Below the pieces are notes generated by a model that did no database searches, was not told where the DNA came from, and worked only from the letters and a program-made list of their open reading frames with translations. DNA of 64,000 nucleotides from Candidatus Laterigemmans baculatus (lineage in GTDB: Bacteria; Planctomycetota; Planctomycetia; Pirellulales; Pirellulaceae), in the NCBI RefSeq assembly GCF_010367455.1, contig NZ_WRPR01000074.1:1-64000 (forward strand). The letters run 5' to 3'. The position numbers and the translations under genes are program-made. Below are positions 1-64,000 of this stretch, in pieces. Each line of letters starts with the position of its first letter. Positions within the stretch are counted from its first letter, which is position 1.

Positions 1-1
1 C

Positions 2-94
2 CTTCGGCTTGCCGTTAAACGACTTGATAGCCAACTGCTGGGCACTGCTGACTTTATGGCAATTCAGCGTGAGAAAGTGGCGCTGTCCAGCTAG
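2..94 (+). CDS. Possible 3' end of a gene entering from the left edge
   Basis: From base 2 a frame stays open for 30 codons and ends in TAG at 92-94. The peptide ends in ADFMAIQREKVALSS, which has normal soluble-protein composition. The other two forward frames are less convincing: one stops at once, and the other runs on as an arginine/proline-rich ORF through the following palindromes. No family can be recognised from so short a piece. The only support is composition and the position of the stop just before an obviously non-coding, palindrome-rich stretch. Confidence 0.25.
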   Translation, partial: LRLAVKRLDSQLLGTADFMAIQREKVALSS

Positions 95-637
95 GCTCGG
101 TCAGAAAGCCCCTTTCGGCATTACCCTCCCCCCGGGAGGGTCGGGCTCTCAGGCCCGGGGAGGGCCCACTGAATTTCGCCAAGTGGAGGATCTACGTCGC
201 GAGTCCCCCTCCCCGCTCGTTCCTCGCGACCCTCCCGAGGGGAGGGTGTCGTTGGGAGTTTTCTGGCAGAGCCTCGCCCGTGGCGGCGGATTGCCCTCCC
301 CGGACGCTGGGCTCTGTCAGAAGACCCTGAGCCGACGGCGCTAGCCGCGGGTGCTGCAGCGAAAATTCCGGGCTGCGAGGCCCGAGGCTAGCGCCTACGG
401 CTCACCCGAGGCTAGCGCCTACGGCTCACCCGAGGCTAGCGCCTACGGCTCAGAAAAAAATTGGACGCTCGCCCGTGGCGGCGGATGCCGGCGCGACGGC
501 CTTGCCAGATTCGTAGCCATAGCTACAATCTCACCCGCAACCGTAGCAAACGCTACAACGTAGCAACCCCTACGTCGCAGCCGGCACTACGGATTCTGGC
601 CCTTCCCGTTTTTCCTTGTCCGAGAGGAGAGTTGTCG
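95..637. other. Intergenic region with GC palindromes and a tandem repeat
   Basis: This stretch holds no gene I can support. It contains G/C-rich inverted motifs (CCCTCCCCCCGGGAGGG near 126-142; CCCTCCCGAGGGGAGGG near 231-247) that could fold as hairpins, then the 24-bp repeat array described separately. The open frame running into the next gene upstream of its pilin motif is arginine/serine-rich and looks like untranslated leader. Confidence 0.5.
328..452. repeat. Three 24-bp direct repeats plus one inverted degenerate copy
   Basis: Three exact, head-to-tail 24-bp units lie at 381-404, 405-428 and 429-452. Each contains GAGGCTAGCGCCTACGGCT. A fourth copy, inverted and matching 21 of 24 bases, lies at 328-351, so the block can fold on itself. 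There are no spacers, which rules out a CRISPR array. One frame would translate as PEASAYGS three times, but no gene context supports translation. Confidence 0.85.
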
Positions 638-1675
638 ATGCTCCCGCAGTCGAGACGTTCGCGGTGCGGATTCACGCTGGTCGAGCTCCTGGTGGTGATC
701 GCCATCATCGGAATGCTGGTAGGGCTGCTCCTGCCCGCGGTCCAAAGCGCCCGTGAGGCGTCGCGGCGGATGCAGTGCCAGAACCACCTCCGCCAACTGG
801 GCGTGGCCATTCACAATCACGAGCTGACCTGGAAGCAACTGCCGCCCGGGTATCTGGCCGACGTCGCCGCCGTTCGCCGGGGAGAGCTCTCGGGCGAAGC
901 ATTCGACGCGGTGACCTGGGACGCTGCTCCCGGCTGGGGCTGGGGTGCGCGACTGCTGCCGTTTCTTGAGCAGACACCGCTGGCCGACCAGATCGATTAC
1001 GAGCAGCCGCTCTGGAGCCCGGCGTTTGCTGGAGCGGTGGCGACCCGCTTAGAGGTTTTTCTCTGCCCGAGCGTCTCGGGGAGCCACGACGCGTTCGAGC
1101 TAGTGGATGCCGCGGGGCAGCTGCTTCAGAAAGGCGGCGCGGCAGTTCGGGTGGGGCGCAGTCATTACGTCGCCAGCCACGGTCAGGAAGAATGCTGGGG
1201 GGACTGTTCGGGCCCAGCGGGCGGTGTCGACGGAGAGGTCGCTCGAGTCGCCGACGGACCGTTTTATCGGAACTCGAAGACGCGGTTCGCGGATGTCACT
1301 GATGGACTTTCCAACACGGTTTTTCTCGGCGAACACACCTCACGGCTGAGCGACAAAAGCTGGGTGGGGGTGGTGCCAGGTGCGTTCGTACACCCGCGGA
1401 TTGAGTCTCCGGACAACGGTGCCGAATCGGCTGCGACGCTGCTCCTCGTCCATAGCGGTCCGGCCGCCGGAGAGCGGGATGCGCTCGGCAATCCGATCAT
1501 CCATCCGCCGAACTTTCCGACTCGCCATGTCGGTCAGATGCAGGCAGAGCACCCCGGCGGTGCGAACGTCCTGATGGGTGACGGCGCGGTTCGCTACGTC
1601 TCCGAGACGATCCACCGACCGACGTTCGCAGCGATGAGCAGCATCCGAGAAGGCGAGGTGGTCGATGTCCCTTAG
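638..1675 (+). CDS. DUF1559 (SBP_bac_10-like) pilin-type protein
   Basis: A 345-residue protein of the DUF1559 family, which is hugely expanded in planctomycetes. It begins with a type IV prepilin motif, GFTLVELLVVIAIIGMLVGL (residues about 12-31), followed by the family's AREASRRMQC segment. It ends with the family's C-terminal H-x-G-G-x-N-x-x-x-x-D-G-x-V motif (HPGGANVLMGDGAVRYV). Proteins of this type are thought to be exported and surface-anchored after prepilin-peptidase cleavage; their exact role is unknown. The ATG was chosen because GAGAGGAGA lies just upstream and the pilin motif then sits at the normal distance from the start. The frame is open 59 codons further upstream, but that part has no protein character. 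The next gene overlaps its 3' end by 11 nt. Confidence 0.9.
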   Translation: MLPQSRRSRCGFTLVELLVVIAIIGMLVGLLLPAVQSAREASRRMQCQNHLRQLGVAIHNHELTWKQLPPGYLADVAAVRRGELSGEAFDAVTWDAAPGWGWGARLLPFLEQTPLADQIDYEQPLWSPAFAGAVATRLEVFLCPSVSGSHDAFELVDAAGQLLQKGGAAVRVGRSHYVASHGQEECWGDCSGPAGGVDGEVARVADGPFYRNSKTRFADVTDGLSNTVFLGEHTSRLSDKSWVGVVPGAFVHPRIESPDNGAESAATLLLVHSGPAAGERDALGNPIIHPPNFPTRHVGQMQAEHPGGANVLMGDGAVRYVSETIHRPTFAAMSSIREGEVVDVP

Positions 1676-1985
1676 AGCTTTCCTCAATTTCGGATGGTCG
1701 ATCGCGCTCCTCGGTTTGGTCCTCTGCAGCGGCTGTGGGTACCCGCGGGTCAGCCCGGCCGCGTTCGAGACGGCCAAAGTCGTCGAAAATCTCTGCAACC
1801 TGGAAACGGCGCCGCAGATTCCTCAGGCGCGGGCGCTGGTCGCCGAACAGTTGCGCTCTGGAGAGATCACGCCCGACGAAGCAGCGCTGCTCGAAGAGAT
1901 CCTCGACGAAGCCGAAGCAGGCGATTGGGCCACAGCATCCGAACAAGCCCGCCAGCTGCTCGAAGCCCAAAACGAATACCCATAG
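1665..1985 (+). CDS. Small putative lipoprotein coupled to the DUF1559 gene
   Basis: A 106-residue protein starting inside the last codons of the DUF1559 gene, so the two are probably translationally coupled. The N-terminus is a lipoprotein signal: a short basic start, the hydrophobic stretch IALLGLVLC, and a lipobox-like C-S-G-C (candidate lipidated cysteine near residue 24). The rest is acidic and helical (LRSGEITPDEAALLEEILDEAEAGDW). Small lipoproteins often follow DUF1559 genes in planctomycetes; a shared surface complex is inference. No enzymatic motif is visible. It ends immediately before a hairpin repeat cluster that may end the transcript. Confidence 0.75.
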   Translation: MSLRAFLNFGWSIALLGLVLCSGCGYPRVSPAAFETAKVVENLCNLETAPQIPQARALVAEQLRSGEITPDEAALLEEILDEAEAGDWATASEQARQLLEAQNEYP

Positions 1986-2164
1986 TCGCCTTTCGCTCCA
2001 CAAAAGCAGCGCATCCATAGTCGCCTTTCGCTCCGCGAAAGTAGCGCACTCATAGTCGCCTTTCGCTCCGCGAAAGTAGCGGAGACACACAACTTTCGCG
2101 GAGCGAAAGGCGACTATGGGCGGAGCGAAAGGCGACTATGCGCGGAGCGAAAGGCGACTATGGG
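1981..2164. repeat. Cluster of TAGTCGCCTTTCGCTCC hairpin repeats
   Basis: Six copies of an element containing TAGTCGCCTTTCGCTCC occur here. Three are in forward orientation, starting at 1981, 2016 and 2051 (35-bp period). Three are inverted, ending at 2118, 2140 and 2162 (22-bp period). The innermost pair forms a perfect 27-bp inverted repeat (2051-2077 with 2092-2118) around a 14-nt loop. The same element recurs after 29505 and after 42533, so it is a dispersed family. It sits just past stop codons, which is compatible with a REP-like or terminator role; that is inference. Confidence 0.9.
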
Positions 2165-2452
2165 CGGAACCAACGACGAGCCCCGAAGCAACTGTCGGCA
2201 TTTCGGCGACCTGCTCGGCGATGGCGCGCTCTTCGTCGGTCGCCACGATGTAGACGGCCGCCGGGCTGCGGTCGGTCGAAATGCGGTAGACGGGGCAATC
2301 GCCGCGCTCCCTTCCGCCGCTTGCCTTTCTCCCGCTCGCAGCGTTGCCAGCGGCACCTCGCCGACACACTTGCCGGCGGCCAGCATCGCATCGGCGTCCC
2401 GGAGATTCTTGACGATCTGCTCGGGCGTGTGCCGTCTTCGTTTCTTGCTCAA
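2163..2452 (-). pseudogene. Remnant of an IS3-family transposase OrfA, 5' end only
   Basis: The first 33 codons read MSKKRRRHTPEQIVKNLRDA, then DAMLAAGKCVGEV, matching the conserved N-terminal HTH start of IS3-family (IS407/ISRso-like) OrfA proteins. After that the frame becomes proline/arginine/serine-rich nonsense. In the neighbouring minus-strand frame, roughly 2166-2306, there is a short protein-like segment (VYRISTDRSPAAVYIVATDE) that is not recognisably transposase. No OrfB, DDE residues or terminal inverted repeats are present, and the hairpin repeat cluster abuts the truncated end. This is a dead fragment, not a mobile element. Confidence 0.65.
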
Positions 2453-2555
2453 GTGAAAATCCTCCAGCCGGAAGTGGCCTCAGACTTTCATAACCTCTGG
2501 ATCAGGATTTGGGGAGCATTCCGCGTATCGCTCCGGTATAGATCCTATGCCAGCC

Positions 2556-4109
2556 TCACCACTGCACCGTCTCACCGCCGCTGCGTGTGAACAGTCCCCG
2601 CAAGGAGTCCTTGGGCAGATCTAGGGGGACAGCCCTCGCTGATCCATCGCCGTAGGCGGTCAGAAACACTCCTGGAAAGTGCCCGCCGAGCCCCCGCTCC
2701 GGATTCTCAGGGTCGATTCCATATGCCCCTGGCTTGGTCCAAATCTCGGCATGTTCGTCGTCCACTTCGGTGACCATGATGGTGTTGGACAGGCCGTCAG
2801 TCACCTGCTGGAAGCGAGCCACTTCACCGGGAGGAAACATCGAACCCTCGCCACCGGGAACGGCGAAATTGGCTCGACCGTCGCGCTGAAGATGGCGAGA
2901 GAGAGGAATGTAAAACACCTCAGGCATCTGTGGAATCAGTTCCCGGTTGTGGGCACTGTCCCAGGCTTCATCGAGCCGGAACTTTTCGTACAGTTCCCGC
3001 TCGCCCAGGTAGGGCAGTAGCTGCACACGCCAACTCAGCAGGGGCCGTCCCTGCTCATCGGTCGCTGCCGCCGTGGGTAAGTGCCCGAAGGTGTCGTGAT
3101 AAGCATGTATCGCAAGGGAGAGATGCTTCAATTGCCGCATGGCGTGCTTCCGAGCTTCCGCACGCAGCCCACTTTGTATAGGTTCAGCGATGAACTGCAG
3201 CAGATGTTGCAGTGTCTCGCTCGACGCATCCAGATTCAGCCGCAGTTGATCTCCCTCGCGGGTGGGAAGAAGGCTGCTGAGGTGCCGGGCCAGTTCTGGC
3301 CACTCCTGTGCAAAGGGAGCATGCGTCTGCAGGCTTACCACGCTTCGCTCGGCGACCTCGCGTAGCTCAGTCGCCGCGGTCGCATCCGATGCTTGAAGCG
3401 TCAGCGTCGCGGTCGGATTCGGTCGTGAATCGATTCTGAGGGTGATCCACCGGATTCCCCGGGTCAGCGGGTGAATGCTTCCACCGCCGAGAGCGACCGG
3501 CAACCGCGGCTGAACGACTTCGACGGCGCGTCGCTGATCGTCGTTCGCCGCCACAACGGCCCAAACGGCGGAGTCTTCCATTTCTTCCAAAGCCTCTTCG
3601 ATGGCAGAGGAAGGCTGTGTTTCAAGATTTGCAAGACGCTCCAATGTCGAGGCCGCACCGAACACCGTAGCGCTACCGATCGGGCGAGATTGAACGTCTC
3701 GATCTTGCCCCTGCTCAAGCAACACGGTCAGAGCATCTGCATTTAAGGATTCGGTCTGGGGCACGACGACGAACGGCATCTCGCCAAACGGATCGAATAG
3801 ATCGAACACAAAATAAACTTCTTCAACGTCGCCGTCCTCGAGGATGCGCTGCATAGCTACAACGCGATCGGCCACGCGAGTTGCATAAGGGGTGCCAACT
3901 GGCATCACCCGCTCAACCAACGCCACCGCCGAATCGCGTTCCAAGGCCTGTGTCTCGACTCCCACGACCGCGACGGTCTGGGAACTGAGCAGCGGCTTTA
4001 GAAGATCAAGTGCATCGGTGTCTGCAGCAATTGACGCAGAGGAAAAACATGCGAAGAGAGCTACGTTGCTGACCAAACTCAGAGCCAGACGAGAACCGGA
4101 TCGGTACAT
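2556..4109 (-). CDS. Secreted protein with C-terminal DUF1559-like domain
   Basis: A 517-residue protein with a signal peptide (LALSLVSNVALFACFSSASIAA) instead of a pilin motif. The first 300 or so residues have no recognised family. Residues about 315-517 resemble the DUF1559 globular region: MRQLKHLSLAIHAYHDTFGHL, SWRVQLLPYLGERELYEKF, QVTDGLSNTIMVTEV, and a degenerate closing motif GHFPGVFLTAYGDGSARAV. It is the last gene of a minus-strand run headed by an ECF sigma factor, 14 nt after its neighbour, so it is probably one of the secreted products of that operon. Function is unknown. Confidence 0.8.
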   Translation of the reverse strand: MYRSGSRLALSLVSNVALFACFSSASIAADTDALDLLKPLLSSQTVAVVGVETQALERDSAVALVERVMPVGTPYATRVADRVVAMQRILEDGDVEEVYFVFDLFDPFGEMPFVVVPQTESLNADALTVLLEQGQDRDVQSRPIGSATVFGAASTLERLANLETQPSSAIEEALEEMEDSAVWAVVAANDDQRRAVEVVQPRLPVALGGGSIHPLTRGIRWITLRIDSRPNPTATLTLQASDATAATELREVAERSVVSLQTHAPFAQEWPELARHLSSLLPTREGDQLRLNLDASSETLQHLLQFIAEPIQSGLRAEARKHAMRQLKHLSLAIHAYHDTFGHLPTAAATDEQGRPLLSWRVQLLPYLGERELYEKFRLDEAWDSAHNRELIPQMPEVFYIPLSRHLQRDGRANFAVPGGEGSMFPPGEVARFQQVTDGLSNTIMVTEVDDEHAEIWTKPGAYGIDPENPERGLGGHFPGVFLTAYGDGSARAVPLDLPKDSLRGLFTRSGGETVQW

Positions 4110-4123
4110 GCTAAGATCTCCAT

Positions 4124-5530
4124 TTAGGGTGTGGCTGTTGCGAAGCGAACTTCCGCGTGAAGAGAGTCAGAGCCCGAAGGATGGCTCGGAGGACCTTCGA
4201 TGATTGCTGTCTGCTGGTCGACGCGGTACTCGAATGGCTTTCCCGTCATGGGGTCCAGCGGGATCGGAACTTCGAAAGCGTCGAGCGAAGGGGGGATTCG
4301 CCCCTCATGACGTGAGCCGTATAACCGGATGGCTTCGACCATCCGCAGCACCGCAATCTCTCGCTGGGCGCGGGCCATGGCGTATCGGTAGCCTTGAAAC
4401 GCAGGCAGAAAGGCACCTGAGAGTGGCAGGATTTCTTCAGAGTCAGCCTCCGCGAAGACGTTCTCCACCGACGGTTGCGGATGGCTGGCGGGATAGGGGA
4501 CGAACAGCCATTTGAGCAATCCATCACGCCGAGCTTCGTACTGCAGCATGCTGTAGGCGAGGATGGCTTGAGAGACCGCCAGTTTTTCAACTCGATCGGA
4601 TTCCCACCCGGCATCGATCAGTCCCTGCTTTGCGATCGGGTATCCCCGCACGACATCCCCGAGAAAAGCCAACTGGTCGTCACTCTGATCGGTGAAATTC
4701 CTGGCTAACTTCCAAACTTCCTCCAATTGGCCTCGCCAGTACTCCTCGCCGTATTCCGATCGTGTTAGATCTTGCAAGAATGGAAAGCTAAGCTCCAGGG
4801 CGGCTAATTCCGCCTCGATTCCAGGTCGGGCGTTGATGAGTGGATCGGGCAAGGCCGTCAGTGCCCAGTAAAGATTCGGGGATTCCGGATGCTGCACGAA
4901 CTCTCGCACTTGGCGCGACATCGCATTGCTTTCATCAATCCCCACCAGCCCATTGACCATGGTGTGGCCCTCCGCAACGAAGCGCGCAAGTGCATATCCA
5001 CTTTGCAGACTGCGGATGGCGCCTTCAAAATCGCGTTTCGCGACCTGCCGGCGCACACGAACAGCAAGCAACCTGCTGAATTGACGGGTTTGTTGAGTCT
5101 CCGGAAGCAGCATTGTGTAATACGGTTGATCGCGGAACGGCAACTGCCAGTCGACATGATCCGAGCGGGCGGCGTTCTCGAGATGAAAGAAAATCGGGCT
5201 GTCGCGTGTCGCCTTTTGGATCTGCTCGTTGGCGAGCACCTCCTCGAGAGGCCATTCGTCCGCCTGCTCGATGGCCTTCCACATCTCGCGATCTACGAAG
5301 AAAGCCTGCTGTTCCGCAGCCACCTTGCCATACCAGACGGCGGCATTGCCAGGACGCTGCTCTAAGAGCGGCGGCATCAAGCGGTGCTTGAGCGCGGGTG
5401 TTGGATCACCGGCGGGATGTACCGTGAAGCGAATGATGGTGCCGGCATCCTGTGCAGCAGCCGGCTTCGGGTTTGCCGCAACACAGGCTAACAGCAGGAA
5501 GACTGCATGCCGTAACTGAGGGAGTCTCAT
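4124..5530 (-). CDS. Secreted protein of unknown function in the sigma-factor operon
   Basis: A 468-residue protein with a clear signal peptide (HAVFLLLACVAANPKPAAAQ). The mature part is mostly helical and acidic, with no motif I recognise. Near the C-terminus there is a processed-pilin-like segment (MARAQREIAVLRMVEAIRLY, then PPSLDAFEVPIPLDPMTGKPFEYRVD in two parts), reminiscent of planctomycete proteins in which a 'G-x-P/L-D-P-x-T-G-K-P' strand closes the protein. It starts 2 nt after the anti-sigma-like gene ends and lies 14 nt before the DUF1559-like gene, so all are probably co-transcribed. No enzyme function is claimed. Confidence 0.75.
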   Translation of the reverse strand: MRLPQLRHAVFLLLACVAANPKPAAAQDAGTIIRFTVHPAGDPTPALKHRLMPPLLEQRPGNAAVWYGKVAAEQQAFFVDREMWKAIEQADEWPLEEVLANEQIQKATRDSPIFFHLENAARSDHVDWQLPFRDQPYYTMLLPETQQTRQFSRLLAVRVRRQVAKRDFEGAIRSLQSGYALARFVAEGHTMVNGLVGIDESNAMSRQVREFVQHPESPNLYWALTALPDPLINARPGIEAELAALELSFPFLQDLTRSEYGEEYWRGQLEEVWKLARNFTDQSDDQLAFLGDVVRGYPIAKQGLIDAGWESDRVEKLAVSQAILAYSMLQYEARRDGLLKWLFVPYPASHPQPSVENVFAEADSEEILPLSGAFLPAFQGYRYAMARAQREIAVLRMVEAIRLYGSRHEGRIPPSLDAFEVPIPLDPMTGKPFEYRVDQQTAIIEGPPSHPSGSDSLHAEVRFATATP

Positions 5531-5532
5531 AC

Positions 5533-6258
5533 CTAAGTTCCTAATAGGATTGGGGTGCGAAATTCGGAATTGTTTCGCCCGAGGTTCTCCAGGAGCAGTT
5601 CTCTCCGTTGTTGGTAGTGGGTCGGCGGGGCGGGGTTCTCAGATAACTCGGAGTCAGGCTCCTCGGCCGTGGCCGTATTCTCCGGTCGCGGAGGCGGCAA
5701 CGATTCCCAGGGACTCACTCCGTGTCGCAGGAGCATCGAAATCAATGCAAGCCGTGCCGTGTCGTGCGGCTCGGCCGTGACTGAGCGGCCGCGGTTCCGC
5801 AACCCGCCTTGAACATGCGGCGACTCGGAGCCGGCTGGGGATGCTGCGTCTGGCTCTGGTACATCTGCCTGCGCAGCGGCATCCGTCAATAGGCGGTCCG
5901 CCCCGGGGCCTTCAGCGACGGAGTTTCCCAAGCGGGGCTCTGGCAATGCAGCCACGACTTGCACGCGTTCCACCGCCGGGACTGGCGGCCGCAGCCAGGC
6001 CATCAGCAGCACCGTGGCGGCGACGGCCAAGCTGGCCGAGAGGGTCGATGCCTTGGCCACACTCCAACGCGGGTTCACCGGCGGTGCAGAGGGCTGGACG
6101 GACTGCCGCCCGGCCTGATACCAGAGCTGGGCTTGGTCGAGGCGATCAGTGCGCGGCTCGAGTCCGCCGAGCACCGCTTCCAACGCACGCAGCTCAGGCG
6201 GCAAGGGGCGCTCGGCCGAACGTCGAAAATCGTCTAGGTCGTCGTCTTGGCGGGACAT
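5533..6258 (-). CDS. Single-pass membrane protein, probable anti-sigma factor
   Basis: A 241-residue protein with an acidic N-terminal cytoplasmic part (about 70 residues) and one membrane segment near residues 73-91 (ASLAVAATVLLMAWL). The proline-rich C-terminal part is expected outside the membrane. It starts inside the sigma factor gene (25-nt overlap), the standard arrangement for ECF sigma/anti-sigma pairs. I see no zinc-binding H-x3-C-x2-C motif, so it is not a ZAS-type anti-sigma; the role rests on position and topology. It may sense an envelope signal and hold the sigma factor inactive. Confidence 0.65.
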   Translation of the reverse strand: MSRQDDDLDDFRRSAERPLPPELRALEAVLGGLEPRTDRLDQAQLWYQAGRQSVQPSAPPVNPRWSVAKASTLSASLAVAATVLLMAWLRPPVPAVERVQVVAALPEPRLGNSVAEGPGADRLLTDAAAQADVPEPDAASPAGSESPHVQGGLRNRGRSVTAEPHDTARLALISMLLRHGVSPWESLPPPRPENTATAEEPDSELSENPAPPTHYQQRRELLLENLGRNNSEFRTPILLGT

Positions 6259-6746
6259 GGGATACGCATCTTTTCTCGAAGTGTTTCCAAGCCGCTGACG
6301 TAGCGGCGATACGCGGTGGCTGGCGACGTGCCCGTCAGCACGGCGACTTGTTCATACGACAGGCCGCCCCACAACCGCGCGACAATCGACTCGCGCTGCT
6401 CAATCGGTAATTGCTCGAGCGCCTCGACGGCTGCTTCCGCATCGAGGCGCTGATCGACGGCGGGCTCAAACCATGGCGGGCGGCTTTCCGAGGCGAGCGA
6501 CTCGCGTCGACCTCGCCGGCTTTCCGTCCGCGCAGCGTTGATCGAGCCATTGCGGACGACTCGGTACAGCCAGGCGACTGGGTCCGCAGGCATGTCGGCT
6601 TGGCGGAGCAACTGCAAAAACGCGTCCTGGACGACGTCTTCCGGAGTCCGACACCACTGCTGGGCGTAAAGCACCAGGGCCGGACCGCGGTCGCGGATCA
6701 GCCGCACAACGGCGTCAGCCTCCGCATCACCCATCCACTCCACCAT
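6234..6746 (-). CDS. ECF-type RNA polymerase sigma factor
   Basis: A 170-residue sigma-70 family protein of the extracytoplasmic-function size class. Region 2 is visible (WCRTPEDVVQDAFLQLLRQ, then PVAWLYRVVRNGSINAARTE) and region 4 follows (LPIEQRESIVARLWGGLSYE, TGTSPATAYRRYVSGLETLR). The Q-D-A-F core and the R-x-x-R-N-x-x-I-N segment are typical of planctomycete and other ECF groups. It heads a minus-strand operon with a membrane protein (overlapping) and two secreted proteins, so those are likely its targets as well as its partners. A second ATG five codons downstream is an alternative start. Confidence 0.9.
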   Translation of the reverse strand: MVEWMGDAEADAVVRLIRDRGPALVLYAQQWCRTPEDVVQDAFLQLLRQADMPADPVAWLYRVVRNGSINAARTESRRGRRESLASESRPPWFEPAVDQRLDAEAAVEALEQLPIEQRESIVARLWGGLSYEQVAVLTGTSPATAYRRYVSGLETLREKMRIPCPAKTTT

Positions 6747-6970
6747 CTACTGTGCACCCGAGCATCCCACCGAGCGGCGGCTCCATCGCCGCCCGCTATT
6801 CATTCAACACCGCGGGGCCAACTTAATTTCAAAAAAATGCCCCTCATGCGGCTCCAACCCTCCGACACGAGCAACCACTGCCTCGAAGGAGCTGAAAACC
6901 TGTTTGTCACCGACCGGTTCGTTAAGATGACAGCCGTTCCCGTTCCTTTCCCCTGCCCCAACGATATCTC

Positions 6971-8281
6971 ATGCGGACTTGCAAATCCTTTGTTCTGGCC
7001 GTGGCGGCTGCCGGGTGTGCGGTCGTGCCGGTTTGCGTCGCCCAGTCGCCAAAGACGATTTACGACGAAGGACTCGTTCCGAAGTACTCGCTTCCCGATC
7101 CGCTGATCACGGCCAGTGGCGATCAGGTGGTGAGCGCGGAAATGTGGCGAGAGCAGCGCCGCGGAGAAATTTTGGAATTGTTTGCAACGCAGGTGTATGG
7201 GAAGGCGCCGGCGGCTCCGCCAGAGATGCGTTTTGAAACGCTGTCGGTGGACAAGGAAGCACTCGCAGGGAAAGCCACGCGCAAGCAAGTTCGCGTCTTG
7301 TTTACTGGCAAGAGCGATGGCCCCTCGATGGATATCTTGATCTACCAGCCTCACACTGCCTCCACCGATTCCCCAGTGCCGGCTTTCTTGGGACTTAACT
7401 TCTACGGAAACCATACGATCCATCCCGATCCCGAGATCGTGCTCTCCGAGAGCTGGATGCGGAGCAATCCGGACAAAGGGGTTGTCGACCACCGCGCCAC
7501 CGAAGCCTCGCGGGGCGTGAGTGCGAAGTCTTGGCCGGTCGAGAAGATTTTGGACCGCGGCTATGCCCTGGCCACGATCTACTGTGGCGACATCGATCCC
7601 GATTTCGATGATGGCTTTCAAAATGGCGTCCATCCGCTCGGCTATGAGCCAGGGCAGAGTCAACCGAAACCCGACCAGTGGGGAACGATCGCGGCTTGGG
7701 CTTGGGGACTTTCGCGGGCTCTCGACTACCTCGAGAGCGACGCCGACATCGATGCGAGCCGAGTGGCCGTGATGGGGCATTCGCGGCTCGGCAAGACGGC
7801 GCTGTGGGCTGGGGCGAGCGATCCGCGATTCGCGTTGGCGATTTCCAACAACTCGGGCTGCGGCGGCGCGGCGCTCAGCCGCCGACGGTTCGGCGAGACG
7901 GTCAAAGTGATCAACACGGCGTTCCCCCATTGGTTCTGCGGGAACTTCAAGCAGTACAACGACAACGAAGACTCGCTGCCGGTCGACCAACACATGCTGA
8001 TCGCCCTGCTCGCTCCCCGGCCGGTCTACATCGCGAGCGCCGCGGAGGATCGGTGGGCTGACCCGCGAGGTGAGTTTCTCGCAGGGCTGCACGCCGATCC
8101 GGTCTACCGCCTGCTCGGCACGCCAGGGCTCGATGCTCCGCAGCTCTCGGCCGAGAGCATGCCCGAGGTGAATGCACCGATCGGTCACACGATTGGCTAC
8201 CACATCCGCAGCGGCAAACACGCAGTGACCGAGTACGACTGGCAGCAGTACCTCGACTTTGCCGACCGCCATCTGAAGTGA
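6971..8281 (+). CDS. Glucuronoyl esterase, CE15 family, exported
   Basis: A 436-residue alpha/beta hydrolase of the bacterial CE15 type. These enzymes cleave esters between glucuronic acid side chains of xylan and lignin alcohols. The nucleophile is Ser271 in [13 protein letters not shown], the family's G-x-S-R-x-G-K signature; the likely histidine is His417 in [11 protein letters not shown]. The [13 protein letters not shown] segment and [15 protein letters not shown] are also typical. A signal peptide ([20 protein letters not shown]) predicts export. The stop codon overlaps the start of the next gene. With the sulfatases and the second esterase nearby, it points to use of complex algal or plant polysaccharide. 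Confidence 0.9.
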
Positions 8282-9579
8282 ATTCCCCGCTGATTCGCGG
8301 CGGCGAAGTGCTTCGCTGGCTGCTCGAGGAGCGATGTTTTGATGTCCGCCAGCTCGATGCAGCCGAGTTCCCGGATTGGTTGCGAAGGCACCAGGCCCGC
8401 TGGGAACGCGACGCGGCATTCGCCCAGCGGGCCAGGCTGCGCGATCTGCGTCGCTCGTGCCCAAGCCTCCTCCAGCTCGAACGGGAGCTTCGCCGCGCGA
8501 CCGCAGCCGAGGCGGCGACCGCTTCGCATGCTCGACGGCAGACGCTCGAGCGAGCGGCCTCGGGCGCCGAGCAGGCGATCGCTGGGCTAACCAATGCACT
8601 CGCCCGAGCCGCTCCCGAGGACCGGACAAGACTCGCCGAGAAGCTCGAGTCGTTCCACGCGCGACAGCGAACGCTTCGCTCGCAGCAGGAGCAATTGACT
8701 GCGGCGAGTCCCGAGCTGCAGAACCTGCTCCGGCTCCGCGACCAGCTTCACGCTCTCCGCGCTGACTGCGGAGTGGAAGAAGTGGAAGCGGAGCTGGCTC
8801 GCCTCGAGCGAGTGCGAGGGCAGGGCACGGGGCGGTCCGGCTCCACCTTCGAACACCAAGCGGAGTCGCTGATCGAGCAAGCCATCCTCCCCGACCTGTC
8901 TCCCCCGTCGGGCGAGGTGGCGATTCTGCGGGGAGTGACGCTGGGTGCGGCTCGACTGGAGCTCGATGCGGTCGTGGTGCGGCAGCCGGCGGACCCGGCG
9001 GCTGCGGTGGAGGTACTCGCGGTCGTGGAGGTCAAAAGAAACCTCAACGATCTGGCCCACGGATTCCGGCATCGCCAGGAGAACTTGGCGTGGTTGACCG
9101 GCGACTCCGCAGCCTACGACCCCGCAGCCTACGACCCCGCAGTCTACGACGCTGGGGCCTATCGCACGCGGCGGTTCATCCGCGGGCACTTCGATCGCCC
9201 CGCGGTCCACTCGCAAGCCGGAGTCGATTACCTCTTCACGCGTGAGTCGTTCCGCGGCTTTCGACGAGACGCCGTGACTTCGCTGTTTCTCGACTCGCTC
9301 TACTTGCTGACGCGTCCGGGAGCGATCTGGGGAATGCCCAGCAAAGCGCTGAACCGGCTCAGTCACCGGCTCGCGAGCGACCCCGAACTGGACTTGGCCG
9401 AGGCGTCGGCGGTCGAGCGGTTGCTGCGTTGGTGCCACCGGCAAACGCATGACCTGGAGACGCCCGACGTGCTGCGGATGTACGGCTCGAGCGAGTCGCG
9501 GGCTCGCCAAATTCTCTTCGCCACCCGACCTTCGTCCGGTGCGCCGCTTATAGTTGAGGCTTCGAATTTCAATCCTTAA
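8278..9579 (+). CDS. Coiled-coil protein with PD-(D/E)XK nuclease-like core
   Basis: A 433-residue protein starting at GTG inside the stop codon of the esterase gene (4-nt overlap). Residues about 40-185 are charged and helical (coiled coil, rich in Arg/Glu/Leu). After it comes a candidate restriction-endonuclease fold: [13 protein letters not shown] (first helix glutamate), LELDAVVV with Asp230, and VVEVKRN with Glu251-x-Lys253. This is the E...D...ExK arrangement of PD-(D/E)XK nucleases. Between core and C-terminal helices is a 15-bp, 3-unit tandem repeat (9106-9150) giving [14 protein letters not shown]. There is no signal peptide, so it is cytoplasmic, unlike its neighbours. I know no named family for it; nuclease activity is inference from the motif. 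Confidence 0.7.
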
Positions 9580-9600
9580 ACTCCGATGAGGGATGGCTGG

Positions 9601-11661
9601 ATGATCCACAACCGATTCCGGGGCATGGCGCTCGCCTGCATACTCGCCTGCACCGCGGTCCAAGCGTCTCTTGCTGGCGGGGCAGAGCCGGAAGCCGACC
9701 GCCGGCTGCAGCAGTTTTTCGCCGACCAGGTCGCGGAGATCGAATCGACCACCTTCGCTGGCATCGATTCGGCCGAAGCCTGGCAGGAACGACGCCAGGA
9801 GCTCCTGCTGCAGCTCCGCGAAATGCTGGGGCTCAACCCGTGGCCCGAACGCACGCCGCTCAACGCAAAGACTCGGGGGAAACTCGAAGGGGACGGCTAC
9901 ATCGTCGAGCGGGTTCTGTTTCAGTCCCGCCCCGGGCTTTACGTCACCGCGAATTTCTATCGGCCCAGCGAAGTCGAAGCCCCGCTGCCGAGCGTTCTGT
10001 ATGTCTGCGGCCACAGCCGCCAGAAAGCCGATGGAGTGAGCTTTGGAAACAAGGCTGGCTATCATCACCACGGGATCTGGTTCGCCCGCAACGGCTATAC
10101 CTGCTTGATCATCGACACGATCCAGCTCGGCGAGATCGAGGGCGTGCACCACGGGACCCACAACCTTGGCCAGTGGTGGTGGCCGGCTCGCGGTTACACC
10201 CCGGCTGGGACCGAAGCCTGGAATTCGATCCGGGCCCTCGACTATCTCGAGTCGCGTGAGGAAGTCGATCCCAAGCGAATCGGCGTCACGGGCCGAAGCG
10301 GCGGTGGTGCTTACAGCTGGTGGGTGGCCGCTCTCGACGAGCGTGTCCAGGCTGCCGTTCCCGTGGCGGGAATCACCGATCTTCGCAACCACGTCATCGA
10401 CGGTTGTGTTGAGGGACACTGCGACTGCATGTTCATGGTCAATCGCTACCGCTGGGATTTCGGGACCCTCGCTGCCCTCGTCGCTCCCCGCCCGCTGCTG
10501 ATCAGCAACTCGCACCGCGACCGCATCTTCCCACTCGATGGAGTCGTGCGAGTTTATCGCGACGCTGAAAAAATCTATCGCTTGCTCGATGCCGAAGATC
10601 ACCTTGCGGTGCACCTCACCGCCGGTCCCCACCGCGATACCCAGACCCTCCGCGTCGGCGCCTTCGCGTGGTTCAATCGCTTCCTCAAAGATTCCGAAGA
10701 GCTGATCCGCGAGCCGGCCGAGAAACAATTCGAACCCCGCGAGCTCCGCGTGCTCGCTCCCCAAGAGACGCCTGCCGACGAGCGGGTGACGAACGTCCAA
10801 GAATGGTTCGTGCCGCAGGCCGAAGCGAACGTGCCCAACGATGCCGGCAGCTGGATAGCGATGCGAGATGCTTGGCTGGCGGGGCTCGAAAACGTTCCGG
10901 GAGCGACCGCGCTGCAAGTCGCCACGACCACACCCAAAGTCGAGGAAGCTGAGACCCTCCGCGTCGATGAAGTGACCGTCCGGCAGTTGACCGCCGAAAT
11001 CGTTCCTCCGCTCGAGAGCCACATTTTTCTGGTCGGGCCCAGCGATTCCGCTGCGGTGAAACGCGTGCGACTGTGTCCCTGCGAAGAGAGCGATGCGGGG
11101 CTCTCGATCTGGCTCGGCGATCGAGCGGTCGCCGTCGACGCCTCCTGCAAAGCGGTGGCCAGCAACGCTGTCATCCGCCGACACGTGAAAGACAAAGGCG
11201 AACTGCTGGTGATCGTTCCCCCGCTCGGCCACGGACCGAGCCAGTGGAGCGGCGACGAGCGAACCCAAACCCACATCCGCCGCCGCTTTCACCTGCTGGG
11301 AATGACGGCCGATGCGATCCGCGTCGCCGAGCTTCGCGGAGTCCTCGAGTGGCTCGACGTGCACCCCGAATTGCAGGACCACCCGGTCACGCTCGCAGCC
11401 CAAGGAGTCGCCGCCGTCCGCGGCTTGTACGCGGCTCTCGGCCAGGCGTCGATCGAGAGGCTCGAGCTCGCCGAACTGCCGGCCGACGACCGCAACGGAC
11501 CGATCCTGCTGTTCGCCGAACGCGTCTGGAACGTGCCGCAATTGCTGGCCGTCGCCAGCGAAGAGCGGACGACTCGCGTCACCGGCAGCGACGGCGCGGC
11601 CACCGATTACCTCGCGGCCGTCGCCGAAAAACTCGGCTGGAAAAACATCACCACCGAGTGA
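9601..11661 (+). CDS. Secreted alpha/beta hydrolase, acetyl-xylan-esterase-like
   Basis: A 686-residue exported hydrolase. After a signal peptide (MALACILACTAVQASLAGG) the catalytic domain shows an oxyanion-hole region (LPSVLYVCGHSRQ), the nucleophile elbow GVTGRSGGGAYSWW (Ser233 from this start), and LLISNSHRDRIFP with the likely acid residue. An AHDYK-like end is absent, and the histidine is probably in LTAGPHRDTQ. The last 250 residues form a separate domain without a visible second active site. ATG 9601 was preferred because GAGGG lies 7 nt upstream; an ATG 15 nt earlier also fits. The substrate is unknown; CE7/CE1-like deacetylation of polysaccharide is the natural guess beside the CE15 enzyme. 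Confidence 0.8.
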   Translation: MIHNRFRGMALACILACTAVQASLAGGAEPEADRRLQQFFADQVAEIESTTFAGIDSAEAWQERRQELLLQLREMLGLNPWPERTPLNAKTRGKLEGDGYIVERVLFQSRPGLYVTANFYRPSEVEAPLPSVLYVCGHSRQKADGVSFGNKAGYHHHGIWFARNGYTCLIIDTIQLGEIEGVHHGTHNLGQWWWPARGYTPAGTEAWNSIRALDYLESREEVDPKRIGVTGRSGGGAYSWWVAALDERVQAAVPVAGITDLRNHVIDGCVEGHCDCMFMVNRYRWDFGTLAALVAPRPLLISNSHRDRIFPLDGVVRVYRDAEKIYRLLDAEDHLAVHLTAGPHRDTQTLRVGAFAWFNRFLKDSEELIREPAEKQFEPRELRVLAPQETPADERVTNVQEWFVPQAEANVPNDAGSWIAMRDAWLAGLENVPGATALQVATTTPKVEEAETLRVDEVTVRQLTAEIVPPLESHIFLVGPSDSAAVKRVRLCPCEESDAGLSIWLGDRAVAVDASCKAVASNAVIRRHVKDKGELLVIVPPLGHGPSQWSGDERTQTHIRRRFHLLGMTADAIRVAELRGVLEWLDVHPELQDHPVTLAAQGVAAVRGLYAALGQASIERLELAELPADDRNGPILLFAERVWNVPQLLAVASEERTTRVTGSDGAATDYLAAVAEKLGWKNITTE

Positions 11662-11662
11662 G

Positions 11663-14600
11663 TCATCGCACCGCGTGCCCTTCGCTTTTCGGAGCGGCTT
11701 CGGTCTCGAGGCCGCTGAGGTAGGCGACCAAATCGCGCAGCTCGCGCGGCGTCAGGTACTTGACCAAATCGGCGGGCATCGCCGACTGGCCTCGACGCCG
11801 CGCGACGATTTCCTCCGTTGGCACTCGCACCAGCGAACCGTCGGCTCGGATCAGTTCAACGACCTCTTCGGTCTCCCGGCGGACGATCCCCGTGTGGACC
11901 GTCCCCAGGTCATCGGCGATGACGGTGGTTTCAAAACCTTTGGCGATCTGTGAGTCGGGCGTCACGATCGACTCGAGCAGATACCGCCGGTTCTTGTCTT
12001 TGGCGATCGCCGTCAGATCCGGCCCGACCTCTCCTCCTTGGCCAGCCACCTTATGGCAGCGAACGCAGGAGACTTCGGTCTTGGTGAAAAAGAGGGTCTC
12101 GCCCCGCTCGGCATCGCCGCCGGCAAGCGAGGAAAGCCAGGGAGCCAGCGGGTCGGCCGTGGTCGCTTTGGCAAGCTGAGCATCGAGCTTCGCGACCAAT
12201 TCCTCCTCCCCACTTTGGCGAGCCGCCTCGATCACGTTCAGCTCCACGTCTTTGGCAAGCGAGCCACTCAAATAGTCCGCCACACCGCGAGTGAGTTGCT
12301 GCTGGGCGGCGGGATGGGAAATGGTTGCCAGCGCATCCCAGGCAGCTTGCTGCTCTTTGCTGTCGTGGCCGCTCTGCGTCGATGCGATGATCAAGTCAAG
12401 CGACTCAGCCGGTGCTGTATCGGCCAACGTCTCGAGCGCCGCGACGCGGACGGCGGTGGCGGTCGATGCACTCGCAGCGGAAGGGCCGAGTAGCTCCGTG
12501 GCCTGCACGGCGGCCGCTTTGGGATCGAGGACGGCCAGTGCTCGGAGCGCCGCAGCACGCGAGGCTTCGTTCAGCTCCTCGTCGGCCAGTCGCTCGGCGA
12601 GCAACGGTGTGATCTCGCGAAGCCCGAGTTCCGCCGCCAGCGTCACCGCCGCGGTCCGTACCGATTCGGGTCCCGCCAAAACTGAGGCCAACGATTCCTG
12701 CAACGCCACCTGCGCCTCCTCAGCGGGCCGCAGGCCGAGCGGCCGCCAATCGTTGAGCACGCGATCCCGCTCATCCGGCGACGCCCACTCGCCAAGCATC
12801 GCCAGCGCTTCGAGACGCATCGACTCCGGAGCCGAAGCCCGACCGGCGTACCGAGCAATGGCCGCGGCCGCCTCGGGAGTGCCCAGACGGAAATTCGCGT
12901 TCAACACGCGACGGATCAATGCCTCGTCATTCAGCGGACGCTCAAGGAGCGACGCCAGAGCCTCGGTCGCCGGGGCAATCGGAAGATCATGGATCGCCCG
13001 CGCGGCCTCGACGACAACCCGGCTATCCCCATCGTTGAGAAAGCGAGCCACCTCGGCGGCTCCCTGCCGACGCAGTGCCACTACCGCTGCTCGCCGAACA
13101 TTCGCGCTTCCATGCTCGGCCAGTCCCGCAAGGGCCGCGGCGTCCGCGATCGACGAGAGCGCCATCACCCCGCCGTGTCGCAGAACCGGGTCGCGGTTGT
13201 CGTTCTCGGCTAGCATGGCCACGATTGCCGGCATCGCCTCGCCGCTCTCCAACCACCCCAGTGCTCGAGCCGCAAAGTACCGGACTCGCGGGGACTCGTC
13301 GGCCAACATCGCAGTCAGTCGCTCCTCGCCCCCCACGCTCGCGTGCTGACCGGCAAACTGAGCCGCAGCGGCTCGCACGTATGGATCGGGGTCGACCAGC
13401 AGGCGACGCACGAGCTCACCCGTCGCCTCTTCGAGCCGTTCCATCCGCCGCGCGATCTGCTCCATTCCCCACAGCCCATGCAGCCGCGGCAGCGTCTCGA
13501 GCGCGGAGTCCCCGGCCACCCGTGCCAAGGCAGTGGCTTCACCGCGCCGAGCCAATTCCCACTGAGCCTCGAGCCGCACACGTCGATCGGTATGCGTGAG
13601 CAGGGCTGCCAGCCGGGAAACGCCAATCCCCGACCAGTCTCCTGCAAGCAACTCCGCGACTTCGCGGACCTCGGGCGATTCGGCGTGCTTCGGGTCGGTC
13701 AGCCGATACACCCGCGCCTTCCCTTCGCCATTCCAGCCATCGACCCAATCGCTCACGTACAGCCCGCCGTCGGGCCCAAAAGCAACGTCGGTCGCCAGCA
13801 TGCTCCAGATCGGCTGCGCGTCCTCGGCCAGCGTGTAAAAGGCTCCCTCCGCCTCGACCCGAAACGTCCGCACGCCGCTATTTGCCGCACTCCCACGGAA
13901 ATCGGCTAATAAGAACGTGTCGCGGAGCGAGTCGCCAAAGCCGGTTCCCGGATAATACGCTAGACCCGAAGGACCATCGGCGAAATTCGCGACCGGCGGC
14001 ATCAGATAGGCAGGCTGCTCGTCGTGGAACGGATGCCATATCTTCTCCCGGTTGAACGGCCCCCGGTCGGGCAGATACTGGTAGTACATCCGCCAGCCAC
14101 TGTCGCCGTCCTGGACGACGTAGACGATCCTGGCACGGTCACCACTGTCGCTATTGTTATCGCCGGTAAATAGATCGCCGTAATCGTTGAACGCTAGCTC
14201 TTGAGGATTTCGCAGACCAACCGCGAAAACTTCCAGATCGCTGCCGTCCAGCTCACAACGAAAGACCGCACCGACCGCCGGGTTGTGCAGCACATCGCCT
14301 TCCTTGCTCACGACATGGTAGCCACGATCACCGATACTGAAATATAAGCGGCCGTCAGGGCCGAGCACCAAGCCGTGTAAGTCGTGGCCGCGGAAAGCCA
14401 CGCGGACACCATACCCGTCACTCATCACCACCCGCTCGTCAGCGACACCGTCGGCGTCCGAATCGATCAGGTTATAGAGCTTAGGAATATTGGTGTAATA
14501 AACATTCTTCCCACGTGCTAAGACTCCTGCACCGGTGCCATCCTCAAGCTGATTGAACCCCGAGGCGTAGACGCGTGAGGAGTCGGCAACGCCATCGTGA

Positions 14601-15034
14601 TCGGTATCCTCCACCAGCCGAATGCGGTCGTCCTGCTTTGTATACTCGGCCGCAGCGTCGCCGAGCAGCTCGCGGTGGTAATCGATTCGATCTTGCACGG
14701 TTTGGGCCGCCAAGTCCGCCTTCAACCATTTCTCATCATGCCCGCGGTTATCGGTGACACCCTGGTTTTGGCGAAAGGTTTCGCAAACGAACATCCGCCC
14801 CAAGTTATCGATATCGAATGCGACGATGTTGGCGACATCCGGCTCCGCGGCGTAAAGCTGAATCTGCCAACCCTCCGGAATGCGAAACCCGGCGATTGCC
14901 TGGGCGCCTTCTTCAGAAGCCTCGGCGATCGTGGGAGGCACCGGCTCGGAAGCAGGCCCGTCGTCACCCGCCCATGCGTTGAATGGTAGGAGACCCACGG
15001 AGACGGCGAGCGACAGCCAATAATTGCGATTCAT
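11663..15034 (-). CDS. PVC-type haem-binding dehydrogenase with HEAT repeats
   Basis: A 1123-residue secreted protein built from three parts. Residues about 45-430 are a beta-propeller of the membrane-bound PQQ/sorbosone dehydrogenase type found in Planctomycetes and Verrucomicrobia (IPEGWQIQLYAAEPDVANIV; GRMFVCETFRQNQG; HDLHGLVLGPDGRLYFSIGD). Residues about 470-960 are HEAT-like helical repeats. A C-terminal cytochrome c domain carries CVRCH (about residue 990) and the GQGGEVGPDLT motif with distal ligands. It is expected to oxidise sugars or sugar derivatives in the periplasm and pass electrons to the chain; the substrate is unknown. ATG 15034 follows AGGTG and gives a normal signal peptide; the GTG nine bases earlier is less likely. 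It converges end to end with the hydrolase gene, leaving 1 nt between stops. Confidence 0.9.
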   Translation of the reverse strand: MNRNYWLSLAVSVGLLPFNAWAGDDGPASEPVPPTIAEASEEGAQAIAGFRIPEGWQIQLYAAEPDVANIVAFDIDNLGRMFVCETFRQNQGVTDNRGHDEKWLKADLAAQTVQDRIDYHRELLGDAAAEYTKQDDRIRLVEDTDHDGVADSSRVYASGFNQLEDGTGAGVLARGKNVYYTNIPKLYNLIDSDADGVADERVVMSDGYGVRVAFRGHDLHGLVLGPDGRLYFSIGDRGYHVVSKEGDVLHNPAVGAVFRCELDGSDLEVFAVGLRNPQELAFNDYGDLFTGDNNSDSGDRARIVYVVQDGDSGWRMYYQYLPDRGPFNREKIWHPFHDEQPAYLMPPVANFADGPSGLAYYPGTGFGDSLRDTFLLADFRGSAANSGVRTFRVEAEGAFYTLAEDAQPIWSMLATDVAFGPDGGLYVSDWVDGWNGEGKARVYRLTDPKHAESPEVREVAELLAGDWSGIGVSRLAALLTHTDRRVRLEAQWELARRGEATALARVAGDSALETLPRLHGLWGMEQIARRMERLEEATGELVRRLLVDPDPYVRAAAAQFAGQHASVGGEERLTAMLADESPRVRYFAARALGWLESGEAMPAIVAMLAENDNRDPVLRHGGVMALSSIADAAALAGLAEHGSANVRRAAVVALRRQGAAEVARFLNDGDSRVVVEAARAIHDLPIAPATEALASLLERPLNDEALIRRVLNANFRLGTPEAAAAIARYAGRASAPESMRLEALAMLGEWASPDERDRVLNDWRPLGLRPAEEAQVALQESLASVLAGPESVRTAAVTLAAELGLREITPLLAERLADEELNEASRAAALRALAVLDPKAAAVQATELLGPSAASASTATAVRVAALETLADTAPAESLDLIIASTQSGHDSKEQQAAWDALATISHPAAQQQLTRGVADYLSGSLAKDVELNVIEAARQSGEEELVAKLDAQLAKATTADPLAPWLSSLAGGDAERGETLFFTKTEVSCVRCHKVAGQGGEVGPDLTAIAKDKNRRYLLESIVTPDSQIAKGFETTVIADDLGTVHTGIVRRETEEVVELIRADGSLVRVPTEEIVARRRGQSAMPADLVKYLTPRELRDLVAYLSGLETEAAPKSEGHAVR

Positions 15035-15143
15035 CTGAAGCACCTAAAACCTCTTTAATTCGGCAGAACGCCCCTCAATCCCCGCGAGAACGGCGAGTTC
15101 CACGCCGCTACAGAGATCAACATAGCGCTGCCCTGAAATCGGG

Positions 15144-15740
15144 TCAAGGAAACGCCGCAGCGAGGGCCGCGACGGCGCGACTGCGATGCGTCACATGATT
15201 TCGCTCCACTTCATCGAGCTCCGCCATCGTCTTCCCGAGCTCCGGGATGAAGAACAGCGAGTCGTAGCCAAACCCCTCGCCGCGCGGGAGACTCAGAATC
15301 TCCCCCCGACATTCCCCCTGACCTTCGTACCGCACCATTCCGCTCGGATCAGCCACGCAAAGCTGGCAGACGAAACGTGCAGCCCGCCCGCTGCACGACT
15401 GGGCCGCCAACTCGGCGAGCAGCTTAGTGCGGTTCGCTGCCATATCCGCGTTCGGCCCGGCATAGCGGGCCGTGAACACCCCCGGTCGCCCGGCCAGCGC
15501 ATCGACCTCCAACACGGTGTCGTCGGCCAACGTCCAGCGGCCCATCTGCCGGGCGATCTGCGTCGACTTCAGGCGCGCGTTTTCCGCGGCGGAATCCGCT
15601 CCCTCCTGCACATTCGGCAATGCCAATCCCAGCGCGGCAGCGGTCACGATCCCGATGGGAAGCGAGGCGAACAGCGACTGGAACTCGCGGACCTTGTCGA
15701 GGTTCGTCGTCGCCAGTAGCAGCGATAGCCGGGGGTTCAT
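15144..15740 (-). CDS. rdgB: Non-canonical purine NTP pyrophosphatase RdgB/HAM1
   Basis: A 198-residue member of the HAM1/RdgB family, which hydrolyses dITP, XTP and ITP to monophosphates and so keeps deaminated purines out of nucleic acids. The opening motif LLATTNLDKVREFQ, the central ENARLKSTQIAR and LADDTVLEVDAL..PGVFTARYAG, the GEGFGYDSLFFIP motif and the final THRSRAVAAL are all present. Length is normal for the family. The ATG at 15740 was chosen over an upstream TTG. It is a cytoplasmic housekeeping gene with no functional link to its neighbours. Confidence 0.95.
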   Translation of the reverse strand: MNPRLSLLLATTNLDKVREFQSLFASLPIGIVTAAALGLALPNVQEGADSAAENARLKSTQIARQMGRWTLADDTVLEVDALAGRPGVFTARYAGPNADMAANRTKLLAELAAQSCSGRAARFVCQLCVADPSGMVRYEGQGECRGEILSLPRGEGFGYDSLFFIPELGKTMAELDEVERNHVTHRSRAVAALAAAFP

Positions 15741-16489
15741 ACGCAAAGCACTCTGAAGATGGTGGAGGGAGGCAGGTCGGCCGGCAGAATCCGCCCCCTG
15801 CGTCGGCTGGGCCCGCTTCCTGTTCGGCTGGGCCCGCTTCCTGTTTGGCTGGGGCCGCTTCCTGTTCGGCTGGGGCTCTGGGGGGATCCCCCCTCAAGGC
15901 ACCGCACCGCCCAGGCGGCAACCGTCGGCGGCGAAAAATTTTTCCGTCCGCTACCCCTTGGGCCACGGCGGCTGGCCTGCCCCCAGCGGCTCATTAGGAC
16001 CCTTCATTCCCCCTTACAGGAACACCATTAGATCCGCTAATCATTACAGCACCCATCTGAAACAAAAGTCGCAGAAGAAACCTTTCAATTCAATTTCGCG
16101 TCGGTTACTACTAGGACTCAGTCATAGCGAAACCTTTGTGCCTGGCGCATCACAACTTCAGGAATGTCGATCACCGAACCGGGCTTGTGAGGTTTCGTCG
16201 CCATTAGTTCCGCGAAGGCATCGCAGATGTGTAATGTTCGCGGAACAAAAGCGACATTGCGGATGTGTGTTGCACGGGCAAATTCATCACCGTTCATTTT
16301 CCATATCATCAGCCACCGGGTGTTAGGTTCTGCGTTGCGAAGGAGCGGATCCCGTTCTATCGGAAAGCCGCGAAAGCCAGCGAGAGACATAGCACGTGGT
16401 TGTCCGCCTCAACCGCGTGCTGTGGAAGCGGCGATCGGTCGGACGTCTTGGCCATCCGTTGCCTTGGCGTCCGGCCGCGCCGCGAAGCC
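15741..16489. other. Intergenic region, no supported gene
   Basis: About 750 bp without a convincing gene. It holds the 21-bp tandem array at 15804-15866 and a small inverted repeat (GTTCCGCGAA at 16207-16216 with TTCGCGGAAC at 16237-16246) flanked by ATCGCAGATGTG and ATTGCGGATGTG echoes. The 90-codon minus-strand frame over 16118-16390 is made largely of this repeat material and has no upstream ribosome site I can see. Confidence 0.55.
15804..15866. repeat. 21-bp tandem repeat, three copies
   Basis: Three consecutive 21-bp units each read (C/T)GGCTGGG(C/G)CCGCTTCCTGTT; a partial fourth unit follows to about 15881. The second copy matches the first exactly, and the third differs at two positions. 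It lies upstream of rdgB on the minus strand and has no spacers. Confidence 0.85.
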
Positions 16490-16864
16490 TCAGCGGTCGA
16501 CCGGGTAGCCGGCTTCGGTCCAACCGCTCCAGCCTCCGTCCATCGAGAGGACGTCGGTGTAGCCCATCTTTTGCAGGTTGTCGGCAGCCAGTGCCGAGCG
16601 AAATCCGCCGCCGCAGTACAGCACGAGCTTGCTCGTCGGATCGGGAAAGTGTCGCTCGATGTCCCGCTCGATGATTCCCTTGCCGAGATGCACCGCCGCA
16701 GGTAAACGCCCCGCCGCGTACTCGCTCTCCTCACGCACATCCACCAAGGTGAAGGGAGTTTCTTCGTCGATCCATTGACGGACATCGTCCACCGAGCACT
16801 CGCGAATCCGCGACTTGGCTTCTTCAACGATCTTCAAGAAACGGGGCGAGTGCTGCTTGGCCAT
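16490..16864 (-). CDS. Single-domain rhodanese-like sulfurtransferase
   Basis: A 124-residue cytoplasmic rhodanese domain. FTLVDVREESEYAAGRLPAA is the typical first half. The active-site loop is in VLYCGGGFRSALAA, with the catalytic cysteine followed by G-G-G-F-R, and MDGGWSGWTEAGYPV closes the domain. Rhodaneses of this kind move sulfane sulfur between thiol acceptors; the physiological donor is not visible. The ATG at 16864 is the natural start: further upstream the frame is arginine/serine-rich and runs through the 17-bp repeat array. The gene is divergent from the racemase-like gene. Confidence 0.85.
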   Translation of the reverse strand: MAKQHSPRFLKIVEEAKSRIRECSVDDVRQWIDEETPFTLVDVREESEYAAGRLPAAVHLGKGIIERDIERHFPDPTSKLVLYCGGGFRSALAADNLQKMGYTDVLSMDGGWSGWTEAGYPVDR

Positions 16865-16960
16865 GCATCGGACTCCAGCGGCTAGGGGTCTTGGCGGGGA
16901 ACTAGTTACGCCCTCTTCAGCGTAAGCGGTCGGCGATCGACGAGCGAGCGGGCTGGCTGG

Positions 16961-17028
16961 GCGAGAGGGCCCCTTGAGCGAGAGGGCCCCTTGAGCGAGA
17001 GGGCCCCTTGAGCGAGCGGGCCAGTCAA
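16961..17028. repeat. 17-bp tandem repeat, three exact copies plus one degenerate
   Basis: Three exact 17-bp units GCGAGAGGGCCCCTTGA occupy 16961-16977, 16978-16994 and 16995-17011, followed by a degenerate unit to 17028. The array sits in the divergent region between the rhodanese and the racemase-like gene. Each unit contains the palindrome GGGCCC, so a regulatory role is possible but not shown. Confidence 0.85.
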
Positions 17029-17153
17029 GCGAGCGGGTAGCCCCCCGCTCTGCGTGGCGTCGTTCGCGAGGTTCGCCTGGTCCAGCTAGAATGCGTCCGG
17101 CCGCCAAGGCCGTGAACCTCTTTTCTTCTGCGCGTACTGCGAGTGTTGAGCAA

Positions 17154-18599
17154 ATGCGGACGTTCCTGCTGCGAACCCGACCCTTTGTGTGGAGCATCGC
17201 TGGGGCGATCTTCTGCGGGCTGGCTGCCGGCTCGGTGTTTTCCACTAGGACTGCGATCGCCCAGCCACCCACAGGGGCCAAGAGCTCGCAAGCGGCCGTG
17301 CTGGTGCAGGAAGCCGAAGCCGCTCGGGCGCCCGATGTCACGGCCGGGATGATCGAGCACGCTCGTGCTCATCCTTCCGGTCAAGCTGCGTACAGCTTTG
17401 ACGCTTCCGCCTTCCGCGGCGACGTGAGCGATCTGCCCATCGGCGTCTTCGACTCGGGCATCGGCGGCCTGACCGTGCTCGAAGCGATCCTTGCTTTGGA
17501 TGCGTATGACAATGAGACTCTCCGCCCGGGCCCCGATGGCCGCAAAGATTTCGAGAACGAGCGGTTCGTCTACTTGGGCGATCAAGCCAATATGCCGTAC
17601 GGCAACTATGCGGCGTCCGGCAAGGAGGATTACCTCCGCGAATTGATTTTGAAAGATGTGAGCTTTCTGCTCGGTCGCCGCTACTATCCCTCCGCGACCG
17701 CTTCGCAGCCCGTTTATGACAAGCCGCCGGTTAAAGCAATCGTGATCGCCTGCAACACAGCCACCGCCTATGGTTTGGAAGATATCCGCCGGGCGATGGA
17801 AGCCTGGCAGCTGCCCGTGATCGTCGTCGGAGTGGTGGAAGCCGGGGCTGCGGAGGTTGCCAACCCGCCAGGAGACCGTCCCCGCCAAAGCGAGAAGCCG
17901 CAGAGCATGAAATCTCCGGGCACGGTGGCGGTGCTGGCCACGGTGGGGACGTGCAGCAGCATGGCTTACCCCCGAGCGATTGGCCGAGCCGTGGGGCTCG
18001 CCGGCCAGCGGGTGCCGACGATCATCCAACAGGGCTCAGTCGATCTGGCCAAAGCGATCGAAGAGAATCCTGCCGCCGCCGGCGAGCACATCCGTCACGA
18101 TGTACTCGCGTTGCTCGAGGAATACCGCCGCACAGGAGGCAGCGAACCGATCTCGACGGTGGTTCTCGGCTGTACCCATTTTCCCTTGGTACAAGATCAG
18201 ATCGCGGCAGCCTTTGAACAATTTCGCAGCTCCGACGCTTCTGGAGGCAACTCTTTTGCTGCTTTGATCGCCGAGGAGATTCGCTGGATTGACCCTGCGG
18301 AACTGACGGCCAAGGCGCTGTTTCGAGAGCTGGCCAAAGCGCGCCTCCGAAGAACGGCTGACGAAGCAACGGCGGCCGGCGAAGATTTGCTTTTCCTCTC
18401 GGTCCCCAACCGCGATTGGCCCGGAGTTCAGTTGAACGACAACGGAGGCCTCGACCACGACTACAAATATGGTCGTGAAGTCGGCCAGCTTTCAGCCGAG
18501 TCGACGCGTTACGTGCCGATGACCCAAGAGCGGCTTCCGGCGTCGAGCCTCAATCTCATCCGCAACCGGCTTCCCGAAGTTTGGAAGCGACTGCAATGA
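17154..18599 (+). CDS. Exported glutamate/aspartate racemase-like protein
   Basis: A 481-residue protein with the complete MurI/Asp-Glu racemase signature set: IGVFDSGIGGLTVLEAI, a first catalytic-type cysteine in IVIACNTATAYGL (about residue 200) and a second in VVLGCTHFPLVQDQI (about residue 338). Unlike MurI (about 270 residues, cytosolic) it starts with a signal peptide or anchor (FVWSIAGAIFCGLAAGSVFS) and a 70-residue linker. It also has long insertions (around residues 245-265) and a C-terminal extension of about 120 residues. The ATG at 17154 was chosen because it directly precedes the signal; an in-frame ATG lies 21 codons upstream. The expected chemistry is cofactor-independent amino acid racemisation, here outside the cytoplasm. 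Confidence 0.8.
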   Translation: MRTFLLRTRPFVWSIAGAIFCGLAAGSVFSTRTAIAQPPTGAKSSQAAVLVQEAEAARAPDVTAGMIEHARAHPSGQAAYSFDASAFRGDVSDLPIGVFDSGIGGLTVLEAILALDAYDNETLRPGPDGRKDFENERFVYLGDQANMPYGNYAASGKEDYLRELILKDVSFLLGRRYYPSATASQPVYDKPPVKAIVIACNTATAYGLEDIRRAMEAWQLPVIVVGVVEAGAAEVANPPGDRPRQSEKPQSMKSPGTVAVLATVGTCSSMAYPRAIGRAVGLAGQRVPTIIQQGSVDLAKAIEENPAAAGEHIRHDVLALLEEYRRTGGSEPISTVVLGCTHFPLVQDQIAAAFEQFRSSDASGGNSFAALIAEEIRWIDPAELTAKALFRELAKARLRRTADEATAAGEDLLFLSVPNRDWPGVQLNDNGGLDHDYKYGREVGQLSAESTRYVPMTQERLPASSLNLIRNRLPEVWKRLQ

Positions 18600-18680
18600 G
18601 CATGATCGAACTCGACCCACCGCCTGCCAACTGCAAAGCATCTCCTTCGTGTCGCCCAGCGGGTAAAGGTTTAGACTTCG

Positions 18681-20465
18681 ATGAGATCTTTCATTGCTGC
18701 CTGTGCTCTGGGGATTGTCGCCGTCACTTCGGTGCTCGCGTCGGCTAGCGACCGCCCCAACGTCGTCCTAATAATTACGGACGACCAAGGCTACGGCGAC
18801 CTTGGCTGCCATGGAAATCCGGTCTTACAAACCCCGCATCTCGACGAGCTTGCTCGCCAGTCGATGCGTTTGACCGATTACCACGTTTCTCCAACTTGCT
18901 CTCCGACGCGGGCGGCGCTGCAGACGGGCCGCTGTTCCAACCGCACGGGCGTGTGGCACACGATCATGGGACGCTCGATCCTCCGCCGCAACGAAGTCAC
19001 CATGGGTCAGGTTTTTGCGGACGCAGGCTACGCGACGGGGCTGTTTGGAAAATGGCATCTCGGCGACAATTTTCCGTCCCGCCCCGAGGACCGAGGATAC
19101 AACGAAGTGCTGCGGCACGGCGGAGGAGGCGTGGGTCAGACGCCTGACTATTGGAACAACGCCTACTTTGGTGGCAGCTATTTCCACAACGGGAATCCGC
19201 AACCGTTCGAAGGCTTTTGCACCGATGTATGGTTCGCCTACGCCCGCAATTTTATCCGAACTCAGCGGCGCATCGGAAAACCGTTCTTCGCTTGCATTGC
19301 CACCAACGCTCCCCACGGTCCGATGCACTCGCCACCGGCGGCAGCCGCACCTTACGCCGAGTTGCCATCCCACGTCGCCAATTTCTACGGAATGATTGCG
19401 AACATCGATGAGAACGTCGGGCGTCTGCGATCTTTCCTCGCCCAGGAAGGGTTGAGCGAGAACACGATCTTTATCTTCACCACCGATAATGGCACCGCGG
19501 CGGGTGGAAAGATCTTCAATGCAGGGATGCGTGGCACGAAAGGAAGTCCTTACGATGGCGGACACCGCGTCCCTTTTTTCATCTCGTGGCCGGCAGGCGG
19601 TCTGCAAGGTCCGGCTGAAATCGATACCCTCACCGCTCATGTCGACGTTCTCCCAACGCTGATTGATCTTTGCGAAATCGAGTCGCCTCAGGGGGTAGCA
19701 TTCGATGGCCGCAGCATCCGTCCGCTCCTCGATGCCGCGCACGCACAAAAGCCCGCACCGTGGCCCGAGCGGATTCTCGTTACCGACTCCCAGCGCGTGA
19801 AGGATCCGATTAAGTGGCGGCAGAGCGCGGTAATGAGCGATCGCTGGAGACTGATCAACGGCGAGGAATTGTATGAGATAACAATCGATCCGGGGCAGCA
19901 GAACGACGTTGCCGCGGATAACCCCCAGGTTGTCGCGGAACTTCGCGCGTTCTATGAGAGCTGGTGGCAGGAACTGGAGCCGGGATTTGCCGACGATGCA
20001 TTCATCGTGATCGGCCACCCCGCCGAGAATCCCGCCACGCTGACTTGCCACGACTGGATCACCACACGCCTCAGCCCGTGGAACCAGGCCCACATTCGCG
20101 AAGCCATGGGGGGTGAAGAGAACACAGGCTACTGGAACGTCGAAGTGGCGACGGCGGGCGAGTATGTCATCCGCTTGCGCCGTTGGCCGCGTGAAGCGGA
20201 CGCAGCCCTCGATGCGGCATTGCCAGCGGGCGAAGAGGTCCCGGGAGAGCGGGCCTACCGGGCGCGGCCTGGGGAAGCGGTTGCGATCCGCAACGCGAAG
20301 CTCCAGATCGCCGATCGATCGGCCGAGCAGTCGGTGCCCGCCGGAGCGAAGGAGGCTCGCTTTCGCCTCCGCCTCCCTGCCGGACCCACAAGGCTCACCG
20401 CCAGCTTCGAGACCGAAGCGGGCGAGACTCTGGGAGCCTACTACGTTGTGGTCGAAAAGCTCTGA
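18681..20465 (+). CDS. Secreted sulfatase (S1 family) with C-terminal sandwich domain
   Basis: A 594-residue formylglycine-dependent sulfatase. After a signal peptide come PNVVLIITDDQGYGDLGCHG (metal-binding aspartates) and CSPTR, with Cys73 the residue converted to formylglycine. Other family marks are FGKWHLGD, IATNAPHGP and FTTDNGTAAGG. The last 120-130 residues (from about 450) are extra compared with a plain sulfatase and look like a beta-sandwich, carbohydrate-binding-like domain (NTGYWNVEVATAGEYVIRLR). Substrate cannot be read from sequence; sulfated polysaccharide is the usual target in planctomycetes. It lies 81 nt after the racemase-like gene. Confidence 0.92.
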   Translation: MRSFIAACALGIVAVTSVLASASDRPNVVLIITDDQGYGDLGCHGNPVLQTPHLDELARQSMRLTDYHVSPTCSPTRAALQTGRCSNRTGVWHTIMGRSILRRNEVTMGQVFADAGYATGLFGKWHLGDNFPSRPEDRGYNEVLRHGGGGVGQTPDYWNNAYFGGSYFHNGNPQPFEGFCTDVWFAYARNFIRTQRRIGKPFFACIATNAPHGPMHSPPAAAAPYAELPSHVANFYGMIANIDENVGRLRSFLAQEGLSENTIFIFTTDNGTAAGGKIFNAGMRGTKGSPYDGGHRVPFFISWPAGGLQGPAEIDTLTAHVDVLPTLIDLCEIESPQGVAFDGRSIRPLLDAAHAQKPAPWPERILVTDSQRVKDPIKWRQSAVMSDRWRLINGEELYEITIDPGQQNDVAADNPQVVAELRAFYESWWQELEPGFADDAFIVIGHPAENPATLTCHDWITTRLSPWNQAHIREAMGGEENTGYWNVEVATAGEYVIRLRRWPREADAALDAALPAGEEVPGERAYRARPGEAVAIRNAKLQIADRSAEQSVPAGAKEARFRLRLPAGPTRLTASFETEAGETLGAYYVVVEKL

Positions 20466-20660
20466 TGCCTTCGGGAACGCCACCCACAGGGCACCGCCCC
20501 CCCCATTGCGCCGACCGGCCGCCGGTCTCTTAACCTCCGGCGCGGAGTTTGCTACAGCGGGAGCTTGTTCTAGTAGGGGTCTGCTATAACAGGGGGCTGC
20601 CCAAGCCGCAGCACGCCCGCACTCGACATCGATGATCGTTCCGCTAAAGCCGACGGGAAT

Positions 20661-22103
20661 ATGGGATTGCCGAATTTCTGGACAATTGTGGGAGTGATCC
20701 TGCTCGTTGTCTATTTCTCAACTTGGCTGCTGATCCCATGGATTCTTCTCAAACGCTCGGTCCATCCCTCGGCTTCGGTGGCGTGGATCATGGCGGTCAT
20801 CTTCATCCCCTTCTTGGGCCCGCTGCTCTGCGCCCTCATCGGGGTGACACGGTGGGAGCGGCGGACTCCCCAAAAGCAGCTCGCTTCAGCCATCATCGAT
20901 AGCCTCACTCCCGACGTCCAAGACGAGTTTCTAGCTCCCGAGCCGGAAATGGGAGCGTGGTCGTCGCTCGGCCGCATGACGACCGAGCTGGTCGGAGCCA
21001 AGGTGACGGCGGGCAATAAGATCCAGATCCTGCCCGACACGAAACGCTCGGCCAAGTTGATCGAGCAAATCGTCGATGAGGCACAGGAATGGGTTCACGT
21101 CGAATTCTATATTTGGAACCGGGACAAGTTCGGAACGCGATTGCGAGATTTACTGGTCTCCAAAGCGAAGCAAGGCGTCGAGGTACGTCTGCTGTACGAT
21201 GGCATCGGTTCCATGTGGATCAACCGCGAGTTCCTCAAACCATTGCGCGCAGCCGGCGTATCCACCGCTCCATTCAATCCCGGACACCGCCTCACCAGCC
21301 TGCTCACTTTAAATCTCCGCAATCACCGCAAGCTAGTGATCAGCGATGGGCGGGTCGGCTTGACCGGAGGGATGAATATTGGTGACGAGTATATTCGCCC
21401 GACGGTCGGCTACGGTCACTGGCGGGACACGCAAATTCGACTGAGCGGACCTGCCGTGCTCCAGTTCCAAAAGGTGTTTGCCCGCGACTGGTACTACGCG
21501 ACCGGTGAGGCGCTGACCGACGCGAAATATTATCCGCGTCCAACTACGCCAGGCGACGTGCCCGCAGCGGTCGTGGCCGATGGCCCCGATGATGAAGTCG
21601 ATGCGTTCTACACCATGTTTGTCGCCGCAATCGGAATGGCCCGCGAGCGGGTAACCTTGGCGACGCCCTATTTCGTGCCTCCCGAAGGCTTGGCCGTGGC
21701 GCTCGAAGCGGCCGCCTGGCGAGGCGTACGGGTCAGGATGATCGTTGCCAACCGTGGCAACTTCCTCTGGACCCTCAAGGCGGGGCAGTCGTACTACCAA
21801 TCGCTACTGCAAGCGGGCGTGGAAATCTACGAGTACCAGAGAGGAATCTATCACGCCAAAACACTGACGATCGATGGCAAGTGGTCGATGGTCGGAACCC
21901 CCAACTGCGACTTTCGCAGCTTCGTGCTGAACTTCGAGATTGCAGTTTCGATGTTCGACGAGGATGCCGCCAAACAACTCGAAGATGAATTCGAATCGGA
22001 CCTCAAATACGCGCAGCGGATCGACTGGGAAGCGTGGCGTGCTCGCCGCAGGACGACCAAGCTGCACGAGCGGTTTTGGAGACTGTTTGCGCCACTGTTC
22101 TAG
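20661..22103 (+). CDS. cls: Cardiolipin synthase (phospholipase D family)
   Basis: A 480-residue membrane protein with two N-terminal transmembrane helices (FWTIVGVILLVVYFSTWLL and SVAWIMAVIFIPFLGPLLCA). Two phospholipase D catalytic motifs follow: NHRKLVISD (about residue 221) and YHAKTLTID (about 396), each with H-x-K-x4-D. Each is followed by the family's G-G/S-x-N pattern (GLTGGMNIGDEYI; MVGTPNCDFRSF). This is the bacterial ClsA layout, joining two phosphatidylglycerols into cardiolipin at the inner membrane. Length is normal. It appears to be a stand-alone gene. Confidence 0.93.
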   Translation: MGLPNFWTIVGVILLVVYFSTWLLIPWILLKRSVHPSASVAWIMAVIFIPFLGPLLCALIGVTRWERRTPQKQLASAIIDSLTPDVQDEFLAPEPEMGAWSSLGRMTTELVGAKVTAGNKIQILPDTKRSAKLIEQIVDEAQEWVHVEFYIWNRDKFGTRLRDLLVSKAKQGVEVRLLYDGIGSMWINREFLKPLRAAGVSTAPFNPGHRLTSLLTLNLRNHRKLVISDGRVGLTGGMNIGDEYIRPTVGYGHWRDTQIRLSGPAVLQFQKVFARDWYYATGEALTDAKYYPRPTTPGDVPAAVVADGPDDEVDAFYTMFVAAIGMARERVTLATPYFVPPEGLAVALEAAAWRGVRVRMIVANRGNFLWTLKAGQSYYQSLLQAGVEIYEYQRGIYHAKTLTIDGKWSMVGTPNCDFRSFVLNFEIAVSMFDEDAAKQLEDEFESDLKYAQRIDWEAWRARRRTTKLHERFWRLFAPLF

Positions 22104-22148
22104 GCTCGGAGTGTCGCGAGGCGCGGCAACGCCCCCGTTACCGCGGCT

Positions 22149-22889
22149 TTACCTCTCCAGCGGCTTCTCGAAATGCTGGTAATCCTTGCGGTCGTCCCAG
22201 GTCCCTCCCCAGTTCCAGCCAAGTTCCACCAACGTCATTGTGATCGCGCTGTCAGCGGTAACCGCTCCAGGCGCGTCCGGATCATACGTCGCTCCGGGAG
22301 GGAGCACGAGAGTCCCGCGGATGTAAGGATTGGTCGCCGGATTGATGTCGATCGCGCGACCATAGGCGTGGTTGGAGAGCCGCTTCCCGCCGGTGATCTC
22401 TCGATAATTGAACGCAGACGTATTGTTGGCGGCCATCGAGAGGCCATCGTCCCAGCGGCCGTTCTTCCGAAACTTTGGATGGGAGATCGGAATCACCGAG
22501 GTGAAGGGAAATTTTTCTTCTCGTGCGGCCGCAAACGCTGCTTGGATGTCCCGGACGAGATCCCGGTCGATGACGAGTTGACCCTGATGGATTTTTCCGT
22601 CGCCGGAGTAATACAACACCTCGATCAACGCTTGGCGACTGCGGATCGCTTCGGGGCACCGCGGATCGAGCCCTTCGAACGCTTCCGCTTCGGTCATCTC
22701 GCTGTCGATGATCGGATCGTCAAGCGTTCCCCGCGCCTCCCCCGCCTGCTTGGCCTCCCCCGCCTGATTGACCTGAGCGGCCTGAGTGACCTGAGCGGCC
22801 TGAACGGCAGCAGGGGAACCGGCGAAGCCCGCGAGCACCATGATCGCCAGAGCCGGAAAGTAAACCGTACAGCCTCGATAATGCGGCAC
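22149..22889 (-). CDS. Exported M15-type peptidase (D,D-carboxypeptidase-like)
   Basis: A 246-residue secreted protein whose C-terminal half carries the M15 zinc-peptidase motifs: RLSNHAYGRAIDINP (first His and Asp ligands) and DYQHFEKP (last His ligand), with WGGTWDD before it. M15C enzymes cut peptide stems of peptidoglycan; planctomycetes do make peptidoglycan. After the signal peptide there is a low-complexity stretch (AAQVTQAAQVNQAGEAKQAG) produced by two pairs of 18-bp tandem duplications at 22735-22806. The GTG start gives a complete signal peptide; an ATG 16 codons later is possible. Confidence 0.85.
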   Translation of the reverse strand: MPHYRGCTVYFPALAIMVLAGFAGSPAAVQAAQVTQAAQVNQAGEAKQAGEARGTLDDPIIDSEMTEAEAFEGLDPRCPEAIRSRQALIEVLYYSGDGKIHQGQLVIDRDLVRDIQAAFAAAREEKFPFTSVIPISHPKFRKNGRWDDGLSMAANNTSAFNYREITGGKRLSNHAYGRAIDINPATNPYIRGTLVLPPGATYDPDAPGAVTADSAITMTLVELGWNWGGTWDDRKDYQHFEKPLER

Positions 22890-23111
22890 CGCAACGTCCT
22901 CGGAAATTCAGCAACTTGTAATTTCAGCGGCCTGTAACTTCGACAGCTCTCTGCGAGCTGTCGATCCATTCTACAACAGCGCAGTTCAGCAGCGCAGCGA
23001 GCAAGGAAAGGGAATTGCCCTTGCGGCGACCTATCGTATGCCCAGAATGAATTGCTTCACGTAAACGGCTCGCGGGCTGTTTTTTACGTCGAGCTTTCAG
23101 GAGAACTGACG

Positions 23112-23378
23112 ATGCTGACCGTTACAGACACCGCCGCTGCTCATCTTGCTGAGCTGCTAGACAACGCCGATGCCTCCGACGGAGCGGTCGTCCGCTTCGT
23201 TCCGCAGGGGCAGTCGCTTGCCTTGCAGTTGGGCAACGAGCAGGCGGGCGACCAGACTTTCCAACATGGCGATAAAGTCGTGCTGGCAGTCGAACCCGAG
23301 ATCGCCGCTGTGTTGGCCGACAAGAAATTGGAACTGCAACCGACTGAGCAGGGCGACCGCCTCGCAATTTCGGGCTGA
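23112..23378 (+). CDS. IscA/HesB-like small protein without cysteines
   Basis: An 88-residue protein with the fold pattern of A-type Fe-S carrier proteins (MLTVTDTAAAHLAELL, then VVRFVPQGQSLALQL, then a repeated GD..F strand and VEPEIAAVLADKKLEL). The family's three conserved cysteines are absent; there is no cysteine at all, so it cannot carry an Fe-S cluster in the usual way. AGGAGA just upstream of the ATG supports this start; the frame is open 20 codons further upstream without protein character. The function of such cysteine-less HesB-like proteins is unknown. It is monocistronic here. Confidence 0.7.
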   Translation: MLTVTDTAAAHLAELLDNADASDGAVVRFVPQGQSLALQLGNEQAGDQTFQHGDKVVLAVEPEIAAVLADKKLELQPTEQGDRLAISG

Positions 23379-23522
23379 GTTCAACGCGACGCGGGTCCCT
23401 TTGCACGGGACCCAATCGATAGTCCTAGCCCGGAGCCTATCTTCTCCGGGCGGCCGGCGGCGCTGGCAAGACTCCAGACGCTGTTGTTATTTGAGTGGTC
23501 GCTCTCACTCGCGACACCGCTC

Positions 23523-23732
23523 TCACTCGAGGGACCGCAGCACCTTGGCTCGCACGGTCCTCCGATCCAGTCCGAGCCGCCGAGCGGCTCCGTCGTACGT
23601 TCCCGTCTGCCGATAAACCGGCTGGCCGAAAACCGTCAGCAATTCTTCCGCCGTTAGTTCACCGGCGGCAATTCGCACCAGCAGAATTCGCAGCAGTTCG
23701 CCGCGCTCTTCGGGCCACGCTTCCAGCTGCAC
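23523..23732 (-). CDS. Small Fis-type helix-turn-helix protein or fragment
   Basis: The last 69 codons of a longer open frame read like a real protein: QLEAWPEERGELLRILLVRI, then GELTAEELLTVFGQPVYRQT, then YDGAARRLGLDRRTVRAKVL. The end is a Fis-like HTH as found at the C-termini of sigma-54 activators and in small planctomycete regulators. A GTG at 23732 lies just after the stop of the upstream sulfatase gene, which fits a coupled small gene. Alternatively this is the surviving 3' end of a larger regulator whose AAA+ part is lost. Upstream of the GTG the frame is only a shadow of the sulfatase. Confidence 0.55.
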   Translation of the reverse strand: MQLEAWPEERGELLRILLVRIAAGELTAEELLTVFGQPVYRQTGTYDGAARRLGLDRRTVRAKVLRSLE

Positions 23733-23754
23733 TACCGCCCGATTCCCGCGGCGG

Positions 23755-25038
23755 CTAGTCGGCGAAGCGGAGCAACGTTTGTCCCTCGGCGGGCATCGAG
23801 GCGAGTGCCGCGGCGAGCTTGTGATAAGCCTGATTGCGAATCTGCAGCGGTTCCTGCTCGAGGGGGTCGTTCTCCACGTCGTAGAAGCGTCCATCCCCAT
23901 AGAGCTTCCACCGCTGGTCGCGGACGAACCGCTGCGGCTTCGATTTTTCCGGCCGCGGGTTGTAGTAGCAGTACATCCACGGGCGCGGCGTTCCCGCTTC
24001 TCCACGCAGCTGCGGCGCGAAGCTGACGCCGTCGAGTTCCGCAGGCGTCACCGCACCGATGGCTTCTTGAAAGGTGGGCACGAAATCTGAGAAGTCGATC
24101 AAATCGCGATTGACCACGCCGCCGGGCACCGTCCCGGGCTGGTAAGCGACCAGCGGGACGCGGGTCCCGGCGTCGGTGGTCTCTCCTTTGCCCCCGCGGA
24201 CCGTGCGGCCGTGCAGCGTTGACCGGATGCCGCGATGCGTTCCGTTGTCGCCCACGAAGAGGATCAGCGTCTCTTGGGCAATCCCCAGAGCCTCGGTCTC
24301 GGCAATGATGCGGCCGACGATTTTATCGGCGTAGTGGACCATGTCGCGGAAATTTTGCGTCTTGTTCTTCTCCTCCCGCGAATCGCTGTCCGGCGTCGGC
24401 TCAAACGGATCATGGACCAGGATCATCGGGTAGTAGATGAAGAACGGCCGGTCGCGGTTCTCCTGCATGAACTTCAGGAGATGCTCGGTGACGATCTCCG
24501 GACCGTACTCTTCGGGGGCGAACTGGCGATTCTGCCCGTCGATGTACAGCAGTGGATTCCAGTACCGCTCGCCCAGCCGGTCGACCTGCCACAAACAGCA
24601 GCGGTCGAAACCGGCTTGCTCCGGCCAGCTCCCCTTCCCACGGAATCGCTCCGCGTAGTGCTCCGCTCCGAGCAACTGCCACTTTCCACCGACGAAGGTG
24701 GCGTATCCGGCTTCTTTGAATCGGTGGGCGAAGGTCCGTTGGTCGCGGTTCAGCACCGAGAACGCAGAATAATTGCGAACGTTCGACAACCCGGTCATGA
24801 TTTTCACACGACTCGGGGTGCACAGCGGCTGCGAGTAACAATGCTCAAAGCGGATCCCTTCGGCCGCCATTCGATCGATGTGGGGCGTTTCGTACTGCTC
24901 GCTGCCATAGCACCCGAAACATTCGTACCCCACATCGTCCGCCATGATCAGAATAATGTTGGGCTTCGCTGAAGCCTCTGAGGCAAGCGCCGCAAGGGAC
25001 AGGGCGATCCATAGGCAAGCCAACGCGCGTGCAACCAT
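23755..25038 (-). CDS. Secreted sulfatase (S1 family)
   Basis: A 427-residue sulfatase with signal peptide (LACLWIALSLAALASEASA), PNIILIMADDVGYECFGCYG, and CTPSR with Cys73 as the formylglycine precursor. The histidine/aspartate set typical of the family is present (FVGGKWQL, YPMILVHDPFEPT, LILFVGDNGTHRG). It is shorter than its neighbours and has no extra C-terminal domain. The frame is open for 144 codons upstream of the chosen ATG, but the signal peptide fixes the start at 25038. It is divergent from the PSD1/DUF1501 operon, a frequent neighbour of sulfatases in these genomes. Confidence 0.9.
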   Translation of the reverse strand: MVARALACLWIALSLAALASEASAKPNIILIMADDVGYECFGCYGSEQYETPHIDRMAAEGIRFEHCYSQPLCTPSRVKIMTGLSNVRNYSAFSVLNRDQRTFAHRFKEAGYATFVGGKWQLLGAEHYAERFRGKGSWPEQAGFDRCCLWQVDRLGERYWNPLLYIDGQNRQFAPEEYGPEIVTEHLLKFMQENRDRPFFIYYPMILVHDPFEPTPDSDSREEKNKTQNFRDMVHYADKIVGRIIAETEALGIAQETLILFVGDNGTHRGIRSTLHGRTVRGGKGETTDAGTRVPLVAYQPGTVPGGVVNRDLIDFSDFVPTFQEAIGAVTPAELDGVSFAPQLRGEAGTPRPWMYCYYNPRPEKSKPQRFVRDQRWKLYGDGRFYDVENDPLEQEPLQIRNQAYHKLAAALASMPAEGQTLLRFAD

Positions 25039-25456
25039 CAGCACCGTGCTCCTGGGTAAAATGAGTTCTCGCGGCTCGGCTCCCGCCCCCTCGGCCCACC
25101 GCTTTGCTGCGTTTCGATGCCTGAGGATAACCGCAACCCCAGAGCGGCGGAGAAGAAACACCAATCGTTCTCGCCCTGCTCCGCGGATTTCTGTTATGCT
25201 AAAGCACCTGCGACCCCTGATCAGCATCAGGTGACCAGCCGGAATGGATCTTGCACGGTCCATTCCCCGTCGCACGACGGCAGCCATTCGTGCCTCGGCA
25301 GTGAAACGAAGGACCACTGCGTCCCGCATCGTTTGCTCGAGGCCTTGGCTTTGTCGATCGAGGTTCCGCCTCTCGACCCCTGCCCGCCGACTACCCACCT
25401 CCCGGCTCGCCAGTCCCACCTGAGCCACTTCGCAGCCAGAACCAGCGAGGAGACCC
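25039..25456. other. Divergent intergenic region
   Basis: About 420 bp between the divergent starts of a sulfatase and the PSD1 gene. It should carry both promoters. I find no convincing -35/-10 pair, hairpin or small gene. GAGGAGA at 25447-25453 is the ribosome site of the PSD1 gene. Confidence 0.4.
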
Positions 25457-28072
25457 ATGCCCCGCCTCACGATTCAACCGTTCGTGATCGCGCCGCTCGT
25501 GGCGTTGGCATTCGGTAGTATCGCAGCCCACGCCGCCGATCCCCATCCGGACAAGACGGACCCGCTGACGGATTCTGAACGCGAATTCTTTGAAGAGCGA
25601 ATCCGTCCGGTGTTGGTGAACCGATGCTACGACTGCCACACCCATGAAGGCGGAGCAGCGGACGCAGAGTATGCGCTCGATTCGCGAGCTGGCATGCGCC
25701 GCGGAGGAGTCAGCGGAGAAGCAGCGATCGTGCCGGGCGATCCCGATGCAAGCTTGCTGCTGCAGGCATTGCGGTATCAGGGGGATCTGCAGATGCCTCC
25801 GGATGAACCTCTCCCGGACTCGGTCGTCGCCGACTTCGAGCACTGGGTTTCGATCGGTGCCCCGGACCCACGGAACGAAGACCCCGAAGAATTGCGGCGG
25901 ATCGCACAGGCCAAGTCGGCCGAGCAACTGTGGTCCTTCCACGAGCCGGTCAAGAGCGAGCTCCCCACGGTCGCCAATCCCGAATGGCCTCGCACCGATC
26001 TCGACCGATTCGTGCTCGCGCGGCTGGAATCCGAAGGCTTGCAACCGGTGCCCGATGCCGATCCTCGCAAGCTGATTCGCCGCGTCCACTTTGACCTCAC
26101 CGGGCTGCCCCCCAGCCCCGAAACGGTCGAGCAATTTGCCGCCGCCCCGAGCACCGAAGCGTTCACGCGGATCGTCGACGAACTGCTCAACTCGCCGCAG
26201 TTCGGCGAACGTTGGGGACGCCACTGGCTGGATCTGGCGAGGTATGCCGAATCGAGCGGCATGGAGTTCAACTTTACCTATCCCCACGCCTGGCCCTATC
26301 GCAACTATGTGATCGATTCGTTTAATGACGACAAACCGTATGACCAATTCATCATCGAACAGATAGCCGGAGATTTGCTGCCGAGTTCGTCCCCCGAAGA
26401 GCGCGATGAACAGCGTTTGGCGACAGGTTTTCTCGCCGTCGGTCCCAAGCGACATAACGCTGGAACCCGCGATTTCCTCATGGACATGGTCGACGACCAG
26501 ATCAAAACGACGACCGAAGCGTTCCTGGGCCTGACCGTCGGCTGCGCGCGATGCCACGACCATAAATTTGATCCTATCCCAGACGAAGATTACTACGCGC
26601 TGGCCGGCATCTTCATGAGCACCGACACGCTCTACGGCACCACGAAAATCCAATACAGCCGGCATCCGAGCGACACGATCCCCTTCGGTCCAAACGCCGA
26701 AGAGCAACACGCCAAGTTTCAAGCTCACCAACAGGAGCTCGCCAAGACTGAAAAGGCGCTGACGGCGAAACAGGAGAAGCTCAAGAAACTGAAAGCGGCT
26801 GAAAAGAAGGCAGCGCCCGAAAATAAGGGCGACGCGAACAAGGACAACGAGAACAAGAACGATGAAAAGAAGGATGCCGCGAAGCAGGAAGAGGCGGCCG
26901 AGGACGCCGCGGCCGAACTGAAGACGCTCGAGAAAGAGGTTGCGGCGCTAAATGCCAAGCTGAAAAAGCTTCGCGCCGAAGCTCCGAAGCCGCCGCAGTA
27001 CGCGATGGGAGCCAGGGATGGCAAACCGATCGACACGCATGTCGCGATCGGTGGCGATCCCGGCGAGAAGGGGGAACAGGTTCCCCGAGGTTTCCTCAAA
27101 GCGTTCACGGTCGAGGGTGCCTCCGAAATCCCTAACGAGGCGAGCGGCCGACTGGAGCTGGCTCGCTGGATCGCAAGCCCCCACAATCCACTCACGGCCC
27201 GCGTGATGGTCAACCGCGTCTGGCATCACCTGTTCGGCCGGGGATTGGTGCCGACGGTCAACAACTTCGGCGTGCTGGGAGAAGCTCCGAGCCACCCCCA
27301 GTTGCTCGACCATCTGGCCGTCGAATTCATGGAACACGGGTGGTCGGTGAAGCGTTTGATTCGCTCGCTCGTACTCAGCCGCACTTACCAACTGAGCACC
27401 CAAAAAGCGGCGGACAATTTTCGCCACGACCCCCAGAACCGCCTGCTGTGGCGCATGACTCCTCGGCGTCTGGAAGTCGAGCCGCTCCGCGATGCGATGC
27501 TAGCGGTCAGCGGCCAATTGGATGCGGCGCGCCCCGAAGGATCTCCAGTGACGGCGCTCGGGCAGCAATTGGCCCGCGGCGTCTCCTACGAGAAGCTCAA
27601 TCCCGCCAACACCCATCGAACGGTTTACCAACCAGTGGTGCGGCATTACACATCGTACATGCTGCAAGAATTCGACTTTGCCGCGAGCAGCTTAGTGGTC
27701 GGCGACCGTGCGGAAACCACCACCGCTCAGCAAGCCCTGTTTTTTCTCAACAATGAATTTGCCTTGGAACAATCCGAAGCGACAGCTCGCTTGCTAATGG
27801 AAGCCGAGCCGGAGCAGACGGATGCCAGGATTCGCTTGGCATACCAGCGGATCCTCTCGCGACCCCCGAGTCCCGACGAACTGGCGGCTGTTCGCGAGTA
27901 TTTGCAAGGCACCTCCGCATTGCTGACCGAGCAATACCCGGAGGAGGATCGGCGGCAAACGGTCGCGCTGGCGAGCTTTGTCCAAACGCTGTTCGGCAGC
28001 GCGGAGTTTCGCTATTTGATCCATTCGCCCACCAATGCCCGCTCCGATGCCTTGGCGGCTGCCCCGCGTTAA
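25457..28072 (+). CDS. PSD1 / DUF1549-DUF1553 cytochrome-like protein
   Basis: An 871-residue secreted protein of the planctomycete-verrucomicrobia 'PSCyt1-PSCyt2-PSD1' type. A signal peptide is followed by a haem-binding-like CYDCH (Cys57, Cys60, His61) with the PPDEPL motif. The DUF1549 region follows (FVLARLESEGLQPVPDADPR, VHFDLTGLPPSPE, RWGRHWLDLARYAESSG, VGCARCHDHKFDPI). DUF1553 follows it (LELARWIASPHNPLTARVMV, NRVWHHLFGRGLVPTVNNFG). Between the two is a 100-residue insertion of lysine/glutamate coiled coil (about 415-515). The partner DUF1501 gene follows after 59 nt, the standard pair. A role in extracellular polysaccharide breakdown is suspected in the field but not proven. Confidence 0.92.
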   Translation: MPRLTIQPFVIAPLVALAFGSIAAHAADPHPDKTDPLTDSEREFFEERIRPVLVNRCYDCHTHEGGAADAEYALDSRAGMRRGGVSGEAAIVPGDPDASLLLQALRYQGDLQMPPDEPLPDSVVADFEHWVSIGAPDPRNEDPEELRRIAQAKSAEQLWSFHEPVKSELPTVANPEWPRTDLDRFVLARLESEGLQPVPDADPRKLIRRVHFDLTGLPPSPETVEQFAAAPSTEAFTRIVDELLNSPQFGERWGRHWLDLARYAESSGMEFNFTYPHAWPYRNYVIDSFNDDKPYDQFIIEQIAGDLLPSSSPEERDEQRLATGFLAVGPKRHNAGTRDFLMDMVDDQIKTTTEAFLGLTVGCARCHDHKFDPIPDEDYYALAGIFMSTDTLYGTTKIQYSRHPSDTIPFGPNAEEQHAKFQAHQQELAKTEKALTAKQEKLKKLKAAEKKAAPENKGDANKDNENKNDEKKDAAKQEEAAEDAAAELKTLEKEVAALNAKLKKLRAEAPKPPQYAMGARDGKPIDTHVAIGGDPGEKGEQVPRGFLKAFTVEGASEIPNEASGRLELARWIASPHNPLTARVMVNRVWHHLFGRGLVPTVNNFGVLGEAPSHPQLLDHLAVEFMEHGWSVKRLIRSLVLSRTYQLSTQKAADNFRHDPQNRLLWRMTPRRLEVEPLRDAMLAVSGQLDAARPEGSPVTALGQQLARGVSYEKLNPANTHRTVYQPVVRHYTSYMLQEFDFAASSLVVGDRAETTTAQQALFFLNNEFALEQSEATARLLMEAEPEQTDARIRLAYQRILSRPPSPDELAAVREYLQGTSALLTEQYPEEDRRQTVALASFVQTLFGSAEFRYLIHSPTNARSDALAAAPR

Positions 28073-28131
28073 CCCGCTGCTCCGCCGCTGCACGCAGACA
28101 ACTCTACTTATTGAATTCAGGGGAATCAGCC

Positions 28132-29505
28132 ATGACCACTCCCATGCCACTGTCGCGTCGCCACTTGTTGCAAACGCTCAGCTGCGGGTTTGGATATACC
28201 GCCTTTGCCAGCTTGGCTGCCGAAGCGGCTCGAGCCGCCGATAAACCTCAAGTCGAACAAAGCCCTACCGCTCCTCGTCCCAGCCATTTCCCAGCCCGGG
28301 CGAAACGAGTCATTTTCCTGTTCATGCGCGGCGGGCCGTCGCAGATGGACACGTTCGACTACAAACCTGAGTTGAACAAGAATCATGGCAAAGAGTATGG
28401 CAAAAAAGATACGCTCTTCGGATCGCCGTGGAAATTCAAGCAGCGGGGTGAAAGCGGTCTGTGGGTCTCCGATCTCTTCCCCCACTTGGCCCAATGCGCC
28501 GACGATCTGTGCGTGATCCGCAGCATGCAGACCGACAGCTCGGCGCACCCGTTGGCGATGCCGCAGATGCATACCGGCAGCTTTCAGTTCACCCGACCCT
28601 CGATCGGCTCATGGGTGCTGTATGGATTGGGAACTGAAAACCAAGATCTCCCCGGGTTCATCACGATCAACCCCAGCCGCGTGTTCGGCGGCCCGGCGAA
28701 CTTCGGCAGCGCCTTTTTGCCCGCGGCCTATCAGGGCGCCCGCATCGGCTGGGAAGGGCGTTCGCTCAAAGATGCGTCCTTCCAAAACATGCGCAACGAG
28801 AAACTTCCCCGCGGCGTCCAGCGGGCCCAGCTCGATATGCTTCAGAATCTCAACGCTTCCTACGACGAGTCGAGTGTCGAAGGGTTGATCGACTCGTTCG
28901 AACTTGGAGCGCGGATGCAAGATGTTGCGCCCAAGGTGATGGATCTGTCGGACGAGTCCCGTGAGACACTGAAGATGTATGGAGTGGATGAGAAACAGAC
29001 CGACAATTTTGGGCGGCAATGCCTGCTGGCCCGGCGGTTCGTCGAAGCGGGTGTTCGCTTCATCGAACTCGGTCACGGCTCCTGGGACCATCACCGCAAT
29101 CTCGAGTCGGGCTTGAAGCGAACCTGCGGAGCTACCGACCAGCCCATCGCGGCGCTGCTCAAAGACCTCAAGCAGCGCGGGTTGCTCGACGAGACGCTGG
29201 TCGTCTGGGCAGGCGAATTCGGTCGGCTGCCCCAGGTCCAGTACGAGACGGGACGCGGACATAACGCGGACGGATTCACCGTCTGGATGGCCGGCGGAGG
29301 CACTCGCGGCGGCTACGCGCATGGAGCCACCGACGAGTTCGGCCGCAAGGCGGTCGCGGATCCGGTCCACCTGCACGACCTGCACGCCACCATGCTCCAC
29401 CTGCTCGGCCTGGACCATGAACAACTGACCTACCGCTACGGAGGCCGCGATTTCCGGCTGACCGATGTCCACGGCAAGGTTGTCTCGCCGATCATCGCCT
29501 CCTGA
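28132..29505 (+). CDS. DUF1501 protein, Tat-exported, sulfatase-like fold
   Basis: A 457-residue DUF1501 protein, partner of the PSD1 gene. The N-terminus SRRHLLQTLSCGFGYTAFAS has the twin-arginine layout. The alkaline-phosphatase-like superfamily marks of DUF1501 are present: KRVIFLFMRGGPSQMDTFDY, KEYGKKDTLFGSPW, LPGFITINPS, ARRFVEAGVRFIEL, and VVWAGEFGRLPQVQ with GRGHNADGFTVWMAGGG. Members are thought to be hydrolases acting with the PSD1 protein, but no activity is established. ATG 28132 follows CAGGGGA; an upstream in-frame TTG is less likely. A perfect 23-bp hairpin repeat starts 16 nt after the stop. Confidence 0.92.
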   Translation: MTTPMPLSRRHLLQTLSCGFGYTAFASLAAEAARAADKPQVEQSPTAPRPSHFPARAKRVIFLFMRGGPSQMDTFDYKPELNKNHGKEYGKKDTLFGSPWKFKQRGESGLWVSDLFPHLAQCADDLCVIRSMQTDSSAHPLAMPQMHTGSFQFTRPSIGSWVLYGLGTENQDLPGFITINPSRVFGGPANFGSAFLPAAYQGARIGWEGRSLKDASFQNMRNEKLPRGVQRAQLDMLQNLNASYDESSVEGLIDSFELGARMQDVAPKVMDLSDESRETLKMYGVDEKQTDNFGRQCLLARRFVEAGVRFIELGHGSWDHHRNLESGLKRTCGATDQPIAALLKDLKQRGLLDETLVVWAGEFGRLPQVQYETGRGHNADGFTVWMAGGGTRGGYAHGATDEFGRKAVADPVHLHDLHATMLHLLGLDHEQLTYRYGGRDFRLTDVHGKVVSPIIAS

Positions 29506-29520
29506 GTGTGAGGGTGGAGG

Positions 29521-29580
29521 GTCGCCTTTCGCTCCGCGAAAGTAGCGCAGACACACAACTTTCGCGGAGCGAAAGGCGAC
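29521..29580. repeat. Perfect 23-bp hairpin repeat after the DUF1501 gene
   Basis: A perfect inverted repeat with arms 29521-29543 and 29558-29580 around a 14-nt loop (AGCGCAGACACACA). It is the same element as at 2051-2118, where the loop differs by one base. Placed 16 nt after a stop codon, it could act as a transcription terminator or mRNA 3'-end protector, although there is no classical U-tract beyond TATTTT. Confidence 0.9.
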
Positions 29581-29690
29581 TATTTTCGACGGGCACGAAA
29601 CCCCACCCGACTTCCGCGAGCGAGTAAGATCGGGAGGAATGCGGCACCGGAGTGCTCGCGTATATTCCTTCGGCAAGAGTTTCACCGAGC

Positions 29691-30473
29691 ATGATTTGGG
29701 ACCTGCACTGTCATCTTAGCGGCGTGGCTGGCCAAACGCCGGGGGAGCGGATCGCGAGGTTGCTCGATTACGCCGACCGCATGGGCGTCGAGCGGCTGTG
29801 TTTCTTCATGGGGATGCAGTGGTCCACCGACCCCACTCCGGATGACTTCCGCCGGGAGAACGACGAAGTCCTCGAAGCGATCAGCGGTCATCCGAATCGC
29901 TGCTATGGATTCGTCTACCTGAACCCCAAACACGAGCAGGAAAGCCTGGACGAGTTGGAGCGGTGCATCGCCAACGGCCCAATGGTTGGCGTCAAACTGT
30001 GGACCGCCGAGCGGTGCAGCGAGCAATCGCTCGACGCCCTCGTCCGGCGGGCCGGGGAACTGAAGGCGCTCATTTACCAGCACACCTGGCTGAAGGTCGG
30101 CGGCAATCTGGCTGGTGAATCGACTCCGACTGATATCGCCATTCTGGCTGCACGCCATCCGGAGGTGTCCCTCGTCTGCGGCCATACCGGTGGCGACTGG
30201 GAGCGAGGCATCCGCGCGGTCCGCAATTCCCCAAACGTCTCGGTTGGGATCGGCGGCAGCGATCCGACGGCCGGGATGGTCGAGATGGCGGTTCGGGAGC
30301 TCGGTGCCGAACGCGTAATCTATGGCAGCGACATTGGAGGGCGGAGCTTCGCCTCGCAGCTGGGCAAGGTCTACGGAGCGGAGATCCGCCCCACAGACCG
30401 CACCCAGATTCTCGGCGGAAACCTCAAGCGGCTGCTGACGCCAATCTTTCGCGACAAGGGGTACGCCCTGTGA
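29691..30473 (+). CDS. Amidohydrolase (Amidohydro_2 family), metal ligands intact
   Basis: A 260-residue TIM-barrel metal-dependent hydrolase. The ligand set is readable: D-x-H-x-H at the start (MIWDLHCHLSG), His in LIYQHTWLK, His in LVCGHTGGDW and Asp in VIYGSDIGG. There is no signal peptide, so it is cytoplasmic. The ATG was chosen because it directly precedes the D-L-H-C-H strand; earlier in-frame codons have no homology character. The next gene starts within its stop codon and encodes a relative lacking these ligands. Substrate unknown; hydrolysis or decarboxylation of a small cyclic acid is typical of the family. Confidence 0.85.
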   Translation: MIWDLHCHLSGVAGQTPGERIARLLDYADRMGVERLCFFMGMQWSTDPTPDDFRRENDEVLEAISGHPNRCYGFVYLNPKHEQESLDELERCIANGPMVGVKLWTAERCSEQSLDALVRRAGELKALIYQHTWLKVGGNLAGESTPTDIAILAARHPEVSLVCGHTGGDWERGIRAVRNSPNVSVGIGGSDPTAGMVEMAVRELGAERVIYGSDIGGRSFASQLGKVYGAEIRPTDRTQILGGNLKRLLTPIFRDKGYAL

Positions 30474-31300
30474 CCGAAGTGCCCGTGACCGATGTGCCCG
30501 TGATCGACGTCAATGTCTACTTGTCACAGTGGCCCTTTCGCCGTCTGCCGCTCGACGACACGCCGCGTCTGGTGGCCAAGCTGCGAGAGCGGGGAGTCAC
30601 CCAGGCCTGGGCGGGAAGCTTCGAAGCCCTCCTGCACGAGGACCTCGGCTCGGTCAACACCCGCTTGGCCGAAGAGTGCCGCACGCACGGCGGCGAGCGG
30701 CTGCTCCCGATGGGAAGCGTCAATCCCGTGCTGCCCGACTGGGAGGAGCAACTTCGCCGCTGCCATGAAGACCTCGGGATGCAAGGCATCCGCCTGCATC
30801 CGAATTTCCATGGCTACGGTTTGCAAAGCCCAGCATGCATCGAATTGCTCGAGCAGGCGACCGCTCGCGGGATGCTCGTGCAGATTGCCGTCCAGCTCGA
30901 AGACCCCCGCACCCAACATCCTCTGATGCAGGTACCGGCGGTCGACGTCAGCCCGCTCACCAGCCTTCTCGCTGAGAACCCGCAGCTTCAGGAGCTGAGG
31001 CTGATCCTGCTCAACAGCCAACGTTCGGTCCGGCTTCCGCTGCTCGGCGAACTCGCACAGAAGGGGAAAGTGTTCGTCGACATCGCGACGCAGGAAGGGG
31101 TCGGCGGCGTAGAGAAGTTGATCCAAAGCGTACCGGTCGAGCGGATCCTTTTCGGATCGTTTTCGCCGTTCTTTTACTTCGAAGCGGCCGAACTCAAGCT
31201 CCGCGAGTCGCCTCTCGGCGGAGCCCTCCGCCGCGCGATCGCGAGCGACAACGCGGCCCCCCTCGTCGCGCGGATCCATTCGACACCGCCCCCCAATTAG
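30470..31300 (+). CDS. Amidohydrolase-like protein without metal ligands
   Basis: A 276-residue protein starting at GTG within the stop codon of the preceding amidohydrolase (4-nt overlap). The barrel pattern is kept (PVIDVNVYLSQWPF; GIRLHPNFHGYGL; ARGMLVQIAVQ; ILFGSFSPFFY), but each metal position is lost. HxH becomes N-V-Y, the Y-Q-H strand becomes V-Q-I-A, C-G-H becomes L-L-N, and G-S-D becomes G-S-F. It probably serves as an inactive or regulatory subunit for its neighbour; this is inference. The first codons contain a small duplication (GTGACCGA.GTGCCCGTGA.C). Confidence 0.75.
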   Translation: MTEVPVTDVPVIDVNVYLSQWPFRRLPLDDTPRLVAKLRERGVTQAWAGSFEALLHEDLGSVNTRLAEECRTHGGERLLPMGSVNPVLPDWEEQLRRCHEDLGMQGIRLHPNFHGYGLQSPACIELLEQATARGMLVQIAVQLEDPRTQHPLMQVPAVDVSPLTSLLAENPQLQELRLILLNSQRSVRLPLLGELAQKGKVFVDIATQEGVGGVEKLIQSVPVERILFGSFSPFFYFEAAELKLRESPLGGALRRAIASDNAAPLVARIHSTPPPN

Positions 31301-31344
31301 GCTACCATCGTCCCCTCTTGCCCATAGCCTTCGAGGGTGCTGCG

Positions 31345-33708
31345 ATGAGTGGACGTGCGCGGATTGGACTTGGTATCTGCGGGATCTTGCTGATCGGCGG
31401 TGCTTGGGTCGCCCGCAAGACAGTGCCCGGCTTGCTCGCTCCCGAATCGTTCGCTGCCGGAACCCCGCTCAGCGACGACGAGCGGCTGCCGGTGCTCGGC
31501 TATTTCGAGCAAGAAGCGGCTCCAAGCGGTCCGCCCGAGATCAAGGACCCCGCGTTTTTTGAAGAGCAGGCGACCCGGACCGAAGTGCTCGAGCGGCTCG
31601 CCAAGTATGCCGCGGTCGCTCAAGACGATGCGGATCTCGCCCCGGAATTGCTGGCCCAATTTCAGCTGCGCGAGCAGGCACGCGTGGCCGAGACTCCTAG
31701 CGCGTCTTTAAAAGTTGAGGGGATCGAAACGGCCGAAGCCATCGCCGTCTCCGCCTCGGGAACCGTGGTCGCCGTCGCCACCGGAGAACAGTGCCAGCTG
31801 TTCGACATCGACGCTTCGGGCGCCTCCGACGCCGAGCTAAAAATCGTCCCCCGCCCCGCCTCGGCCGTACTCCGATTGCCCGGCCGCACTGGGAATCAGC
31901 TGCTGCTCGATCACGACGGGCAACACCTCGTCTATCTAGCCGACGGCGGTGCTTTGTGGACGGCGGACATAGAAAGTGGCGAGGCGAAACGGATTGTCGC
32001 CCAGGGACTCAAGCCCGGCGAACTGAGCGACTGCACCCTCCTCGGCGGCGGACTCGCCAGCGGCTGGATGGTCGCTGGCACCAAGCAGGGCGAAGCGATT
32101 TTATTCAACCTCGAGGGAGCCGCCTTCAAGAGCGAAGGGACGACGTGGCCCAATCAAAACCATCAGAACCATCCGAAGCTGCTCAGCATCACCTGTGACC
32201 CCGCAGGCCAAATCGTGCTGGCTGGATACGAAAATGCTGCGATTCGCTGGTTCCGCCGCCAGGGGCACAGCCTTACCGTGGATGGTGGCTTGGCGGGTTT
32301 TCCTGGCTCGGTGCAATCGGTTACCGCCAATGGCCCCCAGTTCGCCGCAGCCGGAAAGCTCTTCTACTTCATCTGTGCCGCTCCGGAGCCCGGCGAGCCG
32401 ATCGATGTGGAGCACTGTTCCACCCCACGAACGATGCACCTGGAGTCACAAATTGCGCTTTCCGGCGACGGCGCCTCCCCGCGGCTCACTCTTTGGGGCG
32501 AGTGTCCGCAAATCACCACCGATCGGCGCACGGTATGGCTGTATGAGGTTGACACCCGGACCTCGCACATGCATCGCCCGATGAAGTCGTCGCTTCAAAA
32601 ATCGGCCCATCTCCGATCGCTTGCTGCCAGTGGTGCGCTGCTGGCGGCGATCAGCGACGGCTCGCTGCACGTCGCCCAGCCGGCCGGCCACAACACTTCC
32701 GCTCCTAAATCGTTCGGCAACATTATTGCGCAGTTGCTTGAGGAAAAGCGGTTTGATGAGATTGAGCGATGCACTCGCTATTGGGGTGCACCGCAACGCC
32801 GCTTTACCGATTACCAGTCGGATTGGATTTTTTGCGTCGGACAAGTTCTTCAGTCGAAGGACGGCGACCACCAAGTGCGGGAAAAGAAACTGCTCGAATG
32901 GCTCGACGCAGATCCCGATTCGCTCACCGCGTGGATCGCCTTGGCAAATCACTACGTGGCAACCGCTTGGGCCGCCCGCGGTTCGGAGGCGGGCCATAAG
33001 GTGACCGATTTCGGGTGGGAGATGGTCGAACAGCATGTTCCCAAAGCCGACCTGATCGCTCGCTCGATGCTTGCAAACTCCTGCGAGGAGCCAGCCTTGT
33101 TCCTATTGGCGGGAGGCCAAACAGGAATCGCCGGCTGGACACATTTGGAGAGGAAGCGATTTGGTGAGCGTGCGTTAGAGCTATTTCCTGATTACTTCGA
33201 TCTCCATACCTCCATCGCCTTCTATCGGCTGCCGCGGTGGGGAGGGAGCCATTCGGAAGTGCTCCGCTTTATCGAACTCGTTGCCGATGCCGCGGAGGCA
33301 GAGCAGCAAGACGCTTACTACGCGATCCTCGCTGCAAGCCTCCAGAAGCGATTCCACCCAGAGAGTGGTCTAAAACCGACACCAGTCGATCTCGATCGCA
33401 TGCACCGCGGAATGCTGCTGCCATCGCCGGTCGGTTACAACAGCAGTGAGGCTTTCTATCTCATGCTGCAAGCCGCGGCGTTCAAAGGGGAAATCGCTTA
33501 CGCCGGTTTCTATTTCGATCAGTTGATCAGCGAGGCTCCGTATCTGCCTGCCTCTACGAATCGGCCCACCTTCCTCAGCCTCAGCGAATGGGTGGACGGG
33601 GCTCACACGATGCTGGTCCAGCACCTCGAGAAGGTCGAGGCGGAACAACAGGCAGCCGCGGAGCAAGCGGGCGACGATCCCAGCGAGGCCCTCCCCACCG
33701 CAGAGTGA
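31345..33708 (+). CDS. Large membrane-anchored protein, unknown function
   Basis: A 787-residue protein with an N-terminal anchor or signal (IGLGICGILLIGGAWVARK). Residues about 120-430 show repeating beta-strand units suggestive of a propeller (AEAIAVSASGTVVAVATGEQ; LISNL-type strands are absent). The second half is helical, with a DUF4034/TPR-like pattern (LLEWLDADPDSLTAWIALAN; LFPDYFDLHTSIAFYRLPRW; GGSHSEVLRFIELVADAAEA). The ATG at 31345 was chosen for the anchor. It lies 44 nt after the amidohydrolase pair and may be in the same transcript. No catalytic motif is visible and no function is claimed. Confidence 0.65.
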   Translation: MSGRARIGLGICGILLIGGAWVARKTVPGLLAPESFAAGTPLSDDERLPVLGYFEQEAAPSGPPEIKDPAFFEEQATRTEVLERLAKYAAVAQDDADLAPELLAQFQLREQARVAETPSASLKVEGIETAEAIAVSASGTVVAVATGEQCQLFDIDASGASDAELKIVPRPASAVLRLPGRTGNQLLLDHDGQHLVYLADGGALWTADIESGEAKRIVAQGLKPGELSDCTLLGGGLASGWMVAGTKQGEAILFNLEGAAFKSEGTTWPNQNHQNHPKLLSITCDPAGQIVLAGYENAAIRWFRRQGHSLTVDGGLAGFPGSVQSVTANGPQFAAAGKLFYFICAAPEPGEPIDVEHCSTPRTMHLESQIALSGDGASPRLTLWGECPQITTDRRTVWLYEVDTRTSHMHRPMKSSLQKSAHLRSLAASGALLAAISDGSLHVAQPAGHNTSAPKSFGNIIAQLLEEKRFDEIERCTRYWGAPQRRFTDYQSDWIFCVGQVLQSKDGDHQVREKKLLEWLDADPDSLTAWIALANHYVATAWAARGSEAGHKVTDFGWEMVEQHVPKADLIARSMLANSCEEPALFLLAGGQTGIAGWTHLERKRFGERALELFPDYFDLHTSIAFYRLPRWGGSHSEVLRFIELVADAAEAEQQDAYYAILAASLQKRFHPESGLKPTPVDLDRMHRGMLLPSPVGYNSSEAFYLMLQAAAFKGEIAYAGFYFDQLISEAPYLPASTNRPTFLSLSEWVDGAHTMLVQHLEKVEAEQQAAAEQAGDDPSEALPTAE

Positions 33709-33816
33709 CCACGCTGCGTTGCAGCGGAGCGGCGGTTGGTGCATCCTGGAGGAGCCTCAAACGGCAGCGCCCCCTCGCCCCGCAGCGTTCCTCTCCTCCT
33801 ACGCTCCTGCCTCGCT

Positions 33817-35328
33817 ATGAATTTCCGCCGGCATTTCGCAGCGCCCCTCACGGCGCTACTCGCCCTGTGGGGCGTCAGTCTGTTTGTGACCGAACTCCGC
33901 GGGGCACCTCCCGAGCGACCGAACGTGTTGATGATCGCGGTTGACGACCTGAATGATTGGGTCGAACCGCTCGGCGGACATCCGCAGGCTCAGACTCCAG
34001 CGATGGATCGGCTCGCCGCCCGCGGCACCACCTTCACCAACGCCCATTGCCAATCGCCGCTGTGCAATCCTTCGCGGACCAGCCTGATGACTGGGCTGCG
34101 ACCGAGCACGACGGGAGTCTATGGACTGGCTCCCTGGTTCCGTCAGATTGCCGAGTTCAAGGGTCTCACCACCCTTCCTCAACACTTCAAGCGTCACGGC
34201 TACCGGACCTATACGACCGGGAAAATCTATCACGGCGGTTATCCCCCGCGCCCGCAGCGGACCGCCGAGTATGACGTCTGGGGTCCCGACGCTTCGGTCG
34301 GCGCACGGCCGGAAGAGAAATTGGTCGTCACGCCGCAAGGCAATCACCCGCTGGTCGACTGGGGAACCTTTCCCCATCGCGACGAGGACAAGGGAGATTG
34401 GCGAGTCGCTTCGTGGGCGGTCGATCAGTTGGAAAAGATGCCCGAGGAGGAGCCGTTCTTCATGTCGGTCGGGTTCTTCCTGCCGCACGTCCCCTGCTAC
34501 GCCACGCAGAAGTGGTTCGACCTGTACCCCGACGCGACGCTTCAAATGCCTCCGCTGCAGCCAAGCGACCGCGACGACACGCCGATGTTTTCGTGGTACC
34601 TGCACTGGGATCTCCCCGAGCCGAGGTTGCGTTGGCTGCGGGAGGCGAATCAGTGGCGGCCGCTCGTGCAGTCCTATCTGGCTTCGATCAGCTTTGTCGA
34701 CAGCCAAATCGGTCGCGTGCTCGCGGCCCTCGAGGCCAGCGGTCATGCCGACGACACGATCGTCGTGCTCTGGAGCGACCATGGCTTCCATCTGGGCGAG
34801 AAAGAAATCAGCGGCAAGAACACGCTGTGGGACGACGGCACCCGCGTACCGCTGATTTTCGCTGGCCCCGGCATCCGCTCGGGCCAAGCCTCCCACCGCC
34901 CCGCCGAACTGCTCGACATCTACCCGACACTCAGCGAACTGTGCGGCTTACCGGTGGGCGAACAACTGGAGGGGCTGAGCCTGGTGCCTCAGTTGAACGA
35001 TCCGATGGCTCCACGGGAGCGGCCTGCGATCACCACGCATAATCCAGACAACCACGGAGTTCGCTCGGAGCGGTGGCGGTACATCCGCTATGCCGACGGT
35101 TCGGAAGAACTGTACGACACGCAGACCGATCCGAACGAGTGGCGGAATCTCGCAGCCGCCGCGACCACCGATCCGGCGATCGCGCGCGTCATCGCCGAGC
35201 ACCGCCGCTGGCTTCCCGAGTCGTCGCGCCCGCCGGTCCCCGGCAGCGCCCACCGGATCCTCGTCCGCGAGGGGGACGCTTGGGTGTGGGAAGGCAAGCC
35301 GATCGACGACGCCCAACTGAATCGCTGA
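33817..35328 (+). CDS. Secreted sulfatase, iduronate-2-sulfatase-like
   Basis: A 503-residue sulfatase resembling iduronate-2-sulfatase-type planctomycete enzymes: PNVLMIAVDDLNDWVEPLGG (the DDLNDW form is typical of that group), CNPSR with Cys83 as formylglycine precursor, LRPSTTGVYGL, and VLWSDHGFHLGEKEISGKNT. The signal peptide is LTALLALWGVSLFVTELRGA. The start was set at the ATG preceding the signal; the open frame reaches 27 codons further upstream. It is convergent with the next sulfatase, with a 14-bp repeat array between the two stops. Confidence 0.92.
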   Translation: MNFRRHFAAPLTALLALWGVSLFVTELRGAPPERPNVLMIAVDDLNDWVEPLGGHPQAQTPAMDRLAARGTTFTNAHCQSPLCNPSRTSLMTGLRPSTTGVYGLAPWFRQIAEFKGLTTLPQHFKRHGYRTYTTGKIYHGGYPPRPQRTAEYDVWGPDASVGARPEEKLVVTPQGNHPLVDWGTFPHRDEDKGDWRVASWAVDQLEKMPEEEPFFMSVGFFLPHVPCYATQKWFDLYPDATLQMPPLQPSDRDDTPMFSWYLHWDLPEPRLRWLREANQWRPLVQSYLASISFVDSQIGRVLAALEASGHADDTIVVLWSDHGFHLGEKEISGKNTLWDDGTRVPLIFAGPGIRSGQASHRPAELLDIYPTLSELCGLPVGEQLEGLSLVPQLNDPMAPRERPAITTHNPDNHGVRSERWRYIRYADGSEELYDTQTDPNEWRNLAAAATTDPAIARVIAEHRRWLPESSRPPVPGSAHRILVREGDAWVWEGKPIDDAQLNR

Positions 35329-35344
35329 TTCGTGTGCGCCGCCG

Positions 35345-35399
35345 CCTCAGTCGGGCCGTTGCCTCAGTCGGGCCGCCTCAGTCGGGCCGCCTCAGTCAG
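35345..35399. repeat. 14-bp tandem repeat between convergent sulfatase genes
   Basis: CCTCAGTCGGGCCG occurs at 35345-35358, 35362-35375 and 35376-35389, with a partial fourth copy running into the stop region of the minus-strand sulfatase. The array separates two convergent genes by only about 60 bp. Confidence 0.85.
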
Positions 35400-36873
35400 C
35401 GGCCTGCCAGGGGAACTCGCCGCCGCGTTGGATGTGACGCTGCAGAGAGATCTGCAACCCGCGGGCGACCTGCCGCTTCTCGTCGATCAGGTTCCGCGAC
35501 TCCTGAGGGTCTTCCTTCAAGTTGTACAACTCGAGCGGCGAGTAGGGATCGTTCTGCATCAGTTTCCAATCGCCGCGGATCAGCGCGTCGTAGCTTTTCC
35601 CTCCATACCTTGGTCCTCCTTCGCGACGCGTGAAGTACAGCTCGCGTGCTTCCGCTGGCGGCTTCCCCGAGAACGCCGGCACGAGGCTCACCGCGTCGAG
35701 CCCCGCCGGAGGCGCGGCTCCCGCTAGCTCCACGAAGGTCGGATACACGTCAAAGCTCAGCCCGACGTAATCGCTCCGCGAGCCCGCCTCGATCCGCTGT
35801 GGCCAGCGAACGGCGAATGGCACCCGCAGCCCGCCGTCATAATGGCTCTGCTTGCCATCCCGCCACGGATCATTGTTTTGGCCGTGCGGCAGTGAGCCTC
35901 CGTTGTCCGAAGTGAAGACGACGATCGTATTGGACTCGAGCCCCGACTCACGGAGCGCGTCGAGCACGCGTCCAATTCCCGCGTCGAGGTGTTCGACGAA
36001 AGCGACGTTCGCCGCCCGCTTCTCGTCCATCTGCGGAGCCCGCTCACGAACCCGCTCAAGCCATTCCGCCGGGGGCTGAATCGGGAAATGGGGAGCGTTG
36101 AAAGCCAGATACAGAAAGAAAGGCTTCTGCCGTTCGCCCCCTGCCGCATTGCCCCCTCCCCGCTGACGAAGATAATCGGCCGCCCATGCGGCAAACAAAT
36201 CGGTGGCGTGCCCTTCGGGGTCGATCTCCTCACCATTGAGACGCATGTAGTTGTTTCCATGGCGGCGATGGTTCCAGTAGTCGTCCATCATGTCGCCGAG
36301 GAAACCATGAAAAAAATCAAACCCGCGTTCATTCGGCGTGTTGGGCGACTCGAGCCCCAAATGCCATTTGCCAACGATCGCCGTGTCGTAGCCCGCATCG
36401 CCCAGCACATTGGCGAGCGTGGGGACCGACGGAGCCAAAAAGCCCCAAGAATTTTCCGCATGGGTCCGGATCACCCCCGGAACCCCCACCCGGTTCGGAT
36501 ACCGCCCGCTGAGGATCGCCGCCCGCGAGGGCGAACAGACCGTGCAGTTGGCCCGCATGTTTGCGAACCGCATCCCCTCGGCACCGATCCGGTCGATGTT
36601 CGGCGTCCGCACCTCTCCTTCGTCGCGACTCGAATCCGAACGCTGGTAGGAAACGTCTCCGAAGCCGAGGTCGTCGGCCACGATCAGCAGGAAGTTCGGC
36701 CGCTCCTGAGCAACCGCAGTCCGGCTCAGCCCCAGCCGTCCCGCCGTCGAGTGCGATTCGGCTGGCATCAGCCCTGCCAGCACAACCGCAAAAAACGACG
36801 CCAGCGTCCAGCGGCAACCGCGGTGGACGGCAGCCAGAGTTTGGGCCTGTGTTCCGGTGCAAGCGTGGAGCAT
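35392..36873 (-). CDS. Secreted sulfatase (S1, arylsulfatase A-like)
   Basis: A 493-residue sulfatase. PNFLLIVADDLGFGDVSYQR, CSPSR (Cys113 as formylglycine precursor) followed by AAILSGRYPNRVGVP, IVGKWHLG, LAFNAPHFPIQPP, and VFTSDNGGSLPHGQNNDPWR make it a typical arylsulfatase A/GALNS-type enzyme. A signal segment (LASFFAVVLAGLMPAESHS) lies about 25 residues from the start, so a slightly later start cannot be excluded. The C-terminus is compact (YNLKEDPQESRNL) with no extra domain. Substrate unknown. Confidence 0.92.
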   Translation of the reverse strand: MLHACTGTQAQTLAAVHRGCRWTLASFFAVVLAGLMPAESHSTAGRLGLSRTAVAQERPNFLLIVADDLGFGDVSYQRSDSSRDEGEVRTPNIDRIGAEGMRFANMRANCTVCSPSRAAILSGRYPNRVGVPGVIRTHAENSWGFLAPSVPTLANVLGDAGYDTAIVGKWHLGLESPNTPNERGFDFFHGFLGDMMDDYWNHRRHGNNYMRLNGEEIDPEGHATDLFAAWAADYLRQRGGGNAAGGERQKPFFLYLAFNAPHFPIQPPAEWLERVRERAPQMDEKRAANVAFVEHLDAGIGRVLDALRESGLESNTIVVFTSDNGGSLPHGQNNDPWRDGKQSHYDGGLRVPFAVRWPQRIEAGSRSDYVGLSFDVYPTFVELAGAAPPAGLDAVSLVPAFSGKPPAEARELYFTRREGGPRYGGKSYDALIRGDWKLMQNDPYSPLELYNLKEDPQESRNLIDEKRQVARGLQISLQRHIQRGGEFPWQAAD

Positions 36874-37035
36874 CCGCAGTCACTCGAGTTGAAAGTCTAG
36901 AAACCCCGCCGCCCCCGATTGAGGCCATCCCAAAGCGCCGCAGCGGTTCTGATACTATAGACGAGCGGTCGCCGAGCAGAGTCGGCACAGAGCGCGGGGG
37001 GGCAGGGGCTCTGAGGACGGAGTACCATTGGGGCG

Positions 37036-40000
37036 ATGGAAGAATCCCCCGTGCTCAACTTCGGGACCCCAGGGCTCATGAGTCAGACACCGTACCCCGG
37101 CGGCGAACCGTCCCCTTGGTCAGCTGCTCCGGTCGACACCGCGCAAAGCGGCAGTGGATTGAAAACGCTGCTGATCGTGTTAGCGATCATCGCTGCCGCG
37201 ATGCTGGCGATGATCATCGCCGCTTGTGGCTTGGCGTATTTTGGCATTCAGCAGGCCGTACAGCCTTCGGTCTCAGTCGTGCTGCCAGAACGTAGTGGGC
37301 GGGGCGACGAGGACGCCTCCGCCTTGGCCGCGGCACTCGAGCGCTATGCACAATCGGCTGAACCTCCGCTCCCGAATCATCCACGAGCCGACGAGCTCCG
37401 AAGTTGGTTTGAAAACCGCGTCACCCTCGCGACCCAGGGGACCGCGGAGCCACCCGAAAAGGACTTCTTCTTCGCGGCTGTCATGAACAGCCCGCACGGC
37501 AAAGAGATGAATCTGCTCCACCAGTTCCAGCTTCGCGAATCGCTCGACATCGCGGTCCCTGAGCCGACTCCCCAAGCGCTTTATACGATCCTCGATATCG
37601 AGGAGGACTCGGCACCAGACACCGCTCGAATCTCCGTCGTATTTTATGAGACCAACAGCTTAGCCAGCCTGCAAACCTGGTACGTGCTCTACAAGGATGG
37701 TCAGTGGGAATTGTATGACTGGTTTGATTCCGACGTGGGCCGCCGCATGAGCGACGAATACGGGCACTACTGCCGGCACCTCTTTGCCGATGATGTCGGC
37801 GGCTTCGACGAGGTTGAACAGCTCGTCTACGATGCGACCAACGCGAGCCTGAGTGGCGAGAACAGCCGCGCGCGTTCTCTGCTCGAACGGGCTGAGCGAA
37901 TCCAGATGCTGCCCTACGATCGCGACCGGGGATTGCTAAGCATCGGTCGCGGCTACCAACATCTCGATGATTATGCTCGCGCCGCCGAGGTGTTTCGGAA
38001 AGCTAAACGACCGGAAGCGGTTCCGGGAATACTTGCGTCACTGGGGGTCAGCCAGAATAGTACTGGAGACCCGGAAGCGGCTCTCCAAACGGCGGACCGG
38101 TTGCGAAAGATTTATCCCTACCACCCTTCAGCGAATCTCGTTTCGGCTGTCGCCTACGAACAGTTGCAAGACAGCACGAAAACGGCCGAGCACTATCTGC
38201 GCTGCTTAACGATCTGCCCCAACGACACCCTAATTTTTTATTGGATGCTTCCCGAAGCGCAGGCTGAGCATGCCGGAGAAATCCTCCGCATGCTCCGCCG
38301 CAGCGACCATCCCCAATCTTATCTGTTTCAATTGCTCGGGCAGGGGAAAGAGAAAGCCGCATTGCTCGTCGCGATCGAAGCAGCCATCGCCGAAACTGAA
38401 GGGCTGCCCGAGCTCTGGAAAACCCTTGCGCACGCAGCTCGGGGCCGCGCCGAAGGAGACGTCCGGAATGCACTCAAACAATTAGCTGCGGCGATTCCGG
38501 CGAGCGAACCGGACGAAGGCGTCGCAGGATCCACTAGCGCTGAATCCCGCGACGACGAATTGAACCGCGAGGAAACTCCTGCCGGACTTCGCGACCAGAT
38601 GCAGCAGTGGCTGATCACGTGGAGTTTGGAGAGCGGTGAACTCGATGAACTACGAAAGCGAGAGGACTTTGCGGAATTGATGGAGAAAATTGCCGCCGAC
38701 CTGTACCTCGAAGATTATTACACGGACCCGGCCGTGCTGGAGGAGCTCCTCGCCACGCTTTCCGAAGAGCAGCAGAAGTTGCCGAGCATCGCCGTGGCGC
38801 GAGGCTGGGCGGCTTGGCAAGAGGATCGGTATGAGGAAGCTGTGACCCACCTCTCCGCGTGGCTCGACGCGCAGCCGACGCTGTCGGCCGAGGCATCGCC
38901 AGCGACGAAGGAAACCACCGCGGCAGACGCCTCCATGCCGAAATCGCCGGACGCCTATCTGCAGGATGAAATTCCTTGGTATCTCAATAATTCCCTCGCT
39001 TCGCTCGGACGATACGAAGAGGCACTGAGGCGATTCGCCGGCGATCCGGCTCTCTGCTGGCAGACCGTGGAGATACTGATTCAACGTCGGGACCAGGAGG
39101 CCGCGGAGACTCTTCGCAGTTCACTCGCCGAGCTCCCCCAGCCCTCGGCCGAGATCGCCACTGCGGCGATCGATGCTGCTTTGGCGACCTGGGCCGGCGA
39201 CGCGGAAACAGCCGATCGTCACTGGGTCGCTTGCCTCCAGGCTTTCGGTGACGTCGAACCCGATTCGTACTCGGAGCTCTCCTACGCCCGCGACGCCGTG
39301 GCTCGGCAGCGAGGCCGGACTGCGGTGCGGCTCGGCCACGTTCTTCCCTTGCTGACCGATTCGAGCTCCCCGGCCTGGCAAGCCACCCTCGACGAAATCT
39401 GCGACCGGGTGGCCCAGCGGCTCGATGCGGAGTTGGCTGGTCTGATCTCCGTTTCACTGCTCGGCACGCAGCCCACTCGCGATGCGACGCCCGAGCAAGC
39501 CGAGATCGTTACTGCGGTGACGGAGATGAACGGAGCGATCGCCGAGCGGCAGCGCGACTGGGAAACCGTGGCCACGCATCGCCGCACCTTGCTGTACGCC
39601 GCCGATCCCGAAGGCTGGGAATTCGCGCATCTCCAACGGACGCTCGCCGAAGCTCTGATCCGCTCCACGGAAGCGGAGGAAAGCGAGCTCACGACGCTCC
39701 TCAAAAAGCTGGACGATCCTGCGCTGTGGGCTTCTTATCATGCCGCGCGCGGCAAGGATGCGGAGGTGCGTGAAGCGCTGAGCCCGTTGGATAGCCAAGA
39801 GCGAGGATCGTGGTACGCGTCCGAACTGAATCGCGCGTACGTGCTGCACAACGGGGAGCTGGCCAAATGGTTCTCCGATTCCGATGCGCCGCTGAGCCTT
39901 ACTCATCTTTCGCCAAGTGAATCGTACTTGCTCGTCGAAACCAAACCGCGGAGCCTGAGCGAAACGGAGATCGCCGACGCGGTGACGGCCGTGCTTGGTC

Positions 40001-40713
40001 CCGAAGCCTCGGTGTCCCGCATCACCACCGCGTCGTCCGAGACCCTCGACTCGCAGTGGACGATCCGTGCCCCGAACGCGGTCGATATCATCCTGAGCGT
40101 CGGCCGGGGAAAGGTCGCCAGCAACGGATCTTTGTTGCCGCTCGCTTGGGAGGAAACGCTCCGCGAGAGCCAAGGCTACATTGCCATCGACGTGCTCCGT
40201 AGCGATCGCCCCTACGCCCAGCTCTCGCTTCCCCTGGCGATGCAGCTTGCTTCGGAAACCACGCAGTTCGTCGGCGACGACACCAGCGGCTATCTCTGGA
40301 AGAACAACGGCACGCCGTGGGCGGACCGATTGGCCACCAAAGAAACGCTACCGGTCGATGCCGAGACGCTGTACGCCCGCTATCTCTCGCTCTCGTCGCA
40401 GGCCGGTTCGCCCGCGAGTGAACCTGCGGACGATTCGGTCGAGGACGATTCGGTCGAGGACGAGCAGCTCGCGGGCGAGGTGGTCGAGATGGAGTGGCTA
40501 CGAGAAAGACTGAGCCAGCAAGCGGGTGGTTACTCGGTGCTGGTCCGCATCACGATGGGCAACGCCACGGAGCGGGTCCCCGCGACCGCCACCGCCGTCG
40601 ACTCCAATACGTGGCTCGTCGATCTTGAGCTCGAGCAAAGCTCCTCTTTTCTCCCGGCTCTCGAAGCGGGGCAACGCGTGCGGGCCAGCTCTTACAATCT
40701 AATTCATCCCTAG
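37036..40713 (+). CDS. Very large TPR-like single-pass membrane protein
   Basis: A 1225-residue protein. A proline-rich cytoplasmic start (about 35 residues) is followed by one transmembrane helix ([20 protein letters not shown]) and then an extracytoplasmic region. That region is dominated by TPR-like helical pairs (for example [60 protein letters not shown]). A 33-bp near-exact duplication at about 40433-40462 gives [12 protein letters not shown] near the end. There is no catalytic signature. It is followed 26 nt later by a sulfatase, so co-expression is likely. Such giant TPR proteins are common and uncharacterised in planctomycetes. Confidence 0.75.
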
Positions 40714-40739
40714 CTGGACACTTCCACCGCGAGGATTCG

Positions 40740-42533
40740 ATGACGAGATTACTTGCAGCCACGACCGGCTCCACGCTGCTGGGTATGGCAGTATTCGGCT
40801 TATCGCTTTTGGTACCGGGCTCCGCGGCAGCAGCCGCAGACGGACCACCGAACATCGTCGTGATTTTGACCGACGACCAAGGGTGGGGCGACCTGAGTCT
40901 GCATGGAAACGCAAATCTCTCCACCCCCCACATCGACTCGATCGCCAAGCAAGGGGCCGAGTTCGATCGCTTTTTTGTCAGCCCCGTTTGCTCACCGACG
41001 CGAGCGGAGTTTCTAACCGGCCGCTACCATCCTCGCGGGGGTGTGTATGACACGTCGACCGGCGGCGAGCGGCTGGACCTCGACGAGCAAACAATCGCCG
41101 AGGTCTTTCGTGACGCTGGCTATGCAACCGGCGCGTTCGGCAAGTGGCACAGCGGCATGCAGTATCCATACAACCCGCGGGGCCGCGGATTCCAGGAGTA
41201 CTATGGTTTTTGCTCTGGCCACTGGGGGAATTACTTTTCGCCAGAGCTCGAACACAACGGCAAACTAGTTCGCGGCGATGGGTACATCACCGACGACTTT
41301 ACCAACCACGCCATCGAGTTCATCGAAGCGAACAAGCAACAGCCGTTCTTTTGCTATATGCCCCTTTGTACCCCGCATTCTCCGATGCAGGTGCCCGATT
41401 CGTTTTATGAGAAGTTTAAAGACGCGGACCTGGCGATGCGAAACCGGGATCCCGAGCGTGAGGACCTCCTGCACACACGGGCAGCCCTAGCGATGTGTGA
41501 GAACATCGACTGGAACGTCGGCCGAATCCTCGAGAAGCTCGACGAGCTGCAGATCGCCGACGACACGATCGTGATCTACTTCAGCGACAACGGGCCCAAC
41601 GGCTTTCGCTGGAATGGTGGCATGAAAGGCCGCAAGGGCTCGACCGACGAAGGTGGGATGCGGGTGCCCTGCCTGGTTCGTTGGCCCGGACGGATACCCG
41701 CTGGCAGCCGAATCGAATCGATCGGGGGGGCGATCGATCTCTTGCCAACGCTGGCCGACTTGGCGGGAATTGCGCTCAAGCCCAAGCATCCGCTCGATGG
41801 GGTGAGTCTCCGGCCGCTATTGGAGCAAACCGCCCAAAGCTGGCCCGATCGCATGCTCTTCTCCCACTGGAACAACCGAGTCAGCGTGCGCACCGACCGG
41901 TTCCGGCTGGACAACGCCGGCAAGCTGTTCGACATGCACAATGATCCCGAGCAGCGTCACAATGTGGCTTCGGAACATCCGGAGACGGCGGCCGAGCTCG
42001 TCGCGGCGGCCGAGCGTTGGCGAGCCGAACTACTCCCGGGACTGCGTGACGACGACCGTCCCTTCCCGGTCGGCTACCGCGAGTTTCCGATCACCCATCT
42101 CCCCGCTCGCGACGGCGTCGGACATGGCAACATCGTCCGCAGTGCCCGAGCCCCCAACTGCTCGTTCTTCACGGGCTGGACCAGTGTGGAGGACCGGATC
42201 ACCTGGGACGTCGACGTCCACACCGCCGGAACGTATACGGTCGAGGTCCACTACACCTGCGAAGCGGATGATGTTGGCGCGAAGCTTGAGCTCAGCTTTG
42301 CCGATGCCGCCCTCGAGGCCCAGGTCAAGGAACCGCACGACCCGCCACTCCGCGGTGCCGAGCACGACCGAGCCTCTCGCGGTGCCGAGTCGTTCGTGAA
42401 GGACTTTCGCCCACTGAGCCTGGGTCAGGTCGAGCTGCCGGCGGGCCGAGGAGCCCTGACGCTCCGCGCGACCGAGATCCCCGGCGACGAAGTCATCGAC
42501 GTCCGCCGGCTCGTGCTCACCCTCCAGCCATAA
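40740..42533 (+). CDS. Secreted sulfatase with C-terminal sandwich domain
   Basis: A 597-residue sulfatase: signal peptide, [25 protein letters not shown] with Cys84 as formylglycine precursor, [29 protein letters not shown] and [20 protein letters not shown]. From about residue 455 there is an extra domain of about 140 residues with strand-rich composition ([32 protein letters not shown]). It is similar in position and style to the extra domain of the sulfatase at 18681. That domain contains a small duplication ([14 protein letters not shown]). A hairpin-element pair follows the stop. Confidence 0.92.
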
Positions 42534-42548
42534 GCCCCCATCGTCCTC

Positions 42549-42624
42549 CATAGTCGCCTTTCGCTCCGCAAAAGTTCGCGTCCACAGTCCTCCATAGTCG
42601 CCTTTCGCTCCGCGAAAGTTCGCG
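42549..42624. repeat. Two direct copies of the TTTCGCTCCGC element
   Basis: Two direct copies, each containing CATAGTCGCCTTTCGCTCCG, start at 42549 and 42592. Unlike the other sites in this window, there is no inverted partner here. Again the element sits just after a stop codon (sulfatase ending at 42533), in the gap before the FemAB-like gene. Confidence 0.85.
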
Positions 42625-42730
42625 ACCCTTTACAGCACCTTCGATAATCACCGGTCCGCCGCAGTGGCCCCCGCGCTAGAGTTGAGGAGACCATTTCCGG
42701 TCCCCAACTTTCGCGCTCAGGGAATCTGTC

Positions 42731-43759
42731 GTGGATCAGCTCGAAGTTCTCGACTGGCCAGTCGAAATACCCACGGTGACGCAAGCGAGTTACCCGCGAC
42801 TCAATGGGCATCACGATGCCTGGATCGAAGCGCTCGCCAAAGGATTTGCTCATCCCACCTACCTACTGCAAACCTCGCGAGAGCGGCAGGTGACAGGGAC
42901 GCTGCCGCTGATGCTGGTCAAAAGCAGGCTCTTTGGGCGGTTTCTCGTCAGCCTCCCCTACCTCAACACCGGTGGCGTTTGGGCTGATAACGACGCCAGT
43001 GCGAAGGCCCTCGTCGACGGGGCCTGTGAACTCGCCGACCGCCTCGACGTCCGCTACCTGGAGTTGCGACATGAGAGGCCGGTCGAGCACCCCCGATTGA
43101 ACTTCCGACGAAATGACAAACTTCACATGCGGTTGCCCCTTCCGGCGACCGCAGACGAGCTCCACCAATCGCTGAAATCGAAGCTGCGGAGCCAAGTCAA
43201 GAAAGCGGGAGAGTACGGTTCGACCGTCCACTGGGGTGGCAAAGAGCTGCTGGCTCCGTTCTACAGCGTGTTCGCCCGCAACATGCGGGATCTAGGTACC
43301 CCTGTATTTTCGCAGCGTCTGTTCGCCTCCATTCTCGACGCGTTTGCCGGAGAGGCGGAGCTGTGCGTTGTGCGGCAGGGCTCCACGCCCATCGCGGCGG
43401 CGCTGCTGGTTCACCTGGAGGAAGTGAGCGAAGTGCCAAGCGCCAGCAGCCTTCGCGAATACAACCGCACAAACGCCAACATGCTGATGTATTGGCATCT
43501 CCTCCAACGATCCATTGAACGCGGGAGCGCGACATTCGACTTCGGCCGCAGCAGCCTCGGAAGCGGGACTTTCAAGTTCAAGGCGCAGTGGGGAGCCGAG
43601 CCCCACCCTGCGGAATGGCAGTACTACGTGCGGAGCGGCTCGGTCGAGGCGATGCGTCCCGACTCGGCCGCAAATCAGCGTCTCATCCGGATTTGGCAGC
43701 GGCTTCCGGTTTGGTTGACCCGTCTTGCCGGTCCTCCAATCGTCCGCGGTATCCCTTAA
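42731..43759 (+). CDS. FemAB-like GNAT protein, exosortase-associated type
   Basis: A 342-residue double-GNAT protein of the FemAB/FemX type that accompanies XrtA/PEP-CTERM loci. Typical stretches are LPLMLVKSRLFGRFLVSLPY, LNTGGVWADNDASAKALVDG, ELRHERPVEHPRL, SKLRSQVKKAGEYG and DFGRSSLGSGTFKFKAQWGA, the last being the conserved end of the family. Known FemAB proteins add amino acids from aminoacyl-tRNA to peptidoglycan; the exosortase-linked group has no known substrate. The GTG start follows CAGGGAA. It opens the plus-strand run of exporter and acyltransferase genes, 172 nt before the permease. Confidence 0.85.
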   Translation: MDQLEVLDWPVEIPTVTQASYPRLNGHHDAWIEALAKGFAHPTYLLQTSRERQVTGTLPLMLVKSRLFGRFLVSLPYLNTGGVWADNDASAKALVDGACELADRLDVRYLELRHERPVEHPRLNFRRNDKLHMRLPLPATADELHQSLKSKLRSQVKKAGEYGSTVHWGGKELLAPFYSVFARNMRDLGTPVFSQRLFASILDAFAGEAELCVVRQGSTPIAAALLVHLEEVSEVPSASSLREYNRTNANMLMYWHLLQRSIERGSATFDFGRSSLGSGTFKFKAQWGAEPHPAEWQYYVRSGSVEAMRPDSAANQRLIRIWQRLPVWLTRLAGPPIVRGIP

Positions 43760-43931
43760 GCCGCGCCCCACGACCTGCCGATACTCCCTGTGCCGTTACC
43801 TTCCTGATAATCGACATCCCTGACTTAACCGGCAACATCCGCCTTGTCCTTTCCCCGTGGTGGGGAAGGAAAGGCCTCCGGTATCCGGCCCCATGCCGCG
43901 ATACCGACGCAGCGCCGTTCGGGGAGTCGAA

Positions 43932-45059
43932 ATGCTGTGGCAGGTAGCCATCCGTACCCTCTTAGCCGACCGCGGGAAACTGCTGGCCGGTCTGCTCGGC
44001 GTAGCCTTCTCGGTGCTCCTGGTGAACCTCCAGGGTGGCCTGTTTCTAGGGCTGATTGGCAAAGCCAGCCTGCTGGTCCACCAAGGAAACGCAGACATCT
44101 GGGTCGGCCATCGCGAGATGCACAACGTGGACTTTCCCCACGACATCCCGCGGCGGTGGCTGCCGCGAATTCGAGCCGCCCAGGGAGTTCTCGCCGCCGA
44201 ACCGATCACGATCGGCTTCTCCGAAATCGCGCTGCCCACCGGGGGCTTTGAAGGGGTGACGGTCTTTGGGGTCGAGCCGCACAGCGAGATCGCTCCTCCC
44301 TGGGAAATCATCGAAGGGCACGCCGATGCTCTCGATCACCCGCACGCGGTCGTGGTGGATCAGTACGACCAAGAAAAACTAATCCACCCGGCGATCGGCG
44401 AACTGCGAGAAATCGGGGGAGTCCGCGCGAGGATTATGGGTAAGACGCGAGGCATGCATGGCTTCCTGGTCACCCCGTACGTCTTTACCACCACCGACCG
44501 CGCGGCGCAGTACACGGGCAAGCCTTCGGCCCATTGCTCCTACTTTCTCGTCCGTGTCGCTCCCGGCGCCGACGTCGAGGAGACTTGCGCTGCGATTCGG
44601 CAGCGGCTGCCCGAAGCGGAGGTGATGCCATCGGAGGAATACGCCTCCGTCTCGATCAACTACTGGATGACGCGGACCGGGCTCGGCATCAGCTTCGGAG
44701 CCGCGGCACTACTCGGCCTGCTCGTCGGTCTCGTCATGGTGGGACAGACACTCTATGCGATGGTGTTAGATCGCCTCACCGAGTTTGCAACGCTCAAAGC
44801 CATCGGTGCAACGGAACGTGAAATCTTGATCGTGCTCCTCGGTCAAGCAGCCGGCATCGCCTCAATAGGAATTGCCGTCGGACTGACGGCCGTGATGCTC
44901 CTCATCGCGTTTTACGATTCGCCCCAAGCGCCACTGGAAATTCCACTCTCCATGATGGTGGTCAGCTCGAGTGGCATTTTTCTGATGTGCACATTCGCTT
45001 CGATGCTGCCCTACATGCGGGTTCGAAGAGTCGACGCGCATTCGGTCCTCCAGAGCTAA
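43932..45059 (+). CDS. ABC transporter permease, FtsX/DevC-like
   Basis: A 375-residue permease with the MacB/FtsX layout: one N-terminal transmembrane helix (GKLLAGLLGVAFSVLLVNLQ), a large extracytoplasmic domain of about 220 residues, and three C-terminal helices (ISFGAAALLGLLVGLVMVGQ; IASIGIAVGLTAVMLLIAF; SSGIFLMCTFASMLPYM). The C-terminal RVDAHSVLQS is typical of DevC-like permeases. With the next two genes it forms a DevC-DevA-DevB-like tripartite exporter; DevBCA exports glycolipids in heterocystous cyanobacteria. GGGAG upstream supports this ATG; the frame is open 25 codons more. The ATPase gene begins 5 nt after the stop. Confidence 0.85.
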   Translation: MLWQVAIRTLLADRGKLLAGLLGVAFSVLLVNLQGGLFLGLIGKASLLVHQGNADIWVGHREMHNVDFPHDIPRRWLPRIRAAQGVLAAEPITIGFSEIALPTGGFEGVTVFGVEPHSEIAPPWEIIEGHADALDHPHAVVVDQYDQEKLIHPAIGELREIGGVRARIMGKTRGMHGFLVTPYVFTTTDRAAQYTGKPSAHCSYFLVRVAPGADVEETCAAIRQRLPEAEVMPSEEYASVSINYWMTRTGLGISFGAAALLGLLVGLVMVGQTLYAMVLDRLTEFATLKAIGATEREILIVLLGQAAGIASIGIAVGLTAVMLLIAFYDSPQAPLEIPLSMMVVSSSGIFLMCTFASMLPYMRVRRVDAHSVLQS

Positions 45060-45064
45060 CGCCG

Positions 45065-45844
45065 ATGCTTTCCTCAACCAACACGTCAGCCCGTCTCCCT
45101 CCTTCCTTGGGCGACTTCACTCTCAATGCCAGCTTCAATGCCAGCCTCAGCGCTGGTCACGATGCGGCCGCGCACCGGCCGGTCGCCGCGGTGAAGGGCA
45201 TTCGAAAATATTATGAGCTGGGAGGCGAAAAACGCTGGATCCTGCGGGGCGTCGACTTTCATGTTCAACCGGGAGAATGCGTCATCCTTTCGGGGCCCTC
45301 GGGGAGCGGGAAAAGCACGCTTCTGTCCATCCTTGGCTGTCTGCTCACGCCCGACGGTGGTGAGCTCATAATCGATGGCCGCGCGGTGGAAAAGCTACCG
45401 CCGGCCCAGCAGGCACTGATCCGCCGCGACCTCATCGGATTTATCTTTCAGCGCTTTCAATTGATCCGAGGACTGTCGGCCGAGGAGAACGTGGCACTCC
45501 CGCTAGCGCTGCAAGGGCTGCCAGCGGCTGAGGCCAAGCGGCGTGCCGGTGAGTTGCTCGCCCGCGTGGGGCTGGGCGATCATCGCCGAGCGATTCCGAC
45601 TCGCATGAGCCCAGGCCAATGCCAGCGCGTCGCTCTGGCTAGGGCCGTCATCACCAATCCCAAATTGATTCTCGCCGACGAGCCGACCGCCGCGCTCGAT
45701 AGCCACGCCGGAGCCGAAGCGATGAATCTCCTGCGGGCCCTGGTGAAAGATTCCGGCGCTGCAGCCGTGGTCGTGACGCATGACCCGCGGATCCTGGAGT
45801 ATGCCGACCGCCAATGCCACATCGAGAACGGATTGCTCCAATGA
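45065..45844 (+). CDS. ABC transporter ATP-binding protein, DevA/MacB/LolD-like
   Basis: A 259-residue ATPase with Walker A GPSGSGKST (residues 77-85), Q-loop FIFQRFQLI, Walker B LILADEPTAALD and H-loop VVVTHDP. The signature motif is MSPGQCQRVALARA instead of LSGGQ, a tolerated variant in DevA-like proteins. The first 40 residues are a low-complexity extension containing a small duplication (NASFNASLSAG). It energises the permease encoded just upstream. Its stop overlaps the start of the membrane-fusion gene by the ATGA arrangement, so the three are coupled. Confidence 0.92.
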   Translation: MLSSTNTSARLPPSLGDFTLNASFNASLSAGHDAAAHRPVAAVKGIRKYYELGGEKRWILRGVDFHVQPGECVILSGPSGSGKSTLLSILGCLLTPDGGELIIDGRAVEKLPPAQQALIRRDLIGFIFQRFQLIRGLSAEENVALPLALQGLPAAEAKRRAGELLARVGLGDHRRAIPTRMSPGQCQRVALARAVITNPKLILADEPTAALDSHAGAEAMNLLRALVKDSGAAAVVVTHDPRILEYADRQCHIENGLLQ

Positions 45845-47022
45845 GGCTTGCTGCGTGGTTATTCGCCTCGGACGGGATTCGACGCAAGCCGGTCGCCGCA
45901 TTCACGCTGGCCGCCGCTGCGGTTGCCCTCGGGCTCACCGCCTTTGGAGTCAGCAAATATTCTCGGCTCGGCCCCAGCCGTGCGAACCGCTCCGGAGCCG
46001 CGCCGCACCGCGTCGCCCTTTCTCCAGGTTCAGCGACATCCACGACGAGCCTCGGTTCCGCTGAACGGATCTACGCTCCCGGTCGCGTCGAGGGACAGAC
46101 GCCGGAGGTGGAACTGCATGCCACCGTCACTGAACGCGTTCTGCGAATCGAGATCGAGGAAGGGGACTTCGTTCAGCCCGGACAGATCCTGATCCGGCTC
46201 GACGACGAACGTTACCGGGCCGAAGAGCAGCTCGCCGAAGCTGGCTTGCGGCTCGCCGAGGCGCGATTGGAACGGCTGCTCAATGGTGCTCGGGCGAGCG
46301 AGATCGAAGCCGCGCGGTCGGTTCATCAAGCCCGCGCGGCCGAGCACGATGGTGCGAGCCGCACGATGGCCCGCATGAACCAACTGCGGTTAGCCGGAGC
46401 GGCGAGCGGACAATCGATCGAGGATGCGGAGGTTCAAGCCCGCACGGCTCGCGCCCTGATGCTCGCTGCGGAAGCCCAGCTCGAGACCCTTGCCGCGCCT
46501 CCCCGAGCCGACGAAGTCGCCTCGCTGCGAGCCGAAGTCGCTGCGGCCGAAGCGCGGCTGCAACTTGCTCAAACGATGCGTTCTAAAACCACCCTCGTCG
46601 CCACCACCGCCGGTGAGATCCTGGAGATCCGAGTGGAGCCAGGCGAATTAGCCGCCCCAGGCATGCCGCTGGTTGTGATGTGCGACACGCGGCGACTCAA
46701 AGTCCGAGCGGATGTGGAGGAATGGGATGCCCTGCGAGTGGCTGTAGGACAAGCAGCCACGATCACCGCCGACGGCCTCCCTCATGCGGAGCTCGAGGGG
46801 CGAGTTTCCCACGTCCGGCCGCGACTGAATCAAAAGCGGCTGACCAGCGATCGTCCCGGCGAAAAGCTCGACTCGCGGACCCGAGAAATCTGGATCGAGC
46901 TAATCAGCCCGCCACCGCTGGTGGTCGGCCTTCCGGTGGATGTCTGGATTCACCCTGCACCAACTTCCCCTCCCACTCCCACTCCGCATCATGCCGCGTT
47001 CACCGTGCCGCGGCACCGGTAA
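45841..47022 (+). CDS. HlyD/DevB-like membrane fusion protein
   Basis: A 393-residue periplasmic adaptor: an N-terminal anchor (PVAAFTLAAAAVALGLTAFG), the lipoyl half-motif YAPGRVEGQTPEVELHATVT-like start, and a long coiled-coil hairpin (about residues 125-265, alanine/glutamate/arginine-rich). The second lipoyl half (TTAGEILEIRVEPGELAAPG) and a beta-barrel (VEEWDALRVAVGQAATITAD) follow. It should link the ABC permease to an outer-membrane channel. It completes the exporter operon. No TolC-like gene is in the window. The C-terminus is proline/threonine-rich (APTSPPTPTPHHA). Confidence 0.88.
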   Translation: MRLAAWLFASDGIRRKPVAAFTLAAAAVALGLTAFGVSKYSRLGPSRANRSGAAPHRVALSPGSATSTTSLGSAERIYAPGRVEGQTPEVELHATVTERVLRIEIEEGDFVQPGQILIRLDDERYRAEEQLAEAGLRLAEARLERLLNGARASEIEAARSVHQARAAEHDGASRTMARMNQLRLAGAASGQSIEDAEVQARTARALMLAAEAQLETLAAPPRADEVASLRAEVAAAEARLQLAQTMRSKTTLVATTAGEILEIRVEPGELAAPGMPLVVMCDTRRLKVRADVEEWDALRVAVGQAATITADGLPHAELEGRVSHVRPRLNQKRLTSDRPGEKLDSRTREIWIELISPPPLVVGLPVDVWIHPAPTSPPTPTPHHAAFTVPRHR

Positions 47023-47160
47023 CCAAAGATCTCAACACTCCAATCGCAAGCGTTACGAGCCTTGCAATCCTCAATCTCGAACGCTGCCCCTTGGCACCGC
47101 TCGCAAAATCTGAGTGCCCCGTGCCAGCCGGATCGCTAGACCGACCTAGGCTTCTTTCGA

Positions 47161-47187
47161 TAAGGAAGTCCTGAGCAGGATTCCTTA
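47161..47187. other. Imperfect hairpin upstream of the first FeeM-like gene
   Basis: TAAGGAAGTCCT (47161-47172) and AGGATTCCTTA (47177-47187) pair with one bulged G around a GAGC loop. It stands 139 nt after the exporter operon and 69 nt before the acyltransferase start. No U-tract follows, so it is a poor intrinsic terminator. It could be a leader structure or a partial attenuation site. This is weak evidence. Confidence 0.35.
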
Positions 47188-47256
47188 GCTGTCGGTAGAT
47201 GTCGCAATTGGTCTCAAAGGTTAGAAGCGAACGGCCCTTTACCAGGTGTGAATCCG

Positions 47257-48054
47257 ATGTCCCTAGCGCTCGTTTCGGAAAAGCTGCAGTCGACACCCCC
47301 CGGACAAATCGAACTTCGCATCGCTCGCTCCCAGGAAGAGCTTGAGCATGCATTTCGTCTCGTCCACCACTCGTACGTACGCGCTGGGCTCGCTAGCCCC
47401 AACGCGCATGGCATGCGGCTCACCAAGTTCCATCTTCTGCCAACCACGCAGGTGATGCTGGCGAAGAAAGCAGGATCGCCCATTGCCACCGCTTCGCTCG
47501 TCCTCGACCGAGAGGGCGGTTTGCCCGCCGACGAAATCTATCGCCAGGAAATTGATCAGCTGCGCTGCCGTGGCTTGCGACTCGGTGAAGTGGGGTCGCT
47601 AGCCGATTGCCGCGAATCGGTCACACGGTTCATCCACATGTTTCGCCGGCTTACGACATTGATTGCTCAAGTAGGCGAAGCTCAAGGCTGCAATGCGCTG
47701 ATCGCCACGACCCACCCGAAACATGCCCGCTTCTACATTCGCCAACTCGGGTTCGAGCAATTCGGTGATCCCCGCGAATGCCCGCACGTCCAAGGAAAAC
47801 CGGCTGTCGCCCTGTTGCTCGATTTCGAGAAACAACAGGGCACCCCGGTGCACGAACATTTATTTGGACAGAAGTACGCCGCTGCGGATTTGGCTCCCTA
47901 TCACTGGGAAGCCGAGACGCGAAAGTACTTCAGCGCGGTACTGGAGCAAATCCAGCAACCCGCGGAGCCGCTGCGGACGCTCCCCAGTGTGAACGCTCTG
48001 CCGACCGCCACCTCCTGGGCCGCCACTCTCACCAGCACTCCGGTGAGGGGTTGA
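47257..48054 (+). CDS. FeeM-like N-acyl amino acid synthase / exosortase acyltransferase
   Basis: A 265-residue GNAT-fold protein of the FeeM / LuxI-like group. Typical marks are EELEHAFRLVHHSYVRAGLA, LLPTTQVMLAKKAGSPIATA, LVLDREGGLPADEIYRQEID, LRLGEVGSLADCRE and NALIATTHPKHARFYIRQLG. FeeM makes N-acyl tyrosine using acyl-ACP; related proteins are listed as PEP-CTERM/exosortase-associated acyltransferases. The predicted reaction is transfer of a long acyl chain to an amino acid. It follows the ABC exporter (234 nt), and a paralogue lies 1.5 kb downstream. The GTG nine bases upstream is an alternative start. Confidence 0.8.
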   Translation: MSLALVSEKLQSTPPGQIELRIARSQEELEHAFRLVHHSYVRAGLASPNAHGMRLTKFHLLPTTQVMLAKKAGSPIATASLVLDREGGLPADEIYRQEIDQLRCRGLRLGEVGSLADCRESVTRFIHMFRRLTTLIAQVGEAQGCNALIATTHPKHARFYIRQLGFEQFGDPRECPHVQGKPAVALLLDFEKQQGTPVHEHLFGQKYAAADLAPYHWEAETRKYFSAVLEQIQQPAEPLRTLPSVNALPTATSWAATLTSTPVRG

Positions 48055-48294
48055 AGCTCGACTTCACCCAACCCGCTCGACCCAGCCGAATCGCCCCACC
48101 CCAACCTTCGCGGCCTGCTACCCCCCTCGTCGGCTCGCGAGCCGCATTGTCGGGGTCGCTTCTCAGCCTTCTACAATCCGTGCGAACCGTCCATGCGTCG
48201 GAAATGCGCTCAGGCGATCAGTGCGGCGAGCTGTTAGCGCATCACGACTGCATTCTCCGCTCGGCACCTGAAAATCTCTTCAATAGGTTCCGCC

Positions 48295-48954
48295 ATGAGC
48301 GACAAGAAGCGTCTGCTGGTCTTTCACCAGAACTGCCTCTTTCGCGACTGCTTAGCAACCTATCTGAAAACCAGTGGTGGATATGACGCGGAGTCCGCCG
48401 AACACTTGCAGTCTTCTCCACTGATCGAGCTGATCCGAGATCCGATCGACGTCCTCCTGCTCGATTTGAATCTACCGGACAATCTGACCCTCAAAATCGC
48501 GAGGGCGATTCAGCAAGCGGAACTGCCGACGAAGATCATCGTATTGGCTTCCGAGGATCATGAAAAAATCATCGATTGCATCGCCGCGGGCGTTCAAGGT
48601 TGTGTGCTCGAACGCTCGCCGCTCGCTGAACTCGACATGGCCATCGCCCGCGTCCGGGAGGGAGAAACCTTCTGCTCTCCGGACATCGTCTCCAAGATGT
48701 TCACTGAACTCGCCCGGTTCGCCCACCGTCCGCACCGCGAGCCTCCCAAGCCGAAGGGGCGGTTGACCGGGCGGGAGCGGGAGGTGCTTGAGCTGCTTGG
48801 CAAGCGAAAAAGCAACAAGCAGATTGCTGCGGAGCTGAACGTATCGCTCTACACGGTCAAGAACCACGTCCACAACATCCTCGAGAAACTCAAGGTCGAC
48901 AGCCGCGTCGAGGCGGTCAAGCGGGCCCGCCAGCAGGATGAGCCAGGCGTCTAG
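48295..48954 (+). CDS. NarL/LuxR-family regulator with degenerate receiver
   Basis: A 219-residue two-domain regulator. The receiver keeps the phospho-acceptor candidate Asp57 (VLLLDLNLPDN) but lacks the acidic pair after strand 1 (LLVFHQNCLF where VDDH is usual). It also lacks the conserved lysine after strand 5 (CVLERSPLAEL where a K is usual). Phosphorylation in the normal way is therefore doubtful. The C-terminal LuxR HTH is intact (LTGREREVLELLGKRKSNKQ, IAAELNVSLYTVKNHVHNIL). It lies between the two FeeM-like genes and is the obvious local regulator; it may respond to a ligand rather than to a kinase. Confidence 0.88.
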   Translation: MSDKKRLLVFHQNCLFRDCLATYLKTSGGYDAESAEHLQSSPLIELIRDPIDVLLLDLNLPDNLTLKIARAIQQAELPTKIIVLASEDHEKIIDCIAAGVQGCVLERSPLAELDMAIARVREGETFCSPDIVSKMFTELARFAHRPHREPPKPKGRLTGREREVLELLGKRKSNKQIAAELNVSLYTVKNHVHNILEKLKVDSRVEAVKRARQQDEPGV

Positions 48955-49507
48955 CAACGCCGGGCGGGTGCGCGAACGAAAGAATCGCGTTCACGCAGTT
49001 TCGCGGAACAGTTTCTTTCCTTCAGGGAACCCTGCCGCGGCCCGCCGCATCCAAACCAAGACGGCTGCGCCTTATCACTTCGCTGCCAATGAGCGAAAGC
49101 ATCCGGGGGGGTAGCCAATCGTGCTTGTGATCACGCAGTTAACCAAGAGCGACTAGCGAATTTGGGACAGGCACTGTGGAGAGGATTGATCAAAAAGGAT
49201 CTAGTTCCCCTCCAATCTAGCGGGATCTCTTCTAGTTCTAAAACAGTCTCAAAGATGCATAGAATCGCTTCCCCACTCGCCGCACAATTGGCTCGGCCAT
49301 ATCTTCTCTTTGCCTCCGCGATTTATCCCGCACGAGCCCACGCCGCTGCGAGCCGACCCCGTGGTTTGGCCACGTCCGCCTAAGCTGCGATTCGGCCATC
49401 TTGATCGTCAGCCGCGGAGCGGACCTCTTCTCCCCGAGCCTCGCAAAACCTCGCCTCCACCGTTTGCCCTTTCTCGTCCATCGCTCAAGCCCCAGGAGCC
49501 CCTCGTA
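48955..49507. other. Intergenic region, no supported gene
   Basis: About 550 bp between the LuxR gene and the second acyltransferase. The coding frame of the latter stays open upstream from 49310, but the translated stretch is proline/arginine-rich and unlike the paralogue's N-terminus. I see no hairpin repeat, tRNA or small gene. A shared regulatory region is likely, but no site can be named. Confidence 0.4.
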
Positions 49508-50239
49508 ATGCAAGCCGGAATCCCATCGACTTCCGCTTCCTTGGCCACGCCGCTGCGGATGAAAGTTTCCGAGACGAGGGAGGAGCGATCGGCAGCGTTC
49601 CAGCTGGTCCACCGGGTCTACCGGCGGGCCGGCCTGACCGCCGACAACCAGATGCAGATGCGGGTGATCCCCCACCACCTGCTCGATACGACCGAGGTGT
49701 TGATCGCTCAGCAAGCCGAGCAAGTCACCTTCACGATCACCCTGGTTCGGGACGGACTCGAGGGGCTCCCGTCCGAATCGCTGTTTGCCGAGCAGGTCGC
49801 TGCGATGCGAAGCGACGGCCTGTCTCTGGCCGAGGTATCGTGCGTGGCGAGCAACTGCGGTGACGAGAACAAGAAGGAGCGTTTCGAGACGCTGGTGCGG
49901 ATGATCAGCTTGACGATCCATACGGCTCGTCAGCGGGGTGTGGATCGCTTGCTGCTAGCCGTGCATCCGCGTCATGCAAAGGTCTACCAACGCCTGTTTG
50001 GCTGCGTTCCCTGCTCCGGCGTTGAACAGTACGAAGCTGTTCAGGGAAAACCCGCCGTCCTGTGCATGCATGACTTCGACGAACTCGATCGCCGGCGCTA
50101 TCCACTCTATGACCATGTCTACGGTCATCAGTATGCCCCCTGGCAGCTCGCCGGCGCTCCGATGTCGCTGGACGAGAAGGAATTCTTTCATCAAGCCATT
50201 AGCGTCCACAGCGACCAACTGGTCCCCATGGCCGCATAG
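49508..50239 (+). CDS. Second FeeM-like N-acyl amino acid synthase
   Basis: A 243-residue paralogue of the protein at 47257: RSAAFQLVHRVYRRAGLTAD, IPHHLLDTTEVLIAQQAEQV, DGLEGLPSESLFAEQVAAMR, LSLAEVSCVASNCGDENKKE and LLLAVHPRHAKVYQRLFGCV follow the same order. Divergence between the two is high, so they probably differ in acyl donor or acceptor rather than being recent duplicates. AGGAG about 9 nt upstream supports this ATG. It precedes the ThiF/nitroreductase pair by about 150 nt on the same strand. Confidence 0.8.
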   Translation: MQAGIPSTSASLATPLRMKVSETREERSAAFQLVHRVYRRAGLTADNQMQMRVIPHHLLDTTEVLIAQQAEQVTFTITLVRDGLEGLPSESLFAEQVAAMRSDGLSLAEVSCVASNCGDENKKERFETLVRMISLTIHTARQRGVDRLLLAVHPRHAKVYQRLFGCVPCSGVEQYEAVQGKPAVLCMHDFDELDRRRYPLYDHVYGHQYAPWQLAGAPMSLDEKEFFHQAISVHSDQLVPMAA

Positions 50240-50391
50240 CAGGCGGGCAGCGGCTCACGCGGGATCGTGAGGCGGATGCCTGTACGCCCAACGACTCCCC
50301 ATTGGCGATGGCCATCCATAGAGTGGGGGGTAATCCGGAGGGGGCTTTGAAAGCCTCGATTTGAGCGCCGAGCATTTGGGAGCTTAAGATT

Positions 50392-51306
50392 GTGTCGCAT
50401 AGCCCATCGCCACCAAGCTCGCAGGAGACCCGTGCTGGTCTCTGGAACTATGAAGAAGCTTTCTCAAGAAACCTTGGCCTGATTTCACCCTCCGAGCAAG
50501 CGAGACTCCGCAACTGCCGCGTCGCGATCCCGGGTATGGGAGGCGTCGGGGGCCTCCATTTGATGACGCTCGTCAGGATGGGAATCGGAAAATTTCGCAT
50601 CGCCGACGCCGACCAATTCAGTCTCGGCAACTTCAATCGGCAGTTCGGCTCGTCCGTCGAAACAATCGACGAATTTAAGGCCGAAGTCTTGGCTGCCGCC
50701 GCTCGTGGGGTGAACCCCCAATTGGAGCTCGACGTTCGCACCTCCTTTGTCGATGTCTCCAATGTAGACGCATTTCTCGAGGGAGTGGACCTGTTGGTGG
50801 ATGCGGTTGATTTCTTCGCCTTTGACGCACGGCGGATGCTTTTTCGCGAAGCCCGCAAGCGTGGTATCTGGGCAGTGACTGCCGGGCCGATCGGTTTCAG
50901 CACCGCCTGGATGACCTTCAGCCCCCAAGGCATGTCTTTCGACGACTACTTTGACCTGCATGATGAAATGGATTCTCTGGAACGATTCATCGCGTTTGCT
51001 TTGGGGCTCGCCCCTCTGGCCACCCATATCCCTTACTTTGATTTCTCTTATGTGGACCGAGCCAGCGGCCGGGGACCTTCCGTCGCCGCTGCATGCTGCC
51101 TGGCGGCCGGCGTCGTAGGTGCCGAAGCCGTCAAAATCCTTCTCGGCCGGGGCACGGTCCGCTCGGCTCCACACTTTCACCAGTTCGACGCGTACCGCTA
51201 TCTGCTGAAACACGGTCGTCTGCGGTGGGGCAACCGAGGCCCCATTCAGAAACTTAAGCGACGAATCATGCGCCGCCGCCTCATTCAGCTCGGCTTCAGC
51301 GTCTAG
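50392..51306 (+). CDS. ThiF/MoeB/E1-like adenylyltransferase
   Basis: A 304-residue E1-like protein. NYEEAFSRNLGLISPSEQAR holds the arginine finger (Arg26), IPGMGGVGGLHLMTLVRMGI the nucleotide-binding loop (residues 48-54), and IADADQFSLGNFNRQFG the D-x-D...N-x-x-R-Q motif; Lys and Asp follow in EFKAEVLA and LLVDAVDFF. There are no C-x-x-C zinc pairs and no cysteine in the usual crossover-loop position, so it likely activates a carboxylate as an acyl-adenylate without a thioester step. E1-like domains of this type are joined to a nitroreductase domain in mycobacterial MoeY (Rv1355c); here the nitroreductase is the next gene, 32 nt on. The start is GTG. Confidence 0.85.
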   Translation: MSHSPSPPSSQETRAGLWNYEEAFSRNLGLISPSEQARLRNCRVAIPGMGGVGGLHLMTLVRMGIGKFRIADADQFSLGNFNRQFGSSVETIDEFKAEVLAAAARGVNPQLELDVRTSFVDVSNVDAFLEGVDLLVDAVDFFAFDARRMLFREARKRGIWAVTAGPIGFSTAWMTFSPQGMSFDDYFDLHDEMDSLERFIAFALGLAPLATHIPYFDFSYVDRASGRGPSVAAACCLAAGVVGAEAVKILLGRGTVRSAPHFHQFDAYRYLLKHGRLRWGNRGPIQKLKRRIMRRRLIQLGFSV

Positions 51307-51338
51307 AACGGATCGCCCCATTGCCAACCCTTCCGACG

Positions 51339-52403
51339 ATGCCTCCACCCGCTTCGGCCCTCAATACCCTTCTCCAAGCCGCCGTCCTGGCCCCTTCGGG
51401 CGACAATACTCAGCCTTGGCGATTTGTCGTCGACCACGCCCAGCGATCGATTCTGCTTGAGGTGGACCCCACGCGGGATCCCTCGCCCATGAATGCAGGG
51501 CAACGGATGGCGAGAATCTCACTCGGAGCGGCCCTCGAGAACATGGCTCGTACGGCCAACCACAACGCGTGGCGTTATGAGATTCGCGACGATAGCTCCA
51601 GCGGGATGGTTCGGTTTCAGCTGAATACCGATGCTGGTCCAGGTACGATCGATCCGCTGCTCGCCCTGCGGGTCACCAATCGACGCGTTTACGTCCGCAA
51701 CGAGTTGACCGCGGAAGCTCTCGAACGTATACGTCCCACCGTCTCGGACGCCGACACGACACGGACCACTTTCCTCACCGATCCTGAAGTACTTAAGGCC
51801 CTGGTTCCCCTGATTGGTCGCGCGGACGCTCTAATTCTCGGAACCAAGCCGATCCGCAATGCATTCTTATCGAAGGTGCGATTCGACGTCGCCCCCAACG
51901 ACGCCGTTGACGAGGGCTTATCGCTGGGGTCGCTCGAAGTTTCCAGAATGGACCGCATCTCTCTGCGTTTGATGCGTTTCCTGCAGCCATCGGACAAGCT
52001 GATGCAGGTGCTGGGGGCTCGGCGCATCTTTGCCCAAGTCGCAACGCGGCTCGCTGCCAGCGCCTCCGGATTTTGCGTCATCACTTCGACCGGAGACGAC
52101 GAACGGGCCGATATTCAGGTCGGTCGGGCCTGGCAAAGAGGCTGGCTGCGGCTGACAGAGGAAGGGTTTGCTACCCAACCGATGATGTCACTCCTCGTGC
52201 TGCAAAACCTTCTGGACCACCACTTGGCTGAGATTCTCAGAAAACCCGACCGCGCCGCAGCCCGACGACTGCTCGAAGAATTTTGCACGTTCATCAGCAC
52301 TCTCGCCGACGGACGCCCTGCCGCGCTATTGCGGTTTGGCCAAGCAGAAGCCCCCACCGCTAAGGTCCGTCGTCTGGCTCCCGAGCGATTCATGCGCGCT
52401 TAG
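51339..52403 (+). CDS. Nitroreductase-like flavoprotein, Acg/MoeY-C type
   Basis: A 354-residue protein with the N-terminal FMN-site motif LAPSGDNTQPWRF (residues 18-30), then MNAGQRMARISLGAALENM, LLALRVTNRRVYVRNEL, and ITSTGDDERADIQVGRAWQR. This is the two-half nitroreductase layout of Acg (Rv2032) and of the C-terminal half of MoeY. Acg-like proteins lack normal nitroreductase activity and may store flavin; in other clusters such domains oxidise thiazolines or amides. It ends the plus-strand cluster and converges with the PEP-CTERM gene. Chemistry on the product of the ThiF-like enzyme is inference from pairing. Confidence 0.82.
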   Translation: MPPPASALNTLLQAAVLAPSGDNTQPWRFVVDHAQRSILLEVDPTRDPSPMNAGQRMARISLGAALENMARTANHNAWRYEIRDDSSSGMVRFQLNTDAGPGTIDPLLALRVTNRRVYVRNELTAEALERIRPTVSDADTTRTTFLTDPEVLKALVPLIGRADALILGTKPIRNAFLSKVRFDVAPNDAVDEGLSLGSLEVSRMDRISLRLMRFLQPSDKLMQVLGARRIFAQVATRLAASASGFCVITSTGDDERADIQVGRAWQRGWLRLTEEGFATQPMMSLLVLQNLLDHHLAEILRKPDRAAARRLLEEFCTFISTLADGRPAALLRFGQAEAPTAKVRRLAPERFMRA

Positions 52404-52464
52404 TTTCCCCGGAAGCAGGGCATTCACAACCCACTCCATCGGTTGGGAATAACGCTCAACCGTC

Positions 52465-52505
52465 AAATAAAAAAAGCCGCACCGCTTTGGGAAAAGCGAT
52501 GCAGC
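52465..52505 (-). terminator. Rho-independent terminator of the PEP-CTERM gene
   Basis: Read on the minus strand, a 13-bp stem (arms 52493-52505 and 52476-52488, with two G-U pairs) closes on the 4-nt loop UCCC and is followed directly by a run of seven U then AUUUG. On the plus strand the two wobble positions become C-A mismatches. So it is built for transcripts coming from the minus-strand gene starting at 53617. Confidence 0.88.
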
Positions 52506-52573
52506 TCGTCATGTTATACACTCGGACCGCTGAGCTCGTGCAACCCGAACTCAGCCGGTCACGATGCAAAGAC

Positions 52574-53617
52574 TTAGGCCTTGCGGTTGCGTTTCGACAG
52601 CCGGCGTCCCGCGGCAGCGCCGCAGACACCGAGGGCGAAGATCGTCATCGACCCTGGCTCCGGAACGATGGCCAAAATTCCCGCATCGGCGCTCAGGCCG
52701 GCGCTAAAGTCTCCCGTCCCTGCTCCCAGGCCGGTCGGCGTAAATCCCCCCTCGGAGAAGAGGCCCATGTTGTACGCGGCCAGCGAAATTGCATCCAGGA
52801 TCGCGATCTGAGCTGCAGTGAGAGTCACCGGAGTGGGGTTGGCGGTTTGATCCGTGACCGTGGCCAAACCATTGAAATTTGTCGTTCCCCCACCCGGGAG
52901 TTCCACGTCCCGCAGCCAATCATCGCCCACGAACGCCCCAAGGCCGGGGTTGTCGAACAGCGCGCCAGGCGCGAAGAGGGTGTCTTCGAAGAAGGCAAAA
53001 AGCCCAGCTCCGCTCGCGGCGATACGCCCTACCGCACTCGCATTGACTGCTTCCGCTTCTGCTTCCAGAGACATCGCGGGAGTGATCCCAACGGAGTTCC
53101 CGTCGATAATGTCCCCGGGCGGAGCCAAGTCGAACTTCGTGAATACGTCGTCGAAGTTCCAGGTGGAGGGATCCGATGCTAGGAACGTCGACGGGTTATC
53201 GGTTTGCGAGGAGGCAAACCACAAAGAGCCGCCGTCGAACTTCGCGGTACCGAGTCCGGTGATCGTTCCCTCGACCGCGAAGATCGCGTGGAAAGTGCTA
53301 CCGTCCGGCAACACGGTGGGCAACGTGGAACCATTGGTGGTATCCGCGAGACGAATCGCCCCCACGGTTCGCACTGTACTTCCGACTTCGAACGCACCTC
53401 CGTTGACCTGATTCGTCCAGAGCTGTCCGTTGCTAAAGCCCATCTGCTGAATGTGGATCAGCGGAGGTCCTGGAGCGCCGGGATTACCGCCGGGAAAACC
53501 AGCGGACTCCCGAACTTGCAACGTGCCATTGCTAGTGACATACGGGGCCGCCGAGGCCGAGGTTGCCGGCAGTAGACTGCCGCAGAGGAGCAAAGCTCCC
53601 AAAATGCGCATCTTCAT
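52574..53617 (-). CDS. PEP-CTERM sorting-domain protein
   Basis: A 347-residue exported protein. The N-terminus is a signal peptide (ILGALLLCGSLLPATSASAA). The last 30 residues are a classical PEP-CTERM signal: VPEPGS, a hydrophobic helix (MTIFALGVCGAAAG) and a basic tail (RRLSKRNRKA). Exosortases recognise such tails and move the protein to the envelope or extracellular matrix. The middle is Gly/Thr/Asn/Ala-rich with strands and few charges, like many matrix proteins; no enzyme domain is visible. It has its own intrinsic terminator. It is the only PEP-CTERM protein I found in the window. Confidence 0.92.
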   Translation of the reverse strand: MKMRILGALLLCGSLLPATSASAAPYVTSNGTLQVRESAGFPGGNPGAPGPPLIHIQQMGFSNGQLWTNQVNGGAFEVGSTVRTVGAIRLADTTNGSTLPTVLPDGSTFHAIFAVEGTITGLGTAKFDGGSLWFASSQTDNPSTFLASDPSTWNFDDVFTKFDLAPPGDIIDGNSVGITPAMSLEAEAEAVNASAVGRIAASGAGLFAFFEDTLFAPGALFDNPGLGAFVGDDWLRDVELPGGGTTNFNGLATVTDQTANPTPVTLTAAQIAILDAISLAAYNMGLFSEGGFTPTGLGAGTGDFSAGLSADAGILAIVPEPGSMTIFALGVCGAAAGRRLSKRNRKA

Positions 53618-53693
53618 CTCAATACACCTAACCTATAAGGTTTGAATACAAGCCTACAACAGAACGGATGAGCTGGATCCCTGACGGGATCAC

Positions 53694-54089
53694 TCATGCG
53701 TTCCGCGGCGGCTTGATCAACCCATCGAGGTCAGGGAGCGGCGGCAGAACCCCGTCTTCGGGCAACAGCGAATCGGTCGCCTGGGGATCGATCACCGAGG
53801 TCGACCGCGGCATGATCGCCGATGCGGATCCACCCGTTAACGATCCCTGGTCAGTGGGGCTCTGCATCCCGCCGCTGCGTTCCTGAAATCCGTCTCGATC
53901 GCGACGGCTGTCCGATTCCTCCTTGGCTTGCCAGCCCGACAACAGCGACATGCCTCCTGCCTGCTCCGCCCCGTCGGAAGCGTCTCCCAGCCGGGAAAAC
54001 ATCTCACCCGGATAGCCGACCATCAGCCCGCCGTGGGCGGTCCCACAGAAGAGGAGGATCAGAATAAACGGGGAAATCTTGGGACTCAT
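53694..54089 (-). CDS. Small secreted or anchored protein, unknown function
   Basis: A 131-residue protein with a signal peptide (ISPFILILLFCGTAHGG). The mature part is hydrophilic and rich in Asp, Ser, Gly and Pro (DASDGAEQAGGMSLLSGWQA; PEDGVLPPLPDLDGLIKP), with no cysteine or motif. The ATG at 54089 starts the signal peptide; upstream the frame is open for 27 codons. It may be co-transcribed with the PEP-CTERM gene (76 nt). Possibly a small matrix component; I do not recognise the family. Confidence 0.6.
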   Translation of the reverse strand: MSPKISPFILILLFCGTAHGGLMVGYPGEMFSRLGDASDGAEQAGGMSLLSGWQAKEESDSRRDRDGFQERSGGMQSPTDQGSLTGGSASAIMPRSTSVIDPQATDSLLPEDGVLPPLPDLDGLIKPPRNA

Positions 54090-54329
54090 AGTATGCGACT
54101 GTAGGCTCGCGTCCCGGTGGAACAAGTGGCAAAAAGACAAATTTCTTTCATGAGCTCTCGGCTGCTCCAAACGGGAGTGCCTCTGTGCCAGGATGAACCA
54201 GCTCGCCCTTCCAGCCGCCGCCCGCCTGGTGCTTCAAGAGCGGACTCCGAGGTGGCGGAACGAAGGGCCGCGTCGGTCCAATCGCGATGGCGCTCCACGA
54301 CGTACCAACGGCAACAAAGAGGCATGGCT

Positions 54330-54814
54330 CTATCGAACTGATTGCCGAGTCGCAGACGAGTCCCGCCAGCGGCTGAGATGCCCTCCCGCCACCCCCCATA
54401 GCGCGACCCCGCCGGCAGCCCCGGCGGATTGGGCCACAACATCGCGCACGGAGCAGTACCGCCCCTCACACCAAAGCTGTGCAAATTCGACCCCGCAGCT
54501 CATCGCGAGGACTGCTGCCAGGACGCCCACGGCGGCCAAGGCGAACCTTAGCCCTCCGGACCGAGGCGCCACGTATGCCCCCACGCCCCAGAAAGCGAGC
54601 GGAACGGTGAGGAGATAATTGACCGCCCAGTCGCCCCGATTGGAGGAGAGCCCCAAGGTGCTTCGATGATCCCATTGAGTCGCTCCACCGCCACACACCA
54701 GGGTACCATGACAAAGTCAAACGGCACGAGCGAGCCGTAGACTACCAGGAGCGCATTGGCTGCGGCGAGCAGCGCGAAGCCCCGATCGAATCTGCCCGAC
54801 GCCTGGCCCATCAA
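54330..54814 (-). pseudogene. VanZ-family membrane protein, broken by a frameshift
   Basis: Two adjacent frames together give one VanZ-like protein of about 161 residues. The first frame has LLVVYGSLVPFDFVMVPWCV then AVERLNGIIEAP. The second continues with LGLSSNRGDWAVNYLLTVPL, AFWGVGAYVAPRSGG, LAMSCGVEFAQLWCEGRY and CSVRDVVAQSAGAAGGVALW. The join is at about 54650-54662, where adding a single base restores IIEAP-LGLSSNRGDW. VanZ-like proteins recur in polysaccharide and exosortase loci. It may be a real mutation or a sequencing error. It lies 45 nt downstream of the GT4 gene and would be the last gene of the operon. Confidence 0.75.
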
Positions 54815-54859
54815 ACCTGCTTCCCGCTGGAGAATGCTTGGTGATCATGCACACCGGGT

Positions 54860-56071
54860 TTACTCATCGCTGGCTAACACGTCTCGATACACCGCGCCGA
54901 TTCTCTCCATCCGCCGGCGAAAGCTCCAGTTTTCGGCGACGGTTTTGACTCCGGCAGTGGCGTACCGCTCGCGGCACTCCGGCGTCTGCGCGAGGCTCCG
55001 CATCGCCGCGGCCAGTTGCTCCACATCGCGTGGCTCGACCAAACATCCGTCGACCCCGTCGGCAATGATCCGCGGCACTCCCCCCACCCGCGTGGCGATC
55101 ACCGGAACTCCCACCGCCATCGCCTCGAGCACCACGTTCGGCAACCCCTCGCGGAGACTGCTGAGGACGAATAGATCGAGGCATTCGAGAAACCCTCGGG
55201 GGTCCGCGCAGAAGCCAACCAATTCAACTCGCGATTCCAATCCCGCGGCGGCGATCTGAGCTTCGAGCTTCGCCCGCTCGGGTCCTTCTCCGGCGATCAG
55301 CAAACGGGCATCGAGACCGCGGCCGACCACTTTGGCAAACGCTTCGATGAGCAGATCGAAGCCCTTCTCGGTGGCGAGTCGGCCGATCGTTCCAATGGTC
55401 AGCTGCCCTGCAGAGGCGCCCCGCCGCTCGGCGCGCTGCGCCGCGTGAGTCGATCGGCGACGGCAGAATTGCTCGTGATCAATTCCGTTTTCAATCACTA
55501 CGCACCGCGCCGGAGCGACGCCGCCGCGAACGACTTCCTCCGCCACGGCCTGCGAGACGCAAATCACTTTCTTGTAGCGGGGCAGCCACCATCGCTTGTC
55601 CAGCCGATAATAAATTGGCATGTGACGCGAAAAGTCGTCCCATCCATGGACGGTGGTCACCAGTTGCAGCGGATAAAAGCGCCGCACGATCAGCCCCAGG
55701 AGATTGGTCTTGTAGTCATGCGCATGCCAGATCGCGGCTCCCAGCTTTCGGCACACGGCGATCGCCTGCCCGACGGAGCGGAAGTCGAACTTGCTGCGAT
55801 CCTCGATCTCGACCAGCGGAGCCTCCCATTGGGCCGCGCGGGTTCGCAATACCGCGAATCCTGGATCGTTCGGCGGACGCAAGAAAAGACAGTGCGAAGA
55901 ATAGCCGAGCTGCTTTAGATAGCGAGGCGAATTAAGAATGGTCTTATCGGGCCCGCCCCCGGTCGAGGTGACGACGCGGGCATGCAGCACCAAGGGTTGG
56001 TCGCGGTGGCCATCGCTCCGTTTCGGCCGCTCCCTGCTCCCGGTGGCTCTCGCCACGGTTCGAGTATCCAT
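54860..56071 (-). CDS. Glycosyltransferase family 4
   Basis: A 403-residue GT-B glycosyltransferase. The N-terminal half has the acceptor-side start VLHARVVTSTGGGPDKTILN and AIWHAHDYKTNLLG; the C-terminal half has TIGTIGRLATEKGFDLLIEA, LLIAGEGPERAKLEAQI and LFVLSSLREGLPNVVLEAMA, the E-x7-E donor site of GT4. It is cytoplasmic or membrane-peripheral and adds a sugar from a nucleotide donor to a growing lipid-linked chain. The ATG at 56071 starts 4 nt after the GT2 stop; upstream in-frame codons are inside the GT2 gene. Confidence 0.9.
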   Translation of the reverse strand: MDTRTVARATGSRERPKRSDGHRDQPLVLHARVVTSTGGGPDKTILNSPRYLKQLGYSSHCLFLRPPNDPGFAVLRTRAAQWEAPLVEIEDRSKFDFRSVGQAIAVCRKLGAAIWHAHDYKTNLLGLIVRRFYPLQLVTTVHGWDDFSRHMPIYYRLDKRWWLPRYKKVICVSQAVAEEVVRGGVAPARCVVIENGIDHEQFCRRRSTHAAQRAERRGASAGQLTIGTIGRLATEKGFDLLIEAFAKVVGRGLDARLLIAGEGPERAKLEAQIAAAGLESRVELVGFCADPRGFLECLDLFVLSSLREGLPNVVLEAMAVGVPVIATRVGGVPRIIADGVDGCLVEPRDVEQLAAAMRSLAQTPECRERYATAGVKTVAENWSFRRRMERIGAVYRDVLASDE

Positions 56072-56075
56072 GATC

Positions 56076-57095
56076 CTAACGGGCCTCCACCCGTCTGGCC
56101 GGCAGGAATGGCCCCAAGCCGCGGGCCAGGAGATAGGTCGCAAACAGCACTCCAGACAGAGCCGAGCGCTGCGCATGGCTTCGCTTGATCCAAGCGATGC
56201 CGCTCGGCACCACCAGGCAGCAGACGACCAGGACGCCGGTCAGCAGCCACCATTGCCGGCCGACTGCCACGGCAAACGCCAACGCCGCCAGCGTGCAGGC
56301 CAGTAGCGCCACATATCCCAACGGCACCACCAAACTCGGAAATTCCGCTAGGCGTGCTCCCCGCTTCCAGGCGCTGCGAAAATTACCTCGGCTACGCCAC
56401 ATCTCGCGGCGAAAAAATTCCGTGAGCGATTGAGATTCGCCGAGGTGCAAAACCGGGCACTGATGATCGCGACGAAGTTCGCCTCTCTGGGCCAACCGGA
56501 AGGTAAGATCCGAGTCCTCACAAGTCGTCAGCGACTCATCGAAACCTCCGACCTCGTCAAATACGGCTTTGCGGACGAGCAGATTGAATGCGGGGAGCCA
56601 AGGCACCGTCTCCCAATTGCCCCTCAATTGCGGAACAAGGCTCTCCACCCAGACCCGCTCCACCCAGGGTGCACTGCAGGGGGCCTGCGCCTGAACGGAA
56701 CCCACAGCCACGACCCGCGGCTCCGCAAGGTGCTCCAGCCCCCGCTGAAGCCACCCCGGGGGCAGCACGCAGTCGGCGTCGACGAATGCAATCGCATCCG
56801 CATCACTGATTCTGGCCCCCGCATTCCGCGCTCGGCCCGCGTTGCCGGGAAGCACCTGCACGACCCGAGCCCCGTACCGCCGCGCAATCTTTACGGTGGC
56901 ATCCTCCGAGGCGTTGTCGACGACCACCAGCGACACCGCCACCGGATCCGGCAGCCCGACCGACTGCTCACGAATCGCCGCCAGGCACCGCGCCAAATGC
57001 CGCTCCTCGTTGCACGCTGGAACGACGAATGCCACCTTCACCACAGACGTTTCCACTGCGAGCGGATCGGAGTCCGCGCCCCCGACGGCGGCCAT
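56076..57095 (-). CDS. Glycosyltransferase family 2 with C-terminal membrane helices
   Basis: A 339-residue GT-A enzyme: VAFVVPACNEERHLARCLAA, LVVVDNASEDATVKIAR, IAFVDADCVLPPGWL (the D-x-D metal site) and DEVGGFDESLTTCEDSDLTF. After the catalytic domain there are two or three hydrophobic segments (VPLGYVALLACTLAALAFAV; LLTGVLVVCCLVVPSGIAWI). It should transfer an activated sugar to a lipid-linked acceptor at the inner membrane. ATG 57095 was preferred to a TTG nine bases upstream that overlaps the HAD gene's stop. It is part of the tightly packed operon. Confidence 0.88.
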   Translation of the reverse strand: MAAVGGADSDPLAVETSVVKVAFVVPACNEERHLARCLAAIREQSVGLPDPVAVSLVVVDNASEDATVKIARRYGARVVQVLPGNAGRARNAGARISDADAIAFVDADCVLPPGWLQRGLEHLAEPRVVAVGSVQAQAPCSAPWVERVWVESLVPQLRGNWETVPWLPAFNLLVRKAVFDEVGGFDESLTTCEDSDLTFRLAQRGELRRDHQCPVLHLGESQSLTEFFRREMWRSRGNFRSAWKRGARLAEFPSLVVPLGYVALLACTLAALAFAVAVGRQWWLLTGVLVVCCLVVPSGIAWIKRSHAQRSALSGVLFATYLLARGLGPFLPARRVEAR

Positions 57096-57100
57096 GCGGA

Positions 57101-57856
57101 TCAAACCTCGGACCAGGGAAAGACCGATCGGCTGACACCGCTAAGAGGCCGAAAGTCCCTGCGGCGAACCCACGCCCCGTGTTCCACCCAAGACAACACT
57201 GGCAAATCGCTGCGTGAGTCTCCATAGGAGTACGACCCTGAGGGCCGCTCACTCAGCGCCAGACGCTGCTGAAGCGCCGCCAGTTTCTCGCGACCTTTGC
57301 AATTCTGCCCCTCCAACTGCCCCTGCCAAATCCCCTCCAGCTGCCTGACGCGCGTGCACACGACCTCCTCAATTCCGAGCGAAGCCGCGATGCATGGGAC
57401 AAAAATATTGGGGCTCGCCGAGAGCAAGATCACCCGATGGGACTGGCGGTGGTGCCCTTGAAGCAGTCGATGCCCAACCGGATGCAGATGCCTCGGCAAC
57501 CACTGCTCGCAAAACCACTGGTTGTGCTCATGGATCCATTCGGGCTCCACCCCCGCGATGAAGTTCTGAATCAACCGTTGCTTGAGCTCGTAGTCCTTCA
57601 GGAGCTTGCCGAGATAGCCACTGAGAAGGAAAGGCATGCCGGCTATCGCGCGATAGCGAGAGAAGCGTCTCCCGAAGCTGATCAGATAGGCGAGGAAGGA
57701 GTCCCGCGTCGTCAGCGTTCCATCCAGATCAAAGATCGCCAACGGGCGTGAATCCGAGGGCCCCTCGCCGAGGCCGGGAGTCGGCATGGCGGTGGCAACG
57801 GCCGTGGAACCTGCTTCGGAGCGGCAACGCGGCAGCGGAGAAAATGACTCCATCAT
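57101..57856 (-). CDS. HAD-IB phosphatase (SerB/PGP-like)
   Basis: A 251-residue HAD hydrolase. Motif I is IFDLDGTLTTRDSF with Asp43 and Asp45, motif II VILLSASPNIF, and motif IV SYGDSRSDLPVLSWV. The helical cap (FLAYLISFGRRFSRYRAIAG) is of the HAD-IB type seen in lipid- or sugar-phosphate phosphatases. In this setting it may dephosphorylate a lipid-linked or sugar phosphate intermediate such as the product of the UbiA-like enzyme; that is inference. Its start overlaps the GT4 stop by ATGA. Confidence 0.85.
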   Translation of the reverse strand: MMESFSPLPRCRSEAGSTAVATAMPTPGLGEGPSDSRPLAIFDLDGTLTTRDSFLAYLISFGRRFSRYRAIAGMPFLLSGYLGKLLKDYELKQRLIQNFIAGVEPEWIHEHNQWFCEQWLPRHLHPVGHRLLQGHHRQSHRVILLSASPNIFVPCIAASLGIEEVVCTRVRQLEGIWQGQLEGQNCKGREKLAALQQRLALSERPSGSYSYGDSRSDLPVLSWVEHGAWVRRRDFRPLSGVSRSVFPWSEV

Positions 57857-59010
57857 GCGGCCCCCCGGGCTTCCCGCTGCACCGCTGCTCGGCGGTCGAC
57901 GACCGATGCGATCGCCTGCTCGTAGGAACGATGCATGGATTCCTCAGAGAAATGCGCAGCAGCCCACTGCCGTCCCGCTCTTCCCATCTGATGCCGTAAT
58001 GCAGCTTGCTGCCCGAGCTGAACAAGACGCTCCGCTAAGGCGGTGGGGTCTCTCGCCGGACAGAGAAAACCGTGCACCCGATCCGCAACGATCTCTTTCA
58101 AGCCTCCCACATCAGTCGCGACGATCGGCAACTCCGCCGCCATGCCTTCGAGCACCGTCAGTGGAATTCCTTCACTGATGCTCGATAGGAGCAGGATATC
58201 GGAGGCGGCGAGCAATTGCGGAATATCTCGGCGGAGCCCCAGCAGGTGCACCCGCTCGGAGACGCCACATGCGGCAATCTCCGTCTCGATTCTCCCTCGC
58301 TCCGCCCCTTCACCAACGACCAGCAGGTGAACGTTCGACGACGTGGATGCCAAAGCGATCGAACGCACAGCCGTAAGGTGGTCCTTCAAAGCGTCGAGTC
58401 TTGCGACTTGCACGGCAACCACCGCATCGGAAGAGAGTCCGAGCTCGGCTCGCAAACGGTCCTTGGCACCTGAGAAGTGCTCCGGATTGAACGCCTCCAC
58501 CGGAATTCCATTATGAATCACTTCAACCCGTTCGGTAGGCAGCCCGTCGTTATCAACCAGAGCCCGTTTCACATCATGTCCCACCGCAATTAAACGGTCC
58601 TGCCTTCGCAGCAAGGCGCGGTTGAACCAAACCCGTCTGCGGCGTCGATAATCGGGAAAGAACCTGCCGTGTTCCGTGAACACAATCGGAACGCCTGGCA
58701 TCCCGATCCGTGCCGCCATGGCGTAAAAAAACGGTGTGTACTGATGCGCGTGAATGAGGTCGATCTGTTCGCGGCGGACGAACTGCGACAACCGTCGGAC
58801 GCAGTTCCAGTCGATGCCCGGGCGTCGGTGAAGCTGCTCCACCTGGTAGCCACGGGCGATCAACCGCTCACCGATCTCCCCCACCTGGTCCAAGCAAGCA
58901 AAAAGCACCCGATAGCTATTCGATAGCCGCTGCCCGAGTCGGTCCGCGAGCACCTCGGCACCGCCGGTGTCCAGACTATGCAGCAACTGGAGAATGGTTT
59001 TCTGAGCCAT
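57853..59010 (-). CDS. Glycosyltransferase family 4, PEP-CTERM/EpsH-locus type
   Basis: A 385-residue GT4 enzyme. The start ILQLLHSLDTGGAEVLADRL and DLIHAHQYTPFFYAMAARIG, VEVIHNGIPVEAFNP, VQVARLDALKDHLTAVRSIA and ILLLSSISEGIPLTVLEGMA match the sugar transferases found in XrtA/PEP-CTERM-EPS clusters. It is expected to act at the cytoplasmic face of the membrane. The ATG at 59010 was used (a TTG lies 6 nt upstream); the preceding gene ends 13 nt earlier. Donor sugar unknown. Confidence 0.88.
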   Translation of the reverse strand: MAQKTILQLLHSLDTGGAEVLADRLGQRLSNSYRVLFACLDQVGEIGERLIARGYQVEQLHRRPGIDWNCVRRLSQFVRREQIDLIHAHQYTPFFYAMAARIGMPGVPIVFTEHGRFFPDYRRRRRVWFNRALLRRQDRLIAVGHDVKRALVDNDGLPTERVEVIHNGIPVEAFNPEHFSGAKDRLRAELGLSSDAVVAVQVARLDALKDHLTAVRSIALASTSSNVHLLVVGEGAERGRIETEIAACGVSERVHLLGLRRDIPQLLAASDILLLSSISEGIPLTVLEGMAAELPIVATDVGGLKEIVADRVHGFLCPARDPTALAERLVQLGQQAALRHQMGRAGRQWAAAHFSEESMHRSYEQAIASVVDRRAAVQREARGAA

Positions 59011-59023
59011 CGTCAAAACGACC

Positions 59024-60586
59024 TCACAGGCGGCTGGACATCTGAGCTAAATCCACCATCCAAAGCTCACGTCCCCAAGCCAAACAGAGCACCGCGCAGA
59101 GCCCACACGCCAGCCACAGCCGCCACCTTGGACGTTCCGCCTGAATCCGGACCAACGAAACGAATGCGACCGCCAAATAAAGACATGCCAAGGGCATCAC
59201 CGGCAGGTGGTACCGCGAATGCGCAAAGATCGCCGAATGCACGAGCCAGGGAAAGCCGATGTTGGCTAGCAGCAAGATATGAAACCGCCAATCCCTGGGT
59301 TGCGCAAAAACGATTCCAAACAGCGCCGCGAATGCCAAAGCGGCGTAATAACCGACGATCATGATGGCGATGAGCAAGAAGACCGGCTTCGAAACTTGAC
59401 CCCAGAATCCCGACTGCATGCCGGCAATCAACGTGCGGTCGAGTTGCCAGAAATTAAAACCGCGAACCAGCGACCGCTGGAGCGTCACCCCCGGATGCTC
59501 CACCATGTACCGCACGCCGTGCCGCATTGCCAACTTGTCAATCTGTCCTTGCGTCAGTCCCTGCAACGACCCATGCTCAGCTCTCAATACGCTGATCCAA
59601 GATCGGTCGCCCTGCACCAGTTCGATCGTCGCCCAGGATCGTTCCAGTGGCGTGTGCTCATAGTTGCCCATCATCACGTTTCGGCCGCCCATGACGTCGA
59701 TCAACGTCAGCGTCTTCTGCACCTGCGTATTGCGATAAGCCCAGGGAGATATCGTGATCGCGAAGGCGACGAGCATCCCGGCGCTCATCGCCAGGCGTTT
59801 TGCAACGGTGCCTGTGCAGAGAAAAAGCAGAAGCACGGCCAGTGCAGGGGCGAATAGCCATAGAATACTGCGAACAAGTGCCCCCAAACCCAGAACCAAA
59901 CCGGCCGTCAGCAACCATCCCAATGACTCACGGGCGATCGCTTCGGCAACCAGCCACACCGAAAGCGTGACGAGAAACGTAAAAAGAGTTTCGGAAAGAA
60001 TTAGATTATTGAAACCCAATGCGGACGGATAGAAACAGTACGCTGCAGCGCCGAGCAACCCCACGCGTTCGGAAAAAGCCAACGCACCAATGCGGAAAAC
60101 AATCACTACCGTCAACAGGCTGAGAGCCGCTTGACCAAGACGAATCGCCTCAAAATTCTGGATGCCGAACAGACGATATCCGATCGACACACACCACGGA
60201 TAAAGCGGTGGCCGAAGGGAGCTCAGGTTCCCCGCGGGCGTCACGTAACTTCCGGTCTCGACCAGGCCGACAGCCAGGCGATCATAGTCTTGCGCGTCGA
60301 CAATTTGCTCATCGGCTCCGGCAAACAGCCCCCAGACGGCGAGCCGGACGATCGCTCCGAACACAAGAATCCACAGCAGCGGGCCCCATGATGATGGCGT
60401 GCGTGCTGCTTCCGTAGGGCGGGAGTCCGCTGCACCCGCGACCCCTTCACCGCAAGCCATTCGTCTGCTGGGCAATCCGCCGCTGGGCAATCCGCCGCGG
60501 AGCCTCGCTCCCTCGCGTTCCGCGGGTTCCGTGGCCGAGGCCAGGAACTGCGGCAAGTGGAACTGGCCTTCCAGGGGGAGGTGCAT
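59024..60586 (-). CDS. GT39/ArnT-like polytopic glycosyltransferase
   Basis: A 520-residue membrane protein with about ten transmembrane segments (for example PLLWILVFGAIVRLAVWGLF; LLTVVIVFRIGALAF; PVFLLIAIMIVGYYAALAFA). The first loop has the PMT/ArnT pattern: ADEQIVDAQDYDRLAVGLVE then NLSSLRPPLYPWCVSIGYRL, with the acidic residues used by GT-C enzymes. It should use a polyprenyl-phosphate sugar on the outer face of the membrane. ATG 60586 overlaps the UbiA stop as TGATG. The cytoplasmic N-terminus has a short duplication (GGLPSGGLPS, about 60470-60505). Confidence 0.85.
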   Translation of the reverse strand: MHLPLEGQFHLPQFLASATEPAEREGARLRGGLPSGGLPSRRMACGEGVAGAADSRPTEAARTPSSWGPLLWILVFGAIVRLAVWGLFAGADEQIVDAQDYDRLAVGLVETGSYVTPAGNLSSLRPPLYPWCVSIGYRLFGIQNFEAIRLGQAALSLLTVVIVFRIGALAFSERVGLLGAAAYCFYPSALGFNNLILSETLFTFLVTLSVWLVAEAIARESLGWLLTAGLVLGLGALVRSILWLFAPALAVLLLFLCTGTVAKRLAMSAGMLVAFAITISPWAYRNTQVQKTLTLIDVMGGRNVMMGNYEHTPLERSWATIELVQGDRSWISVLRAEHGSLQGLTQGQIDKLAMRHGVRYMVEHPGVTLQRSLVRGFNFWQLDRTLIAGMQSGFWGQVSKPVFLLIAIMIVGYYAALAFAALFGIVFAQPRDWRFHILLLANIGFPWLVHSAIFAHSRYHLPVMPLACLYLAVAFVSLVRIQAERPRWRLWLACGLCAVLCLAWGRELWMVDLAQMSSRL

Positions 60587-61623
60587 CAGTCCCAGCTCCA
60601 CAGCGATGGCACCCGAGAGGGTGCCACGTTGAATATCTCGTACAACCCTGGAACACTAACAAACATCAATCCCAAAAAGGCGAACACGGTGATGACCAAG
60701 TAAACCATCAACCCAGTCTCTCGATAGAGATGCTCCGGGTTCTGCACGGCGCTGTTCTCTTTCAGTGCCACATGCATATAGGCGCTAAAGAACCCGGCAA
60801 TCAGAGGCACGCTTAAAATCAGCTCCAGATGGTACCGAATGATAAACACACCCAAAAGCAAGGCTGCCCCACTAGCATAAAAGAACATGCTCACAAGCAA
60901 GCGGTTGTCGTCGTAGTAGGCGAACGATCTCCGGTATGCGGACGCGATTGCCTTGTCATTAATCTGCCGATACTCGGCAAACCGCTTGCTGGCCATGAAA
61001 AACGCACCGATCATCCAGTAGGAGAGGATCAGGGACATCGGTGGCAACAACGTCGCAGTGATGGTGAACCAGCCCAACATTAAGCGGATCGGATTGTTCA
61101 CCGATTCCGAGAGCACATCCAGGTAGGGAACCTCCTTCGTTCGCACTGGAGGAATATTGTAAGCCATCCCCATCACGAGCAGCGCCACAGCTGCAAGCAG
61201 GAATGAAAAGTTCACCTGCGCCGCCAGAAGCAGCCCCACGGCCCCCAGCCCTGCCCACTCCAAGTAAGCCAGCGGCAACTTGACCCGGCCCGATGGAATC
61301 GGGCGATTGCGTTTCGTGGGGTGCCCTCTATCGCTGCGAGCATCGAGAACTTCGTTAATGACGTAATTGCTCGAGGCAATTAGGCACGTCGCTGCCAAAG
61401 CAAGTGGAATTAACCAAACTTGCTGTGGGGTCAGCGGTGCCATCTCGTAGAAGTAAGCGACCACGACGCCCGCCAGCATAAAAACGTTCTTGAACCAGTG
61501 GTCAGGGCGGGCGATTTGGATGTATGGAATCGTCGCTGTTAGCCAGCCCACCGACGCGGGTTTTTCTAACGGAGCGGGGTACACGACGCCGTCGCCGGGA
61601 TCGGAGCTTAAACGCTGTTTCAT
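60586..61623 (-). CDS. UbiA-family prenyltransferase, DPPR-synthase-like
   Basis: A 345-residue polytopic UbiA-fold protein. The first motif, NYVINEVLDARSDRGHPTKR then NRPIPSGRV, is the form seen in decaprenyl-phosphate phosphoribosyltransferases (Rv3806c type). The second, AYNIPPVRTKEVPYLDVLSE then SVNNPIRLMLGW, also fits that group better than quinone enzymes. Predicted reaction: transfer of ribose-5-phosphate from PRPP to a polyprenyl phosphate, giving a lipid-linked pentose donor. It sits directly before the GT39/ArnT-like gene, which could use such a donor. The start overlaps the amidotransferase stop (ATGA). Confidence 0.85.
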   Translation of the reverse strand: MKQRLSSDPGDGVVYPAPLEKPASVGWLTATIPYIQIARPDHWFKNVFMLAGVVVAYFYEMAPLTPQQVWLIPLALAATCLIASSNYVINEVLDARSDRGHPTKRNRPIPSGRVKLPLAYLEWAGLGAVGLLLAAQVNFSFLLAAVALLVMGMAYNIPPVRTKEVPYLDVLSESVNNPIRLMLGWFTITATLLPPMSLILSYWMIGAFFMASKRFAEYRQINDKAIASAYRRSFAYYDDNRLLVSMFFYASGAALLLGVFIIRYHLELILSVPLIAGFFSAYMHVALKENSAVQNPEHLYRETGLMVYLVITVFAFLGLMFVSVPGLYEIFNVAPSRVPSLWSWD

Positions 61624-63569
61624 CGCATTAACACCTGACTGGACGGCGCTTCGGTTTCGCAGAGACGATTTTCCGATGCCGCCGGGAGGTACCGTTCCAT
61701 CCAAGCCGCCAAGACGAGAATCGCCCATAACAGATTTCCATATCGGGCGACCTGCTGGCAGTGCATCGCGTATAATTTTCGCACCACGGCAAGGTCCAGG
61801 TAGTTTCCAATTGGGGCCGACGGCGAAAGTACGACCGAATGGAAAACCCCTCGCAGCGGTTTCCGTACCCACGCGTCGATGGGCGTTTCAAAGCCCTGCT
61901 TGCCGCGGTAGATAATGTCGTGGGGCAACCACGGCTCGCAGGTTTTCTTGAGTATCCACTTCGTGGTCCCGTTGCGGATTTTCAGCTCCGACGGGACGCT
62001 CCAAGCGAGTTCCATCCACTCGTGGTCGACCAGAGGCGTTCGAACCTCAAGTCCGAAGGCCATGCTGGCGCGATCCACTTTGGTGAGGTAGTCGCCCGGG
62101 AGCATCAGCGATAGATCCGCGGCAATCATTCCCCGCAAAGGATCGTCGGCACGACTGCCGAACCCTTCCATGACCTGATCCTCTGAGCGGTATCCACCGA
62201 GCTGGCGACGAACCTCCGCGGCGAGGAGCTGACGCCGAACTGGGTTGCGGCAGATCTGGAGCGTATTGGCATACGCCTCAGCGGGCTCCAGGGAAAGATT
62301 GGTCAGGAGGGTCTTCATCCTTAGGAAGCGAGGCAGCCAATCTGCCTTGGGCCAGATTCCGGCGCTCGGTTTAACGACGGACGAACGGAGCCAAGCAGGC
62401 AGATTGCGGCGGACGGCTGCCTCGCGCAGGTCGTGGGCGTACCGCGAGTACCCCCCAAACCCTTCGTCGCCACCGTCACCGGAGAGCACCACCTTGACTT
62501 GCTTGGACGCCAGAGAAGCGACGTGCATCGTGGGGACGGCCGAAGCATCGGCGAATGGCTCGTCATAGTAGGTCGTCAGCGAATCCAGAGAGGCGAGGGC
62601 ACTCGAAGAAACTGTCGCCTCGGTGTGCACCGTCTGATACTTCTCTGCAACGAGTCTGGCATACTCAAGTTCACTAAACCGCTTCTCGGTGAATCCGATG
62701 GAGAAGGTCCGGACAGGTTCGTCCCCGTTCCGCGCAAGCACGGCGGTCACCGCGCTGGAATCGAGACCGCCACTCAGAAAACAACCCACAGGAACGTCCG
62801 CGATCCGATGAGCCGCGATGGTCTCCGACAACTTCGACCGCAGCTCCTCCTGCCACTCATCGAGTTTCCGCTCGCGATGTACCTCTCCGGCGAGCTTCCA
62901 GTAACATCGCTCGCGCAGCTGCCAACGGTCCGCGTCGAGGCAGACCATCGATGCAGGGAGCAGTTTCCGAATGCCGCGTAGGATCGTACGAGTCCCTGGC
63001 ACGAAACCGAAAGCCAGATAATCCTCCAGCGCACAGGGGTCGATTCCCCGCGGTATTCCGCCATAGGCGAGGATTGCCTTCAACTCGGAACCGAACAACA
63101 GTTTCTCATCATCGAAGGCAAAATAGAGTGGTTTTTGCCCAAGCCGATCGCGTGCTAAGAGAAGCGCTCGCTGTCTGCTGTCCCACAAAGCGAAAGCGAA
63201 CATGCCGCGCAAGTCGTGCACTAGGTCCTTTCCTCGTTCCTCATATAGATGGACGATCGTCTCCGTGTCGGAATGGGTTCGGAAGACGTGGCCACGGCCG
63301 ATCAGCTGGCGGCGAAGCTCGGGAAAATTATAGATCTCGCCGTTAAACACGATTTGGATGGAGCCCGTCTCGTTCCCCATGGGCTGAGAACCACCGGCCA
63401 AATCGATGATCGAGAGGCGGCGGTGGGCGAGCCCGACACCCCCATCGCCGAGATAGAAGCCCTCGTCATCCGGCCCGCGATGCGCGATCGCATTTGCCAT
63501 CCGTTTCAGACGGTCCGCCGACACCCTGCGGTTCCGATCGGGATAGACGATTCCAGCGATCCCACACAT
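61620..63569 (-). CDS. asnB: Asparagine-synthase-like amidotransferase, exosortase-locus type
   Basis: A 649-residue enzyme with an N-terminal glutaminase domain (MCGIAGIVYPDR, so Cys2 becomes the N-terminal nucleophile; IAHRGPDDEGFY; VFNGEIYNFPELRRQL). The C-terminal synthetase domain has the PP-loop FLSGGLDSSAVTAVL plus LSGDGGDEGFGGYSRYAHDL. The ATG at 63569 places Cys2 correctly; a TTG precedes it. Such AsnB paralogues in exosortase/EPS clusters probably amidate a sugar carboxylate or similar group rather than make asparagine. It is the first complete gene of the operon in the window, 52 nt after the acyltransferase. Confidence 0.92.
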   Translation of the reverse strand: MCGIAGIVYPDRNRRVSADRLKRMANAIAHRGPDDEGFYLGDGGVGLAHRRLSIIDLAGGSQPMGNETGSIQIVFNGEIYNFPELRRQLIGRGHVFRTHSDTETIVHLYEERGKDLVHDLRGMFAFALWDSRQRALLLARDRLGQKPLYFAFDDEKLLFGSELKAILAYGGIPRGIDPCALEDYLAFGFVPGTRTILRGIRKLLPASMVCLDADRWQLRERCYWKLAGEVHRERKLDEWQEELRSKLSETIAAHRIADVPVGCFLSGGLDSSAVTAVLARNGDEPVRTFSIGFTEKRFSELEYARLVAEKYQTVHTEATVSSSALASLDSLTTYYDEPFADASAVPTMHVASLASKQVKVVLSGDGGDEGFGGYSRYAHDLREAAVRRNLPAWLRSSVVKPSAGIWPKADWLPRFLRMKTLLTNLSLEPAEAYANTLQICRNPVRRQLLAAEVRRQLGGYRSEDQVMEGFGSRADDPLRGMIAADLSLMLPGDYLTKVDRASMAFGLEVRTPLVDHEWMELAWSVPSELKIRNGTTKWILKKTCEPWLPHDIIYRGKQGFETPIDAWVRKPLRGVFHSVVLSPSAPIGNYLDLAVVRKLYAMHCQQVARYGNLLWAILVLAAWMERYLPAASENRLCETEAPSSQVLMR

Positions 63570-63621
63570 CAAGATTTCTTCGCGAGAGGGAAAGGGGATG
63601 CCGCAACACCCTGCCTGCCTT

Positions 63622-64000
63622 TCATTCCACCACGCCTGCCACCATCGGCAGCGAGTGGGGCCGGCTGGCCTGGCGATACTTCACAATCCGAGCGGGATTG
63701 CCGACGACGATCGCATAATCGGGGACAGGTCGCGTCACGACCGCCCCCGCGCCGACGACACAGTGCTTTCCTACATCCGCCATCACGATGGCACGATCGC
63801 CGAGCCAGCTATCCGTTCCGATGGTCACTCGAGGCCAGGTTCCGGGCTGTTCGCGGATGGGACAGTCTAAGCGTTCAATTCCATGCTGCTTCGAACCGTT
63901 CATGATCGAAACCTGAGAACCAATTAGCACGTCGTCCTGAATATCGACTTCTCCGATTACGCTATACGGACCAATGTAAGCCGACCTGCCGATAGCCGTT
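63622..64000 (-). CDS. Left-handed beta-helix acyltransferase, cut by the window edge
   Basis: The frame is open to the right edge, so only the last 125 residues are visible. They are hexapeptide repeats: AYIGPYSVIGEVDIQDDVLI, GSQVSIMNGSKQHG, VTIGTDSWLGDRAIVMADVG, then KHCVVGAGAVVTRPVPDYAI and VVGNPARIVKY, the standard end of WcaF/LacA/NeuD-like O-acetyltransferases. The histidine in SKQHG is in the position of the family's catalytic base. It probably acetylates a sugar of the polysaccharide built by this operon. It is incomplete at the 5' end. Confidence 0.9.
   Translation of the reverse strand, partial: TAIGRSAYIGPYSVIGEVDIQDDVLIGSQVSIMNGSKQHGIERLDCPIREQPGTWPRVTIGTDSWLGDRAIVMADVGKHCVVGAGAVVTRPVPDYAIVVGNPARIVKYRQASRPHSLPMVAGVVE

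Follow-up and report, generated by a model that had tools for sequence, protein, structure and literature searches.

A Candidatus Laterigemmans baculatus gene cluster that probably produces and exports N-acyl (dehydro-)amino acids

What might be made by a cluster that brings together two FeeM-type synthases, a Dev-like exporter, a ThiF-like enzyme and a nitroreductase-family protein in a planctomycete? In the 64,000-nucleotide stretch of Candidatus Laterigemmans baculatus DNA analysed here (the window), nine genes lie on the + strand between positions 42731 and 52403, and reading of the letters confirms that all are open at their coordinates. A preliminary description had listed FemAB, exporter, two FeeM, regulator, ThiF-like and nitroreductase genes on one strand, and the family matches agree with it. 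We consider it likely, with a probability of roughly 0.77, that the cluster makes and exports N-acyl (dehydro-)amino acids of the stieleriacine or acyl-oxazolone kind.

This type of pathway is already published, and the window cluster is most likely a further, rearranged member. An acyltransferase, a ThiF-like cyclase and a nitroreductase-family oxidase constitute the N-acyl oxazolone/dehydro-amino-acid pathway, with an order of ring closure and desaturation that is set in Trz but variable in Tyz (PMC10404671, PMC12856293). The TyzACB, TrzAS and OxzAB systems come from other phyla and have this trio in common with the window, although cyclase and oxidase are fused in TrzS and OxzB and encoded separately in the window, and tyz has mmpL9 nearby where the window has a Dev-like exporter. 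According to the accessible parts of two papers (PMC7378531, PMC12479983), Stieleria neptunia Enr13 has synthase, ThiF-family, nitroreductase-family and putative permease/exporter genes together, like the window, but one synthase and a methyltransferase where the window has two synthases, a NarL-type regulator and FemAB; its exporter genes (Enr13x_31240-70) are likened to those of the window by description, their class being unstated in the accessible text. The Stieleria maiorica Mal15 cluster (BGC0002080), as described in the accessible part of PMC7293339, resembles the window in having more than one synthase, a ThiF/TcdA-like protein, an oxidoreductase and a PEP-CTERM gene, as well as nearby EPS genes, a regulator and transporters (unclassified in that text); it differs in its four synthases and in carrying a methyltransferase and a fatty acid desaturase. 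A scan of ten genes in 40740-52403 turned up no methyltransferase; the accessible part of PMC12479983 places the likelier tyrosine methyltransferase of S. neptunia outside its cluster, and reports no acyl-oxazolone observed in stieleriacine producers. The Roseiconus (proposed Stieleria) nitratireducens cluster was related by its authors to the stieleriacine cluster. The preliminary description knew of no described pathway with this full set, but the Stieleria clusters contain nearly all of it, and the stieleriacine/oxazolone pathway type now appears in another planctomycete.

The N-acyl amino acid synthase of oxazolone clusters is present twice in the window, at 47248-48054 (synthase 1; PF21926, 3.5e-44) and at 49310-50239 (synthase 2; PF21926, 2.1e-39; the likelier start is the in-frame ATG at 49508), and synthase 1 matches the FeeM structure 2g0b (E 0.0018). 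Each pairs in the tree with a different synthase of R. nitratireducens, synthase 1 with L003:5199-6011 (57% identity) and synthase 2 with L003:6556-7434 (64% identity), and two of the three FeeM proteins of that organism are matched in this way. As in oxazolone clusters, synthase 2, the ThiF/E1-like gene (50392-51306) and the oxidase gene (51321-52403) are consecutive, occupying 49310-52403, with 14 bases between E1 and oxidase. Successive parts of NCBIfam NF011425 (989 positions) match FeeM, E1 and oxidase one after the other, an alignment that indicates a natural fusion of the three. Upstream, the genes for a DevC-like ABC exporter permease with FtsX and MacB_PCD domains (43857-45059), a DevA-like ABC ATPase (44987-45844, likely start ATG 45065) and a DevB-like (HlyD) membrane-fusion protein (45814-47022, likely start ATG 45841), all three assigned by family matches, overlap; the likely DevB start itself overlaps the DevA stop. 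The remaining gaps are 97-355 bases long, and 42731-52403 is therefore probably several transcription units and not one. Searches of the window with Rfam at gathering thresholds and for tRNAs returned no matches, no 11-base word is common to the nine intergenic or flanking stretches compared, and a sigma-54-like promoter consensus, sought as a shared element, matched 24 times against 26.3 expected by chance.

Conserved clustering is observed directly. Among 30 planctomycete E1 loci, a FeeM-like gene lies within 8 kb in 24, a DevC-like permease in 14 and the oxidase in 10, counts that include the window, from which the search started, and three loci picked as FeeM loci (L077, L081 and L083); without these four they become 20, 12 and 9 of 26, respectively, the local profiles having been built from the same loci, several of which are cut by contig ends. 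E1 therefore often occurs without a nearby oxidase, and the nitroreductase is the looser partner of E1. At the genome level, FeeM is found in at least 11 of the 12 genomes with an above-cut-off E1 compared with at least 44 of the 380 others, lower bounds because scoring was limited to a subset of candidates in each genome (at most five for E1 and nine for FeeM); more FeeM genes were seen beside E1 in the local scans than in the genome lists. The preliminary description had named lack of conserved co-occurrence of FeeM with ThiF/nitroreductase genes as a finding that would speak against it, and co-occurrence of FeeM and E1 is what the genomes contain; the conserved neighbourhood that it proposed to look for stands for FeeM and E1 and is looser for the nitroreductase. 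These FeeM, E1 and exporter counts are the addition of this analysis to a known pathway type.

None of the three exporter genes reaches its curated Dev cut-off (TIGR01185, TIGR02982 and TIGR02971: 102/290, 218/296 and 104/129 bits), and the exporter is best called Dev-like. DevBCA is the glycolipid exporter of heterocyst-forming cyanobacteria, and its permease, ATPase and membrane-fusion protein come from the same general families as those of the window. The window DevC falls in a clade with the DevC proteins of loci L047 and L004 (support 100/98), and L004 has FeeM-DevC-DevA-DevB-E1-oxidase in one row. With the genome of the window excluded, FeeM or E1 is found no more than 10 kb away from 13 of 29 DevC-like permeases, against 0.41 expected, a comparison that counts inherited clusters as independent, uses rounded genome sizes and leaves out FeeM rows under ~57 bits and E1 rows under ~250 bits. 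Linkage to FeeM or E1 is seen in four or more separate lineages of DevC, and linked and unlinked DevC are intermixed on the tree with 8 label changes; the exporter is therefore not one dedicated clade. No DevC match at E 1e-10 was found in 15 of 28 FeeM/E1 genomes, and in Roseiconus (L003) the 8 kb on either side of E1 contain no DevC. Could the locus then be two units, with the exporter and synthase 1, perhaps with FemAB, serving an envelope lipid, and synthase 2, E1 and oxidase forming a stand-alone oxazolone unit? The 225-355-base gaps and the regulator that separate the parts, the mere 32% identity between the synthases and a genome without above-cut-off E1 (G353) that has FeeM beside DevA/DevB (L065) are in keeping with such a division, but the Roseiconus tree partners of both synthases sit upstream of E1 and oxidase, and L004 and L047 have their exporter genes flanked by FeeM and E1, so that we consider it unlikely, if worth keeping in view. 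A search for a published exporter role yielded mentions without assignment in two Stieleria papers, and mmpL9 near tyz, but no assigned role in the main texts. The link to exporter genes opens the secretion of these biofilm-active lipids to genetic study in tractable strains, S. neptunia among them.

The ThiF/E1-like enzyme belongs to the PRK08223 family (NF006077, 405.9 bits, cut-off 266) and is 77% identical to its R. nitratireducens counterpart. R26, G48, G50, G53, D74, N80, Q84, K96, D133 and D137 are invariant in 21 sequences, and by analogy with MoeB/ThiF we take them to serve adenylation. The structure model (pLDDT 92.8) superimposes on MoeB 1jw9 (Z 27.1) and ThiF 1zfn (Z 27.0), and profile, alignment and fold agree on a ThiF-like enzyme with conserved adenylation residues. 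It falls short of all three curated cut-offs for the MoeB/ThiF sulphur-carrier adenylyltransferases (TIGR02356 79/275, PRK08644 78/159 and PRK05690 63/266 bits). The window E1 has no CxxC; several relatives carry a single one, located in the helix around residue 234 of the window enzyme, which slightly lowers our confidence in the overall pathway. It is quite improbable that activation of the acyl amino acid by this enzyme leads to its transfer to another acceptor, such as a protein, sugar or amine, rather than to ring closure: E1-like folds do perform several chemistries, and AclA with bound substrate, the solved structure with the highest Z (28.4), exceeds ThiF-ThiS (27.3) by 1.1 (a literature search for AclA found no paper), but TyzB and TrzS cyclise in the same gene setting, and no cysteine is invariant across the 21 E1 relatives.

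The oxidase scores 136.5 bits against its best profile, PRK07877 (cut-off 476), and 128.5 bits against the Acg subfamily (cut-off 199), in both cases below the cut-off. The motif APS..N.QPW, presumably with a flavin role, is invariant in 13 oxidase sequences, and the structure model (pLDDT 89.8; Z 29.1 to 2ymv across 290 residues) indicates the fold of an Acg homologue. Profile, alignment and fold together assign it to the Acg-like flavin-dependent oxidases of the nitroreductase superfamily, as a putative desaturase. It is 35-36% identical to the oxidases of L053 and L054 and only 20% identical to that of Roseiconus, and the cluster is therefore a mosaic.

How could these proteins act together? 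Every reaction, substrate and exported cargo proposed here is modelled on characterised relatives. One or both synthases would use a fatty acyl group to N-acylate an amino acid, perhaps most probably an aromatic one. The ThiF-like enzyme would then adenylate the free carboxylate with ATP, and attack of the amide oxygen on the adenylate would close a five-membered oxazolone. The Acg-like flavin enzyme may use O2 to introduce the 2,3 double bond, and the oxazolone could persist or hydrolyse to the N-acyl dehydro-amino acid; oxazolones are acid-labile, and an acyl-oxazolone is a ready-made electrophile. The Dev-like exporter would carry the product to the envelope or medium. FeeM acylation, ThiF activation, a redox change and Dev-like export had been suggested previously, and this series of steps fits the biochemically tested relatives and the conserved neighbourhoods. 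It is a highly speculative extension that an exported acyl-oxazolone is not the end product but serves, outside the cell or in its membrane, as an activated donor of acyl groups, acylating amino groups of the exopolysaccharide or PEP-CTERM surface proteins specified by the adjoining genes, perhaps with the FemAB-like transferase; if true, this would give a lipid-anchored biofilm matrix.

The remaining two of the nine genes encode a FemAB-like aminoacyltransferase of the XrtA/PEP-CTERM type (42731-43759; TIGR03019, 343.8 bits, cut-off 260.35) and a response regulator with REC and GerE domains, the REC atypical by eye (48295-48954). The regulator had been called LuxR, of which the GerE helix-turn-helix is upheld, but it is NarL-type; no autoinducer-binding domain is listed at E up to 1, REC standing in its place, and a LuxR quorum-sensing receptor was rejected. 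Profiles built from the window copies, single-sequence profiles that can miss distant relatives, found no FemAB in other loci and the regulator only in L001 and L002, the window's own stretch; the two were accordingly rejected as core parts, and FemAB is probably one of the adjacent envelope/EPS genes. That the whole is a chance neighbourhood of unrelated envelope genes is barely credible, for although FemAB and regulator are not conserved neighbours, co-occurrence and clustering extend across planctomycete families. Downstream on the opposite strand are a PEP-CTERM protein, noted as context (52574-53617, - strand; PF07589, 6.2e-05, 23.4 bits), and exopolysaccharide-type genes, and the TIGR03019 FemAB with a PEP-CTERM protein nearby is a sign of an XrtA/PEP-CTERM system. 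These genes take the place of the exosortase region that had been thought to follow; the three exosortase matches of the genome lie on other contigs (C73, C38 and C113), and none on the window contig (C136), in an assembly whose 153 contigs may hide linkage across contig ends. Exosortase is present in 158 of 392 genomes, in 5 of the 12 with E1 versus 153 of the 380 others (p = 1.0) and in 14 of the 27 with FeeM (p = 0.23), tracking neither, and the exosortase link is rejected as a general rule. A weaker, local PEP-CTERM/exosortase link may exist: PEP-CTERM neighbours occur here and in the gammaproteobacterial locus L006, and a link between synthase and exosortase is reported in the literature (Craig 2011, as cited in PMC7293339).

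The cluster at positions 42731-52403 of the window, on the forward strand, is real and functionally coherent, with a predicted role in forming N-acyl dehydro-amino acids or oxazolones and with a Dev-like exporter; its type has already been published. All nine genes proposed by inspection (FemAB, DevC, DevA, DevB, FeeM 1, a regulator, FeeM 2, E1 and oxidase) were borne out in position and strand, each with a significant family match. The exporter held up as Dev-like in type but scores below the Dev cut-offs, and the regulator, taken at first for LuxR, is present but of the NarL type. DevC, DevA and DevB overlap, 14 bases separate E1 (50392..51306) from the oxidase (51321..52403), and the remaining gaps are 97-355 bases. 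The genome comprises 5.76 Mb in 153 contigs, the window lying on contig C136 of our labelling and containing the planctomycete-type domains PSCyt1 and PSD1, which, together with the relationship of its E1 given below, place it in Planctomycetota. FeeM, E1 and nitroreductase functions are also found naturally fused, since successive parts of the NCBIfam 'hypothetical protein' NF011425 (989 positions) align to all three (30-201, 312-588 and 614-796, respectively).

Is such a pathway already known? The preliminary description knew of none with this full set, which is wrong for nearly the whole set, because the Tyz and Trz biochemistry and the Stieleria clusters, that of S. neptunia including putative exporter genes, have been published. 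TyzA N-acylates L-Tyr and L-Phe, the ThiF homologue TyzB carries out an ATP-using cyclisation, and the flavin-dependent oxidase TyzC desaturates with O2, the Tyz product being C12:0-tyrazolone (PMC10404671); TrzA/TrzS perform equivalent chemistry on tryptophan (PMC12856293), and OxzAB is the Pseudoalteromonas rubra system (via PMC10404671, PMC12856293). Papers on stieleriacine clusters describe synthase, ThiF and nitroreductase genes in S. maiorica and S. neptunia (PMC12479983, PMC7293339, PMC7378531), putative permease and exporter genes sitting between oxidoreductase and synthase in S. neptunia (PMC7378531), and their authors propose ring closure from likeness to tRNA threonylcarbamoyladenosine dehydratase (PMC7293339, PMC7378531). 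What the window adds is a two-synthase arrangement, a mosaic oxidase and exporter statistics.

Across 21 aligned E1 sequences, R26, glycines 48, 50 and 53, D74, N80, Q84, K96, D133 and D137 are kept, presumably with adenylation roles by analogy with MoeB/ThiF; R83 is nearly invariant, and no cysteine is invariant among the 21. A CxxC motif is absent from the window E1 and occurs in several relatives (e.g. loci L004, L047, L053) in a helix close to residue 234 (window E1 numbering). Modelled with a pLDDT of 92.8, the E1 matches AclA (Z 28.4), then ThiF-ThiS (27.3) and MoeB (27.1), and its best solved relatives by sequence are ubiquitin-like-modifier E1 enzymes (5.8e-15) and tRNA threonylcarbamoyladenosine dehydratase (4.6e-12). 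For the oxidase (model pLDDT 89.8), the top structural match is the Acg homologue 2ymv, with Z 29.1 over 290 residues, the next match reaching only 16.3.

The nearest relative of the window E1 among 12 loci compared is that of Roseiconus nitratireducens (77% identity), for which the name Stieleria nitratireducens is proposed and whose nasY cluster its authors deem related to that of S. maiorica (PMC12254169). The R. nitratireducens locus, L003, contains three FeeM genes, a ketoacyl synthase, E1, oxidase and a methyltransferase, with no DevC within 8 kb of E1. On the FeeM tree, the partner of FeeM 1 (47248..48054) is L003:5199-6011, at 57% identity and with support 100/99, and that of FeeM 2 (49310..50239) is L003:6556-7434, at 64% and 100/100; because each pairs with a separate L003 FeeM, the two are, on this tree, old and distinct paralogues carried together. 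The oxidase, judged by identity, departs from this pattern (20% to the L003 oxidase, 35-36% to those of loci L053 and L054).

Among 392 planctomycete genomes searched for E1 (family cut-off) and FeeM (E up to 0.001), at least 12 have E1 and at least 55 a FeeM match. The co-occurrence expected from the preliminary description is evident, FeeM being found in 11 of the 12 E1 genomes versus 44 of the 380 others (Fisher p = 1.8e-9). In the sole exception, G279, a divergent GNAT acyltransferase (PF13444) adjoins E1, occupying FeeM's place at L046:7407-8405 and L056:577-1386(-), where the FeeM model is below cut-off. A local scan of 30 planctomycete E1 loci, including the window, L003 and L004, at thresholds of 20 (FeeM-like), 100 (oxidase) and 150 (DevC) bits, found within 8 kb of E1 a FeeM-like gene in 24, oxidase in 10 and DevC in 14; four of the 24 are weak (L046 50, L051 32, L056 54 and L126 29 bits), and by these scores acyltransferase-like at best. 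Setting the window aside, along with the three loci that had been retrieved on account of FeeM, leaves 20/26, 9/26 and 12/26. An oxidase search of 17 genomes gave 11 matches, the window's included, seven genomes having none; eight of the matches adjoin E1, one lies 3 kb from FeeM (G169), and two are elsewhere (G279 and G374, the latter of 30 residues only). At L064:9722-11933, two tandem E1 genes adjoin FeeM and exporter, one internal stop being reported in the first. An AMP-binding ligase (L046:4419-6122, assigned by domain scan of this copy only; relatives in L051 and L052) adjoins E1 and a Dev-like exporter in one planctomycete family.

Searched against 28 genomes selected because they carry FeeM or E1, the window DevC gave 32 matches (E up to 1e-10). 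With the window's genome excluded, 13 of 29, in eight genomes, have FeeM or E1 no more than 10 kb away, where position alone would predict 0.41 (P about 1e-17, inflated by inherited clusters). On the 34-row DevC tree, where the placements of L012 (very long branch) and of two L121 rows are unreliable, the window copy clusters with those of L047 and L004 (support 100/98) and the remaining linked DevC are placed in separate groups, starred branches forcing at least five label changes. We read this distribution as repeated recruitment or loss, by which a functional tie would be better supported than by one inherited block. The exporter is common and not required, because 15 of the 28 genomes yielded no DevC hit at the 1e-10 threshold.

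FemAB and the regulator were considered as core parts and rejected: profiles of the window copies match no other locus scanned except two that represent the window's own stretch. FemAB matches an XrtA/PEP-CTERM-associated family, and among the cluster's opposite-strand neighbours are genes for a PEP-CTERM protein, for glycosyltransferases and for an amidotransferase of TIGR03108-like type that scores slightly under its cut-off (733.9 of 816.9); on this gene content the locus adjoins a predicted exopolysaccharide region, as does the S. maiorica cluster (PMC7293339). The suggested exosortase link finds no support as a general rule: across the phylum, exosortase presence does not track that of FeeM or E1. 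A PEP-CTERM protein gene, assigned by domain scan of this ORF only, adjoins E1 and FeeM in a gammaproteobacterium (L006:11374-12270), with similar ORFs in L011 and L013. Upstream, at window 18675-42530, there are five sulfatase-like genes, with both strands represented.

The regulator's receiver domain (window 48295-48954) exceeds the Pfam cut-off (33.1 vs 30.2) and, by eye, is without the usual acidic pair and conserved lysine; its phosphorylation in the usual manner may be doubtful. Large ECF-type sigma factors recur within 8 kb of E1 (about 500-770 aa; a similarity cluster of 13 members in 10 loci); as such factors are common in planctomycetes, their recurrence here may be due to chance. 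The four scanned, all near E1 (L053:2988-4577, L053:5933-8242, L054:15612-17132 and L055:10941-12596(-)), have a long C-terminal part with no Pfam match.
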